A DNA stretch of 64,000 nt, from the NCBI RefSeq assembly GCF_000317045.1, contig NC_019703.1:2778501-2842500 (forward strand). Reading direction: 5' to 3'. Position numbers and translations under genes: made by a program. Shown here piece by piece: positions 1 through 64,000 of the stretch (the first letter of the stretch is position 1; each line of letters opens with the position of its first letter). The stretch comes from Geitlerinema sp. PCC 7407. Lineage in GTDB: Bacteria > Cyanobacteriota > Cyanobacteriia > PCC-7407. Under the pieces are notes generated by a model. It had not been told where the DNA came from and made no database searches. It saw only the letters and a program-made list of their open reading frames with translations.

Positions 1-1
1 G

Positions 2-3000
2 GTGCTGCACAAGCTTCAGGCCTATGGGGTACCCCATTTGCCGGTGGTCAATGACCAGGGACATCCCATTGGCGTGATCTCGCGGACGGCGCTGCGCGGG
101 ATGCTCAAGCCGCTGGATCTGCTGCGCTTTCGGCGGGTTGCTGAGGTGATGGGCTCCCCCGGACTCTACGCCCAGGCCGAGCAGCCCCTCCAGCAAATTG
201 TCCAGATGATGGCCCAGGATTCAGCCAGTTTTGTTGTGATTGTGGGTTCCGCTTCGCCCCCGATGGCCGGAGCCCAAGGGCGCTTGCAGCCGTTGAGTCC
301 CGTCGGGATCATCACTGAGCACGATGTGCTGCGCTGGTACGCTCGGCGGGTAAATTTTGCGACGACCCTGGCTCAGGACGTGATGAGCGCTCCGGTTTTG
401 ACGATCGGATCTGAGGCTTCTTTGGGGGAAGTCCACGCAGCGATGCAGCATCACCAAATTCAGCAGCTGGTCGTGACGGGCGATCGCGGCGAGTGGGTGG
501 GGACGATCACGCAAACTCGGGTCTTGAGCGCCTATGACCCGGTCGAGATGCACCTGCTGATCGCCGAGTTGCAGCAAACGGTCCAACATCAAGCGGCCGA
601 TCTCGAACACGAAAAGCAGCAGCGGCAGAGCCTCCAGCAATCTTTGGCCGATTATGAGGCACGCTACCACAGCATTTTGAATAACTTGCCGGATTTGGTG
701 TCCTGCTGCCAGCCCGACGGCACCTTGACCTTTGTCAATCAGGCCTACTGCAACTACTTTCAGCGATCGCCCGAAGCGCTGCTCGGCCAGAGCTTTCTCT
801 CCTTCATTCCCCCCGAGGACCACGCCCTCGTCCAGAGCAGCCTCCAGCGCCTCGCCGAAACCTGCCAGTCACTGCTCTGCGAGCACCGCATCACGGCCCC
901 CGACGGCACGCTGCGCTGGCATCAGTGGAACAATCAGGTCGTTTGCGACGCCCAGGGCAACATCCTAGAAATCCAGTCCGTCGGGCGAGACATTACGACG
1001 TTCAAGCAGGCCGAGGCCTCCCTCAAGGCCAATGAAACTCGGTTTCGCGCCCTGGTGCAGAACTCCTTCGACATCCTGCAGCTGATGGATGCCGAGTTTA
1101 ACGTGCTCTATACCAATCCCGCCCTGGAGCGTATCCTCGGCCCCCTGCCTCAGCCCTTCACGTCCCACGCTCTCTGCCGCCAGCTCCACGAAGAAGACGC
1201 TCCCCTGATGCATCGGGTGATGGCCGCCAGCCTGGGGCAGCCCGAGACCCCATTAACCGTTCAGTACCGCATGCGGCGGACCGACGGCTCCTGGGTCTGG
1301 ATCGAGACTGTTTTGACCAACTGGCTCCATCATCCGGACGTCCGGGCGATCGTCCTCAACTCCCGCAACATCAGCGAGCACAAAGCCACAGAGGAGGCGC
1401 TGCACCAGCGGGAGCGAGAGTTTCGCGCCCTGGTCGAAAATGCGCCCGACGTGATCGCCCGCTTCAATCAGCGCTGCGAGTTTCTCTATATCAATCCCCG
1501 AGTCGAGCAGACCACGGGCATTCCGCCTCACCGATTTATCCATCAGACCCCTCAGGCGCTGGGCTTTCCGGGCCATATTGTGCAGCTGTGGGACCAGACC
1601 GTCGCGTCGGTCTACCAGACGGGCCAAGAAGAGGTAGTGGAGTATCAGTGCAGCTCCCCCGATCACCCCCCGAGGTACTACTCTGCGCGGATCGTGCCGG
1701 AGTTTGGCGATCGCCATCAGGTCGAGTCGGTGCTAATGGTGGCCCGGGATGTCACCCAGCGCCGTCTCGCCGAAGCAGCCGTCCTGCGGCAGGCCCAGCG
1801 AGAGAAGGCCCTCAACCGGGTGATTCAGGCGATCCATCATTCGCTGGATGTCAGCACCCTGTTTGCGACGGCGGTGCGATCGGTGACGGAGCTGCTGGAA
1901 AGCGAGCAAACGGTGCTGACCCAGTTTCTGCCGGAGCAGCGGCTCTGGCGCAACGTGGCCTGGCACGGGGCCAACGCCGAGGCACCCGATCTGACGGGCC
2001 GAGAAGTCAGCGAGGTTCAGGCGCTTGCCCTGCGGCGGTTGCAGTATCTGGAGGCGCTGCCCCTGCTCTCTGGCAAACGGGTGGGCGGACTGTGGGGCGA
2101 GGCGGAGTCCCCGCCAAAAACTGCCCAAACTTGGCTGGTTGTGCGGATTTATCTGCATCGACTGTGGGGCTGTCTGGCGCTGAGGCGATCGCACCAGCCC
2201 TGGCAGGAAAGCGAGATCGAGCTGACCCAGACCATTGCCAATCAGTTGGCCATCGCCGTGGAGCAGTCCGAGCTCTACATCCAGGTGCACCGCCTCAACG
2301 CCACCCTCGAGCGCCAAGTCAAGGCCCGCACGGCCCAGCTGGAAATGGCCTTTGACTTCGAGGCGTCCCTCAAGCGGATCACCGACCGGGTGCGCGACAG
2401 CCTCGACGAGAGCCACATCTTACAGACCGCCGTGGAGGAGCTGGCCCAGTGCCTGGGGGTCAACTGCTGCAACGCAGCGCTTTTTGATCTAGAAAAAGAC
2501 ACCTCCACCATCTGCTATGAGCACGTCAGCGCTGGTGTATCGCCCTATCGCGGTCGCATCTCGCGCCTCAAAGACTTCCCGGAGCTTTATGAACCCCTTT
2601 TGCGGGGTGAGCATTTCCAGTTTTGCTCGATCATGCCCAATCCCCTGCGAGGCCGCGTGGCCATGCTGGCCTGCCCGATCCAGGATGACAAGGGGGTGAT
2701 GGGCGATTTGTGGCTGGTCAAGCAGAGCTACCACGCCTTCAGCGACCAAGATATTCGGCTGGTCCAGCAGGTAGCCAACCAGTGCGCGATCGCCCTGCGC
2801 CAGGCCCAGCTCTACCAAGCGGCCCAGGCCCAGGTACAGGAGCTCGAGCGGCTCAATCATCTCAAAGACGACTTCTTGAGCAGCGTGTCCCACGAGCTGC
2901 GCACCCCCATGTCCAACATGCGCATGGCCATTCAGATGCTGGAGGTGTCTCTGCGACCCACGGGCCTGCTGGAGGCCAGCGAAACGCCCCATCGCTATTT

Positions 3001-3571
3001 TCGGATTCTCAAGGAGGAATGTAGCCGCGAAACCAATCTGATCAACGACCTGCTGGATTTGGCCCGCCTCGATGCCCACCACGAGCCCCTCGTCCTCAAC
3101 ACCCTGCGCCTCCAGCGCTGGATCCAAAAGGTGATCGAGCCCTTCATGAGCCGCTTTCAGCAGCAGCAGCAAACCCTGATCAATGAGCTGCCAGCAGATT
3201 TGCCGCCCCTGACCACGGATTTTTTCCACCTCGAGCGGGTGCTCGGGGAGCTGCTGCAAAACGCCTGCAAGTACACGCCAGCCCAGGAGAGTATTCGCCT
3301 GTCGGCGCAGGTGGTTCCAGAGGGCATGGCCATTCACGTCTGTAACTCGGGCGTGGACATCCCAGAGGCCGAGCTGGCCCACGTTTTCGACAAGTTTTAC
3401 CGGGTGCCGAAAAATGACCCCTGGAAGCACGGGGGCACGGGACTGGGGCTGGCCCTGGTGAAAAAGCTGACGGAGCACCTAAATGGGACCATTGCGGCTC
3501 ACAGTGGCGATCGCTGGACCTGCTTTACGGTGACGCTGCCAAATCTGGACCCGCCGCGGCCGGTCGAATAG
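2..3571 (+). CDS. CBS-PAS-GAF sensor histidine kinase (5' end outside window)
   Basis: Membrane-free sensor kinase, cut by the left window edge; 1189 codons are visible and the reading frame is open to base 2. Order of domains: CBS repeats in about residues 1-190 (IGVISRTAL, IITEHDVLRWY, QDVMSAPVLTI), a Gln/Glu-rich coiled coil, three PAS domains (about 220-335, 345-465, 470-590), a GAF (about 605-760), a second coiled coil, a second GAF (about 785-935), then HisKA with SVSHELRTPM (His964 of the visible protein) and HATPase_c with the N box LLQNACKY and the G2 box GTGLGLALV. CBS domains usually bind adenine nucleotides, and PAS/GAF bind small ligands or chromophores. No canonical bilin-binding Cys is evident. 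No partner regulator lies beside it. The 3' end overlaps the convergent rarA fusion by 47 bases. Confidence 0.93.
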   Translation: MLHKLQAYGVPHLPVVNDQGHPIGVISRTALRGMLKPLDLLRFRRVAEVMGSPGLYAQAEQPLQQIVQMMAQDSASFVVIVGSASPPMAGAQGRLQPLSPVGIITEHDVLRWYARRVNFATTLAQDVMSAPVLTIGSEASLGEVHAAMQHHQIQQLVVTGDRGEWVGTITQTRVLSAYDPVEMHLLIAELQQTVQHQAADLEHEKQQRQSLQQSLADYEARYHSILNNLPDLVSCCQPDGTLTFVNQAYCNYFQRSPEALLGQSFLSFIPPEDHALVQSSLQRLAETCQSLLCEHRITAPDGTLRWHQWNNQVVCDAQGNILEIQSVGRDITTFKQAEASLKANETRFRALVQNSFDILQLMDAEFNVLYTNPALERILGPLPQPFTSHALCRQLHEEDAPLMHRVMAASLGQPETPLTVQYRMRRTDGSWVWIETVLTNWLHHPDVRAIVLNSRNISEHKATEEALHQREREFRALVENAPDVIARFNQRCEFLYINPRVEQTTGIPPHRFIHQTPQALGFPGHIVQLWDQTVASVYQTGQEEVVEYQCSSPDHPPRYYSARIVPEFGDRHQVESVLMVARDVTQRRLAEAAVLRQAQREKALNRVIQAIHHSLDVSTLFATAVRSVTELLESEQTVLTQFLPEQRLWRNVAWHGANAEAPDLTGREVSEVQALALRRLQYLEALPLLSGKRVGGLWGEAESPPKTAQTWLVVRIYLHRLWGCLALRRSHQPWQESEIELTQTIANQLAIAVEQSELYIQVHRLNATLERQVKARTAQLEMAFDFEASLKRITDRVRDSLDESHILQTAVEELAQCLGVNCCNAALFDLEKDTSTICYEHVSAGVSPYRGRISRLKDFPELYEPLLRGEHFQFCSIMPNPLRGRVAMLACPIQDDKGVMGDLWLVKQSYHAFSDQDIRLVQQVANQCAIALRQAQLYQAAQAQVQELERLNHLKDDFLSSVSHELRTPMSNMRMAIQMLEVSLRPTGLLEASETPHRYFRILKEECSRETNLINDLLDLARLDAHHEPLVLNTLRLQRWIQKVIEPFMSRFQQQQQTLINELPADLPPLTTDFFHLERVLGELLQNACKYTPAQESIRLSAQVVPEGMAIHVCNSGVDIPEAELAHVFDKFYRVPKNDPWKHGGTGLGLALVKKLTEHLNGTIAAHSGDRWTCFTVTLPNLDPPRPVE

Positions 3572-5774
3572 TGCAAAAGGCGATCGCCCGCCGCCAGGGC
3601 CGCTGCTGGTGGGCCAGGGTCTGCTGAAAGCGCTGGTGCAGGTGGGCGATTTCATCGGGGGTCAGGCTGGCGGCCAGGTGGGTGGCGTAGCTGGGTGGAT
3701 CGGTGCGATCGCTAAACCAGCTCTGGATCACGGCCGGGGTCAGGGTGCGACCGGTGATCCAGGGCTCTACCTGGAGCCGCACCGTCAGGCCCGCCGCCTC
3801 GAGCGCCTGCACCAAATCCGTCTCGTCCCAGTTCACCAGGGGATTGGCGGGGTCGGTGTAGATGCGCTCCTCAGCCGCGATCCAGCGCTGATACAGGTCA
3901 GCGTCCAAGGTCTCAGCGGCTAGCCACGGATAGAGGCGCTGGCTGTGGCGGGGCAAGGCTTCGGCCAGGAGCAGCGTCCCTTCGGGCGGCAGCAAGGCCG
4001 CAAGCTGACGAGCGATCGCGCTTTTGTCGGCAGCCTGGATGAAGAGATTGCGGCCCACGATGCGATCGAAGCGAATGCCGGGGGCAATCGCCGTCAGATT
4101 TGCTTCTAGGGCGCTCCAGTCTCCCGTCAAGATCGTCGGCTGGTGCAGCGAAGGCAAAGCCGCCGCCTGCTCCCGCAGGCTTTCGGCCTCCGCCGCCGTC
4201 TGCACCCAGGCATACACGCCGCCCTCGGGCACGCGCCGCAGGGCCTCCCAGGTCAGCAAGCCGCTGCCCGCGTTGAGATCCAGCACGACCTGGTGGCGCT
4301 GAAACGGCGCTAAGGCAAACAGGCGATCGCGTAGGTGTCCCCAGTGCTCGCCCATCTGGTCTAGGGTGCGCTGCAGCCAGCGATCGAGGGCGCGATCGCG
4401 CGGCCCGAAGGTCAGCACCTCCAGCGGATCGATCGCTTGGCTGTCTAGGACCGCCGCGATCTGGGCTTCCCGCCGCCGCTCCACCGTCTCGCCGATCTGG
4501 GCTTCGTAGCCCTGATCCGAGGGCTGATAAAACACCTGTCCCTGGAGCGATCGCGGCAAATATTGCTGAGCCACCCAGTGATCTCGGTAGGCGTGGGGAT
4601 AGCGGTAGCCCTCGCCGTGGCCCATAGACTGGCGATCGCGGCTAGCATCCTTGAGGGGATTGGGCACCTCGGCCTCGCGCTCCTGCTTCACCGCCGTCAA
4701 AGCATCAAAAAAGCCCATCACGCTGTTGGACTTGGGGGCCGTCGCCAGGTACAGCGTCGCCTGGGCCAGGGGATAGTGGCCCTCCGGCAACCCCATCCGG
4801 TCAAAGGCCTGGGCGCAGGCATTGACCACCACCACCGCCTGGGGGTCGGCCAGCCCCACATCCTCGCTGGCCAGGATCAGCAGCCGCCGAAACAAAAAGC
4901 GGGGGTCCTCGCCGCCGTAGACCATGCGGGCCAGCCAGTAGAGCGCCGCATCGGGGTCCGAACCGCGCACGCTCTTGATAAAGGCGCTGATGGTATCGAA
5001 GTGGGCGTCCCCTTCTTTGTCATAGAGGACTGCCCGCCGCTGGATCGACTCCTCCGCCACCGCCAGGGAAATCGCGATCGCGCCGGTCTCGTCGGGGGGC
5101 GTGGTTTCGACCGCTAGCTCTAGGGCGTTCAGCAGGGCGCGGGCGTCACCATTGGCCACGTTGACCAGGTGATCGAGGGCCTCTGGGGCCAACTTCACCG
5201 AGCGATCGCCGTAGCCCCGCTCGCGATCTTGGAGGGCCTGCTGCGCGATCGCCCGCAGATCCGCCGCCGTCAGCGATCGCAGCTGAAAAATCCGCGATCG
5301 GCTAACCAGCGCCTTATTCACCTCAAAATAGGGATTCTCCGTCGTCGCCCCAATCAAAATCACCGTGCCATTTTCCACCCACGGCAGCAGCGCATCCTGC
5401 TGCGCCTTGTTGAAGCGGTGCACCTCATCGACAAACAGCAGCGTCCGCTGGTCGTAGCGTCCTCGCCGTTCCTGGGCCGTCGCGATCGCCTCCCGAATGT
5501 CTTTCACCCCCGCCAGCACCGCGTTGAGGGCAATAAAATGGGCGCGGGTGCTATTGGCGATCACCCGCGCCAGCGTGGTTTTACCCGTGCCCGGCGGTCC
5601 ATAGAAAATCAGCGACGACAGCTGGTCCGCCTGGATCGCCCGCCGCAGCAGACGCCCCGGACCAATCATGTGATCCTGACCAATGAACTCCTCCAGCACC
5701 CGAGGACGCATCCGAGCCGCCAGAGGCGCCTCTGCTTCTGTCACCTGCAATCGGTGCTGCTCAAACAAATCCAT
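3525..5774 (-). CDS. rarA: RarA/MgsA-type AAA+ ATPase fused to a methyltransferase-like domain
   Basis: About 749 residues, far longer than the roughly 440-residue stand-alone RarA. The N-terminal part (about 1-420) is replication-associated recombination protein A, a clamp-loader-like AAA+ ATPase acting at stalled forks: Walker [10 protein letters not shown], Walker [13 protein letters not shown], sensor region IGATTENP, and the RarA C-terminal signature around GYRYPHAY. The C-terminal about 300 residues contain [12 protein letters not shown], which resembles motif I of class I SAM-dependent methyltransferases. This fused architecture is known in cyanobacteria, where the added domain has no established function. 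I chose the ATG giving MDLFEQHRL; a TTG nine codons upstream is the alternative. The gene converges on the kinase gene and overlaps its 3' end. Confidence 0.93.
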
Positions 5775-5872
5775 TCCTTCATTCCAAGCCAGCGCTCCCA
5801 AACCCGATCAAAGCTTGGGAGCCTGGCATTAAACAAGCGTTTCCTTAGACCTTCTAGGATCAGGAGCGACCC

Positions 5873-6715
5873 TCAGGAGCCGCGAGACCGATGAAGGGCC
5901 CCCTCAAGCAGAGCCGCCTCTGCTTCCCGGCGCCGCGAGAGACCCCGCTCCACCGACGTGCCGACCCAGAGGCGCTTCATATTGCGCAGCTGCTCTGCGA
6001 TTCCCGGCAGATCCTGGCGCGGCACCATCTCGCGAATCAGCCGCATCTCCAGCCGCTTCGGGCCTTCCATGCTCGGCCCCCGGTTAAACACCAGGCTGAC
6101 CAGCGCCCCCTGGGCGTCCAGCGGCAGCCGCAGCAGCCCCGGAAACGCCTCCGCCGCATCCCGATAAAACCGTGGAATGGTCACCGCCTGAAACACCTGC
6201 CAAGCAATGTCCCACGGCACCACAATATCTTTTACGCTGCCGATGCGCCGCTGGGCTGCTTCGCCCTTGAGTCCGCAGCAGTCCCCCAGGCGGATGCGAT
6301 CGCCCTCCGGCAGGCAGAGCCAGTCTTTTTCAAAGCGATGGCGCGGGTTGTAGCCCAGATCGTAGCCAATCCCAATCGTCACCCCCGACGAAGCCTGCGG
6401 CCAGATCGGGTGCAGCAAATGGCGATTGTAGTAGGACGATCCTCCACCCACCTCAAACTCCAAAATGAGCTGGATGGCCTTCTCCGAAAGCGTCATGGTC
6501 GGCACTGGCTCAGCGGCAAACAGCGCTTCCTGGGTCAGCGGCCCGACAATGCCATCTGGCCTCAGATGCTGGCTTCGCTGAAAAGCTTGCACCGCAGCCT
6601 CCGTTTTCGGTCCCCAGACCCCGTCGATGGGTCCCACCCGAAATCCCAAGTGGTCAAGGCGCTGCTGCAGCCGGACAATTTCCGCTCGCGTTAATTCAGA
6701 ATGTAGGGTTGGCAC
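5873..6715 (-). CDS. Peptidoglycan-binding domain protein with lysozyme-like domain
   Basis: 280 residues. Residues about 8-66 form a PG_binding_1 module (LQQRLDHLGF, GPIDGVWGPKTEAAVQAFQ, GIVGPLTQEAL), which binds cell-wall glycan. The remainder (about 75-270) has a lysozyme-like pattern: ILEFEVGG at its start with a candidate catalytic Glu, TIGIGYDLGY, and LVSLVFNRGPS. This is the arrangement seen in phage-type endolysins and pesticin/GH24-like muramidases. No signal peptide is visible, so export, if any, would need a holin or another route. The start is GTG, preceded by an AGGGGGA Shine-Dalgarno about 6-8 bases upstream. It lies about 100 bases upstream of the rarA fusion on the same strand. 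Function in wall turnover or lysis is inferred. Confidence 0.82.
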   Translation of the reverse strand: MPTLHSELTRAEIVRLQQRLDHLGFRVGPIDGVWGPKTEAAVQAFQRSQHLRPDGIVGPLTQEALFAAEPVPTMTLSEKAIQLILEFEVGGGSSYYNRHLLHPIWPQASSGVTIGIGYDLGYNPRHRFEKDWLCLPEGDRIRLGDCCGLKGEAAQRRIGSVKDIVVPWDIAWQVFQAVTIPRFYRDAAEAFPGLLRLPLDAQGALVSLVFNRGPSMEGPKRLEMRLIREMVPRQDLPGIAEQLRNMKRLWVGTSVERGLSRRREAEAALLEGALHRSRGS

Positions 6716-7339
6716 GGCTTTTCCCCCTCAATGTGTGAAGCGATCAACAGGTTTTAGGCATCGCCAAGGCCCTCAGCCCGCAACAGTAGCGCAGGCGAAA
6801 ACGGTCTCTGGAGAGACGTTCGCTCGGTTGTCTTGAGGCTTCGTTTCTCAGCGGTCTTTCGTACCAGGACTTGAGGGACTCTCAAGCCTCAGGCGTCTGG
6901 GAAGCCGATCATTTTTGACCCGTTTGGCCAGCAGTTCCCGCTTCCAAAGGATTTGGAGGAGAGTGCTGGCAAACCACAATGGTGTTGAGCCGGATACTGT
7001 CGGTGTGGCGATCGCAGTATCGAGGCGCTTCCCTGTCCTATCTATGGTTATACTGCGCTGTCACCGAACTCTCACCAATCAAGAAAATTCTTATCAATCA
7101 CCATTGACGAATAGCCAAAAAAATAGTCGTTCCTCCACAAAAAACCCATCTGGCTTGATCCCAGTAGCGTAAGCGTCGTCTAGAGACCATCAAAGCTTCA
7201 AAGTAATTCCAGCAGCGCTCAGGCTTCCGATCAGATTGCGACCGTATTTTTTGGGACAGAAGCAGCAGCTTAGAAGCGCATCAATTTGACAGCAACTTAG
7301 GGCCAGTGGGAGCACCCCGACCCGCTTTCAGCCAGACCC
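6716..7339. other. 624-base spacer, no gene recognised
   Basis: No convincing coding frame on either strand. Two short inverted repeats are visible: GTCTC/GAGAC at 6804-6817 and CTTGAG/CTCAAG at 6870-6886. The left part lies upstream of the lysozyme-like gene and should hold its promoter; the right part follows the DinB-family gene. An AT-richer stretch occurs around 7070-7150. Confidence 0.4.
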
Positions 7340-7858
7340 TCACCGGTCTTGAGCGTCCGCCCTCAGGGTCGGCAGCCAGGGCAAATCCGTCACGCCCGGG
7401 TCATGGCCCGCCTGGGACAGCAGCGTAGTTACCTGGCCTCGGTGATGCGTCTGGTGATTGAACAGGTGAGTGACCAGCACCCAGGCCGGCAGGCAGCGCG
7501 GCTGGTTGTCTACGCTGCTGGTGTACGCCAGGGGCTGAGCGAGCCAGCTTTCGGAGAGCTGGCTTGCCCACAACAGCAGGGCTTGGTCAGTCAGGTCGCG
7601 CTGGCGTCGCAGCTCCTCGAAGTCCGCGTAGAGGTCCTGACCCAAGGCGGGCAAAGACGCCGGACAGCCCGTGAAGCGCCCCAGCCAGGCGCGATCGCCG
7701 TAGAGCAGGTGATTTAGCGTTCCGTGAATCGAGCGAAAAAAGGCACCGCGATCGCGCTTTCGCTCCTCGTCACTCAGCGCTCCGCACACGTCAAAGAGGC
7801 GCTGGTTCATCCACTGATTGTATTCAGCCATCCTCTGGCAATAGCTTGGACTGATCAC
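7340..7858 (-). CDS. DinB-family (DfsB-like) protein
   Basis: 172 residues matching the DinB/DfsB four-helix-bundle family: RGAFFRSIHGTLNHLLYGDRAWLGRF near residues 38-62 and HLFNHQTHHRGQVTTLL near 130-147. His residues in these two segments (HGTLNHLL, HQTHHRGQ) are the usual metal ligands of the fold; members are metal-binding thiol transferases or hydrolases and most have unknown substrates. The GTG start is chosen because MISPSYCQRMAEYNQW aligns with family N-termini; an ATG nine codons later is possible. The start lies inside the 3' end of the upstream epimerase gene, so the two are probably translationally coupled. Confidence 0.88.
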   Translation of the reverse strand: MISPSYCQRMAEYNQWMNQRLFDVCGALSDEERKRDRGAFFRSIHGTLNHLLYGDRAWLGRFTGCPASLPALGQDLYADFEELRRQRDLTDQALLLWASQLSESWLAQPLAYTSSVDNQPRCLPAWVLVTHLFNHQTHHRGQVTTLLSQAGHDPGVTDLPWLPTLRADAQDR

Positions 7859-8819
7859 GGCTAGTCTCCGGCGTCACGCCGCTCAAACGCAAGACATCGG
7901 CCAGCGTGGGGCAGTAGGTCGTCAAACCAAAGGTCGCGGGATTGGTGGGATTGGCATAGGTGAAGTGGCGATAGCGCAGACAAAACTGGTCCCAGGCTGC
8001 CATCTGAATTCGAAACAGCCAGATCAGGATATCTGCCAACCAAAAAGAGAGAGGAATCTGGAAATAGATTTTTTTGTTGAGGTAGCGGCAGACTTCGGCG
8101 ATCGCCTGGTTCGCCGTCAGGGGCGCGTTGCCGAGCACGTACTCTCGCGGCTCACCGGGTGCAGGGGGGTGATCCACCAAGTAGGCCGTCACCTGGGCAA
8201 TGTCGCGCGCATGGATAAAGTGAAAGCTGCCGTCCGCCTTGAAAAAGCGAATCAGATCCACCCATTTGGCCACTTCCGGCAGCCCAGAAGACAGGTGAGA
8301 CGTGGGCTTGTGCTCGTCTCCGCCCACTACCAGCGTGGGGAATAGGGTTGTCAGCTTGGGCGCGATGTCAAGCTTGGACAGCTGCATGTAGCAGTGGTAC
8401 TTGCTGGCGATGTAGTCGGTGCCGCACTGGCCCGCCTCTTGGAGCGGCTTGTTGTCGCGGCCCAGAATGCTGGCCGTCGAGAAGTAAATCACCTGCTCGC
8501 ACCGCGCCGGATCCAGGAGCTTCATCAGGCGCAGGGTTTTGAGGACGTTCACGTCGTGGGTTTCTTGGGGATTGCCCCAGGCGGTCGCCGCCAAAATTGC
8601 CACATCGATGGTGGGCAGCAGATCGCCAAAATTCTCAATCTCCCGCATGTCGCCCTGCAAGATCGTGACGCCAGGGCGCAGGTTGTAGTCCATCTTGAGC
8701 TTGTCCCGATTGCGCACCAGGAGAAAGAGCTCGTGATTGGTTTCCTGGATCAGGGCTTCGGCGATGTAGTGACCGATGCAGCCGCTGGCTCCAGTCATGA
8801 AGATTCGCTTTGAGGTCAT
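7824..8819 (-). CDS. NAD(P)-dependent epimerase/dehydratase (extended SDR)
   Basis: 331 residues. An N-terminal Rossmann fold is marked by MTGASGCIGHYIAEAL (TGxxGxxG), followed by LQGDMREIEN, the NAD-binding region AILAATAWGNP, and the catalytic pair in YIASKYHCYMQ (YxxxK). This is an extended short-chain dehydrogenase of the nucleoside-diphosphate-sugar epimerase type; the substrate cannot be read from the sequence. The ATG giving MTSKRIFMTG is chosen; a TTG 13 codons upstream is less likely. Its 3' end overlaps the DinB-family gene on the same strand. Genes of this subgroup in cyanobacteria are often annotated only as NAD-dependent epimerase. Confidence 0.87.
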   Translation of the reverse strand: MTSKRIFMTGASGCIGHYIAEALIQETNHELFLLVRNRDKLKMDYNLRPGVTILQGDMREIENFGDLLPTIDVAILAATAWGNPQETHDVNVLKTLRLMKLLDPARCEQVIYFSTASILGRDNKPLQEAGQCGTDYIASKYHCYMQLSKLDIAPKLTTLFPTLVVGGDEHKPTSHLSSGLPEVAKWVDLIRFFKADGSFHFIHARDIAQVTAYLVDHPPAPGEPREYVLGNAPLTANQAIAEVCRYLNKKIYFQIPLSFWLADILIWLFRIQMAAWDQFCLRYRHFTYANPTNPATFGLTTYCPTLADVLRLSGVTPETSRDQSKLLPEDG

Positions 8820-8926
8820 GGGGGCTTTTTGTGCTGAACGAAGGTTGCCCGGATACAAGTAGTCTGGGTGGAGTCATTCTGGGGTCGGCAGGCCCAGGGA
8901 GGCGATCCGGCAGCAACCCAAAACCC

Positions 8927-8977
8927 GCGATCGCCCTCAGTCGCCCAGCAGTGTGCTCGGAAACCAAGGGCGATCGC
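8927..8977. terminator. HIP1-based inverted repeat downstream of hemE
   Basis: Two HIP1 octamers face each other as GCGATCGCCCT (8927-8937) and AGGGCGATCGC (8967-8977), an 11-base perfect inverted repeat with a 29-base loop. It lies just after the hemE stop codon on the minus strand. No clear T-run follows, so intrinsic termination is only a possibility. Confidence 0.35.
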
Positions 8978-8991
8978 AGCCTTAACAGGAT

Positions 8992-10053
8992 TTAGGCGCG
9001 GACCAGCAGCTGATCGGCTTGCTTACCGACCTCGAAGAAGTACGCCGCGTTTTCCTCCGGCGTCCCCGGCAAAATGCCGTGACCCAGGTTGAGGATGTGG
9101 CCGCGGTTGCCGGCCTTGCGGATGGTGTCGAGAATGCGATCGCGGATGAAAGGCTTCGAGCCAAACAGCGCGCAGGGATCCACATTGCCCTGCACCCCGA
9201 TGTCCGGACCCAGGCGGCGACGGGCTTCGGCCATATCCACCGTCCAGTCCACGCTGACGATGTCTACGCCGGACTGCCCCATGCGCTCCAGAATACCGGC
9301 ACTGCCGTTGATATAGAGGATCAGCGGCGTGTCGGGGTGGGTCTGCTTGACCTGCTGCACCACGCGCTGCTGATAGGGCAGCGCGAAGGTGTCGTAGTCT
9401 TGGGGGCTGAGATGGCCGGCCCAGGAGTCAAACATCTGAATCACCTGCGCGCCGCAGTCGATCTGGTGGCGCACATAGATGGCGATCGCATCCGCCAGCT
9501 TGCCCAGGAAGGTGTGGAGCATCTCCGGCTCCGAGAAAGCCATCCCCTTGATGATGGTGTAGTCCTTGGAGCTCTTGCCCTCGATGGCGTAGGCAGCCAA
9601 GGTCCACGGCGCGCCCACAAAGCCCAGCACCGTCGCCTCGTTGCCCACTTCCCGCCGCAGCGTTTCTAGGATGGGGCGAATAAAGGGCACGGACTCATCG
9701 GGGTTGAACTCGTGGAGCTGCTTGATTTGCTCTAAGCTCCGGATCGGCGGATCGATGATCGGGCCGCGACTCTCGATGATGTCAAAGGGAATGCCTACTC
9801 CCGGCAGCGGCGTCAAAATGTCTGAGAACAAAATGACTCCGTCGGGCTTGAAGGCACGAAACGGCTGGAGAGAGATTTCGATAGCAATTTCGGGGTTTTC
9901 GGACCGCTCCCGGAACGAGGGGTACTTGTCCCGCAGGTCCCGATAGACTTTCATATAGCGACCGGCTTGGCGCATCATCCAAACCGGAGGACGATCGAGG
10001 ACTTCGCCACGGGCTGCCCGCAAGAGGTAGGGAACCTGGGTTGATCCGGTCAT
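8992..10053 (-). CDS. hemE: Uroporphyrinogen decarboxylase
   Basis: 353 residues, the usual length. Catalyses decarboxylation of the four acetate side chains of uroporphyrinogen III to coproporphyrinogen III in the soluble tetrapyrrole pathway that feeds haem, chlorophyll and phycobilins. Both family signatures are present: [13 protein letters not shown] at about residue 22 and [16 protein letters not shown] near 140; the substrate-binding Asp region [10 protein letters not shown] is intact. The ATG start has a GGGAGAG Shine-Dalgarno. The gene is divergent from the phycobilin lyase gene across a 351-base spacer, which is functionally sensible because both serve pigment assembly. Confidence 0.97.
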
Positions 10054-10404
10054 TGAAGCTTCTCTCCCAACTCAAAAATTAAGTGCCAAATATTAATCGC
10101 TTTTGATTTTGGCAGCGTCGCACCGAGGAATCCGCCAGCGAGCCTGATTGCCTGACCGGGCAGAAGCTTCGAGCGGCGCGATCGCAGACGAAACCAACGT
10201 CACAGCAAGATCCGATTATACGCGATCGCGGTTAACCACCCTCAGGCAATTGGTTTGCGCTTATCGGACTTATCAAAAAAGCTTAAACTAAAGGGTGCGC
10301 GCAGCTAGCGGCTAAGCCCCAAATAGCCCCTTTTGGCTTGGACACAATTCGCGCGACAATTGCAGCAGTACAGCAAACCCCCATAGAACGGATCGCTTGA
10401 ATTC
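10054..10404. promoter_or_regulatory. Divergent hemE / cpcS-type lyase promoter region
   Basis: 351 bases between two divergent tetrapyrrole genes, so both promoters must lie here. A nested inverted repeat sits 31 bases upstream of hemE: TGCCAAA (10084-10090) and TTTGGCA (10108-10114), with AATC/GATT inside the loop. It could be an operator or a 5'-leader hairpin. No confident -35/-10 pair was assigned. Confidence 0.4.
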
Positions 10405-10965
10405 ATGGATATAGTTGAATTTTTTGACCTGAGTGCTGGCAAGTGGTTTTCGCAACGCACGAGCCACCACCTCGCCTTCAAACAGTCAGAAGCTGGAAAA
10501 TCTGAACTCCAAATTGACATGTTGGCGAAGGATGATCCCGCAGTGATTCAACTGTGTGAGCAGTACAGCTTCGATCCTGCTGAAGCCCTGTGCGGGGCTC
10601 GGGTGACCTGGACCGGCACCATGGAATGGGACAAGGAAAAGCATGAAGGCTCTACGGTGTTGGTACCGGTGGCCGATCCCAACAACCCCATGGAAGGTAA
10701 GCTGCTGCGGGAGCTGGGCTATGCCGAGAAGGCACCGGTGGCCGGCCGCTACGTGATGGGCAGCGATGAAGCGCTGACCCTGATCACGGAGTACGAGACG
10801 ATGTACTCGGAGGAGCGTCTGTGGTTCGCCAGCCCCAATCTGCGCCTGCGCACCAGCATTCTGAAGCGGTTCGGGGGCTTTAGCATGGCGTCTTTTTGCT
10901 CCGAGATCCGCACCGGCAATCTGAAGCCCATGCCGTCGACGGACGCAGCCACAGCCAATTCCTAG
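10405..10965 (+). CDS. cpcS: CpcS/CpeS-family phycobiliprotein lyase
   Basis: 186 residues. Lipocalin-like lyase that attaches phycocyanobilin to a conserved Cys (beta-84 type) of phycobiliproteins. The family pattern is clear: [23 protein letters not shown] at the N-terminus begins with the typical WxSxRTxHxL strand, followed by [31 protein letters not shown] and [15 protein letters not shown], then the C-terminal SFCSEIR strand. It stands alone and is divergent from hemE. Which CpcS/CpeS subgroup it belongs to, and therefore which acceptor subunit it uses, is not decided by reading. Confidence 0.9.
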
Positions 10966-11047
10966 CGTCTCTGGGTTTTCAGGCCATAGCGCGAGAACCA
11001 GATTCGAGCCACCGAGGCTGAACCGCTTGACCAAACTAATTCCTTGA

Positions 11048-11076
11048 AAGCGATCGCGCCACAGCAGCGATCGCTT
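11048..11076. terminator. HIP1-pair hairpin between convergent genes
   Basis: AAGCGATCGC (11048-11057) and GCGATCGCTT (11067-11076) form a perfect 10-base stem with a 9-base loop. It lies between the convergent lyase gene and the following minus-strand gene, where a bidirectional terminator is expected. The downstream plus strand continues with a T-richer GTCTTTAGGGTTTT. Confidence 0.5.
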
Positions 11077-11129
11077 GTCTTTAGGGTTTTGGGCCTAGGA
11101 CAGGCGATCGCGCGGCACGCGGGCACAGC

Positions 11130-11930
11130 TCACGGGGAAGCCTCACGCGACTCAGCCTCAGGGCGAAGCCTAGCAGGCTCTGAGGCAACTTCTGGGCTGC
11201 GCATTTTTTCATAGAACGGCGGAGAATCGGGGTCGGGCTTGAACTGATCGATGGGCCGGGGAGTCCCAGGTTTACCCAGGAGGGCCGAGAGGTCGTGGGT
11301 CTGAGCGTCTTCGATGCTCTCGGGTTGCAGAGGCTGGATCGGATCAGGAGGCGATCGCAGGACGGGCGGATCGGTCACCGGCAGCGGTGTTTCAGCGTGG
11401 CCATTGCTCGGATCTGGGGCTGGCTGCTCGGTTTGGGCCGGGGCGATCGCCGTTTGGGGAAGTGGGCGATCGCTGTTGGCTGGGCTATTTTCCGGTTCGG
11501 CGCTCAACGCAGCGATCGGCACGGGCTGCTGCTCAGGGGCGATCGCCGCCTGACGCAAGGCCCGCAGTCGCTGCACCCCCGGCAGCGGCTCCGGCTGCGG
11601 CTCGCTCTGACGGGCGATCGCCAAAATCTCAGGAAACTTGCTGCAAATAATTCGCTCAAACTCGTGATTGAAGTGGCACAGCGGACGGCCCCGCCGCTGC
11701 CAAAATGTCAGGATTTGCTCCACCGAAATAGCCTTGTAGCGCCCCTGGTACAGCGCCTCGATCACCGCTGGCCGGAGCCATTCCACCGGGTACTGCTGAC
11801 GCCAATCTTGGATAATTCCGGCTGCTGAGTTGCCGCTTAGATCAAAGCCATAGCGAGACAGGAGCGCCGTCGCAAACGCCTCAGGAGAACTTCTTTCCGG
11901 TTCCAGCGAGCCCTTGTCCACATCCGTCAT
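11130..11930 (-). CDS. Cyanobacterial protein of unknown function
   Basis: 266 residues. The N-terminal about 125 residues are a folded, mostly helical domain (LLSRYGFDLSGNSAAGII, WLRPAVIEALYQGRYKAISV, ILTFWQRRGRPLCHFNHEFER) that I recognise only as a conserved cyanobacterial pattern without a named function. From about residue 135 onward the protein is Pro/Gln/Ala-rich and probably disordered, with AIAP peptides encoded by HIP1 sites. No membrane segment or signal peptide. The ATG giving MTDVDKGSL is preferred to an upstream TTG. It is 150 bases or more from its neighbours, so probably monocistronic. Confidence 0.7.
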   Translation of the reverse strand: MTDVDKGSLEPERSSPEAFATALLSRYGFDLSGNSAAGIIQDWRQQYPVEWLRPAVIEALYQGRYKAISVEQILTFWQRRGRPLCHFNHEFERIICSKFPEILAIARQSEPQPEPLPGVQRLRALRQAAIAPEQQPVPIAALSAEPENSPANSDRPLPQTAIAPAQTEQPAPDPSNGHAETPLPVTDPPVLRSPPDPIQPLQPESIEDAQTHDLSALLGKPGTPRPIDQFKPDPDSPPFYEKMRSPEVASEPARLRPEAESREASP

Positions 11931-12103
11931 ACAGCAATTTTCGCCCAATTAAATCCCAGGCACAAATTCGAAGACCGCTGTACCAGAGCAGTTAGCAGGA
12001 TCTTGCCAGCCAAGCCGAACGCTGAGCCAAAGTCAGCTGGGATGTACCCGGCCCTGGGATTTTACGGCCGCCAGAGCGCTTGGGCTAGGGGTCTCGCAGC
12101 CGC

Positions 12104-12125
12104 GCGGTGGGCGATCGCCCACCGC
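12104..12125. terminator. 22-base perfect palindrome centred on HIP1
   Basis: Arms GCGGTGGGCGA (12104-12114) and TCGCCCACCGC (12115-12125) form an exact 22-base palindrome with the HIP1 octamer at its centre. It begins 16 bases past the stop codon of the LptD-like gene on the minus strand. There is no loop, so as RNA it would need a small loop opened at the centre, and no T-run follows. Confidence 0.4.
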
Positions 12126-12140
12126 ACCGACCAGCAGTGA

Positions 12141-14828
12141 CTAGTTATTGGGACGAATCACACCATCTTCCACCGACTCCACCTCAGAGAAAGGCCCAGC
12201 ATTGCCGTTCCAGTTAAAGTCGCTAATGCGCAGGTTCAGCGAGCCAAACTCTAGCACGGGGTTGTAGCGCAAAATGATGCCGTAAGTACGCCGGCTGTAT
12301 TCCAAGAAATAATCGGTACTAATAGTGCGATCGCGCGTAAAGCTGTAAGACGTCTGGAAGCCTGCCCGGAAAGGACCATAAATCTGCTGGGTAATCCCCG
12401 CCGTCAGGACTTCTCGGTCCACATCCCGGTCAAACAGGAACGGCGACTGGCTACCCTGCAAGCCCTGGGAATACCCCACATTAAAGGCCGTGTAGTCCAA
12501 GAAATTCTTGGAGAAGTGGCCAAACTGGCCCAGCAGGCTCACCCCCGCCGTCACAGACTCCTGGGTGTCTCCACTGGTGTAAAGATTGAAGGTGCTCCGC
12601 AGGCTGGTATTGAGATTCACGTAGGGTACTAGGGGGCGCGGACTATAGCGCAGTCCCTCTTCGGGGGTCGCCGGCAGCGCCCGACCCCGCCACAGGTTAA
12701 ATCCTCGGAACAAGCCCACAGTTCCCTGGAAGCGCCCCAGGTTAACGCGGTTGTTTTCTCGCACCGGATCTAAGAGATCCAGGCGATCGGTGTTGGCGCG
12801 AATGTACTGCGCACCCAGCTGATAGTTCGCGATAATGCCCGTATCTCCCAGCCGGAAGTTCGGAGAGGTCAGGACCAAGCCCAGGCTGCTTTGCACCGTC
12901 TGGAAGCCCAAAGAGCCATTAAACAGGCGATCGCGATAGCTGTACTCCGCTGCTAGGGAGTGAGTCCCCAGCTGCTGGCGCAGCCGCAAGCTAGCCCGCA
13001 GATTGTCTTCCGCCTTATTGAGATCCAAGCTAGTAAAAGACGTTGTCCCTCGGAGCGTGGTTTGAGGCCCCAGAGTCGCATCCAGGCTGGCGCGCAGGCC
13101 ATAGGCATCCGGGTCAAACACCCCTGTCTTCTCGTTATCGTCATTGCTCACCAAGAAGTCAGGAGCAATCACCTTTTGCAAGAAGAATTGGGGCGTGATC
13201 ACCAAGCGGACGCGAGGCGTCGAGATGGGCTCAAAGGATCGCTCCACATAGAGACCTCCGCGGTCCTCGGCATCAAAGCCAAACTGCACAAGGCCAGGTT
13301 CCCGTTCTCGCCGATCAAACACCAGGCGATCGCGCAGCAGCGGCAGCGAGAATCCCTGGTCAAACACGACTCGGGGGCGCTCCGCTCGCAGTTCATCCTG
13401 GTAAGGCGAGAGGCGCGTGAGCTTGGCGCGCTCCGCTCTGACCTCCAGCTCTGGGGGCGAGAAAGGATCATTGGTAATCCGCACATCCTCCGCTTCCCAG
13501 CCATCCGGAGTGAATTCTACATTGTCCGCCTCAAAACGCAGACGACGCACCTCCCCTCCAGTCGCTGAGCCTGGCAGGTTGCTGGCCCCGCCGCCGCCCA
13601 CGGTGACAGAGATGCCGCCCGGATTCGAGACCCGACTCAGGGGCTGGCTGGCCCGAACGCGATCGCTGAGGGGACGCGATGGCAACACGCCGTTCTCCAG
13701 GGCTGCCGTATCGTTGATGTCAAAGTCAGACCCCACAGCGGGCACGAAGATATCCCCGCTGGCGCCCTGAATGGTGCCATCACCCTGCACAAAGTCATAT
13801 TCAAAACGGTTGCCTCGCAGCACCTGAGCCCCACGGGTCAGAGCGACATCCCCGGTTGCCACAGCGTTGCGGTTGGGGATGCTGACCTGGAGGCGATCGG
13901 CATCGAGGACTGCACCCCGAAAACGCATGACGACGTTGCCTTCAGCCGTCACCACCTGACGCACAGAGTCATACTCTTGGCGATCGGCCACTAGCTCGAT
14001 CAGGTCCAGCGGGTTGGGTCCTGGGGCCGCAGCAGGCTGGGTGGTTGCCGGGGGCGTTGCTGGAGCCGGAGCCGGACGCGGCGGCGCAGGGGGGCTCGGG
14101 CGATCGCTTTCCGGCGGAGTCGGCGGCTGATCAGAGTCGATTTCGAGGAGCGGGCGATCGCCTTCGGTCTCAGCGTCATCGGACGGGGCGTCGCGGGTCG
14201 GCACCGTGACAGAACCCGGCGGCACCGGCGCTGCTGCATCCGGGGTCGTCGTGGGTTGGGGAGGTGGCAGAGGCGATCGTCGCGGCATCGGAGGCACCCT
14301 AGGCGCTGGCGTTGCTGGCGGCGGCGATTCTGGAGCACTGGGCTCCTCCTGGGAAGACGATGGCTCCAGCGGTTCGGCCAAGGGCGGCAAGTCTTCTTCA
14401 GCTGGCTCCAGCGGACTCGTTGACGGACTCGTCAAACTTCCTGGATTGCTGGGGGGGTCTACTACCTCTTCGGCGGCAGGCAGCACTGGCGGCTCAGCAG
14501 AGACGCTGGTCGTCTCTGCGATTTCTACCGGTTCCGCATTCTCAGCCCCCAAGCCTGACTCAGTAGCAGCTTCAGGCGCTAGCGGCACATCAATACTGGC
14601 AGACGGCCCGAGATCGGCAGCATTCTGGGTGACATTTCCAGGCAGGGGCGACAGCTCGGGCGTAAATTCTTCGGGCGCGGAAGGGCGCGTCAGGGTGACC
14701 TCTGGGGCGATCGCCTGGGCCACAATAGCGGAAGACGCTTCAACAACAAAAGGGGCTGGATCAGTCTCCGGAGTCGTTGCAAGATGCACGACGGGAGGTG
14801 GCTCTGGCGGCGGAACTGGGTAGGGCAT
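12141..14828 (-). CDS. DUF3769 / LptD-like outer-membrane protein
   Basis: 895 residues. Residues about 1-270 are Pro/Ser/Glu-rich and probably disordered. Residues about 275-365 are an OstA/LptA-like module (VADRQEYDSVRQVVTAEGNV, VSIPNRNAVATGDVALTRG), and the C-terminal half is a beta-barrel-like region (DUF3769) ending with an outer-membrane-like strand pattern (GIILRYNPVLEFGSLNLRI). Cyanobacterial proteins of this type are considered LptD counterparts that insert LPS in the outer membrane; that role here is by homology. Odd: the only in-frame ATG gives MPYPVPPPEPP with no signal peptide, and an in-frame TGA lies six codons upstream (four Leu-type codons and ACT between), so export is unexplained. 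A HIP1 palindrome follows the gene. Confidence 0.82.
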   Translation of the reverse strand: MPYPVPPPEPPPVVHLATTPETDPAPFVVEASSAIVAQAIAPEVTLTRPSAPEEFTPELSPLPGNVTQNAADLGPSASIDVPLAPEAATESGLGAENAEPVEIAETTSVSAEPPVLPAAEEVVDPPSNPGSLTSPSTSPLEPAEEDLPPLAEPLEPSSSQEEPSAPESPPPATPAPRVPPMPRRSPLPPPQPTTTPDAAAPVPPGSVTVPTRDAPSDDAETEGDRPLLEIDSDQPPTPPESDRPSPPAPPRPAPAPATPPATTQPAAAPGPNPLDLIELVADRQEYDSVRQVVTAEGNVVMRFRGAVLDADRLQVSIPNRNAVATGDVALTRGAQVLRGNRFEYDFVQGDGTIQGASGDIFVPAVGSDFDINDTAALENGVLPSRPLSDRVRASQPLSRVSNPGGISVTVGGGGASNLPGSATGGEVRRLRFEADNVEFTPDGWEAEDVRITNDPFSPPELEVRAERAKLTRLSPYQDELRAERPRVVFDQGFSLPLLRDRLVFDRREREPGLVQFGFDAEDRGGLYVERSFEPISTPRVRLVITPQFFLQKVIAPDFLVSNDDNEKTGVFDPDAYGLRASLDATLGPQTTLRGTTSFTSLDLNKAEDNLRASLRLRQQLGTHSLAAEYSYRDRLFNGSLGFQTVQSSLGLVLTSPNFRLGDTGIIANYQLGAQYIRANTDRLDLLDPVRENNRVNLGRFQGTVGLFRGFNLWRGRALPATPEEGLRYSPRPLVPYVNLNTSLRSTFNLYTSGDTQESVTAGVSLLGQFGHFSKNFLDYTAFNVGYSQGLQGSQSPFLFDRDVDREVLTAGITQQIYGPFRAGFQTSYSFTRDRTISTDYFLEYSRRTYGIILRYNPVLEFGSLNLRISDFNWNGNAGPFSEVESVEDGVIRPNN

Positions 14829-15004
14829 AGTCAACAGGAGCAGTCAGACAGTTGACCCCGATAGGTGGCTTTGTTGAAAACGCTGAATCCGTTAGCAGGC
14901 AAGGGAGACTTCTGTGCAGACACAGGGATAAGTCGCAAAACTTTTTGTTCTGGAACGTGAGCAACTAGAGTCTGCACAGCGCTAACAACCGTCTGAGACT
15001 AAAG

Positions 15005-15024
15005 AGGCGACCCGAAGGTCGCCT
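15005..15024 (-). terminator. Hairpin downstream of psbI
   Basis: AGGCGACC (15005-15012) and GGTCGCCT (15017-15024) form an 8-base stem with a tetraloop. Read on the minus strand it follows psbI by about 35 bases and is trailed by CTTTAGT, a weak T-run, consistent with a factor-independent terminator. Confidence 0.6.
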
Positions 15025-15058
15025 GTCCCATGACGCGATGCATGAGCTGGATCTTCGC

Positions 15059-15175
15059 TTACTCCATATCCCGGCGGTTGGGGGTCCGAGCAGGGTCATT
15101 TGAGAGGAAGCCAAAGACGAACAGGCCAACAAAAAATGCAACGACGAGATAAACAGCGATTTTCAAAGTCAGCAT
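15059..15175 (-). CDS. psbI: Photosystem II reaction centre protein I
   Basis: 38 residues, standard length for PsbI and short enough to be missed by length cut-offs. The start [19 protein letters not shown] and end [16 protein letters not shown] match PsbI: one membrane helix at the N-terminus and a charged cytoplasmic tail. PsbI is a single-span subunit near the D1/CP43 side of the photosystem II core and helps assembly and stability. A strong Shine-Dalgarno GGAGGT lies 7 bases upstream of the ATG. It is followed by a hairpin, so it is probably a monocistronic transcript. The upstream leader contains a perfect 15-base palindrome listed separately. Confidence 0.95.
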
Positions 15176-15564
15176 ACCAATACCTCCAGAGGTGGAATGA
15201 CCGAGTAGGCCTCATTGTCAGAGTCTGACAGCCTTTATATATTACCGAAATGTTGAACTTTCTTGGCGAAGCTGTCAATCGTTCCCATAAAGGCGATCGC
15301 CCCTAGAGAGGTTGCTTTCGGTGGTTTTCGGAGAGACGGCCTAACTAGCTGACAGGAGAATAAATGCGATCGCAAGGATCGCCTCTACGCTCGAGATCAA
15401 ATATCTAGGACTCTCACACGAATCTCTCTCACCCTGACTTGCAAGCCAGAACTGAGAGATGGCGCCCCAAAAGCTCATTGGAGAAGCTGACCTACAGCCA
15501 AGGACGTCTGCCCTAAGCAATACGTTCCCGGACAGCACGCAGCCAGTCCCCCAAGCAGAATGAG
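15176..15564. promoter_or_regulatory. psbI leader and promoter region
   Basis: 389 bases between the 565-residue gene and psbI, both on the minus strand. An AT-rich TAATATATAAA stretch on the minus strand at about 15236-15246 is a likely -10 area. Just downstream lies TGTCAGA-G-TCTGACA (15216-15230). The rest, 15300-15564, holds no gene I can support. Confidence 0.45.
15216..15230. promoter_or_regulatory. 15-base palindrome in the psbI leader
   Basis: TGTCAGA and TCTGACA flank a single G, a perfect 7-1-7 dyad about 40 bases upstream of the psbI ATG and just downstream of the presumed -10 region. Its size and position fit a dimeric repressor or regulator site; a leader hairpin is less likely because the loop would be too short. 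Confidence 0.45.
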
Positions 15565-17262
15565 CTAGGGCTTCCAGAAGCGGCTCAGCCAGTGAAACAC
15601 CGCGATGACCCTTTCTTCGAGCCACACGAGCAGGCGATCGAACCACTCCAAAAGGGTCTCCAGGGGATGTTTGACATAGCCCGCTGGCGTCGCGGGAGCC
15701 TCGATCCAGTCAGGGTTGGACGTCAGGCCCAGATCGCCCAGGGCTGCCAGCCAGTGCTCGAAGCTGCTAGCGGCAGGTTCCAGACGCGGCGTTTCCGGGG
15801 CGCTAGTCGCAGCAGACTCTGCCCTAGCGGGAAGCGAGGCTGATTGTGCTGGCGATCGCGGCGCTAGCCAACGACTCCAGCTCTGCGGCTGGGGCTGCGG
15901 CACAGGAGACGGCGAGTCAGGCGGCAAAGCCAGATCAGCCGTCGAATTCAAAGCCACGCGGCGCAGCCAGTGGCGGATACTGCTCGGCAAGCTGAGGCGG
16001 GGGGCGCTGGGCAGGGCCTGCGGCGCTGGGTTAGCAGTCGCAGGCTGGCGCTCCACTGGAGGCTGGACGCCAAAGAGATCCTCTGCCGACAGCCACGGGT
16101 CATCGACGGTCAGAGTCGGCACCTGCTCCTGCCCAAGAGTGGAGGGCGCGATCGCCTGCCACACGCGGCCCAGCCGCGGCTGGGGCGATGACGCGGCCGG
16201 CAGGCTCGGCGGCCCACCAGGAAGCTGGGGCCGAGGCGCGCGATCGCCAAAGAAGTAGGCGACGGCCGCTTGCAGCAGCGAAGAAATGGCTGCAGCAGGC
16301 CCCCTTGCGGTCAGACCACTGTAGGGCGCGATCGCCCCCAAAGGCTTCAGGCTCTCTGTCTCGAGCGTTGATGAATTTTGGGGTGTCTGGGGCGTTGGCG
16401 GGGGGAGGGCCCGATCGCCACTAGCGGGAGGCAAGGGAAGGGTCAGCGCTCCAGCGATCGCCCTTTTGAGGTGCTGACGGACCAGCAGCGCAGCCTTGCC
16501 CGTGCGAGCCAAGAGGCTTCCAGGTTGGGTCACCGGCGCGATCGCCCCCGAATTCGCCACCAGCCCGGTACGTTCGGGGATTTCTTGAGGCGCGATCGCC
16601 CGCAGCGGCACTGCACCCCCCAGACGGTTCGCCGTCCAGCGAGACACTTGCTGACCCAGCGGACGCAAAGCGCCTTGGAGAGCAGCCACAGCGCCCTGAA
16701 GACGCGGCCGCACCCACTGCCTGCCCTCAAAAAGCGCGATCGCCACCCAGATTTGCTGCTTGAGCAATCGCTGATCAAAGAGCGTCAGCCCTTCAAGTTC
16801 TTGATTGTCAGCGCCTACCAGCACAAGCTGCCGCGAGATCAGGCAGCTCGCGATCCCTCGCACAGCCGCACCCTGAGGCGCGATCGCCCCCGACGCTCCG
16901 GCCACCAGCGCCCCATCAGCCGGCGGCAACGAGCTCGTCGCACTCAGCGATCGCCACTGCTCCACCACCTGCAAAACCTCCAGCACCGGTCCCTCATCGG
17001 CGGATGGCGCAGGGCTGGGCGGCGGCACCTCAGTCGCCTCTGGCAAACCAGCAGACGCCACCGATCCACCACCGAGCGGCTGCCCAAAGCGTCGCCATCC
17101 CCCCTTGCGGATCAGGTAGAGCGGCGAAAGCAGCACCTGAACACCCCACAAAGTCGCTACTTTGGCGTGGCGCAGAGCAATCTCGCACTGATCCACCCAT
17201 TGGCGCGATCGCTGGGACAAGAAACTCAGCACTCTACTTTGGTAGCGGCCTGTCGGAGGCAT
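15565..17262 (-). CDS. Low-complexity cyanobacterial protein of unknown function
   Basis: 565 residues. Both ends look conserved: the N-terminus (QWVDQCEIALRHAKVATLWG, VQVLLSPLYLIRKGGWRRFG) has an amphipathic or membrane-associating segment, and the C-terminus (WIEAPATPAGYVKHPLETLL, EWFDRLLVWLEERVIAVFHW) is an amphipathic helix rich in Trp. The long middle (about residues 70-500) is Ala/Pro/Leu-rich and probably disordered. At least five AIAP tetrapeptides in it are encoded by HIP1 octamers read in the same frame. I recognise this as a conserved cyanobacterial hypothetical family with no assigned role. It precedes psbI on the same strand but with a 389-base gap. Confidence 0.75.
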   Translation of the reverse strand: MPPTGRYQSRVLSFLSQRSRQWVDQCEIALRHAKVATLWGVQVLLSPLYLIRKGGWRRFGQPLGGGSVASAGLPEATEVPPPSPAPSADEGPVLEVLQVVEQWRSLSATSSLPPADGALVAGASGAIAPQGAAVRGIASCLISRQLVLVGADNQELEGLTLFDQRLLKQQIWVAIALFEGRQWVRPRLQGAVAALQGALRPLGQQVSRWTANRLGGAVPLRAIAPQEIPERTGLVANSGAIAPVTQPGSLLARTGKAALLVRQHLKRAIAGALTLPLPPASGDRALPPPTPQTPQNSSTLETESLKPLGAIAPYSGLTARGPAAAISSLLQAAVAYFFGDRAPRPQLPGGPPSLPAASSPQPRLGRVWQAIAPSTLGQEQVPTLTVDDPWLSAEDLFGVQPPVERQPATANPAPQALPSAPRLSLPSSIRHWLRRVALNSTADLALPPDSPSPVPQPQPQSWSRWLAPRSPAQSASLPARAESAATSAPETPRLEPAASSFEHWLAALGDLGLTSNPDWIEAPATPAGYVKHPLETLLEWFDRLLVWLEERVIAVFHWLSRFWKP

Positions 17263-17906
17263 AGCAGTTAGGTGCGAAACACTGGTTGGGAAACGGTAAT
17301 CACTATTTTACCGGGGTCTGCCAGAAATTCTGGTCCCAGGGCCGCCCAAGCATAGTAAAGCCACCGGTTTCCCGATGGCTAAGGGCACAAAACGCAGATT
17401 TTCGCAGTTTTAGGAAGGGACAAACATCACATTCAGATCGAAATCTTGAGGCGAGCGATCAAAACAAACCTGATGTAATGCGACAAAATGAGGAAGTGGT
17501 AGAAAACCCTGAACCTAAGCGTCATTCAGCCTTATATCCCTATTGTTTGCCAGGCGCTGATTCTTTGCCCTCAGAGCGACTACTGAACTCAGTACACCTT
17601 CTCAGGGGCGCTTGCCAGAAAATTCCCGTAAAGAAACCCCGGCATTTCTACCGGGGGCGTCATTCTATTGGCATGATATCCATCATTTTCAGCCTCTCCC
17701 GGCAGCACGTCCGTAAAGAGTGAATAAAGCCCCGTAAATTTTCTGAAAAGCTGCCGTTTTCTTTGTCGGAGCTTCACATACCTCTCCGTGCAAACCAGGA
17801 ATTCTCAAATTCTGCCTTTGCCCACTCATTCAGCTTTATCCCGTTGCTCGCAGCTCATCGCTGGCTCGTCCCCTATCCCTAGCCGCCGTTTCCCTAGTCC
17901 ACCCCA
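17263..17906. other. 644-base structured spacer, no gene recognised
   Basis: AT-richer than its surroundings. It contains CCAGAA-A-TTCTGG (17321-17333), a CCCCGG/CCGGGG hairpin (17637-17656), CAGAAAATT (17616-17624) with its complement AATTTTCTG (17737-17745), CGGCAGC/GCTGCCG (17700-17756), and three copies of a CCGTAAA word (about 17626, 17711, 17732). A 145-codon plus-strand frame at 17286-17723 has no family-like pattern and I do not support it as a gene. Confidence 0.4.
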
Positions 17907-18377
17907 ATGAATGATCCTCAAATTCAGTCTCTCCTGGACGATCTCAAAAACTCTGACGCGACCGTGCGCGATCGCGCGACTGAGGCGCTTTGGCGGCTTT
18001 GGTTTCAGCAAAAAGGACTCTACGGCTGGGAGATCTTGCAGCAGGCCCAAACTCTGCTGGAAAATCAGCAAATTCAGGATGCTGAGGCGATGCTGACGGA
18101 GCTGGTTGGCGATCAGCCGGACTTTGCAGAGGCCTGGAACCGGCGAGCCGTCCTCCACTACACCCAAAGCCGCTACCGCCAGTCTCTCCACGACTGCCAA
18201 AAGGTCATCGAGCTCAATCCCATTCACTTTGGGGCGCTGCACGGCCTGGGGCTTTGCCATGCCATGCTGGGAGAATATCGAGAGGCGATTAGCGCTTTTC
18301 GGCGGGCTCTGGAGATCCAGCCTTACAGCACGCTCAATCAGCGCCTGCTGCTGGAATGCACGGCGCGCTTGAGCTAG
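17907..18377 (+). CDS. TPR-repeat protein
   Basis: 156 residues, soluble. After a helical N-terminus with a charged WRLWFQQKG segment there are three to four tetratricopeptide repeats: ILQQAQTLLENQQIQDAEAML, PDFAEAWNRRAVLHYTQSRY, IHFGALHGLGLCHAMLGEYR with Trp, Gly and Ala at consensus positions. TPRs mediate protein-protein contacts; the partner is unknown. Short TPR proteins of this form are common in cyanobacteria. The gene is convergent with the DUF554 gene, with only 12 bases between stop codons. Confidence 0.85.
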   Translation: MNDPQIQSLLDDLKNSDATVRDRATEALWRLWFQQKGLYGWEILQQAQTLLENQQIQDAEAMLTELVGDQPDFAEAWNRRAVLHYTQSRYRQSLHDCQKVIELNPIHFGALHGLGLCHAMLGEYREAISAFRRALEIQPYSTLNQRLLLECTARLS

Positions 18378-18389
18378 GGGGCCTGGGAC

Positions 18390-19133
18390 TCAGGACACCC
18401 AGTCGGCGATCGCAAACAAAGCCGGTGCCAGCAGCAGTCCCGGCAAAAAGGACGCCACCCGAATTCGCGCTACCTCCAGCAGATTGAGGGCAATGCCCAT
18501 AATCATCAGGCCGCCCACGCCAGTCACCAGCATCACCGAGGGGGCATCATTGGGATTGGGCAAAGACTGGGCCAAGCCGCCCGCAAATAGGGACAGTCCT
18601 CCCTGATACAGCAGGACCATCAGGCTCGAGAAACCAACGCCCACGCCGTAGGTGCTGGTGAAGGCGATCGAGGCTAGGCCGTCCATCGTAGATTTAATAG
18701 TCAGCAGTCGGTTGTCCCCGGTCAGGCCATTGCTCACGCTGCCCACCAGGGCCATCGGCCCCACGCAGAACAGCAGGCTGGCCGCGACAAACCCTTCCGT
18801 AAAGCCACCGCCGCCGTGAAAGCGGGCTTTTAGCCAGTTGCCCAGCGCCGTGAGGCGCTCCTCTAGCTGCCACCATTCTCCCAGTAGGCCGCCGACTACC
18901 ATCGCTAGCAACCCCAGAACGACGCCGTCGAAGGCGCCCGCGCGGGCCTGGGTGAGGCTGGCGGCCATGCTCACTCCCACAAACAGCGTGAGCAGACCGA
19001 CGCCTTGGGTGATCACTTTTTGCATTCTCAGGGGCAATTTTCCCCGCAGCAGGAGCCCCACGCTGGTGCCAATCAAAATGGCAATGACATTAATCCAGGT
19101 GCCGCTGGTGCGGATCCACAATTCGAGGGCCAT
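18390..19133 (-). CDS. DUF554 family membrane protein
   Basis: 247 residues with about seven hydrophobic segments. The family signature is plain: GTWINVIAILIGTSVGLLLR at the start, then QGVGLLTLFVGVSMA, and the glycine-rich GPMALVGSVSNGLTGDNRLL followed by KSTMDGLASIAFTSTYGVGV. DUF554 (YdfK/YqgA type) members are predicted inner-membrane transporters with no established substrate. The gene starts 4 bases after the stop of the small membrane gene upstream, so they form an operon. Confidence 0.9.
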   Translation of the reverse strand: MALELWIRTSGTWINVIAILIGTSVGLLLRGKLPLRMQKVITQGVGLLTLFVGVSMAASLTQARAGAFDGVVLGLLAMVVGGLLGEWWQLEERLTALGNWLKARFHGGGGFTEGFVAASLLFCVGPMALVGSVSNGLTGDNRLLTIKSTMDGLASIAFTSTYGVGVGFSSLMVLLYQGGLSLFAGGLAQSLPNPNDAPSVMLVTGVGGLMIMGIALNLLEVARIRVASFLPGLLLAPALFAIADWVS

Positions 19134-19137
19134 GCAG

Positions 19138-19389
19138 CTACTGAGAATCTCGGGCGCGCAGACGCTTGTTAATTTGGCTGATCAGGCCGCTGAGAAGGGC
19201 ACCGCCCATCAGAAGACCGATGGCGGGAGTGAAGACGGGCTCCCAGAGCTTGTACCAAAGATCGAGGCCGAGGCTGAGGTTCATGGAGCGGCCGAGGACG
19301 GCGATCGCCAGCCAAAAGAAACTAAACAAAACTACAAAAACGTCGGCCATCAGGAAAAGATTGAGCCAGGAAAGTAGCTTGTCCTTCAT
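19138..19389 (-). CDS. Small two-span membrane protein
   Basis: 83 residues from the ATG giving MKDKLLSWLNLFLMADVF. Two or three hydrophobic stretches (LFLMADVFVVLFSFFWLAIAV and FTPAIGLLMGGALLSGLI) separated by a polar loop, with a basic C-terminus (NKRLRARDSQ). No named family recognised. Its stop lies 4 bases before the DUF554 start, so it is probably co-transcribed with that putative transporter and may be an accessory subunit; this is inference from position only. Confidence 0.72.
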   Translation of the reverse strand: MKDKLLSWLNLFLMADVFVVLFSFFWLAIAVLGRSMNLSLGLDLWYKLWEPVFTPAIGLLMGGALLSGLISQINKRLRARDSQ

Positions 19390-19526
19390 AACAGACGAAA
19401 TGTTGCTCCCGAGTAAGCCTATCAAAATTGCCAAAAAAATATGGCTGTACCTAATCTATAGGACAGCCAAAAGCGCAGAAGCAGAATTAACCTACGTTTA
19501 GTCTACAGCCAGTGTTCCCAATTTCC

Positions 19527-19721
19527 CTAGTCCAGCGCGTTGCCAGAAGCGTTTGGCATCTCTAGATTATCGGGATCAACATAGTGGCATTGAGCTTCGT
19601 CAACACAAATGAGCGCCCAACCAGAAGGTTCAATGCTGACAAGGTTGTAGTCAGCTTCTTGAACAAAGAAACCTTTATGATTACGAGTTTCAGGTTTGAT
19701 GCCAACGTTTTCGATCATCAT
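19527..19721 (-). CDS. Small conserved cyanobacterial protein
   Basis: 63-64 residues, acidic, no membrane segment: IENVGIKPETRNHKGFFVQE then YNLVSIEPSGWALICVDEAQ. Two adjacent ATG codons are available at the start; a GGAG sequence lies about 9 bases upstream, which supports translation. I recognise the overall pattern as a cyanobacterial small hypothetical protein but no function is known to me. It is isolated by spacers on both sides. Confidence 0.62.
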   Translation of the reverse strand: MMIENVGIKPETRNHKGFFVQEADYNLVSIEPSGWALICVDEAQCHYVDPDNLEMPNASGNALD

Positions 19722-20311
19722 AATTGCCCTACTCCGTGAACCTGGTTGTGCGCCGATAAATTCAGAATTACTTATCGACTAGTTCACTAAATCTTATCAC
19801 TGGATTTACGGATTCATTATTAAGTTATTTGTGCGATCGCCCCTTGATCGGGCTCAAACATCGACCTAAACACACCAAAGTCTTTACAGAGACTCAGGAG
19901 AAGCTGGCATCTAGCTGCATTTCGACCAGATTCTGAGCATCCGATTGAAGGGGCGATCGCTCCATGGGAGCAGCCTTTCGCTTGATCCCCACAGCCCCCA
20001 TTTCGGAGCGTTGCAATACGTAACGCTTATCGAGAATGGAAGCTTCGTGAACAAATGTAATGCCAACCCCCAAAAACACGGGGATTGGCAAAAGGCGATC
20101 GCTTAGAAATCCTGATTCTTCGGAGCGTTGAGATTCTTTTTGGCGACCATTACCGGTCAGATTCAAGCATGTTTTAAGGCGCAACGAGATTTTTATATAG
20201 AAATAGTTTTTTATAGTCACAACCCCATAAACCGCGCTTACGTCCATCAATGGCTAACAGTCACTGTCCATCCAACTGAGAACAGTCGCTGCTAGCCATT
20301 GCCCAGGAGAA
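19722..20311. other. 590-base spacer, no supported gene
   Basis: AT-rich around 19750-19830. It holds a 118-codon minus-strand frame (19894-20250) with an erratic amino-acid pattern and no recognisable domain; I do not accept it as a gene, though a short real gene inside it cannot be excluded. No strong inverted repeat was noticed. Confidence 0.35.
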
Positions 20312-20731
20312 TTATTCGAAAAGCCAGTTTTGGACGCGCTGCAGACTCTTCCAGTCGGGACGGCGCTTGAGACCGTCTTCGATGTTTTCGGCCACTTCGT
20401 CCCGCAGTTCCTTGACCGCCATCATGATCTGCTGGGTCAGTTCAATGTGCTCACGCACGCCCTTTTGCCCAGTTTCGAGCATGGCGACCGACAGGTTCAC
20501 GCGGGCCTGAGGATCTTCGGGGTTGAGCTTGACCGCTTTTTGGGCCGCTTTGAGGGCCAGTTTGGAGCGATCGGTAAGGAGATAAAGCCACGCCAAGCAG
20601 GTCCAAGAGGAGCTGCTTTTGGGAGAGCGATCGCACACTTCCTTGAACAGGGGAATCAAAATCTCCGGATCTTCACCAGCCTGGTAACGCTGGATGCCGC
20701 TATCAAACAACGATTCAACAGTCTCAGTCAT
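20312..20731 (-). CDS. TPR-repeat protein
   Basis: 139 residues from the ATG giving MTETVESLFDSG. Contains two clear tetratricopeptide repeats (YQAGEDPEILIPLFKEVCDR and SWTCLAWLYLLTDRSKLALK followed by AVKLNPEDPQARVNLSVAML) and a charged C-terminal helix ending RRPDWKSLQRVQNWLFE. Conserved in cyanobacteria, function unknown. It lies 80 bases downstream of the A-type Fe-S carrier gene stop in the same direction, so the two may share a transcript, which could hint at a role linked to Fe-S assembly; this is speculative. Confidence 0.82.
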   Translation of the reverse strand: MTETVESLFDSGIQRYQAGEDPEILIPLFKEVCDRSPKSSSSWTCLAWLYLLTDRSKLALKAAQKAVKLNPEDPQARVNLSVAMLETGQKGVREHIELTQQIMMAVKELRDEVAENIEDGLKRRPDWKSLQRVQNWLFE

Positions 20732-20811
20732 ACAATTCCAGTCTAAAAACAGAAAATGGCAGTGCGCAAAACACTGCCTCAATAAAAGTTTCCCCGATTT
20801 GGTGCAGACCG

Positions 20812-21171
20812 TCAGGCGGAGAAAGACTTACCGCAACCGCAAGTTTGACTTGCATTGGGGTTGGTGAACTGAAAGCCGCCGCCGATCATGGCATTGCTGT
20901 AGTCCAGAACCAAGCCGTAGAGGTAGAGCAAGCTCTTGCGATCGCACACTACCTTGAAATCGCCATGATCATAAATTTCATCCTGCTCAGGATTCGCCTT
21001 CGTAACGTCCTCGAAGTCCATCATGTAGGACATACCAGAGCAGCCACCTTGGCGCACACCCACTCGCAGGCACAAATCCCGGCCCTGCTGCTCACGCAAC
21101 AGGCGGATCTGGCTTCGAGCCGCGTCGGTCATTTGAATTCCGCGCTGCTGAGATTGAGTTGCTTGTGTCAT
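20812..21171 (-). CDS. A-type iron-sulfur carrier (IscA/SufA family)
   Basis: 119 residues. Scaffold or carrier for nascent Fe-S clusters. The three conserved Cys are present: [13 protein letters not shown] in the middle and CGCGKSF at the C-terminus, with the family [11 protein letters not shown] before it. The length and sequence match the cyanobacterial IscA/SufA protein that has the GIQ(M/L)TDAA N-terminus. I leave the symbol blank because cyanobacteria carry two A-type paralogues and naming is inconsistent. The ATG giving [11 protein letters not shown] is chosen over an upstream in-frame extension. An 8-base inverted repeat lies about 117 bases upstream. Confidence 0.93.
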
Positions 21172-21740
21172 AGAGCCGATACAACTCCTTAAAATCGTGA
21201 CATCCCCCCAGGCCAAAGGGGTCAGGGTTTGCTGAGTGAGAAACTCACTTTTTCGCTTTTCGCTGCCTGTTAAACATTTTTCCCAGAAGATTCTCTCAAA
21301 AAGCAGGAGAATCTAGCGGGCTTCATACCCTCAGTCTAGTGTACTGAGCAAGCGACTCGACATCCCGACCGGGCGCTGCCCTGGCAGGACGCCGATCCAG
21401 GAGGGGGAGGATAGGACATCCTGTCTAGCGAGCTCAACCCCTTGCTGTGGGCTCCACGCGATCGCAGCTTTCAGAGAGATTGACGCTGATCAGCAGCAAT
21501 TTGACCAATTTGAGCAATTTTCCAGGGTTGAATAAGATGGGGTATCCCCTCAAGCCGTTCTTGTAGGCAATCCAGCAGAATCTAAGCTTTTAAGAGATCG
21601 TCACGGGTGGGTCAGTGACCAACCGGATGTATCCCGAGTTGTAGCAATGTCAAAGTCGTTTAGGCTCACTTCATTGCTGCTTCTATTCTTCTCACCGCTG
21701 AGGGCCGCGCACTCTGGCGGGAGTCTCTCGGAGATCTAAG
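21172..21740. promoter_or_regulatory. Divergent spacer between the Fe-S carrier and DUF6930 genes
   Basis: 569 bases without a gene. Inverted repeats: AGTGAG/CTCACT followed by TTTT (21235-21253), AGATTCTC/GAGAATCT (21288-21314, 8-base perfect arms, 11-base loop), CTCAGT/ACTGAG (21330-21348). The first two lie upstream of the Fe-S carrier and could carry its control. The DUF6930 promoter should lie in the right half. Confidence 0.4.
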
Positions 21741-23363
21741 ATGACCACGCTAACCCAGGCTACGTGCCGCCGCCTCCAAAAACTGCCATTGCTTGCGAGC
21801 GTATGGGAAGGCGATCGCCGCTCCATCCATGACGCCACCACCATTCCCCATTCCAGACTTGTCGATGAAGACACCGACTGCATCCTGTGGGTCGACGGGC
21901 GTGAAGGCATTGTCCGCGCCATGGATATGGTTAACCCCGCCAGTGGTCCCGAAGCCGTTGTGCGCACCCTCATTCGCGCCATCGAAAATCCTCTGAGCAC
22001 CAGCGCCCCCGCCCGTCCCCAAAAAATCGTCGTCCGCAATCGAGAAATGCAGTTTTTTCTGCGGGGGGTGCTCCAAGACCTAGGGATTCAGGTCGAGTAC
22101 GTTGCAGACTTGCCGCTGATCGATGAGATCTTTCGGGGGATGGCCGGGGCCGCTCACCACAATGCTCCCCAGCTTCCAGACCGCTATGCCGAGAATCTGG
22201 AAAATCTTGCCAAAGATCTCTGGCAAGACGCGCCTTGGGAGTATCTCGAAGAGCATCAGATCATCGGCATTGAGATCAACCACGCAGATATCGGCACGCT
22301 CTACTTATCCGTCCTAGGCATGATGGGGACGGAGTATGGAGCGCTCTTTTATCGATCGCTAGACTCTCTCAGGCAGTTTCGGCTCGCAGTCCTCGAGAGA
22401 TCCAGCAGCGATATGGAGAACGCCTTTCTACAGCAAGACTGTCTCTTCATCACCTTTGAGGCACCAGAAAACCAAGCAAAAGTTTCCAGCCATCCCCTAG
22501 CCGTACCAGAGCCAGATCAAGTGCAGCCATCCTTTGGCAATCTGCATCCGCTAGAGGGGATGCGATCGGTGATTTATGAAGAAGAGGCGATCGCCCTTAT
22601 GGTGGGCATCGAAGCCCTGCATCGATTTCTAAAACAGCACAAAGACAAGCTCACCAGCACCCCCTACCGCCCAATCAGCAGCCGCTATCGCATTTCTTTG
22701 CCCGCCAGCGAAGATGCCCTCGAAGAAACCATTTCTGTCCAGGTGAAGACCCTACCGGAGGTTGCCCAAGAGCTCGCTGATTTGATTGAGGAGGAGCTGG
22801 AAGAAGAAAACGACGCTTTTCCCCCGATCCAGGACGATCTGGTACCCGATGGCTCTATTGGCAGCATTGGCGTTCTGGGTTGGGATCTCGTCGAGTCCCT
22901 CCGCCTCAACGCCCAGTTTCATCAAGCCACTGCAGCCGATATTTCTCGGCCTCCCGAGGGTCTACCCGTGATCGTGATCCAGACCTCCCGCCCCAAAGCC
23001 AAAGATCTCATCAACAACATCCAGGGAAAAGGAGGCTTGCAAACTGTCACCTTCAATTTGGGCGCAGATCCTTATCTCGGTGAGCTTTACGATCTGGGTA
23101 TTTTGCAGACAGGCGATGGCGAGCTGCATCTGTTTTGCGAATTTGACGCCACCGACCCCCACCACCAGAGCGCCCGCCAGCTCTGGGAGGAGCGCTGTCG
23201 CATTACCCAGGGCGTTTGCGGCGTGGTGATTGCGATGGGCGTGAATGGCAAAACTCGGGGCAATCCCCAGCTGCGAGACATGCTGGGTTTTTTTGAAACG
23301 AACTACGCGACTGCTGAATCCCTCGGCATGGAACCGCTGACGTTGGATCTGGACCTCGATTAG
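21741..23363 (+). CDS. DUF6930 domain protein
   Basis: 540 residues, soluble, acidic. The N-terminal part (LPLLASVWEGDRRSIHD, DTDCILWVDGREGIVRAMDM, KIVVRNREMQFFLRGVLQDL) fits the DUF6930 domain found in cyanobacteria; the middle holds FITFEAPENQ and an acidic stretch EEELEEENDAFPP, and the C-terminus (RCRITQGVCGVVIAMGVNGK) is a second conserved region. Biochemical function is unknown. The gene precedes zds by about 100 bases on the same strand, so read-through into the carotenoid genes is possible. Confidence 0.78.
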   Translation: MTTLTQATCRRLQKLPLLASVWEGDRRSIHDATTIPHSRLVDEDTDCILWVDGREGIVRAMDMVNPASGPEAVVRTLIRAIENPLSTSAPARPQKIVVRNREMQFFLRGVLQDLGIQVEYVADLPLIDEIFRGMAGAAHHNAPQLPDRYAENLENLAKDLWQDAPWEYLEEHQIIGIEINHADIGTLYLSVLGMMGTEYGALFYRSLDSLRQFRLAVLERSSSDMENAFLQQDCLFITFEAPENQAKVSSHPLAVPEPDQVQPSFGNLHPLEGMRSVIYEEEAIALMVGIEALHRFLKQHKDKLTSTPYRPISSRYRISLPASEDALEETISVQVKTLPEVAQELADLIEEELEEENDAFPPIQDDLVPDGSIGSIGVLGWDLVESLRLNAQFHQATAADISRPPEGLPVIVIQTSRPKAKDLINNIQGKGGLQTVTFNLGADPYLGELYDLGILQTGDGELHLFCEFDATDPHHQSARQLWEERCRITQGVCGVVIAMGVNGKTRGNPQLRDMLGFFETNYATAESLGMEPLTLDLDLD

Positions 23364-23465
23364 CGATCGCCCTTTGCCTTCTAGGACTTGGAGCCGAAAG
23401 CGGTAGGTTTTTGGGCATCACAATGTCAAAATATGTAAAGAATTTGAAAAGGACACAAGCAAGGC

Positions 23466-24938
23466 ATGCGAGTCGCGATTGTTGGGGCGGGTCTAGCCGG
23501 GATGGCCACAGCCGTTGACCTAGTGGATGCAGGTCACGAGGTTGAAATTTTCGAATCTCGCCCCTTTGTGGGAGGCAAAGTTGGAAGCTGGGTTGACGCA
23601 GACGGCAATCACATCGAGATGGGTCTGCATGTCTTCTTTGGTTGCTATTACAACCTCTTTGAGCTGATGAAAAAAGTAGATGCGTTCCAGCATCTGCGCC
23701 TCAAGGAGCACACCCACACCTTTATCAATCGCGGCGGCGATGTGGGCGCCCTCGATTTTCGCTTCATCACGGGCGCGCCCTTCAACGGTCTCAAGGCTTT
23801 CTTCACCACGTCTCAGCTTTCCCTGGCAGACAAGGCGCAAAACGCGATCGCCCTCGGCATTAGCCCCCTGGTGCGCGGCCTCGTCGACTTTGACGGCGCC
23901 ATGAAAACGATCCGCGCCCTCGACCACATCAGCTTTGCGGACTGGTTCCGCCAGCATGGCGGCTCCGATGGCAGCCTCAAGCGGATGTGGAACCCGATCG
24001 CCTACGCCTTGGGCTTCATCGACACCGAAAATATTTCTGCCCGCTGCATGCTGACGATCTTTCAGTTCTTTGCGGCCAAAACCGAGGCGTCGATCCTGCG
24101 GATGCTGGAGGGCTCACCCGAGGAGTACCTGCACCGGCCCATCGTGAACTACCTGGAGGAGCGCGGCGGCAAGATCCACCTGCGACGCGGGGTGCGTCAG
24201 ATCCTGTTTGAGGGCGAAGGGGACCAAACCCAGGTGACCGGCCTGGTGGTGGCCAACGGCGACTCGACGGAGACGATCACGGCGGACGCCTATGTGTGCG
24301 CCTGCGACGTGCCGGGAATTCAGCGTCTGGTGCCCGATGCTTGGCGGCGCTGGTCTGAGTTTGACAATATTTTCAAGCTGGATACGGTGCCGGTGGCCAC
24401 GGTGCAGCTGCGCTTCGATGGCTGGGTGACGGAGATGCACGACGCCGCTCGTCGCCGCCAGCTGCAAGAGGCGGCAGGAATCGACAACTTGCTGTACACC
24501 CCGGATGCAGACTTCTCTTGCTTTGCAGATCTGGCGCTGACGAGCCCGGGCGACTACTATCGCGAGGGCCAAGGCTCGCTGATGCAGCTAGTGCTGACGC
24601 CGGGCGATCCGTTTATCAAGCAGAGCAATGAGGCGATCGCCCAGCACGTGCTCAAGCAGGTCCATGATCTGTTCCCGTCTTCGCGCGAGCTCAACATGAC
24701 CTGGTACAGCGTCGTGAAGCTGGCTCAGTCCCTCTACCGCGAAGGCCCCGGGATGGACCCCTACCGTCCCGACCAAAAAACGCCCATTGGCAATTTCTTC
24801 TTGGCGGGCAGCTACACCATGCAGGATTACATCGATAGCATGGAGGGGGCGACGATTTCTGGCCGCCAGGCGGCGAAGGCGATTCTGGGACACGCAGCCC
24901 AGCGCTCTTCGGTCAGCCAGCCGTCGGTTGTTGGCTAG
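23466..24938 (+). CDS. zds: 9,9'-di-cis-zeta-carotene desaturase
   Basis: 490 residues, normal for cyanobacterial CrtQ-2/Zds. Introduces two double bases into zeta-carotene to form lycopene isomers, a membrane-associated FAD step of carotenoid synthesis using plastoquinone as acceptor. The dinucleotide-binding motif [15 protein letters not shown] is at residues 5-19, followed by [14 protein letters not shown], and the C-terminal [20 protein letters not shown] is the carotenoid-oxidase FAD signature. It is followed 46 bases later by an SRPBCC gene, a pairing also seen in other cyanobacteria. Start ATG gives MRVAIVGAG. Confidence 0.96.
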
Positions 24939-24984
24939 TGTTTGCCCACGTTGCGATCGCCCTATTGTTTCAGCAAAAATTGCC

Positions 24985-25449
24985 ATGCCCGATTGGCTAG
25001 AACACAGCGTTCAAGTAGAAGTCGACACCCCCATTGATCTGGTGTGGGACCTCTGGTCTGACCTCGAGCAGATGCCCCGCTGGATGAAATGGATCGAGTC
25101 GGTCAAAGTGCTAGAAGACAACCCCGAGCTTTCGCGCTGGAAGCTCGCCTCTGGTGGGTTTGAGTTTAGCTGGCTCTCTCGCATCCTGAAAGTCACCCCC
25201 CACCAGATTATTCAGTGGGAGTCGGTGGACGGACTGCCCAATCGCGGGGCCATCCGCTTCTACGATCGCCACAACAGCAGCATCGTCAAACTGACGGTGG
25301 CCTACGCGATTCCCGGCGTTTTGGGCAAGCTGATGGACAACCTGTTCCTGGGCCGGATCGTCGAATCGACGATCCAGGCTGACCTAGAGCGCTTTCGCCA
25401 CTACGCGATGGAGGCTCAAGCTCAGAGCAACGCTCAAGACGTCGAGTAG
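24985..25449 (+). CDS. SRPBCC (START-like) protein linked to zds
   Basis: 154 residues with the SRPBCC/polyketide cyclase fold: VEVDTPIDLVWDLWSDLEQM at the start, MPRWMKWIESVKVLE, and a C-terminal amphipathic helix LGRIVESTIQADLERFRHYA. This fold makes a deep pocket for hydrophobic ligands. The start is the ATG giving MPDWLEHSVQVEV. The gene lies directly behind zds and a strong terminator follows it, so they form a two-gene unit. A role in carotenoid handling or thylakoid lipid contacts is inferred only from this context. Confidence 0.86.
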   Translation: MPDWLEHSVQVEVDTPIDLVWDLWSDLEQMPRWMKWIESVKVLEDNPELSRWKLASGGFEFSWLSRILKVTPHQIIQWESVDGLPNRGAIRFYDRHNSSIVKLTVAYAIPGVLGKLMDNLFLGRIVESTIQADLERFRHYAMEAQAQSNAQDVE

Positions 25450-25479
25450 TCTGTCTGGTTACTCGCTAGTCTTGACACA

Positions 25480-25512
25480 GCAATGGCTCGGGCGAAATGC
25501 CCGAGCCATTGC
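25480..25512. terminator. Strong intrinsic terminator after zds-SRPBCC
   Basis: A 14-base perfect stem, GCAATGGCTCGGGC (25480-25493) and GCCCGAGCCATTGC (25499-25512), with a 5-base loop, followed by TTTTTATT on the plus strand. It lies between the convergent SRPBCC and DUF928 genes and may serve both. Confidence 0.9.
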
Positions 25513-25556
25513 TTTTTATTCAGGATGCTTGGCTCAGGATGTTTCGGTGAACGTCA

Positions 25557-26342
25557 CTAGTTCCGAGCGCCGGCGCTCTGGCGCCGAGCCTGAGTGCTAT
25601 CACAGCAGGAAATAATCCGCTGATTCGCAAGCCGGCTGAGTCCTTGGGATCGCAGAAGGTCTGACCACTGCTCGGCGATCGCCTCATCGCGAGGATTATC
25701 CGCGCGCATCTTGGCCAAAGCCGCCACGAGATCGAACCAGTAGCCATTTTCGGCGTAGAGCTTTAGGCGATCGCTCTCTGACGCCGCCGCCAGCTGATCT
25801 GCTAGATCACCCTCAGGCGGCATGTAGCGCACCCAGCCAGACACCCGAATATCGCGTTCGCGATCCTCCGAATCACAGATCACCGACACCGTCCAAGTGT
25901 AGTACTGCCCCTTTTCAAGAGCGGGCATCGTTGTCCCACTGGGGAGCTTTAAGCTAGCAATTCCCGGCGTTCCAGAGGTTCCGAAAGTCGCCCGATAAAT
26001 GACATCCTTGCGCTGACGCTGCGCACCGACCGAATAAAGGGTAAACTCCGCCGTTTTGGTTTTGGTCGTGGGCATGTACCAGAAAAATCGCGGAAACGCT
26101 TCGCTGGTATAGCCAACATTATTGCTAGGGGACAGCGCCACTAGCTGAGGCAGTCGACCTTGCAAACATGCGGGACCTCGGGTACCACCACCGACCCGCC
26201 GCCCAGGAAGACCCACATCATCCGGAGCCTTAAAGCCAATTTCCGAGGCTAGGGATAGACTCGGAGCCATACAAATCGAAAGACTAAGAAGAGAGACCAA
26301 ACCGGCTCTCGCAATAGAAAAGTAGCGTTGTCTCCTGCGCAT
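25557..26342 (-). CDS. DUF928 secreted protein
   Basis: 261 residues from the ATG giving MRRRQRYFSIARAG; an ATG 18 codons upstream is also possible. A basic start and hydrophobic core (GLVSLLSLSICMAPSLSLAS) form a signal peptide, so the protein is exported. The mature part has the DUF928 pattern: RRVGGGTRGPAC, ALSPSNNVGYTSEAFPRFFW, and WVRYMPPEGDLADQLAAAS. DUF928 proteins are found mainly in cyanobacteria and sometimes sit beside CHAT or kinase genes; their role is unknown. It converges on the SRPBCC gene through a shared terminator. Confidence 0.86.
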   Translation of the reverse strand: MRRRQRYFSIARAGLVSLLSLSICMAPSLSLASEIGFKAPDDVGLPGRRVGGGTRGPACLQGRLPQLVALSPSNNVGYTSEAFPRFFWYMPTTKTKTAEFTLYSVGAQRQRKDVIYRATFGTSGTPGIASLKLPSGTTMPALEKGQYYTWTVSVICDSEDRERDIRVSGWVRYMPPEGDLADQLAAASESDRLKLYAENGYWFDLVAALAKMRADNPRDEAIAEQWSDLLRSQGLSRLANQRIISCCDSTQARRQSAGARN

Positions 26343-26596
26343 AAGGTGAGGATTCCTAAGTCCAACTGATGGAACCAGCAAAACCGCAAGCACCATAGCA
26401 AAGAAGTCTCTGCTTCAGCACCCTTCATTCAGATTGCAGATGGCTGATGGAGGCCTAGTTTGCGAGCGATCAAAATCAGAACTACCGACAGACGTAGCGA
26501 TTCACGCCTGTCGCATCAGCGACATCTTGCTATGAAAACTATACCCACAGATAGATTCCCCCTGAGATGGGAAAGTTCCGCACGGCAGGTAAGCTT

Positions 26597-27697
26597 TTAT
26601 GAATTTAAAGTGTCTGAGAGGTAATCCGAAGCAGCCTCAACCACAGCGATCGCATTTTCGTAGGCCATCCGCGTCGGCCCCAGCACTCCTACACTGCCCA
26701 CCGTCGTCTCGCCGCGACGGTAGACCGAAGAGATCAGTGTGCAGGACTGCATCGGCTCCAAGGGATTTTCGGAACCGATGCGCACGGTGACCCGCTTGCC
26801 AAAGGCATCTTCCAGCGGTGTCGGCTCAAACATCAGCGGCCACAGCTGCTCTTGTTCCTCTTCCAGCAGGTGCAAAATCGTCTGGACCTGCTGCAGCTCC
26901 GAGAACTCAGGCTGGCGGAGCACCTCAGAAATGCCGCTGATCAAAATCTGGGTTGGCAGAGGCCGGGTCCGCCGATTTAGCTCAACGAGGAGCAGTCGCA
27001 GAAAGTCGGTGTAGGACCCAAATTCGCGATCGAGGCCACTCCAGTCCACCGCCGCCAGTTCATTGAGCGATCGCCCCCGCAGCTTGCTATTGAGGAAATT
27101 CGACAGAATCTGCAAATCTCGCTCCAGCTGATCGAGGTCGTACGCCTCTTCCTCGCTTGCCTTCGGCAAATCCAGCACCACCGACTGCGTCGCATAGGCA
27201 TCGGTCACGATGATCAGCATCACCTGGCGGTGATTGAGCGACACCAGCTGTAGATGACGCAGGTACACCAAGCAGGTTTGGGGCACCGTGATCAGCGCAA
27301 TGCATCCGCTGAGCGTCGCCAAGATCTGGGCGGCCCGCTGAAGCAAATGGTCAAAGCCCCAGTCTTCGCGCCGCAGGTTTTGGCTGAGAAGCTGCTCAAC
27401 CTGGAGCGCAAAGCCACCCGACGGCTGGATTAGCTTGTCAACATAAATCCGATACCCCGAATCGGAGGGGATACGCCCCGCCGAGGTGTGGGGCTGATAC
27501 AGCAACCCGGCCCGCTCCAGAACCCCCATGGCGTTCCGGATGGTGGCCGAGCTCACGCTGAAGTCATACTCTTCCACCAGCGCTTTGGAGCCGACCGGTT
27601 CTGCCGTCGAGATGTAGTGGCGGACCGTCGCCCACAACACTTGCTGCTGTCGACTCGTGAGATTGAGTGACCCGGATTTATCTTTGGACGCTGGCAT
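26597..27697 (-). CDS. hrcA: Heat-inducible transcription repressor HrcA
   Basis: 366 residues, within the cyanobacterial range. Repressor that binds CIRCE operators of groESL and dnaK-type operons and is folded with GroEL's help. The winged-helix N-terminus is clear ([57 protein letters not shown]), as is the C-terminal GAF-like domain ending with [19 protein letters not shown]. No CIRCE element was seen in the window, so its targets lie elsewhere. It lies 245 bases downstream of the rhodanese gene on the same strand. Confidence 0.96.
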
Positions 27698-27775
27698 TAA
27701 ATCAGACGCTTGTGAAAAAACAGGAAACGATGCAAGAAAAAAGGCTAGGAAAGGGCGACATGGCTGGAGTTTAGC

Positions 27776-27797
27776 CGAAGATCGGTTGCAATCTTCG
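27776..27797. terminator. Possible terminator hairpin between the rhodanese gene and hrcA
   Basis: CGAAGAT (27776-27782) and ATCTTCG (27791-27797) form a 7-base stem with an 8-base loop in the spacer downstream of the rhodanese gene and upstream of hrcA. There is no strong T-run; it could alternatively be a leader element of hrcA. Confidence 0.3.
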
Positions 27798-27942
27798 AAC
27801 CAGCAGATGCATGAGACCTGAAAAAGCTAGAGCAATGACTAGCTGGGCTTTTAGGAAATTTTGCTTTTTTTCAAAGATAGCAGATGCCTGATTTTCTCTT
27901 GGGGCTCGGGGGGCCGCTGTACCACAGGCGACTGTTATCGGG

Positions 27943-28290
27943 TCAGTAGCGCGGTACTGAGGGATCAACGTAGGCAGAGTAGGCGTCGATGCCGCCGGTG
28001 ATGTTTTTGACGTTGGTGAAGCCCTGGTGCAGGAGCCACTGACACATCTGGGCGGAGCGGACGCCGTGATGGCACAGGACGCAGGTTTCTTTGTCGGCGT
28101 CGAAGCGATCGCGAATTTGGCTGGCCCAAGCCTCGTATTGGCTCAAAGGCAAATTCTCAAAGCCTTCTAGACGGGCGATCGCGATCTCCTGGGGCTCGCG
28201 CACGTCAATAAATTGGCGATCGCTCGTTTCGTCGCTCAGGTAGGTGGCCAAGGTGGCGACGTCAATGGCGGGTAAAGCAGCAAAGGTCAT
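27943..28290 (-). CDS. Rhodanese-domain protein
   Basis: 115 residues, one rhodanese domain. Conserved entry pattern IDVREPQEIAIARLEGFENL and active-site loop VLCHHGVRSAQMCQWL, in which Cys of CHHGVRS is the catalytic residue that carries a persulfide. Such stand-alone GlpE-like domains move sulfane sulfur to thiol acceptors; the partner is unknown. No signal peptide. The gene ends 245 bases before hrcA in the same direction. Confidence 0.92.
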   Translation of the reverse strand: MTFAALPAIDVATLATYLSDETSDRQFIDVREPQEIAIARLEGFENLPLSQYEAWASQIRDRFDADKETCVLCHHGVRSAQMCQWLLHQGFTNVKNITGGIDAYSAYVDPSVPRY

Positions 28291-28365
28291 GGCGCATCAA
28301 CACAGCTTGGAAGGGTGTGATTATTTTGAACCACAAAAGACCGAGACAACCAGTTCTCTGAAAAC

Positions 28366-29292
28366 CTACGCTGTCAGCGATATAGCTGCTGATTGGGAAA
28401 CGCGATTTCGAAAGCGGTTGCCGTAGCTGCGACGCAGCGATCGCAGATGGATAGCCAGAGCCGAAAACTCAACTCGACCCAAGGGTTTGCCAGCCTGGAT
28501 TTCGAGAGGCTGAGCCGCCTGATAGCTCAGCGTCACGGTCAGTTCTCCCGAATCTTGCACCGTCAGCGCCTCGACACTCAGCCCTTGCCCCACGAGCGCA
28601 TCCACCAGCCGAAATCCGAGGGGCGATCGCACGCCTTGCAGCGCAAAGCCCAGGCCACAGGTCAGGGAATCGCCGGGCTCTAGGACAACCGTTTCCTGCG
28701 ATCGCAGGGCTGGAGCCTCCTGGGCCGTCGACCCCTGCCAAAAATGCCGGGTCGTCCAGCAAGCAATCGACACAGGCACCACCGTCGCTGCTGTCGCATC
28801 GGCCGAGCTGGGCACCTGGACAACGGGAGGCCGATAGAGGTGAGGCAGAGGCAGGAGGCGAACGTCCTGGGACGGCTCGGGCGGCTTTTCTGGGAGCGGT
28901 TCGGGCGCTGCTTCGGTCTCTAGCACCATGAAATCTTGATCACAGAGGGTCGTCAGGGCCTGGGTTGCCGCCTGCCAGTGCGACAGGCGTGATGCGGTCT
29001 GTACCGCCTCGTTCACCGAGAAAATCCGCCGCGATGATTGCCCACTGTCGGCTTCCTGAGGCTGGCGACGGTCCGACAAATAGTCACGAACCAGGCGCTG
29101 ACGGTTTTCCATGTACTGCGCCCACAGCCCCGGAAAGGCTTCGTCCAGGGTTTGGGCCATAGACCAAATTTCGAGGGCCATCAGGTCGTGGAGGGTTTGA
29201 TCCGCAGTTTGCAGGTCTCCCAGCATTTCTAGAAATCCTTGGGGCCAGTCAGACAGGAAATCGGGTGCAGTCGAAGGATGAGCAGCTTTCAT
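28366..29292 (-). CDS. Conserved cyanobacterial protein of unknown function
   Basis: 308 residues from the ATG giving MKAAHPSTAPDFL. The N-terminal third is helical (FLEMLGDLQTADQTLHDLMA, LEIWSMAQTLDEAFPGLWAQ). The C-terminal half looks like a beta-rich domain (VVLEPGDSLTCGLGFALQGV, VEALTVQDSGELTVTLSYQA) ending in a short basic tail. The middle is Pro/Glu-rich. I recognise no named domain. No membrane segment. A 40-base HIP1-centred palindrome lies 160 bases upstream, between this gene and the M16 pair. Confidence 0.68.
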   Translation of the reverse strand: MKAAHPSTAPDFLSDWPQGFLEMLGDLQTADQTLHDLMALEIWSMAQTLDEAFPGLWAQYMENRQRLVRDYLSDRRQPQEADSGQSSRRIFSVNEAVQTASRLSHWQAATQALTTLCDQDFMVLETEAAPEPLPEKPPEPSQDVRLLPLPHLYRPPVVQVPSSADATAATVVPVSIACWTTRHFWQGSTAQEAPALRSQETVVLEPGDSLTCGLGFALQGVRSPLGFRLVDALVGQGLSVEALTVQDSGELTVTLSYQAAQPLEIQAGKPLGRVEFSALAIHLRSLRRSYGNRFRNRVSQSAAISLTA

Positions 29293-29450
29293 GGCGCGAT
29301 CGCCTCTATGGGTCTCTCCCTCTAGCCTCCCCTGCAAACGCGATCGCGGCTTCAAACAGCACCTGAATTTATCAAGTCTTTACGGAGGAGCCGAGGGCAA
29401 AACGCCGAAGTTTCAAACGCGGGCCGCTGAAAATTCCTCGATATAGCAAA

Positions 29451-29490
29451 GCGTCAGAGATGGAGGGCGATCGCCCTCTATCTCTGACGC
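29451..29490. terminator. 40-base palindrome centred on HIP1
   Basis: The 20-base halves 29451-29470 and 29471-29490 are complementary at all but one position, where G faces T. The centre is the HIP1 octamer within GGGCGATCGCCC. It lies 36 bases past the stop of the degenerate M16 gene on the minus strand and is followed on that strand by TTTGCTATATC. A terminator or RNA 3'-end stabiliser is the simplest reading. Confidence 0.6.
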
Positions 29491-29525
29491 CTAGCGCTGA
29501 TTCAAGCTGGTTTGAAACCTGGGGC

Positions 29526-31064
29526 CTAGGAGGCCGAAGGCGTCGGCGCTCCCGGGATTGTCACATCCAGAGTCTCCACCGGCACATCTAGGCTCTCCAG
29601 CGTGGGCTGAATGTCCTCCCGCTTGCCCACCACCAGGGTCACCAGCTGATCGGGCTTCAGGTACTTCTCAGCCACTCGCTGCACGTCCTCAACCGTCGTC
29701 GCCTCGACCTGCTGCTTGTACCGGAAAATAAAGTCCTCCGGGTAGTCAAAGTAGGCGTAGCGCATGATCCGGCTGAGGATTTCCTCCGGGCTCTCGAAGT
29801 TGAACACAAAGGAGTTGAGCACGGAGTCCTTGGCGTAGGCCAGCTCGACATCCGAGACCGGCGCAGTGCGAATGCGATCGATTTCCGACTGCACCGACCG
29901 AATGAAAGGCACCGTAGCCTCTGAGCGCGTCTGGCCCCCCGCAATGAAAATGCCGGGGTGGTTGTGGCGCGGGCTCCAGAACCCAAACACGCTGTAGGCC
30001 AAGCCCTGGCGCGATCGCACCTCATTGAACAAGCGCCCGCCAAAGCCATTGAGCACGCTGTTCATCACGCTGAGGGCCGGATAGTCTGGGTCGTTGAACT
30101 GACCGCCCAAGTGTCCCAGGTAGATGTAGCTCTGGGTGAGCTGGGGCTGGTTGACAAAGAACACTCCGCCAGTCTCCGCCTGGTTAATCTGGGGCGGCGG
30201 CGGCAGCTTTGCGCGAGACGGCGATCGCCATTTGCCAAACTTGGCTTCCACCAGCGATCGCATTTCTCGACTATCAAAGTCCCCAGAAATTCCCAAAATC
30301 AGGTTCTGAGGCTGAAAAGACTGCCGATAAAACTGCTCCAAATCCGTCAGAGCAATGTTTTCGAGAGTTGCATACTCCACCGTCCGCGCATAGGGATTCT
30401 CGCGACCGTAGATCAGCTTTTGGAACTCGCGATTGGCAATGCCATCTGGGTCATCGTTGCGCCGCGCAATGCCGCCGCGCCGCTGAGTCTTCGCTAGATC
30501 CAGTTTTTCCTGAGCAAAGACCGGCTCCTGGAGCACCTCAGCAAACAGCCCAAACACCAGATCGAGGTCTTCGCTCAGCGTGTTGAAGCTGGCTGTGCCA
30601 AAGTCTTCGCCAATGGCGGTTTCGACAAAGGCCGATCGCTGCTCGAGGAGCTGGTTGAGCTCATCGGCACTGTGGCTGCGGGTGCCGCTGGTGCGCATCA
30701 CCTCCGCCGTCAGATCCGCCAGACCGACTTTGTTTGCCGGTTCCCAGCGGCTGCCGGTGCGCACATAGGCCTCTCCAGACACCAGGGGCAACTCGTGGTC
30801 TTCCATCAGGTAGACCGTCAAGCCGTTGCGCAGCTGGAACTGGCTGTAGTCAGGGACTTGAATATCAGGCAGTGCCGGAAAGGTCAGCTCGGTATAGTGT
30901 TTGGCGGTCTGGGCAGCGGCGGGCGATCGCGAAGCGGTCACCAGCAGCAGCAAAGCCACCAAGGTACTCAGCCCCAGACGGCGCAGCCAGCGGCGCTGGC
31001 GAGCCGAAAACACATGGTTCATAGCGGTCAAAAACGCCTGAATTCGAATCTGCAAAGAGTTCAT
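29526..31064 (-). CDS. M16-family peptidase-like protein, catalytic motif degenerate
   Basis: 512 residues. Insulinase/M16 fold: FQLRNGLTVYLMEDHELPLV at the start of the first domain and GGRLFNEVRSRQGLAYSVFG in the second. The HxxEH zinc motif expected after the first strand is replaced (ADLTAEVMRTSGTRS), so this copy is probably not catalytic, like the alpha-type partner of mitochondrial processing peptidase. A signal peptide or anchor is present (LGLSTLVALLLLVTASRSPA), placing it in the periplasm. Start: ATG with GGAGG 8 bases upstream; another ATG nine codons upstream overlaps the gene before it. It follows the active M16 gene immediately, so the two probably form a heterodimer. Confidence 0.9.
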   Translation of the reverse strand: MNSLQIRIQAFLTAMNHVFSARQRRWLRRLGLSTLVALLLLVTASRSPAAAQTAKHYTELTFPALPDIQVPDYSQFQLRNGLTVYLMEDHELPLVSGEAYVRTGSRWEPANKVGLADLTAEVMRTSGTRSHSADELNQLLEQRSAFVETAIGEDFGTASFNTLSEDLDLVFGLFAEVLQEPVFAQEKLDLAKTQRRGGIARRNDDPDGIANREFQKLIYGRENPYARTVEYATLENIALTDLEQFYRQSFQPQNLILGISGDFDSREMRSLVEAKFGKWRSPSRAKLPPPPQINQAETGGVFFVNQPQLTQSYIYLGHLGGQFNDPDYPALSVMNSVLNGFGGRLFNEVRSRQGLAYSVFGFWSPRHNHPGIFIAGGQTRSEATVPFIRSVQSEIDRIRTAPVSDVELAYAKDSVLNSFVFNFESPEEILSRIMRYAYFDYPEDFIFRYKQQVEATTVEDVQRVAEKYLKPDQLVTLVVGKREDIQPTLESLDVPVETLDVTIPGAPTPSAS

Positions 31065-31080
31065 CGCTCCATCCTCCGGC

Positions 31081-32730
31081 CTAGGAGGCATCCCCAGAAG
31101 GAGCAGAATCCCCTTCTGGTGGAGCCGTGGGCAGAATGCGTCCGATGGTGCGGTTTTCGGGGGAGAAGGTTGCCTGGGCCACTCGCTGAATGTCTTCGGC
31201 GGTGACAGCGGCGATCGCGTCGAGATCCTTAAACAGGTTCTGCCAGCTGCCGGTCTTCACCTCATACTCCACCAGCGACATCGCCATGCCCATATTCGAG
31301 TCGAGCGATCGCAGCAAACCGGCTCGGGCCTGATTTTTGACCCGCTCCAGCTCCATCTGGGACACCGGCTCCGACTTCAGACGCTCGATCTCGCTTTGGA
31401 GCGCCGATGCCACCTCATCCACCGTGTGATTGGGTGCCGTCAGCGCATAAAACAGCATCAAGTTCGGATACTTGTCTCCCGGGAAACCGCTAAAGCCCTG
31501 GGCCGTCAGCGCCAGCTGCTGAGTTTCCACCAGAGACTTGTACAGCCGCGACGTCCGGCCATCGCTGAGGATGCTGCCGATCATTTGGTAGATCACGTTG
31601 TCGGGATGATCGATCGCGGGGCGGTGATAGGCCTCCAGGTACCACGGCTGAGACGCCAGCTCCAGCGTCACCTCCCGCGGCTCTTGCTGAGGCGGCTCTA
31701 CTACTGTCAGCTTCGGCGGTGCAGGACGCTTGGGATAGCGCCCAAAATAGGTCTCGGCCAGCTGCTTGACAGTCGCGGGATCCACGTCGCCCACAACGGC
31801 GATCGTCAAGTTGCTAGGCACATAGTAGGTGTCAAAAAAGGCTCGCACATCCTCACGCTCGAGATTCCGAATGTCCTCGGAATAGCCGATCACCGGCCGC
31901 TTATAGGGATGCGTTGTGTAGGCCGTGTCCAGCAGCGCCTCGATCATCTGGCCGATCGGCGAGTTGTCGGTCCGCAGCCGCCGCTCCTCCAGGATGACCT
32001 CCTGCTCCTCGTAGAACTCGCGGAACACCGGCTCCAAGAAGCGCTCCGACTCCAGAGACATCCACAGCTCCAGCTTGTTGGACGGGAAGCTGTAGAAATA
32101 GCGAGTCGCGTCGGTCGAGGTGGTTGCGTTGAGGCCGACTCCCCCCGCTTGCTCGACGATCTGGCCATACTCGTTCTGGACCACGTAGCTGCTGGCTTCT
32201 TTTTTCAGCTCGTCAAACTGCGCCTTGAGCTGGGTAACCCGCTCTGCCTGTCCCGCAGCTTCGGCAGTTTCGATCTGTTGATGAATCTCGTCGAGGCGAT
32301 CGAGGAGTTTGGCCTCCGCCTCGTAGTTGCGCGTCCCGATGCGCTGAGTCCCCTTGAAAGCCAGGTGCTCTAGAAAGTGGGCCACGCCGGTTTTGCCGTC
32401 CGGCTCATTCGCACCGCCCACGTCGGCATAGGTCAAGAAGGAAACGACCGGTGCTTGGTGACGCTCTAGGACAATGAACTGGAGGCCATTGTCGAGGCGA
32501 AACTCGGTGATCTGATCAATGACGCGATCGAGGTAGGGCTGGGTCGAAGGGGGCGTCTGGGTCGCCGAGGCGTCCCGAGCCCAAGCCGGCGCAAGGCCAG
32601 CGCCCCAGCTCAGAGCGACGATCAGAAACAGCGCGATCGCCTTTTGGCCAAAATGAAAGAAAAACCGCCACTGGCCCCCTTGAGCAGCTTTTGCCCAGGG
32701 GCGTGACGCAGAATGACAGGACTGACTCAT
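31081..32730 (-). CDS. M16-family zinc metalloprotease
   Basis: 549 residues. N-terminal signal peptide (AIALFLIVALSWGAGLAPAW, then ARDASA). The inverted zinc motif HFLEH is at residues 118-122, with the distal Glu in a charged helix downstream; the second domain carries GSILSDGRTSRLYKSLVET. A charged insertion at about 140-180 separates the motif from the third ligand. This is a periplasmic M16/PqqL-type peptidase that degrades peptides. It is upstream of, and within 16 bases of, the degenerate M16 gene. A longer in-frame extension to 33051 is not supported by any signal sequence pattern. Confidence 0.93.
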   Translation of the reverse strand: MSQSCHSASRPWAKAAQGGQWRFFFHFGQKAIALFLIVALSWGAGLAPAWARDASATQTPPSTQPYLDRVIDQITEFRLDNGLQFIVLERHQAPVVSFLTYADVGGANEPDGKTGVAHFLEHLAFKGTQRIGTRNYEAEAKLLDRLDEIHQQIETAEAAGQAERVTQLKAQFDELKKEASSYVVQNEYGQIVEQAGGVGLNATTSTDATRYFYSFPSNKLELWMSLESERFLEPVFREFYEEQEVILEERRLRTDNSPIGQMIEALLDTAYTTHPYKRPVIGYSEDIRNLEREDVRAFFDTYYVPSNLTIAVVGDVDPATVKQLAETYFGRYPKRPAPPKLTVVEPPQQEPREVTLELASQPWYLEAYHRPAIDHPDNVIYQMIGSILSDGRTSRLYKSLVETQQLALTAQGFSGFPGDKYPNLMLFYALTAPNHTVDEVASALQSEIERLKSEPVSQMELERVKNQARAGLLRSLDSNMGMAMSLVEYEVKTGSWQNLFKDLDAIAAVTAEDIQRVAQATFSPENRTIGRILPTAPPEGDSAPSGDAS

Positions 32731-33151
32731 AGAAATCCGTACAAGCAGCACTGATCCCAGAATAAAGAGTTTCAGCCCGTTTCTGGAATTTTCGTCTCGT
32801 CTTCCCCTATCCCTTGGGGAGTCTGCACCCCTCTGGCCGAGTCGTTCCCCGATCCAATTTGGGTGGCCAACAGCGCTAATGGGGTCTTCGATGTCCTGAG
32901 CGGGAAGCGTTGTGCATCCCGGGAAAACCCCGGTCCAGGGGCGATCGCCCCGGTGAGGGACCGTATGGATTTGGGAGGTCAGCGATGCTGGGGGCTGAGG
33001 GAGGTGCCTGAAGCGGATGAGGGCACAGCTCAGCCCCCGAGTCACAGCCATTGCAGGCTGGCCTCCTGGAGTTGAAATCTTTAAATCCTTTTGTCTTGCC
33101 GCCTCTAGAAGGCCTTCGTTCAGCGCTCTAGATGGGGTCTAGGGGGCGACT
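32731..33151. other. 421-base structured spacer upstream of the M16 pair
   Basis: Contains several stacked inverted repeats: GGGGGCTGAG/CTCAGCCCCC (32990-32999 and 33029-33038) with GTGCC/GGCAC nested inside, a HIP1 palindrome GGGGCGATCGCCCC (32938-32951) flanked by GGTCC and GGACC (32932-32962), and a CCGGG/CCCGG pair just before it. No gene supported. The M16 promoter should be at the low-coordinate end. Confidence 0.5.
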
Positions 33152-33454
33152 CTACTGGTGGTGATGACCGGGGAGATACTGCTGGCGGTAGAACGTGTAG
33201 GAGTCGAAAAGGGCTCCCACCAAGCCGCAGGTCAGGCCAATGGTCAGCGCTCCGTGCAGCGGTTGACCGCTCCCAAAAACCGCCAAAAAGCTCAAAATCT
33301 GCTCACTAAGCAGCTGGCTAATGCCTCCGAGTCCCGGAACTGCAGTCAGCAGCGAGAGTCCTGCTAGGAGTCCTCCCAGCATCAGCAAGGGAACGACAAA
33401 CGCTAGCAGCATCGTCAGAAGGAGCGATCGCAGAAAACAGGGCAGATTGTTCAT
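33152..33454 (-). CDS. Small integral membrane protein
   Basis: 100 residues from the ATG giving MNNLPCFLRSLLL. Two or three membrane segments: SLLLTMLLAFVVPLLMLGGL and ALTIGLTCGLVGALFDSYTF, with a His-rich C-terminus (GHHHQ). I recognise the general pattern as a cyanobacterial small membrane protein but know no function. It is flanked by spacers of 320 bases or more and transcribed alone. Confidence 0.68.
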   Translation of the reverse strand: MNNLPCFLRSLLLTMLLAFVVPLLMLGGLLAGLSLLTAVPGLGGISQLLSEQILSFLAVFGSGQPLHGALTIGLTCGLVGALFDSYTFYRQQYLPGHHHQ

Positions 33455-33810
33455 AACAGAACGGAGCCGTGGTAGGACAAAGGCAGGCATCAGGAGCTTG
33501 CGTTGTCTCTACGATAGGAGCGATCGCCCTTGCTCATCAGCCCCCTTCAAGATTCTTAAATCATCCTTAAGATTCCTTCTTCAATTTTTGTGAAAAAATT
33601 TCTTTGCTGCCGCAACACTTGCAGCGCCCCAGCCCGATCGCTCAAGCTGCCCTCTCAGCAAAAGATCTGGCAAAATCTCAGTATTCTGGGGAAGCCCTGG
33701 CCAAACCTCCCTGGAGCGATCGCCAGCAAAGGCCAAAACACTTTGTTAGAAACTTCTCAGCATTCCCTCGCCATCTCACTGATTCTCACTGATTAGGTAG
33801 GTTACGCATC
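33455..33810. promoter_or_regulatory. Divergent spacer upstream of the MlaE gene
   Basis: 356 bases. AT-rich from 33540 to 33600. A 10-base tandem repeat, TCTCACTGAT twice (33774-33793), lies just before a TAGGTAGG Shine-Dalgarno and the TTG start of the permease gene. No gene supported. Confidence 0.4.
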
Positions 33811-34608
33811 TTGAGTCAAACCAGTTCTCGCTCAAGCCTCGGACTCTGGACCCAGCGGCTGATCGCCGCTATTTTCCTGGCAGGCCAAGTTGTTTTGCAT
33901 CTGGTTCAAGGGCGCATCCACCGACGCAACACCCTTGAGCAGATGGTGCTGGTAGGCCCCGATTCGTTGCTGATTGCGCTGGTCACTGCCACCTTTGTGG
34001 GCGCGGTTTTTACGATTCAGGTTGCCCGAGAATTTATCAACTTTGGGGCGACTTCTGCCGTAGGCGGGGTGTTGGCGGTGGCGCTGCTGCGCGAGCTTGC
34101 ACCCGTTTTGACCGCCGTCGTGATCGCGGGACGGGTGGGCTCGGCTTTCGCCGCCGAGATCGGCACCATGTGCGTCACCGAGCAGATCGACGCGCTCCAG
34201 ATGCTGCGCACCGACCCCGTAGATTATTTGGTGATTCCGCGGGTGATTGCCTGCTCCCTCATGCTGCCCTTGCTGACGATCCTGTGCTTCATCACGGGGA
34301 TGGCCGGGGGCATGATCGTCGTCACGACCATCTATGACATTCCCAGCCGCGTCTTTTTGGACTCTGCGCGCAACTTTTTGGCGGTCTGGGACCTCGTCAG
34401 CGCCATGCTAAAGGCTTTGGTGTTTGGTGCACTGATCGCCGTGATCGGCACCAGCTGGGGCCTGACCACCACCGGCGGGGCCAAGGGCGTGGGCCAGTCC
34501 ACCACAACAGCTGTTGTGACGGCGCTGCTGGCAATTTTTATCTCTAACTTTTTCTTGTCCTGGGCGATGTTTCGGGGGCTCGGAAACGCCGTCCTCAACA
34601 ACCTCTAG
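33811..34608 (+). CDS. mlaE: MlaE-family lipid ABC transporter permease
   Basis: 265 residues, TTG start preceded by TAGGTAGG. Five to six membrane helices. MlaE signature region: VGAVFTIQVAREFINFGATS, ALLRELAPVLTAVVIAGRVG, SAFAAEIGTMCVTEQIDALQ. It is the permease of a phospholipid/glycolipid transporter; its plastid counterpart TGD1 imports lipids into chloroplasts. Its ATPase (MlaF-like) and substrate-binding MCE protein are not in this window, as is common in cyanobacteria, where the genes are scattered. It lies 126 bases before DUF3119 on the same strand. Confidence 0.93.
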   Translation: MSQTSSRSSLGLWTQRLIAAIFLAGQVVLHLVQGRIHRRNTLEQMVLVGPDSLLIALVTATFVGAVFTIQVAREFINFGATSAVGGVLAVALLRELAPVLTAVVIAGRVGSAFAAEIGTMCVTEQIDALQMLRTDPVDYLVIPRVIACSLMLPLLTILCFITGMAGGMIVVTTIYDIPSRVFLDSARNFLAVWDLVSAMLKALVFGALIAVIGTSWGLTTTGGAKGVGQSTTTAVVTALLAIFISNFFLSWAMFRGLGNAVLNNL

Positions 34609-34734
34609 GCCCGTTTGCCGAGACTCCAGCAACCCCGAAACCCTCGGCCGGCGATCGCCCAAACTCCCCAGACAGAAGTTCTTAGAATAGATGAGACAGA
34701 TATTTACATTCTTTGAGTAAGGATTTTTTGAATT

Positions 34735-35130
34735 GTGACGGTTACTAACCCTGTTTCTTCCGAAAAGGTCACAGAGCTCGCGCCAAGCTATCGCATTCCC
34801 CTCACGCTGATTGGGGCGGCGCTTCCTTTGGCGATCGCCCAGCCCTTTGCTGGCGTTCCGGTGACGCTGTTTGGCCTTTTTCTGCTGCTGCAAACGGTGA
34901 CGCTGCGTCTTCTGTTTACAGAGACGGCCCTAGACATTTACCGGTCCGAAACGCTGATTCGGCGGTTTCCCTACGCTGAGTGGCAAAACTGGGAAATTTT
35001 TTGGAGCAAGGTGCCGATTTTGTTCTACTTCAAAGAAGTGAAAAGTATTCACTTTTTGCCGATCATTTTCGATCCTAAGGCCCTCAGAAGCTGCCTTGAG
35101 ACCCACTGTCCTCGCAACTCTGGCAGCTGA
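34735..35130 (+). CDS. DUF3119 family protein
   Basis: 131 residues, GTG start with an AAGGA sequence upstream. Two hydrophobic segments (LTLIGAALPLAIAQPFAGVP and TLFGLFLLLQTVTLRLLF) followed by a PH-like soluble part (ETALDIYRSETLIRRFPYAE, FWSKVPILFYFKEVKSIHFL). DUF3119 is found in cyanobacteria and plastid-bearing organisms; function unknown. It precedes DUF3086 and plsY on the same strand, so a role in membrane lipid metabolism is an inference from neighbours. Confidence 0.86.
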   Translation: MTVTNPVSSEKVTELAPSYRIPLTLIGAALPLAIAQPFAGVPVTLFGLFLLLQTVTLRLLFTETALDIYRSETLIRRFPYAEWQNWEIFWSKVPILFYFKEVKSIHFLPIIFDPKALRSCLETHCPRNSGS

Positions 35131-35201
35131 TGTCTGGGGATCTGTGCTTGAATGATCCTCACGTGTTCGCTGTGTGCCGACGATCCTGACGACGATATCC
35201 C

Positions 35202-36272
35202 ATGAATTCTGACGCATTTCCCCCCTCTGACTCTGGCCAATCGATCCCCTCTGGCGCTGACCAGCCCGAGGGGACTCCGGGACAGGAGCTCGCCCACGGA
35301 GAAGTCCGGGAGCTAGAGCGCCGGATCGCGGATCTGCGGCGCCAGGAAGAGCGCCTGCGCAAAGAGGTGGCTGATCTGCAGGCGACCTACGACCGGACGC
35401 TCAGAGAGCAGATGGTGCAGGCCCAGATGATGATGGGGCAGGTGGTGCAGGAAGGGCTGGCCGATCTGGAGCAGCGCAAACAGGCGCTGCAGATTGCGGT
35501 GGAGCAGCTGGAGCGGCGCCAAGAGCGCATTCGCACAGAGATGCGGACGACATTTGCGGGCACCTCGCAGGACCTGGCGATTCGAATCCAGGGCTTCAAG
35601 GATTATTTGGTGGGCAGCTTGCAGGATCTGGCGGCGGCAGCGGAGCAGCTGCAGCTGGTGCGCGAAGCGCCGGAGCCGGAGATGAAGCCGGTCCGAGATG
35701 CGGAGCCAGCGGAGCTCGCCAAGCCCGATTTTGGTGAGCAGAGCTTCGAGGAGCAGACGCGCTTGATTCGGCGGATGCTGGATCAGTTTCGCGATCGCCC
35801 GGACTATTATGGGCCGCCGTGGCAGCTGCGGCGGACGTTTGAGCCGATCCATGCGGAGCGGGTGTCCAAGTGGTTTTTTGACCAAGGGGGGAAAGGTGCC
35901 CTCAAGAGCATGGGCAGCCGTCTGCAAAATATTTTGGTGGCCTCAGCCGCGATCGCGATTTTGCGGCGCATGTACGGCGATCGCCTCTGGCCCCTGGTGT
36001 TGGCCAACAGCCCCGAGCGCCTCGGCGAATGGCGGCGCGGTCTCCAGGACTGTCTGGGCATCACGCGGGCAGACTTTGGCCCGGATCAGGGCATTGTGCT
36101 GTTTGAGGCAGCGGAGCCCCTGGCCCTCAAGGCCGATCGCCTTGAGCAAGAGGGCGACCTGCCCCTGATCATCATCGACGACACCGAGAATCAAGTCAGC
36201 TTGTCTTTGCTCCAGTTCCCGCTGTGGCTAGCCTTTGCCCCCGATCCGACCTACTCGACTCCCTTTATCTAG
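35202..36272 (+). CDS. DUF3086 family protein
   Basis: 356 residues. A long coiled coil (about 35-140: REVRELERRI-type heptads such as LRRQEERLRKEVADLQATYD) is followed by a conserved globular domain (about 180-355: RLIRRMLDQFRDRPDYYGPP, WQLRRTFEPIHAERVSKWFF, and SLLQFPLWLAFAPDP near the end). DUF3086 is known essentially from cyanobacteria and has no assigned function. The gene lies between DUF3119 and plsY, about 70 and 110 bases from them, all on the plus strand. Confidence 0.9.
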   Translation: MNSDAFPPSDSGQSIPSGADQPEGTPGQELAHGEVRELERRIADLRRQEERLRKEVADLQATYDRTLREQMVQAQMMMGQVVQEGLADLEQRKQALQIAVEQLERRQERIRTEMRTTFAGTSQDLAIRIQGFKDYLVGSLQDLAAAAEQLQLVREAPEPEMKPVRDAEPAELAKPDFGEQSFEEQTRLIRRMLDQFRDRPDYYGPPWQLRRTFEPIHAERVSKWFFDQGGKGALKSMGSRLQNILVASAAIAILRRMYGDRLWPLVLANSPERLGEWRRGLQDCLGITRADFGPDQGIVLFEAAEPLALKADRLEQEGDLPLIIIDDTENQVSLSLLQFPLWLAFAPDPTYSTPFI

Positions 36273-36384
36273 ATCCTGTTCTCTAGAAGGGATCGCCTCG
36301 GCGAGGGCTCTGTGCCGGATAATTGGGAGTGAAGAAGCGGCGCGATCGCAGGCCGCGGCATGACTTGATAGGAAAAGGCTGAAT

Positions 36385-37056
36385 ATGGTGCTTTGGCTGG
36401 TGTGGAGCGCAGCGCTGCTGCTGGGGGCGTACCTGCTGGGTTCGATCGCGACGGGTTATTGGCTGGGGTACGCGCTAAAGGGCATTGATATTCGCCAGCA
36501 TGGCTCGGGATCGACCGGAGCAACCAACGTGCTGCGGACCCTCGGCAAGGGTCCAGCGATCGCCGTTTTGCTGATCGACATGCTGAAGGGTCTGCTGGCC
36601 GTGCTGCTGATCGGCCCTGGCCTGGTGTGGGCTTCGGAGCGCTTTTTGCCAGCGGGCGTGGTTGACTTTGCCTTGTGGAGCGACTGGCTGCGCGCCCTGG
36701 CCGGACTGGCAGCCCTGATCGGCCACAGCAAGTCCCCATGGATCGGCTTCACCGGCGGCAAATCCGTGGCGTCCAGCCTGGGGGTTTTGCTGGCGCTGCA
36801 TTGGCCGGTTGCCCTGGGCACGCTGGGCGTTTTCGCGGCGGTTTTGTCCCTCTCCCAGATTGTTTCCCTCAGCTCCATTGTGGGGGCGATCGCCGTAACC
36901 GTGTTTATGATTGCGTTTCGGCAGCCTGTGCCCTATCTGCTATTTGCGATCGCGGGCGGGGTCTACGTGATCGTGCGTCACCGGACCAACATCCAGCGCC
37001 TAGTGGCAGGCACCGAACCCCGCATCGGCCAAAAATCCTCCCAAGGCCCGACTTAG
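36385..37056 (+). CDS. plsY: Glycerol-3-phosphate acyltransferase PlsY
   Basis: 223 residues, five to six membrane helices. Transfers acyl from acyl-phosphate to glycerol-3-phosphate, the first step of phosphatidate synthesis. All three PlsY motifs are seen: GSIATGYWLG followed by HGSGSTGATNVLRTLGKGPA, GHSKSPWIGFTGGKSVASSL, and the C-terminal RHRTNIQRL. The start ATG has AGGAAAAGG upstream. It is the last gene of the MlaE-DUF3119-DUF3086-plsY run; a weak GCCGG/CCGGC hairpin lies about 95 bases downstream (37151-37165). Confidence 0.96.
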   Translation: MVLWLVWSAALLLGAYLLGSIATGYWLGYALKGIDIRQHGSGSTGATNVLRTLGKGPAIAVLLIDMLKGLLAVLLIGPGLVWASERFLPAGVVDFALWSDWLRALAGLAALIGHSKSPWIGFTGGKSVASSLGVLLALHWPVALGTLGVFAAVLSLSQIVSLSSIVGAIAVTVFMIAFRQPVPYLLFAIAGGVYVIVRHRTNIQRLVAGTEPRIGQKSSQGPT

Positions 37057-37343
37057 GTCCGCTCCAGGGCGGGCGATCGCCCCAACAATTTCTTGCTAGA
37101 GTGAGTGCGACAGTTGAAACAGCGCTTTTGGTGGCTGCCGTCCAGGCGGGGCCGGTCCCTCCGGCACCAAACCGCTCCTTCTCGCACCCCGGTACCCTGA
37201 AGTTTTCGACCCATGAGTCAATGCTCTAGAGGTCTGTGAAGAGATTCTGACGATCCAAGGCAAGTCATCAAAACCGCTGTATTTCTGGGAATAGTCAGGA
37301 TTCAACTGTATTTCCTCACAGCGAATCATCTCACGACGGTTTT

Positions 37344-38033
37344 ATGACAAGCGTTGTTCACTCTCCCTACACGGATGCGCAGATCGCCGCTTGGCTGCGC
37401 GGGCTGCTCACGATCGCCTGGTCCGATGGCGATTTTGACTCCCATGAGCGAGATCTGATCGCCGCCATTACCCAAGATGAGCTAGCTCCCAAAGTTAGCA
37501 TCGAAACTTTCGAGCCCATCGGGGCTCAGGACCTAGCCGCCGAGTTGGGACATGATCACCTCACTGCCGAGAACTTTGTGCGCACCGCCATCATGGTCGC
37601 TTTGGCAGATGGCGTGTACACGCTCCCCGAAGATAAGCTGCTTCAGGACTACTGCACCGCCCTCGATGTCCAGACTCTTGCCTTGCAGAGCCTGCGATCG
37701 ACGCTTTACGACCCGAGCAGCCAGGCAGCACCCCGGGCGATCGCCCCTAGCATCAGCAGCCCCAAGGCCGGAGTTCCCAATCCGCTCCAGCCCATCCAGG
37801 AGTGGATGGACGGCCTCGAAGTGCACGATCCGCGAGTTGCCCGGTTTCTGTGCAAAATGATCCCGCCCCAGTGCCCTTTCGAGCGGGATATCGCCCTCTT
37901 TGGCCGCAAGATCGTGCACATCCCGCCCCTGTGCAAGCTCAACCCGCTCTATGAGCAGCTAGTGGGTCTGCGTTTTCGGGCGCTGTCCTATCTCGCTGAT
38001 GACTGCGGCGAGGACATTACGCCCTACTGCTAA
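37344..38033 (+). CDS. Mo-dependent nitrogenase C-terminal domain protein with TerB-like N-terminus
   Basis: 229 residues. The N-terminal about 125 residues resemble a TerB-like all-helical domain (WLRGLLTIAWSDGDFDSHER, RTAIMVALADGVYTLPEDKL). The C-terminal about 80 residues carry the cyanobacterial 'Mo-dependent nitrogenase C-terminus' domain: WMDGLEVHDPRVARFLCKMI, PPQCPFERDIALFGRKIVHI, PPLCKLNPLYEQLVGLRFRA. Despite its name this domain is widespread in cyanobacteria that do not fix nitrogen and does not prove nitrogenase. The conserved Cys pairs could bind a metal. A short AIAP-containing linker joins the domains. It converges on mscS, overlapping its 3' end by 4 bases. Confidence 0.85.
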   Translation: MTSVVHSPYTDAQIAAWLRGLLTIAWSDGDFDSHERDLIAAITQDELAPKVSIETFEPIGAQDLAAELGHDHLTAENFVRTAIMVALADGVYTLPEDKLLQDYCTALDVQTLALQSLRSTLYDPSSQAAPRAIAPSISSPKAGVPNPLQPIQEWMDGLEVHDPRVARFLCKMIPPQCPFERDIALFGRKIVHIPPLCKLNPLYEQLVGLRFRALSYLADDCGEDITPYC

Positions 38034-38947
38034 CGCCCCTTCAAAGGGGGTTCGGCGGCGATCTGAGACCGCTCGCGAGGCATAAAGTCTTCGTATTTTG
38101 TTTGATCGAAGTGGTACACCGTGCGGATGGGGTACGGGATCACGATATTGGCGCGATCGCACGCCTGTTTGAGCGCGATCATGACCTGGGTACTGGTTCG
38201 CCGCACCACCACCTGCTGCGGCGTGGTCCAAAAACGCGCCATCAGGTCAACGGCGCTATCGCCAAAGGACACCACATCAATTTCAGGGGCTGGCTCTTCC
38301 AGGACGTCCTTGACGTTTTTGAGCGCTGAGAGCAGGGTCTCAATGGCCGTCGGCAGGGGCGTGTTGTAGTCCACCGAAATGGCCAGGTCGGTTCGCCGGT
38401 GCGGCAGCGCGGTGCGCACCTGCACCGGATTTGTAAACAGCAGCGAATTGGGCATGACCACGATTTCGCCGTCGTAGGTGCGAATGCGCGTCGCCCGAAT
38501 CTTGATTTCTTCGACCGTACCTTCGTAGCTGTTGATCACAATCTGGTCGCCGATCCGGAAGGGCTGCTGCAGCAGCAAAAGAATCCCGGCCAGAAAGTTT
38601 TTGAAGATGTCCTGGAACGCAAAACCGATCGCGACAGAACCCAGTCCCAACAGGCCAATGATGTCCCCCAAACCCAACCCCGGGAAGGCCACCACGCAGG
38701 ACGTCACGATCCCAACCACCCAGGCAGAAACATAGCTAATCTGGACCGCAAGCGATCGCAGCGATCGGTTTTGCAGGGCGCGATCGGCGGCCACTGCCAC
38801 AACTTGGCGCACCGCTTTGGCGGCGTAGCTGGTGATTGCCAAGATTGTCAAGGCCATCAGAATAGACGGCAGCAAGCGGATTCCTTCACCGACCAAGCCT
38901 AGCAAGCTGGCTTGAATCTCTTGAATCAGCGGGTTAGACGGATTCAT
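38030..38947 (-). CDS. mscS: MscS-type mechanosensitive ion channel
   Basis: 305 residues. Three to four membrane segments, then the MscS pore helix and beta domain: GLLGLGSVAIGFAFQDIFKN, FLAGILLLLQQPFRIGDQIV, EEIKIRATRIRTYDGEIVVM, PNSLLFTNPV. A C-terminal alpha/beta domain follows. It releases osmolytes on hypo-osmotic shock; a more specific role is unknown. The gene follows pheT in the same direction, but a 13-base inverted repeat and a terminator hairpin separate them, so it probably has its own promoter. Confidence 0.93.
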   Translation of the reverse strand: MNPSNPLIQEIQASLLGLVGEGIRLLPSILMALTILAITSYAAKAVRQVVAVAADRALQNRSLRSLAVQISYVSAWVVGIVTSCVVAFPGLGLGDIIGLLGLGSVAIGFAFQDIFKNFLAGILLLLQQPFRIGDQIVINSYEGTVEEIKIRATRIRTYDGEIVVMPNSLLFTNPVQVRTALPHRRTDLAISVDYNTPLPTAIETLLSALKNVKDVLEEPAPEIDVVSFGDSAVDLMARFWTTPQQVVVRRTSTQVMIALKQACDRANIVIPYPIRTVYHFDQTKYEDFMPRERSQIAAEPPLKGR

Positions 38948-38973
38948 GCTGGAGCCCTCAAAATCTGCATAAA

Positions 38974-39050
38974 AAGAGCGTTGACGGAGCGCTCTTCGGT
39001 GAAGTCAGGCTTGGAGCGTCAAACGAGGCTCTCTAACCCTGACTTCACCG
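38974..39050 (-). terminator. Terminator hairpin and large inverted repeat after pheT
   Basis: On the minus strand, AAGAGCG and CGCTCTT (38974-38980 and 38990-38996) form a 7-base stem followed by TTTAT, a plausible pheT terminator. Just upstream on that strand is a 13-base perfect inverted repeat with a 28-base loop (38997-39009 and 39038-39050), which would form a second larger stem. Confidence 0.55.
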
Positions 39051-39095
39051 TTAATTTTCTCCGAACCCCTTCTAGAGTAAGGGACTCTCTCGGAT

Positions 39096-41546
39096 CTAGC
39101 TGCGCAGGCTCACGCTGAACTTTTCGCTCAGCAGCTCCCGGACGCGCTGGTGCACTGGCTCCACGTCGGCCTCGGTCAGGGTGCGATCGCTCGCCCGGTA
39201 CACCAGCCGGAATGCCAGGCTCCGCTGCCCTGCGGGGACGCCTTCTCCCTGGTACTCGTCAAACAGCTCAGCAGACTCCAGCAGGTCTCCCCCGGCGCGG
39301 GCGATCGCCTTTTCCAGGTCCACTACGGACACCGCCAGCGGCGCGAAGAAAGCAATGTCGCGATCCGTCGCAGGATAGGACGAAAAGGGCTTAAACAAGG
39401 GCGTTAGCGCCTCATCGCGGCTCAGCTCACCCAAGAGCAAGTCCAGAGACAGGGTGAAAATATAGACGTCGTCCGGCAAATCGCGATCGCGCCGCAGCTG
39501 GGGATGCAGCTGGCCAAAGGTGCCCAGGCGCTCTCCGCGAATCCAGAGGGAGGCGGTTCGGCCCGGGTGCAGGCGACTATCCCGGCGATCGGGCTGATAT
39601 TCCACCTTGATGCCCAGGCGCTGGAAGGCGCTCTCCAGCAGGCCCTTGGCCTCGTACCAGTTCATGGGCTGTTCGCGACCAGAGCGCCGCCATCGGCCCA
39701 CCGAGGCATCACCGCCCATCACCCCCGCCAGAGCATCCATTTCATGGAATCCCAGGTCGTCCTGCCAGAACACACGGCCAATCTCAAAGGCGTTGAGCGG
39801 CCCGTTGCCCTGCTCCAAGTTGTACTGGAAGGCGTCAACCAGGCCCTCGATCAGCTCTGTCCGCAGGGCTGAGTATTCGGCGAAGAGGGGATTGGCAAGG
39901 GTAACTTGGGATTCGTGAACCGGTTTAACCAGGGAGTAGTGCATCAGCTCCGTCAGGCCAACCCCGCGAAACGCCGCGCGCAGCGATCGCGTCAGTTCCT
40001 GCTCGAGGGACAGATAGCCCGCTTCGCTCTTGTCCGGCAGGGTCTCGCAAAACTTGTCATAGCCGTAGAGGCGCGCCACTTCTTCGATCAGGTCGATTTC
40101 TCGCTCGAGATCGCGGTACCGGTAGGGAGGCACCGTCACGCTCCACACGTCCTTGCGATCCGTCGGCTGGACTTGGCAGCCCAGGGCGGTCAGGCTGCGC
40201 TCGACTTCCTGGGGCTGCAGCTCGCGCGGGTCGGCGTCCTCCACCTCCACAAGACCCAGCACCTGGTTGACGCGCTCTAGGCGCAGCTCGATGGAGCGGG
40301 TCCAGGTGGCCTGGCTGGGACGACTATCGGCGATCGCCTGGGCAACCACGGTCCCGCCCGCCAGATCCAGCAGGAGGGCCAAGGCGCGACGAGCCGCCAC
40401 CTCCAGTTCTGCCTGGTTGACGCCTCGCTCGTAGCGGGTCGAAGCCTCAGTGCGCAGACCCTGGCTCCGAGCCGATCGCCGGATCGCCACAGAGTCAAAC
40501 AAGGCCGCCTCAAGGACGAGGTTGGTCGTGCCCCCGTGCACCTCGGTGTCTTCGCCGCCCATCACCCCCGCCAGCGCAACAGGGCGATCGTTTGCCGTGA
40601 TGACCAGAGACTGGTTTTGCAGCTTGCGCTTTTGGCTGTCCAGGGTCGTGAGGCTTTCATCGGAACGGCCAAACCGGACGCCCAGGGTCAAAGCACCGGC
40701 TCCGGCTACCTGCTGGAGGCGATCGCGATCGAAGGCGTGCAGCGGCTGCCCCCACTCCAGTAGCACATAGTTGGTGACATCCACCACATTATTAATAGGG
40801 CGCACCCCCGCCGCCTGAAGGCGCCGCTTGAGCCACTCAGGGGACGGCTGAATGTTGACATTTTCAATCATCGTGCCGATGTAGGCCGGACAGGCCTTCG
40901 GCTCCTGGACCTGCACCGCCAATTTCGACGCGTCCTCGGGCTGAGCGATCGCCTCCAAGTCTGCCCCCGGCAGCCGCAGCGTCGCTCCCGTCAGCGCAGC
41001 CACCTCTCGAGCCACCCCGACCATGCTCAAGGCGTCCGCTCGGTTGGCCGTCGACGTCAAGTCCAGCACCACATCCTCGAGGCCCAGCAGCGGCCGCACA
41101 TCGGCTCCCGGCTGCAGTCCCGCCTCACCAAAGATGTGAATGCCCTCCGAGTCTTTTTCTAGACCCACCTCAGACAGCGAACAAATCATTCCCTCTGAGC
41201 GCACTCCCCGCAGCTTGGTCGGCCGCAGCTTCAGGTCGATCGCCGGCAGATAGGTGCCCACCGTCGCCACCGCTACATAGATGTCCGCTCGGACATTGGC
41301 AGCCCCGCACACAATATTTAGCGGGCCGCTCTCCGCCCCGACATCGACCTGGCAAACGCTGAGCTTGTCCGCGTTGGGGTGCTGCTCTCGGCTCAGCACC
41401 TTACCAACCACAACGCCATCAGCCCAGGTGCGCCGGTCTTCAATATCCTCCACCTCAAAGCCCGCCATCGTCAGCGTTTCGGCCAACGCCTCCGGGGAGA
41501 GAGAGATGTCTACGAGTTCTTGTAGCCAGTTTAGGGAAATACGCAT
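39096..41546 (-). CDS. pheT: Phenylalanyl-tRNA synthetase beta subunit
   Basis: 816 residues, the length typical of bacterial PheT. Joins with PheS as an alpha2-beta2 enzyme charging tRNA-Phe. Domains in order: core start [14 protein letters not shown], tRNA-binding OB fold (about 40-150: [35 protein letters not shown]), B3/B4 editing domain ([40 protein letters not shown]), B5 domain, catalytic-like domain ([18 protein letters not shown]), and the C-terminal ferredoxin-fold anticodon-binding domain ([20 protein letters not shown]). The ATG giving MRISLNWL is preferred to an upstream in-frame codon. pheS is not adjacent. Confidence 0.97.
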
Positions 41547-42163
41547 GGACAGCTTGCCTTGTGAGTGCGCTGGGTAAACGAAACAGCCCAATCATTGTAG
41601 CGCTCTCCCCGAACCCAGAAACCCAGCCGATTTCAGCTCAGTTCTGCCTCGATGCAAACCGTATCCTCAATTTTTTCTGGATTTGGGCACTCAGCGTCCA
41701 AAAGCCTTGGAAAGGGTCCTTTATAATGCGCTTAAAGCCTAATGAGCCTCACCACCGGGTGAACCGACCTTACGCTTTGGCCCTCGTGTGCTAGCCCCGC
41801 TTTTCCTGACCGTCACTGCTAGACTTGCGCTCTGCTAAAGTGCACCCAAGCCCAAAGAGACCCCTTGGCGATCGCCACCCCCTAGACAACGCCCAGCGCA
41901 AAAATTTTTACAGGGGTTTATCAAATTGTGTGTCTCTCCCCAGGCCTCCACTGGGAACCATAAAAAGGTCACTGTATCCTGTATGGATAAGAATTCCGCA
42001 ATTATCCTGATATTTACTGAACCTTCAAGGCGATTCGGCTGAACTTTAGCAACTCTTCAACGAATTCCGAAGAATCGAGGATTAGTTCTTCTGACTGCGC
42101 AACCAATAATAGAAGCAAGGGTGCAACATCCTAGCGACAGACTATAAAAGCGAGTGACGCTGA
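41547..42163. promoter_or_regulatory. 617-base divergent spacer between pheT and spkB
   Basis: No gene supported on either strand. A TATAAT word at 41722-41727 has no acceptable -35. Nearer to spkB, GTGCAA (42121-42126) and TATAAA (42143-42148) are 16 bases apart but would leave a leader of about 10 bases. GGATAA/TTATCC (41985-41990 and 42002-42007) is a 6-base dyad. The AT-rich 41895-42060 stretch is the likeliest promoter area. Confidence 0.35.
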
Positions 42164-43777
42164 ATGAGCTACTGTGTAAATCCTGCTTGTCCTAACCCTG
42201 ATAACCTTGTCAACACCGAAGTGTGTCAGGCTTGCGGTTCCAAGCTCTTGCTGCGCGATCGCTACCAAGTCATTCAAGGGCTAGGGCAAGGGGGATTTGG
42301 CGCTACCTTCCTCGCCAACGATCTCTCGCTCCCCGGGAATCCCTACTGCGTCATCAAGCAGCTTCGTCCCTCCTCTACAGCCCCCCATGTCCTCGACATG
42401 GCCCGGGATCTGTTTCGGCGCGAGGCCAAAACCCTCGGCAAGATCGGCAGCCATCCCCAGATTCCTCGCCTCCTCGACTACTTCGAGGCCGGTACCGAAT
42501 TTTACCTGGTACAGGAGTACATCAGCGGCGCCACCCTCCAGCAAGAGGTCAAGCGCTCAGGCCCTTTCAGCGAAGCCGGGGTCAAGCAATTTCTCAGCGA
42601 AATCCTGCCGGTTCTCCACTTCATCCACAGCCAGCAGGTCATCCACCGCGACATCAAGCCCGCCAACTTGATCCGGCGCACCCAGGACAAAAAGCTCGTT
42701 CTGATCGACTTTGGGGCCGTCAAAGACCAGGTCAATCCGGCCGCCGCGAACGCCTCTGAGCAAACCGCTCTCACGTCCTATGCCATTGGGACACCGGGCT
42801 ACGCGCCGCCCGAGCAGATGGCCATGCGTCCGGTCTACGCCAGCGACGTCTACGCCCTCGGGGTGACCTGTATTTATTTGCTGACCGCCAAGTCCCCCAA
42901 AGATCTGCACTACAACCCCTCCACCGGGGAAATGATGTGGCAGCAGCATGTGCATGTCAGCGAGCACTTTGCCGACGTGCTGACCAAAATGCTGGAGGTC
43001 TCGGTGCGCCATCGCTACCAGAGCGCCAACGACGTCCTGCGGGCCCTCGATCTTGAGCCCTACCTCGAGAGCCTCGCCAAGGGCCTCGTCTCTCAGCAGG
43101 GCGGCAGCCCAACCAATCGCGGCCAAAACGACGACGATCGCCTCGACTCCAGCGACCTCAGCGGGAACGGCATGCCCTCCTCTCCCTCTGCTCGGATGGC
43201 GATGGCGATTCGGGCCCGACGATTTTCTCGATCCACTGAGACCACGCGCTTCCAGTCGCGCACGAGCGGAGGTCGCCTCGCCTCGGGTGGCATCACCACC
43301 GTGCAGCCGCCCAAGCGACCCACGGGCGAAAAGGCAAAACCCATGCCTCGCCTGAGCGCCACGGACCTTCAGACCTATTACGGTAAGGGACGGCGCGACT
43401 TTGCGTCCCACGATCTGAGCGCGGCCAATTTGCAGCAGGTCAACCTCTCAGACGCCAGTTTTCATGACTCCAAGCTCAATAAGGTCAATTTTTGGGGCGC
43501 AACGCTGACTAATGTAGATTTTGGGCGGGCCAGCCTGAGCCAAGCCATTTTGCGGGATGCCAATTTGGGCCGAGCCTACCTGAGTCACGCCGATCTGCAA
43601 GGGGCCGACCTGCGGGGGGCCGATCTGAGCTATGCCCACTTGAGCAATGCCAATCTGCGGGGCGCGAACCTGTGCGGCGCCAACCTCACGGGGGCGAAGA
43701 TTACTGACGAGCAGCTCGCCCTCGCCAAGACGAACTGGAGGACGGTGCGCCCCAGCGGTAAGCGGGAGATTTGGTAG
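42164..43777 (+). CDS. spkB: Serine/threonine protein kinase with pentapeptide repeats (SpkB-like)
   Basis: 537 residues. A zinc-ribbon-like N-terminus has Cys4, Cys9, Cys21 and Cys24. The kinase domain (about 33-295) has the glycine loop GLGQGGFG (39-46), Lys65, catalytic HRDIKPANLI and the metal motif IDFGAVKD. A basic Ser-rich linker (about 300-395) leads to pentapeptide repeats (about 405-525: DLSAANLQQVNLSDASF, ANLGRAYLSHADLQGADLRG). This architecture matches cyanobacterial SpkB, whose N-terminal Cys motif is known to matter for activity; roles in oxidative stress and motility have been reported in Synechocystis. Substrate here unknown. No neighbours share its strand closely except the M48 gene 100 bases later. 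Confidence 0.93.
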   Translation: MSYCVNPACPNPDNLVNTEVCQACGSKLLLRDRYQVIQGLGQGGFGATFLANDLSLPGNPYCVIKQLRPSSTAPHVLDMARDLFRREAKTLGKIGSHPQIPRLLDYFEAGTEFYLVQEYISGATLQQEVKRSGPFSEAGVKQFLSEILPVLHFIHSQQVIHRDIKPANLIRRTQDKKLVLIDFGAVKDQVNPAAANASEQTALTSYAIGTPGYAPPEQMAMRPVYASDVYALGVTCIYLLTAKSPKDLHYNPSTGEMMWQQHVHVSEHFADVLTKMLEVSVRHRYQSANDVLRALDLEPYLESLAKGLVSQQGGSPTNRGQNDDDRLDSSDLSGNGMPSSPSARMAMAIRARRFSRSTETTRFQSRTSGGRLASGGITTVQPPKRPTGEKAKPMPRLSATDLQTYYGKGRRDFASHDLSAANLQQVNLSDASFHDSKLNKVNFWGATLTNVDFGRASLSQAILRDANLGRAYLSHADLQGADLRGADLSYAHLSNANLRGANLCGANLTGAKITDEQLALAKTNWRTVRPSGKREIW

Positions 43778-43880
43778 GCGATCGCGGCGGTTCTGCTCCG
43801 GGCAGTTGTCAAAACCAGCAAGATTGCAGTACACCCGGAAGGAAGGGCTTTGAAGGGCCAACGACCAGTTCTATTGGGTG

Positions 43881-44861
43881 ATGCCGATGCCTGCATATCC
43901 AGGAATTTCGAGTGACGCGTTTCGCCATCCTCTTGACCGAGAGGCCGAGCAGGCTCTCCGGAGCGTGCCCGGGTTTGACTTGGTGGCGCGCAAGTTTGTG
44001 GAGTTTATGTATGAGCGCCCCCAGACGGTGTATTTGATGGGCAATCATATCCAGGTAGGCCCCCGCCAGTACGCAACGCTGTATCACATCTTGCGGGAGT
44101 GCGTCCAAAGCCTGGATCTCTCGCCCGAGCCGACGCTGTTTGTTTGCCAAAACCCGGTGGTCAATAGCTACGCCCTGGGAGAAGAGCGCGCCTGTGTGGT
44201 GGTGAACTCGGGCTTGCTAGATCTGATGGATGAGGCAGAGCTGCGATCGGTGATTGCCCATGAGCTAGGCCACATCAAGTGTGGACACACAACGCTGATC
44301 CAGATGGCGATGTGGGTGATGAGCGCGATCGAGACGCTGGGCGATCTGACGATGGGCCTCGGGAATCTGGTGGGCAGCAGTCTGCTGTACGCGTTTTATG
44401 AGTGGCGGCGCAAGGCAGAGCTATCGGCAGATCGGGCGGCGCTGCTGGTGACGGATGACTTTCAGACGGTGACGCACTCGATGATGCGGCTGGCAGGCGG
44501 CAGTCAGCGCTACAGTCATGAGTGCAGCCTGGAGGAGTTTATTGCTCAGTCAGGGCGCTATCGAGAGCTCGATGCAGACGGCCTCAATCAGGTGTACAAG
44601 TTCTTGCTCTACAACGGAGGCATGCAGGGTGCCTTTTTGAGTCACCCCTTTCCGGTAGAGCGGGTACACTATCTACAGGAATGGGCCAATTCTGCGGAGT
44701 ATCGGCAAATTCGGGCGGGTCATTACCGGCGATCGCCCACGCCAAACGCGGTTGATGTGTCACCTGCTCCTCCAACTTCAAATCGCTCTGAGGTTGAGGC
44801 TTTGCAGCGGCAAATTGAGGAGCTTCAGCAGGAAATCAATCGCATTCGGTCTCAGTCCTAA
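43881..44861 (+). CDS. M48-family zinc metalloprotease
   Basis: 326 residues. Cytoplasmic-facing Ste24/HtpX-like peptidase: HELGH zinc motif at residues 127-131 (SVIAHELGHIKCGHTTL) and the third ligand in WRRKAELSADRAALL. One hydrophobic segment (LGNLVGSSLLYAFYEW) follows the zinc motif. A short coiled coil at the C-terminus (VEALQRQIEELQQEINRIRS). Substrate unknown; members act in protein quality control. Starts at GTG/ATG cluster; the first ATG is used here and an ATG two codons on is equally possible. It is 100 bases after spkB in the same direction. Confidence 0.92.
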   Translation: MPMPAYPGISSDAFRHPLDREAEQALRSVPGFDLVARKFVEFMYERPQTVYLMGNHIQVGPRQYATLYHILRECVQSLDLSPEPTLFVCQNPVVNSYALGEERACVVVNSGLLDLMDEAELRSVIAHELGHIKCGHTTLIQMAMWVMSAIETLGDLTMGLGNLVGSSLLYAFYEWRRKAELSADRAALLVTDDFQTVTHSMMRLAGGSQRYSHECSLEEFIAQSGRYRELDADGLNQVYKFLLYNGGMQGAFLSHPFPVERVHYLQEWANSAEYRQIRAGHYRRSPTPNAVDVSPAPPTSNRSEVEALQRQIEELQQEINRIRSQS

Positions 44862-45016
44862 GAGGGGGTGCCCACTGCCTCGAGACGCTGAAGGACCGGC
44901 TGCATCCCAAAAGTGATTCGCTCATAGAGTTCTGCGATCGCTGCATTCTTGCAGCTCAGTAGCGCCTGAACGCCAACTTGGTTATCTTTTACGGCTGTAA
45001 GTTTGGGGTAACCAAT
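44858..45016 (-). CDS. Possible 52-codon gene without an ATG start
   Basis: On the minus strand an open frame runs from an in-frame TAG near 45023 to a TAG at 44858-44860. The encoded peptide looks protein-like rather than random: GYPKLTAVKDNQVGVQALLS, CKNAAIAELYERITFGMQPV, LQRLEAVGTPS. There is no ATG, GTG or TTG near its front; ATT at 45014-45016 is the best candidate, with AGGG four bases upstream. It overlaps the M48 stop codon by 4 bases and is divergent from the response regulator. It may be a gene with a rare start, a remnant, or a coincidence helped by a HIP1 site. No function is assigned. Confidence 0.33.
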   Translation of the reverse strand: MGYPKLTAVKDNQVGVQALLSCKNAAIAELYERITFGMQPVLQRLEAVGTPS

Positions 45017-45023
45017 GTTACCC
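45006..45023. promoter_or_regulatory. Operator-like palindrome upstream of a response regulator
   Basis: GGGTAAC and GTTACCC are separated by CAAT, a perfect 7-4-7 dyad 38 bases before the regulator ATG. It lies where an autoregulatory or repressor site would be expected. It also coincides with the front of the 52-codon minus-strand frame. Confidence 0.5.
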
Positions 45024-45061
45024 TAACTGATCCAACCCTTCACTCAAGCGACCCGTGCCTC

Positions 45062-45718
45062 ATGCCCTTGCTAATTTTAGTCGCTGAGGACGATCCAGGG
45101 ACTCGCCTGTCGATTGAGCACTATTTAGAGTTATCTGGATACTCAGTTGTTGCTGCCGAAAATGGCAAAGAAGCCCTGGAACTGGTCTCCAGTTACCAAC
45201 CTCATCTGATCGTGACGGATGTGGTTATGCCACAAATGGATGGCTACGAGTTTGTACGACGGGTGCGCCAACAGCCGCCGTTTCGCCTGCTGCCGGTAAT
45301 TTTTTTGACGGCGCGATCGACAACGGAAGAGCGAATTTTGGGCTATCAACTGGGCTGTGATGCCTATTTGCCAAAGCCTTTTGACTTGCAGGAGTTGGGG
45401 GCGGTGGTGCGCAATCTTTTGGAGCGATCGCAGCTGATTCAGTCCGAGTGGCGCCTCCACGCACAGCCGCCCTACCAGGAAAATAGGGCGATCGACACCC
45501 TAGAAGAGTCTGATCTTTCACCCGTCAGCCTAACCGTCCGCGAGCAAGAGGTTTTGCGCTTACTGACGGACGGCCTCTCCAATATTCAGATCGGCGACAG
45601 TCTGCACCTGAGCCCCCGCACGGTGGAGAAATACGTCAGCAGCCTTTTGCGCAAGACATCGACCAATAACCGAGCGGAGCTTGTCCGCTTCGCGCTCCAG
45701 CATCACTTGGTGCAGTAG
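45062..45718 (+). CDS. NarL/LuxR-type response regulator
   Basis: 218 residues. Receiver domain (about 3-120) with the acidic pocket AEDDPG, phospho-acceptor Asp53 in IVTDVVMPQMDGY, and Lys in AYLPKPFD. The C-terminal LuxR helix-turn-helix (about 150-215): LTVREQEVLRLLTDGLSNIQ and LSPRTVEKYVSSLLRKT. It is similar in layout to the cyanobacterial/plastid Ycf29-type regulators, but I cannot confirm orthology. No histidine kinase is adjacent. A palindrome upstream may be its operator, and a hairpin follows its stop. Confidence 0.93.
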   Translation: MPLLILVAEDDPGTRLSIEHYLELSGYSVVAAENGKEALELVSSYQPHLIVTDVVMPQMDGYEFVRRVRQQPPFRLLPVIFLTARSTTEERILGYQLGCDAYLPKPFDLQELGAVVRNLLERSQLIQSEWRLHAQPPYQENRAIDTLEESDLSPVSLTVREQEVLRLLTDGLSNIQIGDSLHLSPRTVEKYVSSLLRKTSTNNRAELVRFALQHHLVQ

Positions 45719-45750
45719 CGCCCGTTTGTGCCAATGGGTACAGACGGGCG
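45719..45750. terminator. Hairpin between convergent regulator and phosphatase genes
   Basis: CGCCCGTTTGT (45719-45729) and ACAGACGGGCG (45740-45750) pair over 11 positions with one T-G contact and a 10-base loop. It overlaps the last base of the regulator stop codon and lies before the convergent phosphatase gene. It probably acts as a terminator, although no long T-run follows. Confidence 0.5.
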
Positions 45751-45783
45751 ATCGCTAGATTGCTCTGCTGCGCTCCGTCTGGC

Positions 45784-46296
45784 TCAAGCTCGGGGAAGAG
45801 GCTCGGGGGAAGTTTGCAGATGGGTCAACAGGCCTTCGCAGGCATCCGCGAGCAGATCCAGAACTTTGTTGAAGCCTTCGGGACCGCCATAGTAAGGATC
45901 AGGGACGGACCGAGCCTTGGAATGGGTACAAAAATCACACATCAAGCGCACTTTGTGCCGGTATTGACCTTGAGGATCGAGGCGCAGGATATCGTCGTAG
46001 TTGTCTTCGTCCATGGCCAAGATCCAGTCGAAGTGCTCGAAGTCGGAGCGCTGAAACTGACGGGCCGCTCCCTGCATAGGAATTCCGCGCTGGCGAGCTG
46101 CCAGGGTCATGCGGCGATCGGGGGGGTCGCCGATGTGGTAGCCCGATGTGCCAGCCGAATCACAGGTGATGCGATCGCTCAGGCCCTGGGCTTCGATCAG
46201 GTGATTCATTAAATTTTCGGCGGCGGGCGATCGGCAGATATTGCCAAGACAGACAAACAGCAGCTTGATCGGAGGAGTAGCGTTTGGGGAAGACAT
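45784..46296 (-). CDS. Low-molecular-weight protein-tyrosine phosphatase
   Basis: 170 residues, about the usual 155 plus a short N-terminal extension. P-loop VCLGNICRSPAAE has the nucleophile Cys16 and Arg22 (CX5R), and the general-acid loop VPDPYYGG is present near residue 134. It dephosphorylates phosphotyrosine or low-molecular-weight arsenate/acyl phosphates; in cyanobacteria such enzymes (SynPTP-type) act on photosystem or phycobilisome-linked proteins in vitro, but the target here is unknown. It is convergent with the response regulator gene. Confidence 0.94.
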   Translation of the reverse strand: MSSPNATPPIKLLFVCLGNICRSPAAENLMNHLIEAQGLSDRITCDSAGTSGYHIGDPPDRRMTLAARQRGIPMQGAARQFQRSDFEHFDWILAMDEDNYDDILRLDPQGQYRHKVRLMCDFCTHSKARSVPDPYYGGPEGFNKVLDLLADACEGLLTHLQTSPEPLPRA

Positions 46297-46708
46297 AGCA
46301 ACCAGGACTGAAACAACCAGGCAAAGGGCGATCGCCCGCCACCCACTTCAGCAATTTTAGGGGAGGACCTCAAGAATCACGCGAGGCCCCGCAAAGAGGC
46401 GATCGCAGTTTCCGGGTCAGCCAAGATTCTGCGTGCAAACTTTATCGGATTCCCATGGCAGCCTACAATGGCTGTCGTCTGACTTCCGTTGGCAGATCCA
46501 GACTCGCTCAAACCCCCGTAGCCCCCAGCCGTTTCTGGGAAAGCGGTTTGAGCCCCTGGAATTTCCATTCAGTCGCGGTGTAGGCCCCGAAGACCTACAC
46601 GGTGCGATCGCGCGAAATCCCGACCGAGCGACCTTTCTCTCAACCGCCGTCGCCACCCTGCGGGAGCTGCCCGGCCCTATTCCTAAAACTGTTCGAGGAC
46701 ACGTTTGA
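46297..46708. other. 412-base spacer between the phosphatase and SGNH genes
   Basis: Divergent spacer, so both promoters must lie here. It also contains the hairpin cluster listed as a candidate RNA. A 92-codon plus-strand frame (46433-46708) ends right at the SGNH gene but has no recognisable domain, and its central part coincides with the hairpins, so I do not support it. Confidence 0.4.
46475..46600 (+). ncRNA. Candidate structured RNA
   Basis: Three neat stems are packed in about 100 bases: outer GCTCAAACC (46506-46514) with GGTTTGAGC (46545-46553); inner CCCAG/CTGGG (46524-46528 and 46535-46539); and a separate GTGTAGG/CCTACAC hairpin (46578-46584 and 46594-46600). A TACAAT -10-like word lies at 46463-46468 with a poor -35. 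The ends are not defined. Strand is assumed from the -10 word. It does not look like 6S RNA, tmRNA, SRP RNA or RNase P RNA. Confidence 0.33.
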
Positions 46709-48070
46709 ATGTTTAAGTCCAGCCGTCGGTTCTATCGCCAGAAACAGCGTCGCGTTTCGAGTCCCATGATTGCGCTTCTGGCTATTCCCCTGGCGCTCAT
46801 CGTGCTGGAAGTGGCGATGCGAGCGATCGCCATCGTGACCAACCAACAAGCCGACATCGCCGCCTACGAAGGGGAAGCGCAAATCGTCACGGCCTACCGT
46901 CTCAAGTTTTTTGGCGCCGATCGCCAGCCCTACGACGGCTTCCCCAGTCGAGGTCGCCTCGTCGCCACCCGCAAATCCCTCCTCGGCTACGAGCTCGCCA
47001 GCAACCAGCAAACCAGCTTCTGGAAAATCAACGAACAAGGGTTTCGAGCCGACGCCCCCCTCCCGCTTGCCAAACCCAAAGGCGAATTTCGGATCTTTGT
47101 CCTCGGAGGCTCCACCGCCTTTGGCCAGCTCAGCTCCAATAACCGCACCACCTTTGCCAGCAAACTCGAGACCCTCCTCAACGACCGAGTCGCCCAGCAA
47201 AAGAGCAACCCCGAGCGGTTTCGGCCCGACGTCCTGCCCTATTTCAAAGAAGAAGTCGACAAAGTCCTCGCCCGTCCTGCGCGCATCCGAGACGGCAAAT
47301 ATCGCGTGATCAATGCCGCTGTTCCCGGCTATGCCTCCGGCAACGAGCTGACCCAGCTCATGCTGCAAGTGGCAGCCTACAAGCCCGACATGCTGATCGT
47401 CGTCGATGGCTACACCGATCTCACCTTGCCCAGCGACCAGATGGGCGCTGACATTCCCGGCACCGACGACCTGCTGGAGAACGCGCCCCACCACCTCTAC
47501 CAGAACATCACCCAAGACATTAGTACCTGGGTACGGCAGCTTTACCTGATCAAAGGCACCCAGTACTGGCTCTTGAGACCCCAGCAGTCAGCCGCTCAAA
47601 CCAACTTGGTTACCGGCGACCAGCAGTCCCTCGCAGAGCAGATCGTGTCAGCCGACGCCGAGGAGATGAAAAAGCGCTTCGATCGCTATCGCCAAAACGT
47701 TCAGCAAATGGCGAACTACGCCACAGCAGCCAAAATCCCCATCATTTTGGCCCTCCAGCCTGAAATTACTGGGCGCAAATCCAAGCTGCTAGCTCCCGAG
47801 CAGGCGATCTTGCAGCAGCTCGGCCCTACTTATCGCGATCGCATCACCCAGGGATACACCGCCCTTGAGCAGCAGGCCAAGCAAGTCCAGCAGGGCAAGC
47901 CCAACGTGCGCGTGCTCAACCTCTATGGCCTATATGCAGACTTTCCCGGTCAGGCCTTCCACGACACCATCCACCTGACCGACGAAGCCAATACCGTATT
48001 GGCCGACCAGCTATACACCTCGGTCACCAGCTTCTTGCAAATTCAGCCGAGGCCCTCGCTGGAGCCCTAG
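46709..48070 (+). CDS. SGNH/GDSL-hydrolase family membrane-anchored protein
   Basis: 453 residues. An N-terminal membrane anchor (MIALLAIPLALIVLEVAMRA) follows a basic start, so the catalytic part faces the periplasm. SGNH motifs: nucleophile Ser in FVLGGSTAFGQL, the Gly/Asn block VPGYASGNELTQLML, and the catalytic pair in FHDTIHLTDEANTVLAD. Such enzymes hydrolyse esters or move acyl groups on carbohydrates; the substrate is unknown. The Shine-Dalgarno GAGGA is 9 bases upstream. It precedes the atpD gene by 254 bases. Confidence 0.88.
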   Translation: MFKSSRRFYRQKQRRVSSPMIALLAIPLALIVLEVAMRAIAIVTNQQADIAAYEGEAQIVTAYRLKFFGADRQPYDGFPSRGRLVATRKSLLGYELASNQQTSFWKINEQGFRADAPLPLAKPKGEFRIFVLGGSTAFGQLSSNNRTTFASKLETLLNDRVAQQKSNPERFRPDVLPYFKEEVDKVLARPARIRDGKYRVINAAVPGYASGNELTQLMLQVAAYKPDMLIVVDGYTDLTLPSDQMGADIPGTDDLLENAPHHLYQNITQDISTWVRQLYLIKGTQYWLLRPQQSAAQTNLVTGDQQSLAEQIVSADAEEMKKRFDRYRQNVQQMANYATAAKIPIILALQPEITGRKSKLLAPEQAILQQLGPTYRDRITQGYTALEQQAKQVQQGKPNVRVLNLYGLYADFPGQAFHDTIHLTDEANTVLADQLYTSVTSFLQIQPRPSLEP

Positions 48071-49782
<1,712 letters not shown>

Positions 49783-49796
49783 GCCCTTTTCATCGT

Positions 49797-49840
49797 CAGC
49801 AATCAGCCTCCCTAGCTGCTAGGTCGACGGCTGATTGCTG
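49797..49840 (+). promoter_or_regulatory. Hairpin in the atpD-atpC spacer
   Basis: CAGCAATCAGCC (49797-49808) and GGCTGATTGCTG (49829-49840) form a perfect 12-base stem; a small CCTAG/CTAGG hairpin sits in the 20-base loop. It lies 15 bases after the atpD stop and 33 bases before atpC. Only TC-rich sequence and no T-run follows, so it may be an RNA processing or stability element rather than a full terminator. Confidence 0.7.
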
Positions 49841-49872
49841 CTGGTCTTCATACGCTTTGAGGTCGACATACT

Positions 49873-50286
49873 ATGCCACTAACCGTTCGTGTAATTTCGC
49901 CCGATCGCACCGTTTGGGATGGCCAAGCAGAAGAAGTGATTCTGCCGAGCACCACCGGTCAATTGGGAATTCTGCCTGGTCACGCGCCTCTGTTGTCCGC
50001 TCTGGACATCGGCGTGATGCGCGTCCGGGCCAATCGTGACTGGGCGACGATCGCCCTGATGGGCGGCTTCGCTGAAGTTGAAAGCAACGAAGTTACCATT
50101 CTCGTCAATGGCGCAGAGCGCGGCGAGTCCATCGATCGCGACGCTGCTAAGGCAGCCTACGACGAAGCCCTCAGCAAGGCCAACCAAGGCCAGAGCGCTT
50201 CGCGCCAAGAGCAGATCCAGAGCACCCAGGCCCTAAAGCGCGCTCGCGCTCGCTTCCAGGCGGCTGGCGGCATGGTGTCTGTCTAG
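49873..50286 (+). CDS. atpC: F0F1 ATP synthase epsilon subunit
   Basis: 137 residues, typical cyanobacterial length. Central-stalk subunit that couples rotation and inhibits ATP hydrolysis. N-terminal beta-sandwich ([40 protein letters not shown]) and C-terminal two-helix hairpin ([33 protein letters not shown]). Second gene of the atpD-atpC operon; a strong terminator follows 60 bases after the stop. Confidence 0.98.
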
Positions 50287-50347
50287 ACTCAGCTCTGGGC
50301 GATCGCTTGGAAAAGCATGACCGACGCTGCGCTTTGCGCAGTCAGCA

Positions 50348-50380
50348 AAAAGGGACAGGTCCATCGCGCCTGTCCCTTTT
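50348..50380. terminator. Strong terminator after atpC
   Basis: AAAAGGGACAGG (50348-50359) and CCTGTCCCTTTT (50369-50380) form a perfect 12-base stem with a 9-base loop. With T-tracts and A-tracts at both ends it can end transcripts of atpC on the plus strand and of the convergent PSRP-3 gene on the minus strand. Confidence 0.92.
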
Positions 50381-50420
50381 GAATTTTAGAAAGCCTGCGT
50401 GGGCCTGTGAGCCTTAGATT

Positions 50421-50434
50421 CCCCCTTAAGGGGG
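50421..50434. repeat. 14-base perfect palindrome
   Basis: CCCCCTTAAGGGGG is a self-complementary sequence in the spacer between atpC and the PSRP-3 gene, 41 bases past the atpC terminator and 42 bases before the PSRP-3 stop. Role unknown; it may be a second weak terminator for PSRP-3. Confidence 0.4.
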
Positions 50435-50475
50435 TGGTTTATGCTGGTGGGCGAAGCGGCGTAATGGGCAAAAAC

Positions 50476-50775
50476 TCAGGCGCTCCCGGTGAAGGTGACT
50501 TCAGGGAATCGAGCTTGGGCTTCGGCCATCGGTCGATTCCGGCCTTCTTCTTGCCAGTAGTTGATGACTTCCGTTGCCTTGTTGAGCAGTTCAACACGCT
50601 CGTTGTCGGTGATCCAATGCTTGGCTTCTAGCTCAGTTTTGAGCTGTTCCCAGGCATCGTTACGAGGCCAGAAAAAGTAGGAAGTCAGCGGGCTAGTTCC
50701 CTTACCGACAATCTGATCCACTGCTAGCGCAACGTTTTCGTCGAGCCAGAGAACTTTCAAAATAAACCTGGACAA
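50476..50775 (-). CDS. 30S ribosomal protein PSRP-3 (Ycf65)
   Basis: 99 residues. Cyanobacterial/plastid-specific 30S subunit protein: [60 protein letters not shown] match Ycf65. It associates with the small ribosomal subunit; its exact role in translation is not settled. Start: the TTG giving MSRFILK fits a GGAGG Shine-Dalgarno with 5-base spacing, whereas the GTG two codons upstream overlaps that sequence. It converges on atpC through a shared terminator. Confidence 0.95.
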
Positions 50776-51027
50776 AGACACCTCCAGAATGACTTCGGGG
50801 TATAACTACAAACGGTACAGCGATCTATAATACCGCACTGCTCTGGCTCTACTCTAGGGGTCGCAGGTTTATTCTCAAATCATCCGGAAAAGTAGCGCCA
50901 AATCGGACGCTGATTTTTCGATGAATGGGGTCTAGAGCAGTGAATCAAGCTTCCTTTGAGGCGTCGTGAGGCCCCTGAGGGAGCATAGCTCAAAGTTTTG
51001 CAGTTGTTATCAGACTGGGACAAAGCT

Positions 51028-51807
51028 GTGTCTGCGATTGTTGTTTTTGATATTGATGGCGTTGTTCGAGATGTGAGCGGCTCCTACCGCCGGGCGCTGG
51101 CGGATACGGTGGAGCACTTTACGGCGGGCGGCTACCGGCCCTCTCCAGAGGACATTGACGCCCTCAAGGGCGAGGGAATCTGGAATAACGACTGGCACGC
51201 GTCCCAAGAGTTGGTGTATCGCTATTTTGAGGGCCAGGGCCAGACGCGATCGCAGCTTAATTTGGACTACGAAGGGCTGGTGGCTTTCTTCCAAGAGCGC
51301 TATCGGGGCACCGACCCGGTGAACTGGAATGGCTATATCTGCCAGGAGCCTTTGCTCATGAGCAAGGCTTATCTCGAAAGCTTGAGCGCTGCGGGCATCA
51401 CCTGGGGATTTTTTAGCGGGGCGACGAAGGCTTCGGCAACCTATGTGCTGGAGCGGCGGATAGGGCTCAACCAGCCGGTTTTGGTGGCGATGGAGGACGC
51501 GCCGGGAAAACCGGATCCGACGGGCCTGTTTGCCGCGATCGCCGCCCTGGAAACGCCAGAGACTACTGGCCAGAGCGTGCTCTACGTCGGCGATACGGTG
51601 GCCGACATGTACACCATCACCAAGGCGCGCGCCCAGGCCCCAGAGCGCCCGTGGAAGGCCGTTGGGGTGCTGCCGCCCCACGTCCAGGCGGACGAGCAGC
51701 GGGCCCTAGCCTATGCCGATACGCTGCGGCAGGCGGGCGCGGACGTGTGTCTGGGGTCGGTTGAGAACCTCACGCCCGCGGTGATTCGGGATCTGATCGG
51801 CGCCTAG
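51028..51807 (+). CDS. TIGR01548-type HAD hydrolase
   Basis: 259 residues from the GTG giving MSAIVVFDIDGVVRDV; a TTG ten codons upstream is less likely. HAD motif I FDIDGVVRD at about residues 7-15 with the two Asp, motif II FFSGATKASA, motif III Lys in APGKPDPTG and motif IV LYVGDTVADMY. The family is TIGR01548, a cyanobacterial-type HAD phosphatase of unknown substrate. It is convergent with the TPR gene, with stop codons 6 bases apart. Confidence 0.92.
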   Translation: MSAIVVFDIDGVVRDVSGSYRRALADTVEHFTAGGYRPSPEDIDALKGEGIWNNDWHASQELVYRYFEGQGQTRSQLNLDYEGLVAFFQERYRGTDPVNWNGYICQEPLLMSKAYLESLSAAGITWGFFSGATKASATYVLERRIGLNQPVLVAMEDAPGKPDPTGLFAAIAALETPETTGQSVLYVGDTVADMYTITKARAQAPERPWKAVGVLPPHVQADEQRALAYADTLRQAGADVCLGSVENLTPAVIRDLIGA

Positions 51808-51813
51808 AGGGCC

Positions 51814-52677
51814 TCAGCGGATCGCCAAAAAGTTGTCGAGGGCCTCGACGGCGACGGGCGGCCAGCGGCGAATCTGCTGCACCCAGGTGAGGTCCTTGTA
51901 GCGGCGATCGAGGCCGACGGCCGCAAACCAGTTGCTCTCGGCTTCGCCCCGCTGGCCCGTTTGCCAGAGGGCAGCCGTGAGCGCCGCCCGCATGTCAGCA
52001 AACTGGGGATACTTGCGAATTAGGTTGCGCATTTGCCGGATGGCGGCCGGCAGATCCCCGTTCTGCCAGAGGGCGAGGGTGTAGTTGGCGCGGGCCGCCG
52101 CGTAGGCGGGGGCGAGATCCACGGCGTGCTGGTAGTCAGCGATCGCCGCTTGCCACTGGCGGGCACCCGCTTCGGCGTTGCCGCGATTGTTGTAGGCGAC
52201 TGGGTCCTGGGGATTAAAGCTCAGGGCCTGGTTGTAGTCGGCGATCGCGGCGTCCCAGTCCTCCAAGCGCTCAAACACCACTCCCCGGTTGAGGTAGGGG
52301 TCGGGCAGGTCCGGTGCGAGGGTCACCGACTGGTTGTAGTCTTCTAGGGCGGCTTGCAGCTTATTTTGGCTCATCCGCGCATTGCCCCGGTTGCTCCAGG
52401 AAGCCGGATTCTCAGGGAACAGGGCGATCGCCTGGGTCCAAATGTCCTCCGCCAAGACAAAGTTGCCGTTCTGGGTGGCGGCGAGGGCCGCTTGATAAAG
52501 GGATTCGAGATCCGCCAGACTCTCTTCGGTCAGGGCCTCAGCACGGGGAAAATCCGAGATTTTCGACGCCGCTGCCGGGGGCAGCCAGCCTAGACAACAG
52601 ACAAGGGTCAAAGCCGCGATCGCAATTTTCCAGCCGAGCCAGCGATAAACCCTTCTAACCATGGCGTTTTGAGTCAT
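51814..52677 (-). CDS. Secreted TPR-repeat protein
   Basis: 287 residues. A signal peptide is present (WLGWKIAIAALTLVCCLGWL, cleaved after PPAAAS). Five to six TPR motifs follow: LAEDIWTQAIALFPENPASW, NRGNARMSQNKLQAALEDYN, NRGVVFERLEDWDAAIADYN, NRGNAEAGARQWQAAIADYQ. It is therefore a periplasmic or lumenal TPR protein; the partner is unknown. The C-terminal about 60 residues (ALTAALWQTGQRGEAESNWF) are conserved in related cyanobacterial proteins. It lies 44 bases after the ruvB stop on the same strand, possibly in one operon. Confidence 0.9.
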   Translation of the reverse strand: MTQNAMVRRVYRWLGWKIAIAALTLVCCLGWLPPAAASKISDFPRAEALTEESLADLESLYQAALAATQNGNFVLAEDIWTQAIALFPENPASWSNRGNARMSQNKLQAALEDYNQSVTLAPDLPDPYLNRGVVFERLEDWDAAIADYNQALSFNPQDPVAYNNRGNAEAGARQWQAAIADYQHAVDLAPAYAAARANYTLALWQNGDLPAAIRQMRNLIRKYPQFADMRAALTAALWQTGQRGEAESNWFAAVGLDRRYKDLTWVQQIRRWPPVAVEALDNFLAIR

Positions 52678-52721
52678 CTACCCGAAAAGATTGGATGAAA
52701 ACTTCAATTTAACAGCGCTCC

Positions 52722-53831
52722 TTACCGAAAAACCGAAAGCTGATGATTCGGCGGATCGTAGCCCAGATGTCGCCAGGCCGCAGCGGTGGCCGTCCGGCCC
52801 CGAGGCGTCCGCTGAAGGTAGCCGATTTGCAGGAGGTAGGGCTCATAGACCTCTTCGATGGTCTGGGCGTCTTCGCCGGTGGCCGCCGCCAGAGTTTCCA
52901 GGCCCACCGGCCCGCCCCCAAAGTTCTCGACGATGGCGCTCAGGAGGCGGCGATCGGTCCAGTCGAGCCCGCAGGGGTCAACGTTAAAGAGCTCCAGCGC
53001 TTCAGCGGCGATCGCCGCGTCGACTTCGCCGAGGGCCTTGACGGCGGCATAGTCCCGCACTCGCTTGAGCAAGCGGTTGGCAATGCGCGGCGTCCCCCGA
53101 GCCCGCCGAGCGATTTCTTCGGCGCCCGCAGCCGTGATGGGCGTCGCCAGAATCTGAGCCGTCCGCATCACAATGGCGCTCAGCTCATCGAGCTCATAGA
53201 AGCGCAGCCGCTGCACCAGGCCAAAGCGATCGCGCAGAGGCGACGTCAAAGCGCCCACCCGCGTGGTAGCCCCCACCAGGGTAAAGTGCGGCAGCGGCAG
53301 GCTGCGGGTCCGGGCGCTTTGGCCTTTGCCGATGGTGATATCGATCCGGCAGTCCTCCATGGCCGGATAGAGAATCTCCTCGGTCACCCGCGGCAGTCGG
53401 TGAATCTCATCGATAAACAGCACGTCTCCCGGCTGCAGGTTGATCAGCAGGCCAACAATGTCGCGGGGCCGCTCTAGGGCAGGCGCGGTGGTGATCTTGC
53501 AGCTCACGCCCATCTCAGAGGCCAAAATCAGCGCCAGGGTCGTTTTCCCCAGACCCGGTGGACCGTAGAGCAGCAGGTGGTCGAGGGGCTCTTGGCGCGA
53601 CTGGGCAGCCTGGATGGCAATGTGCAGGACATCTTTGAGGGCCTTTTGGCCGATGTAGTCTGCTAGGTGCTGGGGACGCAGCCCTTCTTCTTGCTTGCCG
53701 ATCTCCTCCGGGCCAGACTCTGGCTGGAGCAAAGACGGGTCGGCCTCAGGGACAGGAGGCGCAGCCTCTCGGCGACGACGGGCCGGGGGTTGGGCTTCGG
53801 GCGCGGGCCCTTGGGAGGAAATAATGGCCAT
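52722..53831 (-). CDS. ruvB: Holliday junction DNA helicase RuvB
   Basis: 369 residues. AAA+ motor that, with RuvA, moves Holliday junctions during recombinational repair. Walker [16 protein letters not shown], Walker [10 protein letters not shown], sensor 1 [20 protein letters not shown] with the arginine finger, and the winged-helix C-terminus ([40 protein letters not shown]). A Pro/Ala/Arg-rich N-terminal extension of about 50 residues is common in cyanobacterial RuvB. The SPR-type TPR gene follows 44 bases later. Confidence 0.97.
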
Positions 53832-53986
53832 GAAGACACCGGACAGACAGCGGCAGACGGTTACAGCAGCAGGCGGTTTAGGGCGGGCGATCGCGCCTAA
53901 AATGCAAACATTCGGCTGGCAAAAAGCCCAGAAGGAACACCAGTATCATCATATTGAATGACTTCAATGATCGTCGTGATTCTAGG

Positions 53987-54523
53987 GTGAATTCGGTGCT
54001 GATAGCGTCTCCAGATATTTCTTTCGAAGGGGCGATCGCCCTGACTCAGGAGCTTTTGGCGGGTCTCGAAGCCGAGCAGTACATCGACGAGGCGACCCAG
54101 GCGACCATCGCGTCACTGGTCCAGAGCCCAAACGGTGCCCGTGGCTTCTTTGTGACCTACCTGACCGATGAGCGGCCCCTGGGCGATCGCCCCACGTCCG
54201 GCGTGCTGGCGGCCCTCCAGAGCGCACCCACCACGGTCGCGCCCCTCCTAACCAAAAACCTCGCCATGTCCACCGCCATGGCGATCGCTCACCGCCGCGC
54301 CGATCGCGAAAGTATGGCCTTGGGCTCCGATCGCGTGCGATCGCGCACAGCCCGTTTGATAGGATTGGTGAACCTGCCAAATCTGATACAGGAGCTAAAA
54401 GCCTTAGAAACGAGTATCCAGAGCGATTCTGGGCCGTACGTCGAGTTTCTAGAGCGCTGGGGTTACGATACAGAGCAGCGCCAAGCCATTCAGGCAGCCG
54501 TTCAAAAAGTTCTGGAGCCCTGA
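53987..54523 (+). CDS. Cyanobacterial protein of unknown function
   Basis: 178 residues from a GTG giving MNSVLIASPDISF; a TTG 11 codons upstream is possible. Helical, soluble, with a repeated charged pattern (AIALTQELLAGLEAEQYIDE, RGFFVTYLTDERPLGDRPTS) and a C-terminal VEFLERWGYDTEQRQAIQAA. I recognise it as a conserved cyanobacterial hypothetical of about this size and no function is known. It is divergent from ruvB and precedes the Wzm permease by about 100 bases on the same strand. Confidence 0.74.
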   Translation: MNSVLIASPDISFEGAIALTQELLAGLEAEQYIDEATQATIASLVQSPNGARGFFVTYLTDERPLGDRPTSGVLAALQSAPTTVAPLLTKNLAMSTAMAIAHRRADRESMALGSDRVRSRTARLIGLVNLPNLIQELKALETSIQSDSGPYVEFLERWGYDTEQRQAIQAAVQKVLEP

Positions 54524-54630
54524 GGCGCTTTGTCGGAACAAGCACCCGAAAAATTCATTCAATCGATACACCGAACCACGGAACCATCGGCAAAACCGAT
54601 ACCAGCAGGGGAACACAAGAGGAAGCAACG

Positions 54631-55566
54631 TTGATCAAGTCGATCAAGTCAATGAAAGGAGCCGTCCAAAAAGCCAGCGGTGCGACCCGCTGGGCCTCAT
54701 CTGCTGCTCCTCTGTGGGTGCTCAAGCGCGGTCTGCGCCTTTTTTTGTGGGCAACCCGCTGGATTCCGGTCAAAGCTGAGTGGCGCACCAAAGCGAGTTT
54801 GCTCAAGGCTCTGGTCCAGCGGGACCTAGAAGCGCGCTACAAGGGCTCGACCCTCGGGAATCTTTGGCCTTTGCTCAATCAACTGTCCCAGCTGCTGATC
54901 TACACCTACGTTTTCTCGGTGGTGCTGCGGGTCAAGCTGAGTCTCCAGGGCCTCCCGCCCAACAATCTCACCTTTGGGCTGTGGCTTTTTGCGGGGCTGC
55001 TGCCCTGGATTGCCTTTACCAGCGGCTTTACCCAGGCTTCTACGTCGGTGATTGGTCAGCCCAATTTGATTAAAAAGGTCGTCTTTCCTCTAGAGCTATT
55101 GCCTCTGGTGCCGGTGCTCTCAGCCTTTATCGAGAGCACTTTTGGTCTGATGGCTCTGATCACGCTGGTGGCGATCGCCTCTGACACGCTCCACCCGACG
55201 CTCTGCCTGCTGCCGCTGGTGTGGCTGCCCCAGCTCCTGCTGACGACAGGCCTGGGCTACCTGACCTCCAGCCTGACGGTCTTTTTGCGCGACATTCCCC
55301 AAACCATCGGCGTCCTGCTGAATTTGTGGTTCTACATGACGCCGATCGTATATCCCTCGTCGGTCATCCCAGAGGCGTTCCGCGAGTGGATCTTTTTGCT
55401 GAACCCGCTAGCGGCGATCGCCGAGCTCTACCGAGACCTGATCTTGGTCGGCCAGGTCGAGCACTGGAAAGAATGGCTGATGACCTACCTCATCTCGGGC
55501 GTGGTCTTTGGGGTTGGATACTGGTGCTATCGCAAGCTCCGCCCAGCCTTCGCCGATGTGCTCTAG
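54631..55566 (+). CDS. Wzm-type ABC-2 polysaccharide/teichoic-acid export permease
   Basis: 311 residues, six membrane helices. TTG start preceded by AGAGGAAG; an ATG seven codons later is the alternative. Permease pattern of the Wzm/TagG/KpsM group: LVQRDLEARYKGSTLGNLWP near the front, then LLIYTYVFSVVLRVKLSLQG, and the ABC-2 family signature FLRDIPQTIGVLLNLWFYMT and IFLLNPLAAIAELYRDLILV. It moves completed glycans across the inner membrane with a Wzt ATPase. No ATPase gene is adjacent, which is unusual. It ends in a 4-base overlap with the convergent WecA-like gene. Confidence 0.92.
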   Translation: MIKSIKSMKGAVQKASGATRWASSAAPLWVLKRGLRLFLWATRWIPVKAEWRTKASLLKALVQRDLEARYKGSTLGNLWPLLNQLSQLLIYTYVFSVVLRVKLSLQGLPPNNLTFGLWLFAGLLPWIAFTSGFTQASTSVIGQPNLIKKVVFPLELLPLVPVLSAFIESTFGLMALITLVAIASDTLHPTLCLLPLVWLPQLLLTTGLGYLTSSLTVFLRDIPQTIGVLLNLWFYMTPIVYPSSVIPEAFREWIFLLNPLAAIAELYRDLILVGQVEHWKEWLMTYLISGVVFGVGYWCYRKLRPAFADVL

Positions 55567-56555
55567 CGGCTGATCGCGGCAGAGCGCTTGAGATACCCTT
55601 CACCGATCGCCAAGACCAGCAGCGTTCCCACAGTGTTCAGCGCGGCGCCTGCCGTCCCCAGCACCGCAACGGCGATCGCTGTGCAGGCCGTCGCCAGCAG
55701 ATAGGTTGTCGCAACCTGGCGATGAGACCAGCCGGACTGCTGAAGCCGCTGGTATAGGTGGGTGCGATGGGCCTGGAAAATATTTTCGCCACGAACCAGC
55801 CGGCGCAGCAGGGTGAAAACAGCATCCCCGAGCAGGGGAAAAGTGACGGTGGCGGCCAAGATTAGGCGCTCGGGGCTCTCTGTCCCCGCCAACAGCGCGA
55901 TCGCCACGCAGGCACCGAGCACAGTACTGCCCACGTCACCCATAAAAATCTTGGCGGGGGACCAATTCCAGTACAAAAATCCTAGAAGCGCGGCCACCAT
56001 CAGCCACCAAAGCGGCTGATTCAAATACCAGGCGAAAAAGCCGAGCTGAAAGGCACAGACGCTGGCCACCAGGCCATCCAGGCCATCCATGAAGTTGTAG
56101 AAATTGATAAGCGCCGTCATGGCAACCACGCTGAGGGCGATCGCCAGACCCAGTTCCCAGCCCTCGAGAAACGCAAAGCTTTCCAAGCTCAGCACCACCA
56201 CCATCGCAGCGCCCAACTGCACCCCATAGCGGCTCTTGGCTGGTAAGTTATAGCGATCGTCCAGTAAACCCGTCAGCGCCAAAGCGCCCAGACTCAAGGC
56301 GATCGCACCCAGACGGAGCCCGCTAGCCTCGATGGGCGGCTGCTGCCAAAGCTGGGAAATCACCCACGGCGCGATCGCCCCTGTCACCGCAAAAGCAATC
56401 ACAAAGCCCAAACCGCCGCCCCGGGGCGTTGGTTGGGTATGGGAGCTGCGATCGTTCGGAATATCGAGCAGGAGCTGACCAAAGCGCCGCCGGATCTGAG
56501 CCACAACGCCCCAGCTAATCGCAAAACTAATCAGACTAAACGCAAGTAAATCCAT
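55563..56555 (-). CDS. WecA/WbpL-like undecaprenyl-phosphate sugar-1-phosphate transferase
   Basis: 330 residues, about ten membrane helices. Family pattern of polyprenyl-phosphate N-acetylhexosamine-1-phosphate transferases: LLDIPNDRSSHTQPTPRGGG near the front, LLDDRYNLPAKSRYGVQL, NFYNFMDGLDGLVASVCAFQ, IFMGDVGSTVLGACVAIALL and the C-terminal RRLVRGENIFQAHRTHLYQR. It starts lipid-linked repeat synthesis by loading the first sugar onto undecaprenyl phosphate. The ATG giving MDLLAFSLISF is preferred; its first base is shared with the stop codon of the upstream epimerase (TGATG). This coupling is the wbpV-wbpL arrangement. Confidence 0.93.
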   Translation of the reverse strand: MDLLAFSLISFAISWGVVAQIRRRFGQLLLDIPNDRSSHTQPTPRGGGLGFVIAFAVTGAIAPWVISQLWQQPPIEASGLRLGAIALSLGALALTGLLDDRYNLPAKSRYGVQLGAAMVVVLSLESFAFLEGWELGLAIALSVVAMTALINFYNFMDGLDGLVASVCAFQLGFFAWYLNQPLWWLMVAALLGFLYWNWSPAKIFMGDVGSTVLGACVAIALLAGTESPERLILAATVTFPLLGDAVFTLLRRLVRGENIFQAHRTHLYQRLQQSGWSHRQVATTYLLATACTAIAVAVLGTAGAALNTVGTLLVLAIGEGYLKRSAAISR

Positions 56556-57520
56556 CAGGATCGAAACGTTTTGATTAACCCTTCTTCGAGGGAGAAGGGG
56601 GGCTGCCAATCCAACGTAGTACGAATTTTGGCGCTGTCAACCACCAGGGAACCAGACAGGCGCTCTACAACATCTTGGTTGATCGGCAAAGTTCGGCCCG
56701 TAGCGCGCTGAAGCAAGCTCCCCGCCCGTCCTAGGAGCTGCAACACAGCCACAGGACAAGGAAAGAGGCGACAGGGATAGCCCGCTGATTGAGCAATTTT
56801 TTGAATAAGCTGTGGTGTCGAAACATCTTGGCCATCGCTCACCACAAAGGTTTGGTTTCGTGCCTCAGGATGCTCCAAGCAGCAAAGGATTGCATCTACC
56901 AGGTTCTCCACGTACACAAAGCTCCGAAGGTTTCGGATGGAACCCAGCGGCAGCGGCAACCCAAGACGCACTAGTTTCATCAGGCGCTCCATATTGCCCG
57001 GATTTCCTGGCCCATAAACCAGCGTCGGCCGCAAGATGGTGTAGGTCATGCCGCTAGCCTGAGCAATTGCTTTCAGCCCATCTTCGGCCCGCAGCTTGCT
57101 CCGTCCGTAGGGAGTATCGGGGCTACAAGGCGAGGTCTCATTGAGGGCGCGATCGCTCAAGGTGGCGATCGCACCTACAGAACTGACAAACACAAAGTGC
57201 TTCACCCCTGCTTGAGCACATTGGCGAGCCAAATTCAGCGTCCCCTCGACATTCACCCGACGAAACTCAGCCTCCGGGTCCGCTGCATCATCCCGCAGAA
57301 TATGGGCTCTAGCCGCCAAATGAACAACTTCTGTGACGCCTTCTAAGGGCGATCGCCAATCAGTTTTCCCATCGATAGTCCCAACACACACTTCACTCAC
57401 AATGGACGGCAAAGTCTCAGGTCTAGAGCGAAGAAAGACTTTAGTGAATTTCTGATCTTGGCTAAAGCGCTCCAAGAGGTGACGACCAACAAAACCATAA
57501 GCTCCTGTTACGAGAATCAT
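56555..57520 (-). CDS. WbpV-like NAD-dependent nucleotide-sugar epimerase
   Basis: 321 residues, extended SDR. Rossmann motif TGAYGFVGRHLLERF at the N-terminus, FVFVSSVGAIA, and the catalytic YGRSKLRAE (YxxxK). The length and the pairing with a WecA/WbpL-type transferase resemble WbpV/WbpL of Pseudomonas B-band O-antigen, where the epimerase yields the sugar (UDP-N-acetylfucosamine/quinovosamine type) used by the transferase. It is translationally coupled to that transferase gene. Precise substrate unproven. Confidence 0.9.
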   Translation of the reverse strand: MILVTGAYGFVGRHLLERFSQDQKFTKVFLRSRPETLPSIVSEVCVGTIDGKTDWRSPLEGVTEVVHLAARAHILRDDAADPEAEFRRVNVEGTLNLARQCAQAGVKHFVFVSSVGAIATLSDRALNETSPCSPDTPYGRSKLRAEDGLKAIAQASGMTYTILRPTLVYGPGNPGNMERLMKLVRLGLPLPLGSIRNLRSFVYVENLVDAILCCLEHPEARNQTFVVSDGQDVSTPQLIQKIAQSAGYPCRLFPCPVAVLQLLGRAGSLLQRATGRTLPINQDVVERLSGSLVVDSAKIRTTLDWQPPFSLEEGLIKTFRS

Positions 57521-57527
57521 GGTCTAC

Positions 57528-58820
57528 TTAGCTTTGCTTTTCTGTACGAAAGCGATTGACAGTCTCTTGAAGAGCAGACTCCAACGTGAAAGCTAGGCGT
57601 TCTAAATCATGCTCACTTTCGACATAATTTCTTCCCTTATTTCCCATTTCATTACGAATCTCTTCCGGTAAAGAGATTAGAGTCCGAATAGAAGTAAGAA
57701 GTTCGCGAAAATCTCTTGACTTACAGGTAACTCCCACACCAACCATATCAACAATACTTTCTTCAAGAGGAGCAACCATTAATATGGGTTTAGCTGCCTG
57801 GAGATAGTCAAATAGTTTATTGGGACTAATACCATACTTAAATACAGGTATATTTGCCAATGCTAAAAGCAGAAAATCTGCATTCTTTAGCAGTTTAGGA
57901 ACAAGCTGTTTAGCGATGGGTGAAATTACAAAGACAGAATCCTGATGGCCACCGTCCACAATCATCTTCTTTAGTTTTTCTTGCTCTGGACCAGAACCAA
58001 CAAAAACGAAGGATATTTTATCGTAAGTTTCTTGATCTTTTGTCTTACAAAAATCCAGAAACTCAACCAAGAATGAAAGATCTTGAGCAACTCCTATTAA
58101 ACCTGTGTAAAGAAACACAGCTTTGTCATTCTCTCGCAAGTCTTGGATAATTTTTTGAATTTGGATTAGCTTTTCATGCTCTGCTGAATCGTTCTTTTTT
58201 TCTTTATTATTTTCAGATAAAAATATTCCATTAGGAAGATAGACATTGACTTTATTACCTAGGCCGACTTCTTCTAGTCGCCTAGAAAAATTTGGCAAGA
58301 CACTTATTATTGTATGTGATTGAGTATAGAGAAATTTTTCAACAAAAAGTAGTATTTTATGGACGAAACTCGATTCTTTTAGGGCCTTCAATTCAACTAG
58401 AACTGAGGGCCAAACATCTCTAATTTCTAAAACAAAAGGAACTCCATAGTATTTGGCCAAAATAAACCCTGATAAGCCAGATAATATTTGTGGAGAAGAG
58501 GCCCAAACAATATCTGGTTTACTGGGAAATTTAAGGCCTGCAAAAGTTGCACTCCAAAAATAGTGGATCATGCTCAATATTCTCTTTGAGTCATTCTTGT
58601 TATATTTAAGAGACTTTAGGCAAATAAAATTAACGCCATAGTGATCAACAAGCCTAGGTTCTTCTTCTATTTTATTTTCTTTTGTTAAATAGTTAAAATC
58701 AGACGAAACAATAGTTACTTCATTTCCCATCTTTACGAGTATACTTGCCAGATCTCCATGACGAGTAATTCCAACAGAGCCTCGTGGAAGAGCATATTGA
58801 TTGATAACGACAATTCTCAT
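57528..58820 (-). CDS. GT4-family glycosyltransferase (WbuB-like)
   Basis: 430 residues. N-terminal Rossmann-like half MRIVVINQYALPRGSVGITR; FVLEIRDVWPSVLVELKALK is characteristic of WbuB/WbjE-type fucosamine transferases. The C-terminal half has the GT4 signature region FLLLALANIPVFKYGISPNK, LFDYLQAAKPILMVAPLEES in which Glu contacts the donor. It adds a sugar to the growing lipid-linked oligosaccharide on the cytoplasmic face. The base composition is AT-rich, unlike all genes left of it. Gap to the WbpV-like gene is 7 bases. Confidence 0.9.
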   Translation of the reverse strand: MRIVVINQYALPRGSVGITRHGDLASILVKMGNEVTIVSSDFNYLTKENKIEEEPRLVDHYGVNFICLKSLKYNKNDSKRILSMIHYFWSATFAGLKFPSKPDIVWASSPQILSGLSGFILAKYYGVPFVLEIRDVWPSVLVELKALKESSFVHKILLFVEKFLYTQSHTIISVLPNFSRRLEEVGLGNKVNVYLPNGIFLSENNKEKKNDSAEHEKLIQIQKIIQDLRENDKAVFLYTGLIGVAQDLSFLVEFLDFCKTKDQETYDKISFVFVGSGPEQEKLKKMIVDGGHQDSVFVISPIAKQLVPKLLKNADFLLLALANIPVFKYGISPNKLFDYLQAAKPILMVAPLEESIVDMVGVGVTCKSRDFRELLTSIRTLISLPEEIRNEMGNKGRNYVESEHDLERLAFTLESALQETVNRFRTEKQS

Positions 58821-58843
58821 TACTTTTAACAAATCTCTAAGAA

Positions 58844-59950
58844 CTAAAACGCCTGAGTCAAAATATCAATTATTTTTTCAGCAGATTTTCCAGCTCCATA
58901 AAGTTTGTTAGCAAAAATGCTTGAATTTGCTAATTTAAGATGGCTTTCCGACGAGAGTATTTTTTGCTCATCAGCACCTACTAGGAAATTAGCTCCGCAT
59001 TTCACTAACTCCAGCCACTCAGTTTCATCTCGCAGGGTAAGGCAGGGTTTTCGGAAGAAGTAAGCTTCCTTTTGCAAGCCTCCACTATCAGTTATGACTC
59101 CCAAACAGTGCTTCAGCAAATGAAGCATCTCAAAGTAACCTACGGGATCAATAGTATTAATTTGAGAGATGGATATATTGAATTCATTTAGAATTTTTCT
59201 AGTTCTTGGGTGAAGAGGAATAACAATTGATGTAGAAGCGGAAATTTGCTCCAATGCCTTAAAAATCGATCTTAGTCTTGCTAGGCTATTAGTATTTTCA
59301 GCTCGATGAACTGTTGCTAAGTAGAAATTTCCTTGATTTTCCTCTAAGATCTGCTGAGTTAGAGGCGTGCCTTCAGCTAGGTCTTGATAGAAAATAGCAG
59401 CATCATACATTACATCGCCAACATTTTCTAGCCAAGTTCCTTCAAAACTTTCAAATCCCTCATTTTGAAGATTTTGCACTGCTGTTTCTGTTGGGCAAAA
59501 GAGCCAGCGTGAAATTCGATCAGTTAATATACGGTTTATCTCTTCTGGCATTCGCATATTAAAAGACCGCAAGCCCGCTTCCACATGGGCTACAGGGATA
59601 TGAAGCTTGGCCGCAGCTAAAGCACCGGCCAAAGTTGAATTTGTGTCACCATAAACCAATACAGCGTCTGGTTTCTCTTCAATCAGTACTTCTTCGATTC
59701 CTTGAAGCATACGGCCAGTCATCTGACCGTGGCCTCCGCCAGAAACACCAAGATGATGATCTGGTGTTGGAATTGCCATTTGCTCGAAAAAGACGTCAGA
59801 CATACTGGCGTCATGATGCTGCCCTGTATGGACAATAACCTCATGAACCTGAGGTGCAAGGTTGCTCTGGTTATGATTTGCGATCGCTCTTGAAACTGTC
59901 GCCGCCTTGATAAACTGCGGTCTAGCACCAACTACTGTCACTAACTTCAT
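58844..59950 (-). CDS. wecB: Nonhydrolysing UDP-N-acetylglucosamine-type 2-epimerase (WecB/WbpI)
   Basis: 368 residues. Epimerase 2 fold: GARPQFIKAATVSRAI at the start, VIVHTGQHHDASMSDVFFEQ, VYGDTNSTLAGALAAAKLHI, AHVEAGLRSFNMRMPEEINR, ATVHRAENTN and TDSGGLQKEAYFFRKPCLTL. The residues VHTGQHHD, GDTNST and VEAGLR are the usual active-site blocks. The GARPQFIKA start is closer to the WbpI/WlbD group (epimerises UDP-2,3-diacetamido-glucuronate) than to the GTRPEAIKM form typical of WecB; the exact substrate should be treated as open. Its start overlaps the next gene's stop by 4 bases. Confidence 0.93.
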   Translation of the reverse strand: MKLVTVVGARPQFIKAATVSRAIANHNQSNLAPQVHEVIVHTGQHHDASMSDVFFEQMAIPTPDHHLGVSGGGHGQMTGRMLQGIEEVLIEEKPDAVLVYGDTNSTLAGALAAAKLHIPVAHVEAGLRSFNMRMPEEINRILTDRISRWLFCPTETAVQNLQNEGFESFEGTWLENVGDVMYDAAIFYQDLAEGTPLTQQILEENQGNFYLATVHRAENTNSLARLRSIFKALEQISASTSIVIPLHPRTRKILNEFNISISQINTIDPVGYFEMLHLLKHCLGVITDSGGLQKEAYFFRKPCLTLRDETEWLELVKCGANFLVGADEQKILSSESHLKLANSSIFANKLYGAGKSAEKIIDILTQAF

Positions 59951-61047
59951 TGCAGCAAATCCTGATAGAGCTTTTTCAGCTTGATCGCTTCTACATCCCA
60001 GTTGTACTTCTCTACAACTGCCTTATAACCATTCCTCCCCATCTCTTGCGCCTGCTCCGGATTATCCAAAATCCACTGCATCGCCTGAGCGATCTCTGAA
60101 GGATTTAAGGGGTCCACACAAATCCCACAGCTGCTTCCTTCTATAATCTCTTTCCACAAAGGAAAGTTAGAAGCAATTACAGGCAAACCCGCCGACATAT
60201 ACTCAAACATTTTGTTTGGCTGAGCATTCACATGGTTTGGCTCAGGGTGAAACAAAACCAAGCCAGCAACTGATCTAGACAAAAGTTCTGCCACCTGTGG
60301 TCGGTCCAAATGTCCCATAACTTTTACATTCTGCCATCCTGGCATTTGCTCAACTTTTTCCCTTAGGTTTGGACCTGCGAACTTACCTGCCACTAAGAGT
60401 TGAGCATCCACTGAGTCCATAGCCTGAACCATCTCTAGCAAGCCACGAATTGCCGTCACCCCTCCAACATAGGCAAAGGCAGGTTCTTTCTTGCTGCGTT
60501 TAGGCGACTCTAATTCGCCTAAAATTGGATAATTATTAACGTTTATCGAATTTTTATTGAGAGCCTCAAATCTTTTTTTAATGTTCGGAGTAGCAAGAAC
60601 AAGAGCATCAAATTTTTTAGCTGCAATATCTTCTATTATCTCCGTTAATTGAGATACCAGCCAACGAGCTTGTGGAGATATCCAATATTTACTAAGAATC
60701 TGGCGAGGCACATCTTCATGAACATCATATACCACCTTCTTTCCTTGCATTTTTAGCAGCAAAGCAATTGGGACTAATTCAGGATCATGAAAGTGGTATA
60801 TGCATCCTCTTTCTCGCCATCCAGCACGATAAACGTTCCAGGTCGTTTTTAGCATACGACCAAGTCGACCAGAGCATTTGGGGACTGCAACGACTTCAAC
60901 TCCTCGGCTCATGAAACTTTCAGAATGAGGAACAACTAACGTGACAGGGTAGCCAACTTCGGCCAAAGAAGAACACTCTTTTAGAAAGATTCTCGTGTCG
61001 GAAGGTGGATGAACAGAAGTTAAGTGAACAATCTTGGGGAGTGCCAT
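59947..61047 (-). CDS. GT4-family glycosyltransferase (WbpH-like)
   Basis: 366 residues. N-terminal IVHLTSVHPPSDTRIFLKEC is the hallmark of WbpH/WbpJ-type transferases; YHFHDPELVPIALLLKMQGK and VVYDVHEDVPRQIL follow; the C-terminal donor-binding part carries GLVLFHPEPNHVNAQPNKMF, EYMSAGLPVIASNFPLWKEI with the GT4 Glu. It transfers a sugar from a nucleotide donor to the lipid-linked intermediate. The stop overlaps the epimerase start (ATGA), so the two are coupled. Confidence 0.92.
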   Translation of the reverse strand: MALPKIVHLTSVHPPSDTRIFLKECSSLAEVGYPVTLVVPHSESFMSRGVEVVAVPKCSGRLGRMLKTTWNVYRAGWRERGCIYHFHDPELVPIALLLKMQGKKVVYDVHEDVPRQILSKYWISPQARWLVSQLTEIIEDIAAKKFDALVLATPNIKKRFEALNKNSINVNNYPILGELESPKRSKKEPAFAYVGGVTAIRGLLEMVQAMDSVDAQLLVAGKFAGPNLREKVEQMPGWQNVKVMGHLDRPQVAELLSRSVAGLVLFHPEPNHVNAQPNKMFEYMSAGLPVIASNFPLWKEIIEGSSCGICVDPLNPSEIAQAMQWILDNPEQAQEMGRNGYKAVVEKYNWDVEAIKLKKLYQDLLQ

Positions 61048-61087
61048 AGGGGATTTTTTATATCAACTTTTACATTTTGGTTTTTCT

Positions 61088-62464
61088 TTAGTCGCTCATC
61101 AAATTTGAGTCATTTTTCTGCACAAGCGCACTACAAGTAGATAGCTGAAGCTTTCTGGTGGGAAGACAAGCCATGACCATAAGAGTTAAAATAAGTCCGT
61201 GGGTCACCAAGCTTGTCAAGAGAGCAGAATTAATCAAACTAAAACCTGTAACGCTCAGCATAGTACTTGACACCCTCAGATCTATTGGCTTGGAAACACT
61301 ATCAAATAACCAGATAAAAATTCCCAGCAAAACCGAAAACATTAGGATTCCGGAAAGGCCAAAGTTAGCAAAAGAATCTGCCCAAAAATTAGCATTTGCC
61401 GATGTAGAAGCATTATCAAAATACATCTCTCCTATTATAAAAGGTGGAGACTTGCTGTATGGGTACTCCACCAAGTCTTTCAATAAGCTATGGCCTAAAA
61501 AGGCTTTTGGATGAGTCGCAAAGAAATCCCAATAGAACCCTGTTAATAATCCAGGTGTAATTATTAATCTCCTTACGAGAAAAGACAGTGGGAGATGAAA
61601 GTTGAAAAACTTAGCCAAGAACACACATATCAAAATCAAGCTGGAAGCACCGGTTAATAGATAAGTTCCAAAATTATTAGATTTATATTTTGCTCCAATT
61701 CCCCAAAAAATACACAAAACAAGCAAAAAAGAAAGAGAGACGCTTTTAAGGCCAGTAACTGAGTAAATAAAGAGTTGCAGCACTAAGCCAACTAGAAGCC
61801 ATATCCACTTTCGCTGAGACAAACCGTAAACCATCAAGAATGGATTAATAACGTTTCCTTGCCAGATTACAAGATATGGAACCATCCCAAAAGCAGATTT
61901 CAAGGAACTCTTATAGTTCGCTCGAACGTCATAAACATCCAAGAAATTAATCCACTTTAGAGAGAACCCAAACGTTTTAACCAATAGACATAGAAAGACT
62001 ACAACCAAAATGGAAGCGACAAAGTAAAATACAGTCTTTGACACTCTGAGTCTAGGTTCCTGGAAATGTGGAATTTGTGAGAAGAAGCTTAGTATCCAGA
62101 AACCAGCTATTGTTACACAAGAGTAAACTATTAACTTAAAGGAAGACAGGCTAGTAGCATAAAATGGCACCGTCAAGCTAGGCAGAAGAACTAATAAGTA
62201 TATAAACCATATGAGTACCTGAGAAGGTCTATCCACCTTCTTGGTTAAACCCAAAGACGGAATCAAAGCTAGTAAAAAGCTGGTGCAGTGTATGAAAGGA
62301 GATCTAGGATTTGCAATGTAGCCTAAATAGGTGTATCGGGGAGATATTAAAGTTAGATAAGACCAAATTACGAGTCCAAGATAGGTTAAGGTCAAAAATA
62401 TTAAAAAAAAATTTTTTGAATTAACTTTTATTGGCTTAATTTTTACTGCTTCTAGACTTTTCAT
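61088..62464 (-). CDS. Wzy-like O-antigen/oligosaccharide repeat-unit polymerase
   Basis: 458 residues with about 11-12 hydrophobic segments (LTYLGLVIWSYLTLISPRYT, FIYLLVLLPSLTVPFYA, IFVLVLCIFWG-type stretches) and a large polar loop about residues 320-360 (PYSKSPPFIIGEMYFDNAST). Topology and gene context identify it as a Wzy-type polymerase, which links lipid-linked repeat units in the periplasm. Sequence conservation in this group is low, so naming rests on topology and neighbours. Strongly AT-rich. It ends 40 bases before the WbpH-like gene. Confidence 0.8.
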   Translation of the reverse strand: MKSLEAVKIKPIKVNSKNFFLIFLTLTYLGLVIWSYLTLISPRYTYLGYIANPRSPFIHCTSFLLALIPSLGLTKKVDRPSQVLIWFIYLLVLLPSLTVPFYATSLSSFKLIVYSCVTIAGFWILSFFSQIPHFQEPRLRVSKTVFYFVASILVVVFLCLLVKTFGFSLKWINFLDVYDVRANYKSSLKSAFGMVPYLVIWQGNVINPFLMVYGLSQRKWIWLLVGLVLQLFIYSVTGLKSVSLSFLLVLCIFWGIGAKYKSNNFGTYLLTGASSLILICVFLAKFFNFHLPLSFLVRRLIITPGLLTGFYWDFFATHPKAFLGHSLLKDLVEYPYSKSPPFIIGEMYFDNASTSANANFWADSFANFGLSGILMFSVLLGIFIWLFDSVSKPIDLRVSSTMLSVTGFSLINSALLTSLVTHGLILTLMVMACLPTRKLQLSTCSALVQKNDSNLMSD

Positions 62465-62477
62465 TTTTGATTAATTA

Positions 62478-63761
62478 TCAAGATTCTATTATTCGAAAAT
62501 TCTTGAAGGCTGATAAGCTCAAAAAGAAGAGACAAACATACAAAAATGTCATTGACAAGCTATATAGCATGATGCATGAATATGCATTTAAAGAAAGGCT
62601 GGAAGACACATAAAAAGCGAGAAGAACTGTGATTAGTCGGCAAGCATCCCAGCACATTTGCCAATCTTGTCTTTCGAGGATATTCAGCGTTTGGGAAAGA
62701 GGAGAAACTGTAAACTGAGCAACAAACATTGGAAATAGGGCTTGCATATACTGCCCAGCTTCCTGCCAACCTTTACCAAAAATCATTTCAAACACAGACG
62801 GTCCGGCAAAAGCAATTAAAGATAGAGGTAGAACACTAATAATAAAAAGCTTTTTAGCGGTTTTCAGGAACATTTCTTTTAAATTTGATGTACCCTTTTC
62901 AGACTTCAGGATCTGAGATGCCTCGCTAAAGTAGACTTGACTAACTGCAGTTCCCAGCAAGATCAAGGGTAGAGCAATAATTCTTTGCCCCAAGCTAAAC
63001 CACCCAAGTACTGTCGCTCCATAAAACCAAGAAATTAAAAAAGCAGGTACTTGCAAGCCTGCATTATTCATCAATCCAGACACTGATGAATAAATAGGAA
63101 ACCGCCAGTATTTCTTCGCCACTATCCACATCTTCGACAGAGAAGGCGGTTCCAGTGAGATGCCTGCGCTTTTTTGAAAAGCAGCCAAAACTTTCTGGCT
63201 GCCAGCAGTTCGCCCAAAAGAATCGCCTAACAGTAACCCAAAAGGGCCAGGGTAAAAAAAGCCAACAGTAATCTGGATAAAAATTTGAGTCAACCCTTGC
63301 CGTACCTTGGTAGAGGCAAGAAGCTTGAACTCGCTATAGCGCAATGCCCAGTAGTTCAAAACTTGATAGGTTCCTGCTCCAAATAAACTCAAAGGCAAAA
63401 GCCATAGAAATTTTTTTAGCCCCGGCACTCCTAAAGCTTCAGAAATAAAACCACTCGACAAGAAAACAGCAACAATTACAGAGCCTGTAACCAAAAACAA
63501 GCACAAAAATGAAACATAAATAAGATGGATGCTATCTGTTTCTGACTTTGGCAGAGGGATAGCCAGCTGATATCGAAGAGATGCAATCACTAGTAAAAGT
63601 GATGCAAGTGACGTATAAACGGTGAGAATTCCAAAGTCCTCAGGTGTATAGAGCCGAGTCAATACTGGAGCGCATAAAACTGCCAACCCCTGGACTAGAG
63701 TAGTGCTACCAACCAGAAGCGCAGTGTTCTTTAAAAAACGTCCGTTAAATTTTTCGCGCAT
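62478..63761 (-). CDS. Wzx-like oligosaccharide flippase
   Basis: 427 residues, 12 membrane segments. N-terminal FLKNTALLVGSTTLVQGLAV and APVLTRLYTPEDFGILTVYT are the diagnostic start of polysaccharide flippases (MOP superfamily, Wzx). It turns lipid-linked repeat units to the periplasmic side, just before the Wzy polymerase acts. The start is ATG with no strong Shine-Dalgarno seen. Thirteen bases separate its stop from the Wzy-like gene start. Confidence 0.91.
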   Translation of the reverse strand: MREKFNGRFLKNTALLVGSTTLVQGLAVLCAPVLTRLYTPEDFGILTVYTSLASLLLVIASLRYQLAIPLPKSETDSIHLIYVSFLCLFLVTGSVIVAVFLSSGFISEALGVPGLKKFLWLLPLSLFGAGTYQVLNYWALRYSEFKLLASTKVRQGLTQIFIQITVGFFYPGPFGLLLGDSFGRTAGSQKVLAAFQKSAGISLEPPSLSKMWIVAKKYWRFPIYSSVSGLMNNAGLQVPAFLISWFYGATVLGWFSLGQRIIALPLILLGTAVSQVYFSEASQILKSEKGTSNLKEMFLKTAKKLFIISVLPLSLIAFAGPSVFEMIFGKGWQEAGQYMQALFPMFVAQFTVSPLSQTLNILERQDWQMCWDACRLITVLLAFYVSSSLSLNAYSCIMLYSLSMTFLYVCLFFLSLSAFKNFRIIES

Positions 63762-63814
63762 AAAGAACGAAAATTTCGCCAGCAGTCACTTAGTTCACAT
63801 GGCTGGACAAGGCT

Positions 63815-63836
63815 ATGAGAGCCTGTATGCTCTCAT
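63815..63836. terminator. Hairpin with T-run upstream of the flippase gene
   Basis: ATGAGAGC (63815-63822) and GCTCTCAT (63829-63836) form a perfect 8-base stem with a 6-base loop and TTTT follows on the plus strand. On the minus strand the stem lies 54 bases upstream of the flippase ATG, where it might act as a leader element. Confidence 0.4.
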
Positions 63837-63854
63837 TTTCTATCTATGGTTGTA

Positions 63855-63871
63855 ATAACACATAGTGTTAT
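63855..63871 (-). terminator. 17-base dyad after the aminotransferase-like gene
   Basis: ATAACAC and GTGTTAT flank ATA, a perfect 7-3-7 dyad 13 bases past the stop of the truncated gene on the minus strand. It may be a weak terminator or processing site between that gene and the flippase gene. Confidence 0.4.
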
Positions 63872-63883
63872 CTGACAGCAGGG

Positions 63884-64000
63884 CTATGAATTTAGTACAG
63901 TTGAGACTGTATTAGCAATATCTTGTTGAATTTCTAGATTCAACTCAGGCCAAATAGGCAAGCTCAGCACCTCTTGTGAGAGTGCGCTGCTTACGAGGGT
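63884..64000 (-). CDS. C-terminus of a probable DegT/DnrJ-type aminotransferase (truncated)
   Basis: The last 38 codons plus stop of a minus-strand gene that continues past the right window edge. The peptide SQEVLSLPIWPELNLEIQQD matches the C-terminal end of DegT/DnrJ/EryC1/StrS sugar aminotransferases, where LSLPxxPEL is conserved. In WbpE-type members this enzyme puts an amino group on C3 of a UDP-keto sugar. The stop is TAG at 63884-63886. Assignment rests on a short tail plus context, and the 122-base spacer to the flippase fits an operon. Confidence 0.6.
   Translation of the reverse strand, partial: TLVSSALSQEVLSLPIWPELNLEIQQDIANTVSTVLNS

Follow-up and report, generated by a model that had tools for sequence, protein, structure and literature searches.

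Yfr1, Yfr2 and 6S RNA are small RNAs of cyanobacteria, and together with the structured 5′ leaders of bacterial mRNAs they are the systems against which we compare a cluster of hairpins in the genome of Geitlerinema sp. PCC 7407 (4,681,111 bases, single contig), where it lies within the 64-kb stretch of DNA that was analysed, here called the window. The hairpins exist, and no functional feature is established by them. The best explanation, which we consider slightly better than an even call, is a lineage-specific cluster of inverted repeats lacking a dedicated, conserved RNA function.

The cluster occupies a 412-nt spacer (46297–46708), and its placement in the original prediction, between a phosphatase and an SGNH gene, agrees with the Pfam matches and open reading frames. 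To the left is a low-molecular-weight protein tyrosine phosphatase gene (45784–46296, minus strand; ORF of 170 aa; PF01451, E 2.3e-45), and to the right an SGNH/GDSL hydrolase gene (46709–48070, plus strand; PF00657, E 2.2e-07). Being transcribed in opposite directions, both genes turn their 5′ sides to the spacer. A comparison of leaders placed the Shine-Dalgarno-like site of the SGNH gene, GAGGA, at 46695–46699 on the plus strand. The spacer also holds three GCGATCGC palindromes, which we take to be the cyanobacterial motif HIP1.

An exact stem search recovered the three perfect hairpins as they had been predicted. In the outer 9-bp stem, GCTCAAACC (46506–46514) pairs with GGTTTGAGC (46545–46553) across 30 nt, and this stem encloses a 5-bp stem formed by CCCAG (46524–46528) and CTGGG (46535–46539). 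The 7-bp stem, GTGTAGG (46578–46584) with CCTACAC (46594–46600), begins 24 bases past the outer one. RNA folding places the 9-bp and 5-bp stems within a long stem-loop at 46490–46567 and the 7-bp stem within a further one at 46572–46608, which on the minus strand extends to 10 pairs, G-U included. Folds of 46437–46577 and 46443–46610 add a stem-loop beyond the original prediction, at 46446–46488, with CGGA/TCCG outer pairs and a CAGCC/GGCTG core. On the plus strand, 46446–46608 is thereby folded as three stem-loops in tandem (about 163 nt), the last of which ends about 100 nt before the SGNH ATG.

Dinucleotide shuffles of the 412-nt spacer (3000) showed a stem 9 bp or longer (loop 3–40) in 5.4% of cases; in 1.4%, such a stem and a separate one of 7 bp or longer both fell within 150 nt. 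Folding energies were compared with shuffles over intervals chosen post hoc, after inspection of the sequence. With 1000 shuffles, the interval originally predicted (46475–46620) gave z −2.24 on the plus and −3.52 on the minus strand (21 and 1 shuffles as good), and similar values were obtained for 46470–46610 (−2.40 with 11 as good, plus; −3.59 with 1 as good, minus) and for the third hairpin alone at 46570–46610 (−2.14 with 31 as good, plus; −3.35 with 1 as good, minus). For 46437–46577 z was −3.94 (plus) and −3.60 (minus), with 1 shuffle as good on each strand; the plus-strand value shifts with the shuffle set (−3.16 with 40, −4.85 with 100, −4.08 with 200), and the one from 1000 shuffles is relied on. 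The three-domain interval 46443–46610 reached −4.10 (plus) and −3.84 (minus), none of 200 shuffles being as good on either strand, and the whole spacer only −1.23 and −1.81. The excess of folding over shuffles is moderate, and as the two strands fold about equally well, the strand of a transcript is not indicated.

The same comparison across the window puts this excess in context. The window contains 26 perfect stems of 9 bp or longer, where 30 shuffles average 8.7. In 11 cases, against 2.6 in the shuffles, such a stem and a separate one of 7 bp or longer fall within 150 nt, so that hairpins are generally more frequent in the window than in its shuffles. When the places with at least two hairpins of 7 bp or more per 150 nt are ordered by total stem length, the cluster comes within the first 20 of 52, ties being possible. 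Fixed-grid scans of the window (40 shuffles each) gave z of −3 or lower in 16 of 680 intervals on the plus strand and 21 of 913 on the minus strand. Among mostly intergenic intervals, a set defined by greedy ORF picks with two short ORFs added and not by an annotation, the counts were 6 of 115 (plus) and 12 of 150 (minus), and the hairpin spacer ranked 6th and 12th. Measured against the window's intergenic intervals, the cluster stands out at a level of a few per cent. The earlier view that its density is unusual for random spacer holds against shuffles of the spacer itself (the 1.4% given above), and is tempered by comparable or stronger folds in other spacers of the window. As it stands, the cluster serves mainly as a calibration, such a density of hairpins not being rare in these spacers.

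Judged by eye, the remaining intergenic spots with z of −3 or lower lie in tandem or convergent spacers, in which terminators are to be expected, except for one in the divergent spacer 33052–33810. In that spacer, 33391–33531 folds strongly on the minus strand (z −4.0), comparably to the hairpin cluster. At 25381–25621, between convergent ORFs, a 15-bp perfect stem (25479–25493/25499–25513) accompanies z of −5.6 (plus) and −6.7 (minus) in the grid scans, and these hairpins are probably a two-way terminator. Between two minus-strand ORFs, 38917–39131 (z −6.2, plus; −4.4, minus) holds a 13-bp stem at 38997–39009/39038–39050. Two further places are without an Rfam match: 14911–15051 (z −6.2, minus), in a spacer that separates two minus-strand ORFs by about 730 nt, and 19835–20301, with several strong folds (z to −5.5, plus, and −5.1, minus) in the roughly 1.2 kb that lie between called ORFs.

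Known elements were sought at the locus. None of the 4227 families of Rfam release 15 matched the 64-kb window at or above its gathering score (covariance models), in keeping with the original prediction, which had found the cluster to fit none of the RNA families that it named (6S, tmRNA, SRP, RNase P, Yfr1); a lenient search of 46297–46760, to E 5, returned a single, clearly spurious match, at E 4.4 and scoring 12.2 bits where the cut-off is 38. A tRNA or tmRNA was rejected, none being present in the window. An intrinsic terminator was likewise rejected: because the phosphatase (minus) and SGNH (plus) genes diverge, both being transcribed away from the spacer, the hairpins are not 3′-end terminators of either, and no terminator-like site falls on them. 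Two such sites were found in 46200–46900 against 1.1 expected, both on the minus strand and off the hairpins (46318–46338 and 46380–46393), and no run of T follows the last stem on the plus strand. No sigma-70-like promoter was found in 46200–46900, which is a weak point, since only 0.2 was expected by chance and other promoter types lie outside the scan.

A dispersed palindromic repeat or MITE was rejected, as blastn and exact stem patterns gave one copy in the genome; neither arm pair occurs a second time there (spacings N10–40 and N3–15, no mismatch allowed), and a plasmid collection gave no match to the cluster. As regards an insertion, a repeat search revealed no direct repeat flanking 46446–46608 on both sides without a gap. 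Short direct repeats, D2 (the GCGATCGC palindrome) and D5, bracket that interval at a distance. A limited literature search returned only papers on other subjects.

Relatives of the cluster were searched for in genomes of the class, in a collection that has no other genome of the order and no close genome. Blastn of 46300–46720 against 96 class genomes (own included; up to seven first-look candidates scored per genome) gave no relative of the hairpins; besides itself, the query had two matches of 33 and 24 nt, corresponding to 46309–46341 and 46328–46351, outside the hairpins. Under stricter filters, a covariance model of the minus-strand core (118 nt; up to 18 candidates per genome) found only the window itself in 194 genomes, and one of the plus-strand three-domain fold (163 nt; up to seven candidates per genome) found only the window itself in 388. 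Against 38 loci of SGNH orthologs (L022 included, L016 excluded) and the window, searched to E 10, the minus-strand model matched further at L009 (E 0.45) and at 23696–23777 of the window (E 0.86), and the plus-strand model matched nowhere else. Both models were built on one sequence, so that diverged relatives would be missed; for this reason, and because no close genome was available and only part of the candidates was scored, the absence of relatives is weakly informative.

The upstream regions of the SGNH orthologs allow a comparison by position. Of 388 genomes of the class, own included, 112 have an SGNH relative with E 1e-60 or better; only the best 30 places among these contributed loci, some of which were already in the set, and the leaders of 37 loci in all were read. 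Two partial matches (L016 and L022) were excluded from leader reading, leader z and the counts of phosphatase orientation, and one locus counts twice among the 37 because L021 and L025 share an identical leader. The GAGGA site and the first codons are common to many of these leaders. When the spacer was compared by sensitive blastn with the DNA upstream in 38 loci (own included), the matches elsewhere were only 11–24 nt long (best E 0.061, L009). The phosphatase is divergent to the SGNH gene in six of the 37 other loci (L003, L004, L005, L006, L026 and L028), with SGNH proteins 50–58% identical. Their spacers measure 217–356 nt from the tblastn edge, a figure that would shrink by as much as about 25 nt with a phosphatase start lying further out, and our 412-nt spacer is longer than these six by 56–195 nt or a little more. 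This extra length as a sign of insertion is suggestive only.

The hairpin cluster was not seen in any of the six orthologous divergent spacers, whose best z ranges from 0.36 to −2.40 on the plus and from 0.00 to −2.04 on the minus strand, eight of the twelve strand bests lying above −1.1. Over the 230 nt upstream of the SGNH gene, in 36 loci (own included; L021 and L025 have too little upstream DNA), the mean z was −0.89, lowered by L012 and L014 (about −7) and by L013 and L015 (about −3); the closest orthologs, L003–L005, gave 0.01 to 1.30 and our locus −1.54. An alignment of five spacers was reliable only among L003–L005 and near the ATG. The spacers of these three are well conserved over about 200 nt, and their folds are not clearly ahead of those of shuffles (best z −1.04); this suggests a conserved promoter or leader sequence. 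The low values of L012 and L014 come from extremely stable structures at about positions 1250–1480 of these loci, upstream of SGNH relatives of another family (z about −7), which follow an ORF of glyoxalase-like look (by eye) and are unrelated to the hairpins of the window.

Several of these results are consistent with inverted repeats that would have no dedicated, conserved RNA function and would lie in a promoter region common to the two divergent genes: the spacer is divergent, the cluster is present once in the genome, Rfam is without a match, neither blastn nor structure models detected relatives in the genomes searched, the orthologous divergent spacers reach no z below −2.40, and other intergenic spots of the window fold comparably or more strongly. 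We infer that the cluster probably has no selected function. Against it stand the three-domain fold, better than all 200 shuffles on both strands, the 1 in 1000 shuffles as good as 46437–46577 on each of the two strands, or as the third hairpin by itself on the minus strand, the length of the spacer relative to its six counterparts and the limited weight of absent relatives. The usual cause of intergenic hairpins is moreover not applicable, since a divergent spacer needs no terminators. If the cluster is transcribed, it would most probably be within the 5′ leader of the SGNH mRNA, where three stem-loops would have at most an effect on stability or translation.

The original prediction, that the cluster may be an unknown small RNA or a structured leader of the SGNH gene, is supported only by the energy of folding. 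A leader on the plus strand whose three stem-loops influence the stability or expression of the SGNH mRNA in this lineage appears rather unlikely: the plus-strand fold of 46443–46610 into three separate domains and the clear SGNH start with its GAGGA site argue for it, but the structure is absent from six orthologous divergent spacers despite the similarity of the SGNH proteins, the minus strand folds about as well and, as a weak point, the promoter scan was empty.

That the cluster might constitute an RNA family of its own, with the three tandem stem-loops of about 163 nt gained in the spacer of this lineage and serving either as a small RNA that acts in trans or as a dedicated regulatory switch within the SGNH leader, seems distinctly unlikely. 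Should the cluster prove real, it would add another orphan structured leader or small RNA, beside a phosphatase/hydrolase pair in a cyanobacterium that has no close relatives in the collection. We give little credence to an independent small RNA, from either strand and of unknown family: the compact fold of both strands and the room in the spacer for its own transcript would suit one, but there is no Rfam match, no relative in 388 class genomes (own included), no T run past the last stem on the plus strand and, weakly, no promoter-like site.

It is equally doubtful that the arms act at the level of DNA, as operators or palindromes bound by a regulator (GTGTAGG-N9-CCTACAC and GCTCAAACC-N30-GGTTTGAGC) that would control one or both divergent promoters. 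Their position within a divergent promoter region and their perfect palindromic arms point that way, but each arm pair occurs once in the genome, which is ill-suited to a regulator of many targets and still allows degenerate or local sites, and a gap of 30 nt between arms is long for a dimer site. Lastly, a mechanical ORF of 91 aa (46433–46708, plus strand) runs through the hairpins and stops immediately ahead of the SGNH ATG; its codon score (0.040 per codon) does not decide, because it falls inside the spread both of gene chunks (median 0.190, 5th percentile −0.260) and of false frames (median −0.204, 95th percentile 0.074). This ORF is probably not a gene, and that the hairpins belong to a small protein-coding gene is very improbable: the frame is open across the entire cluster, but it has no Pfam match up to E 1 and no relative among 58 other genomes searched, and its last codons carry the SGNH ribosome-binding site.

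Preferring inverted repeats devoid of a dedicated, conserved RNA function, we return to the known systems. The cluster resembles structured bacterial mRNA 5′ leaders in that its stem-loops stand in a spacer ahead of a gene whose Shine-Dalgarno-like site is clear, but differs from them in that no conservation was found and neither a ligand nor a family is known for it. With the cyanobacterial small RNAs Yfr1, Yfr2 and 6S RNA it differs in its failure to reach the gathering score of any Rfam family, and what it shares with them is the form of a short, hairpin-rich intergenic stretch.
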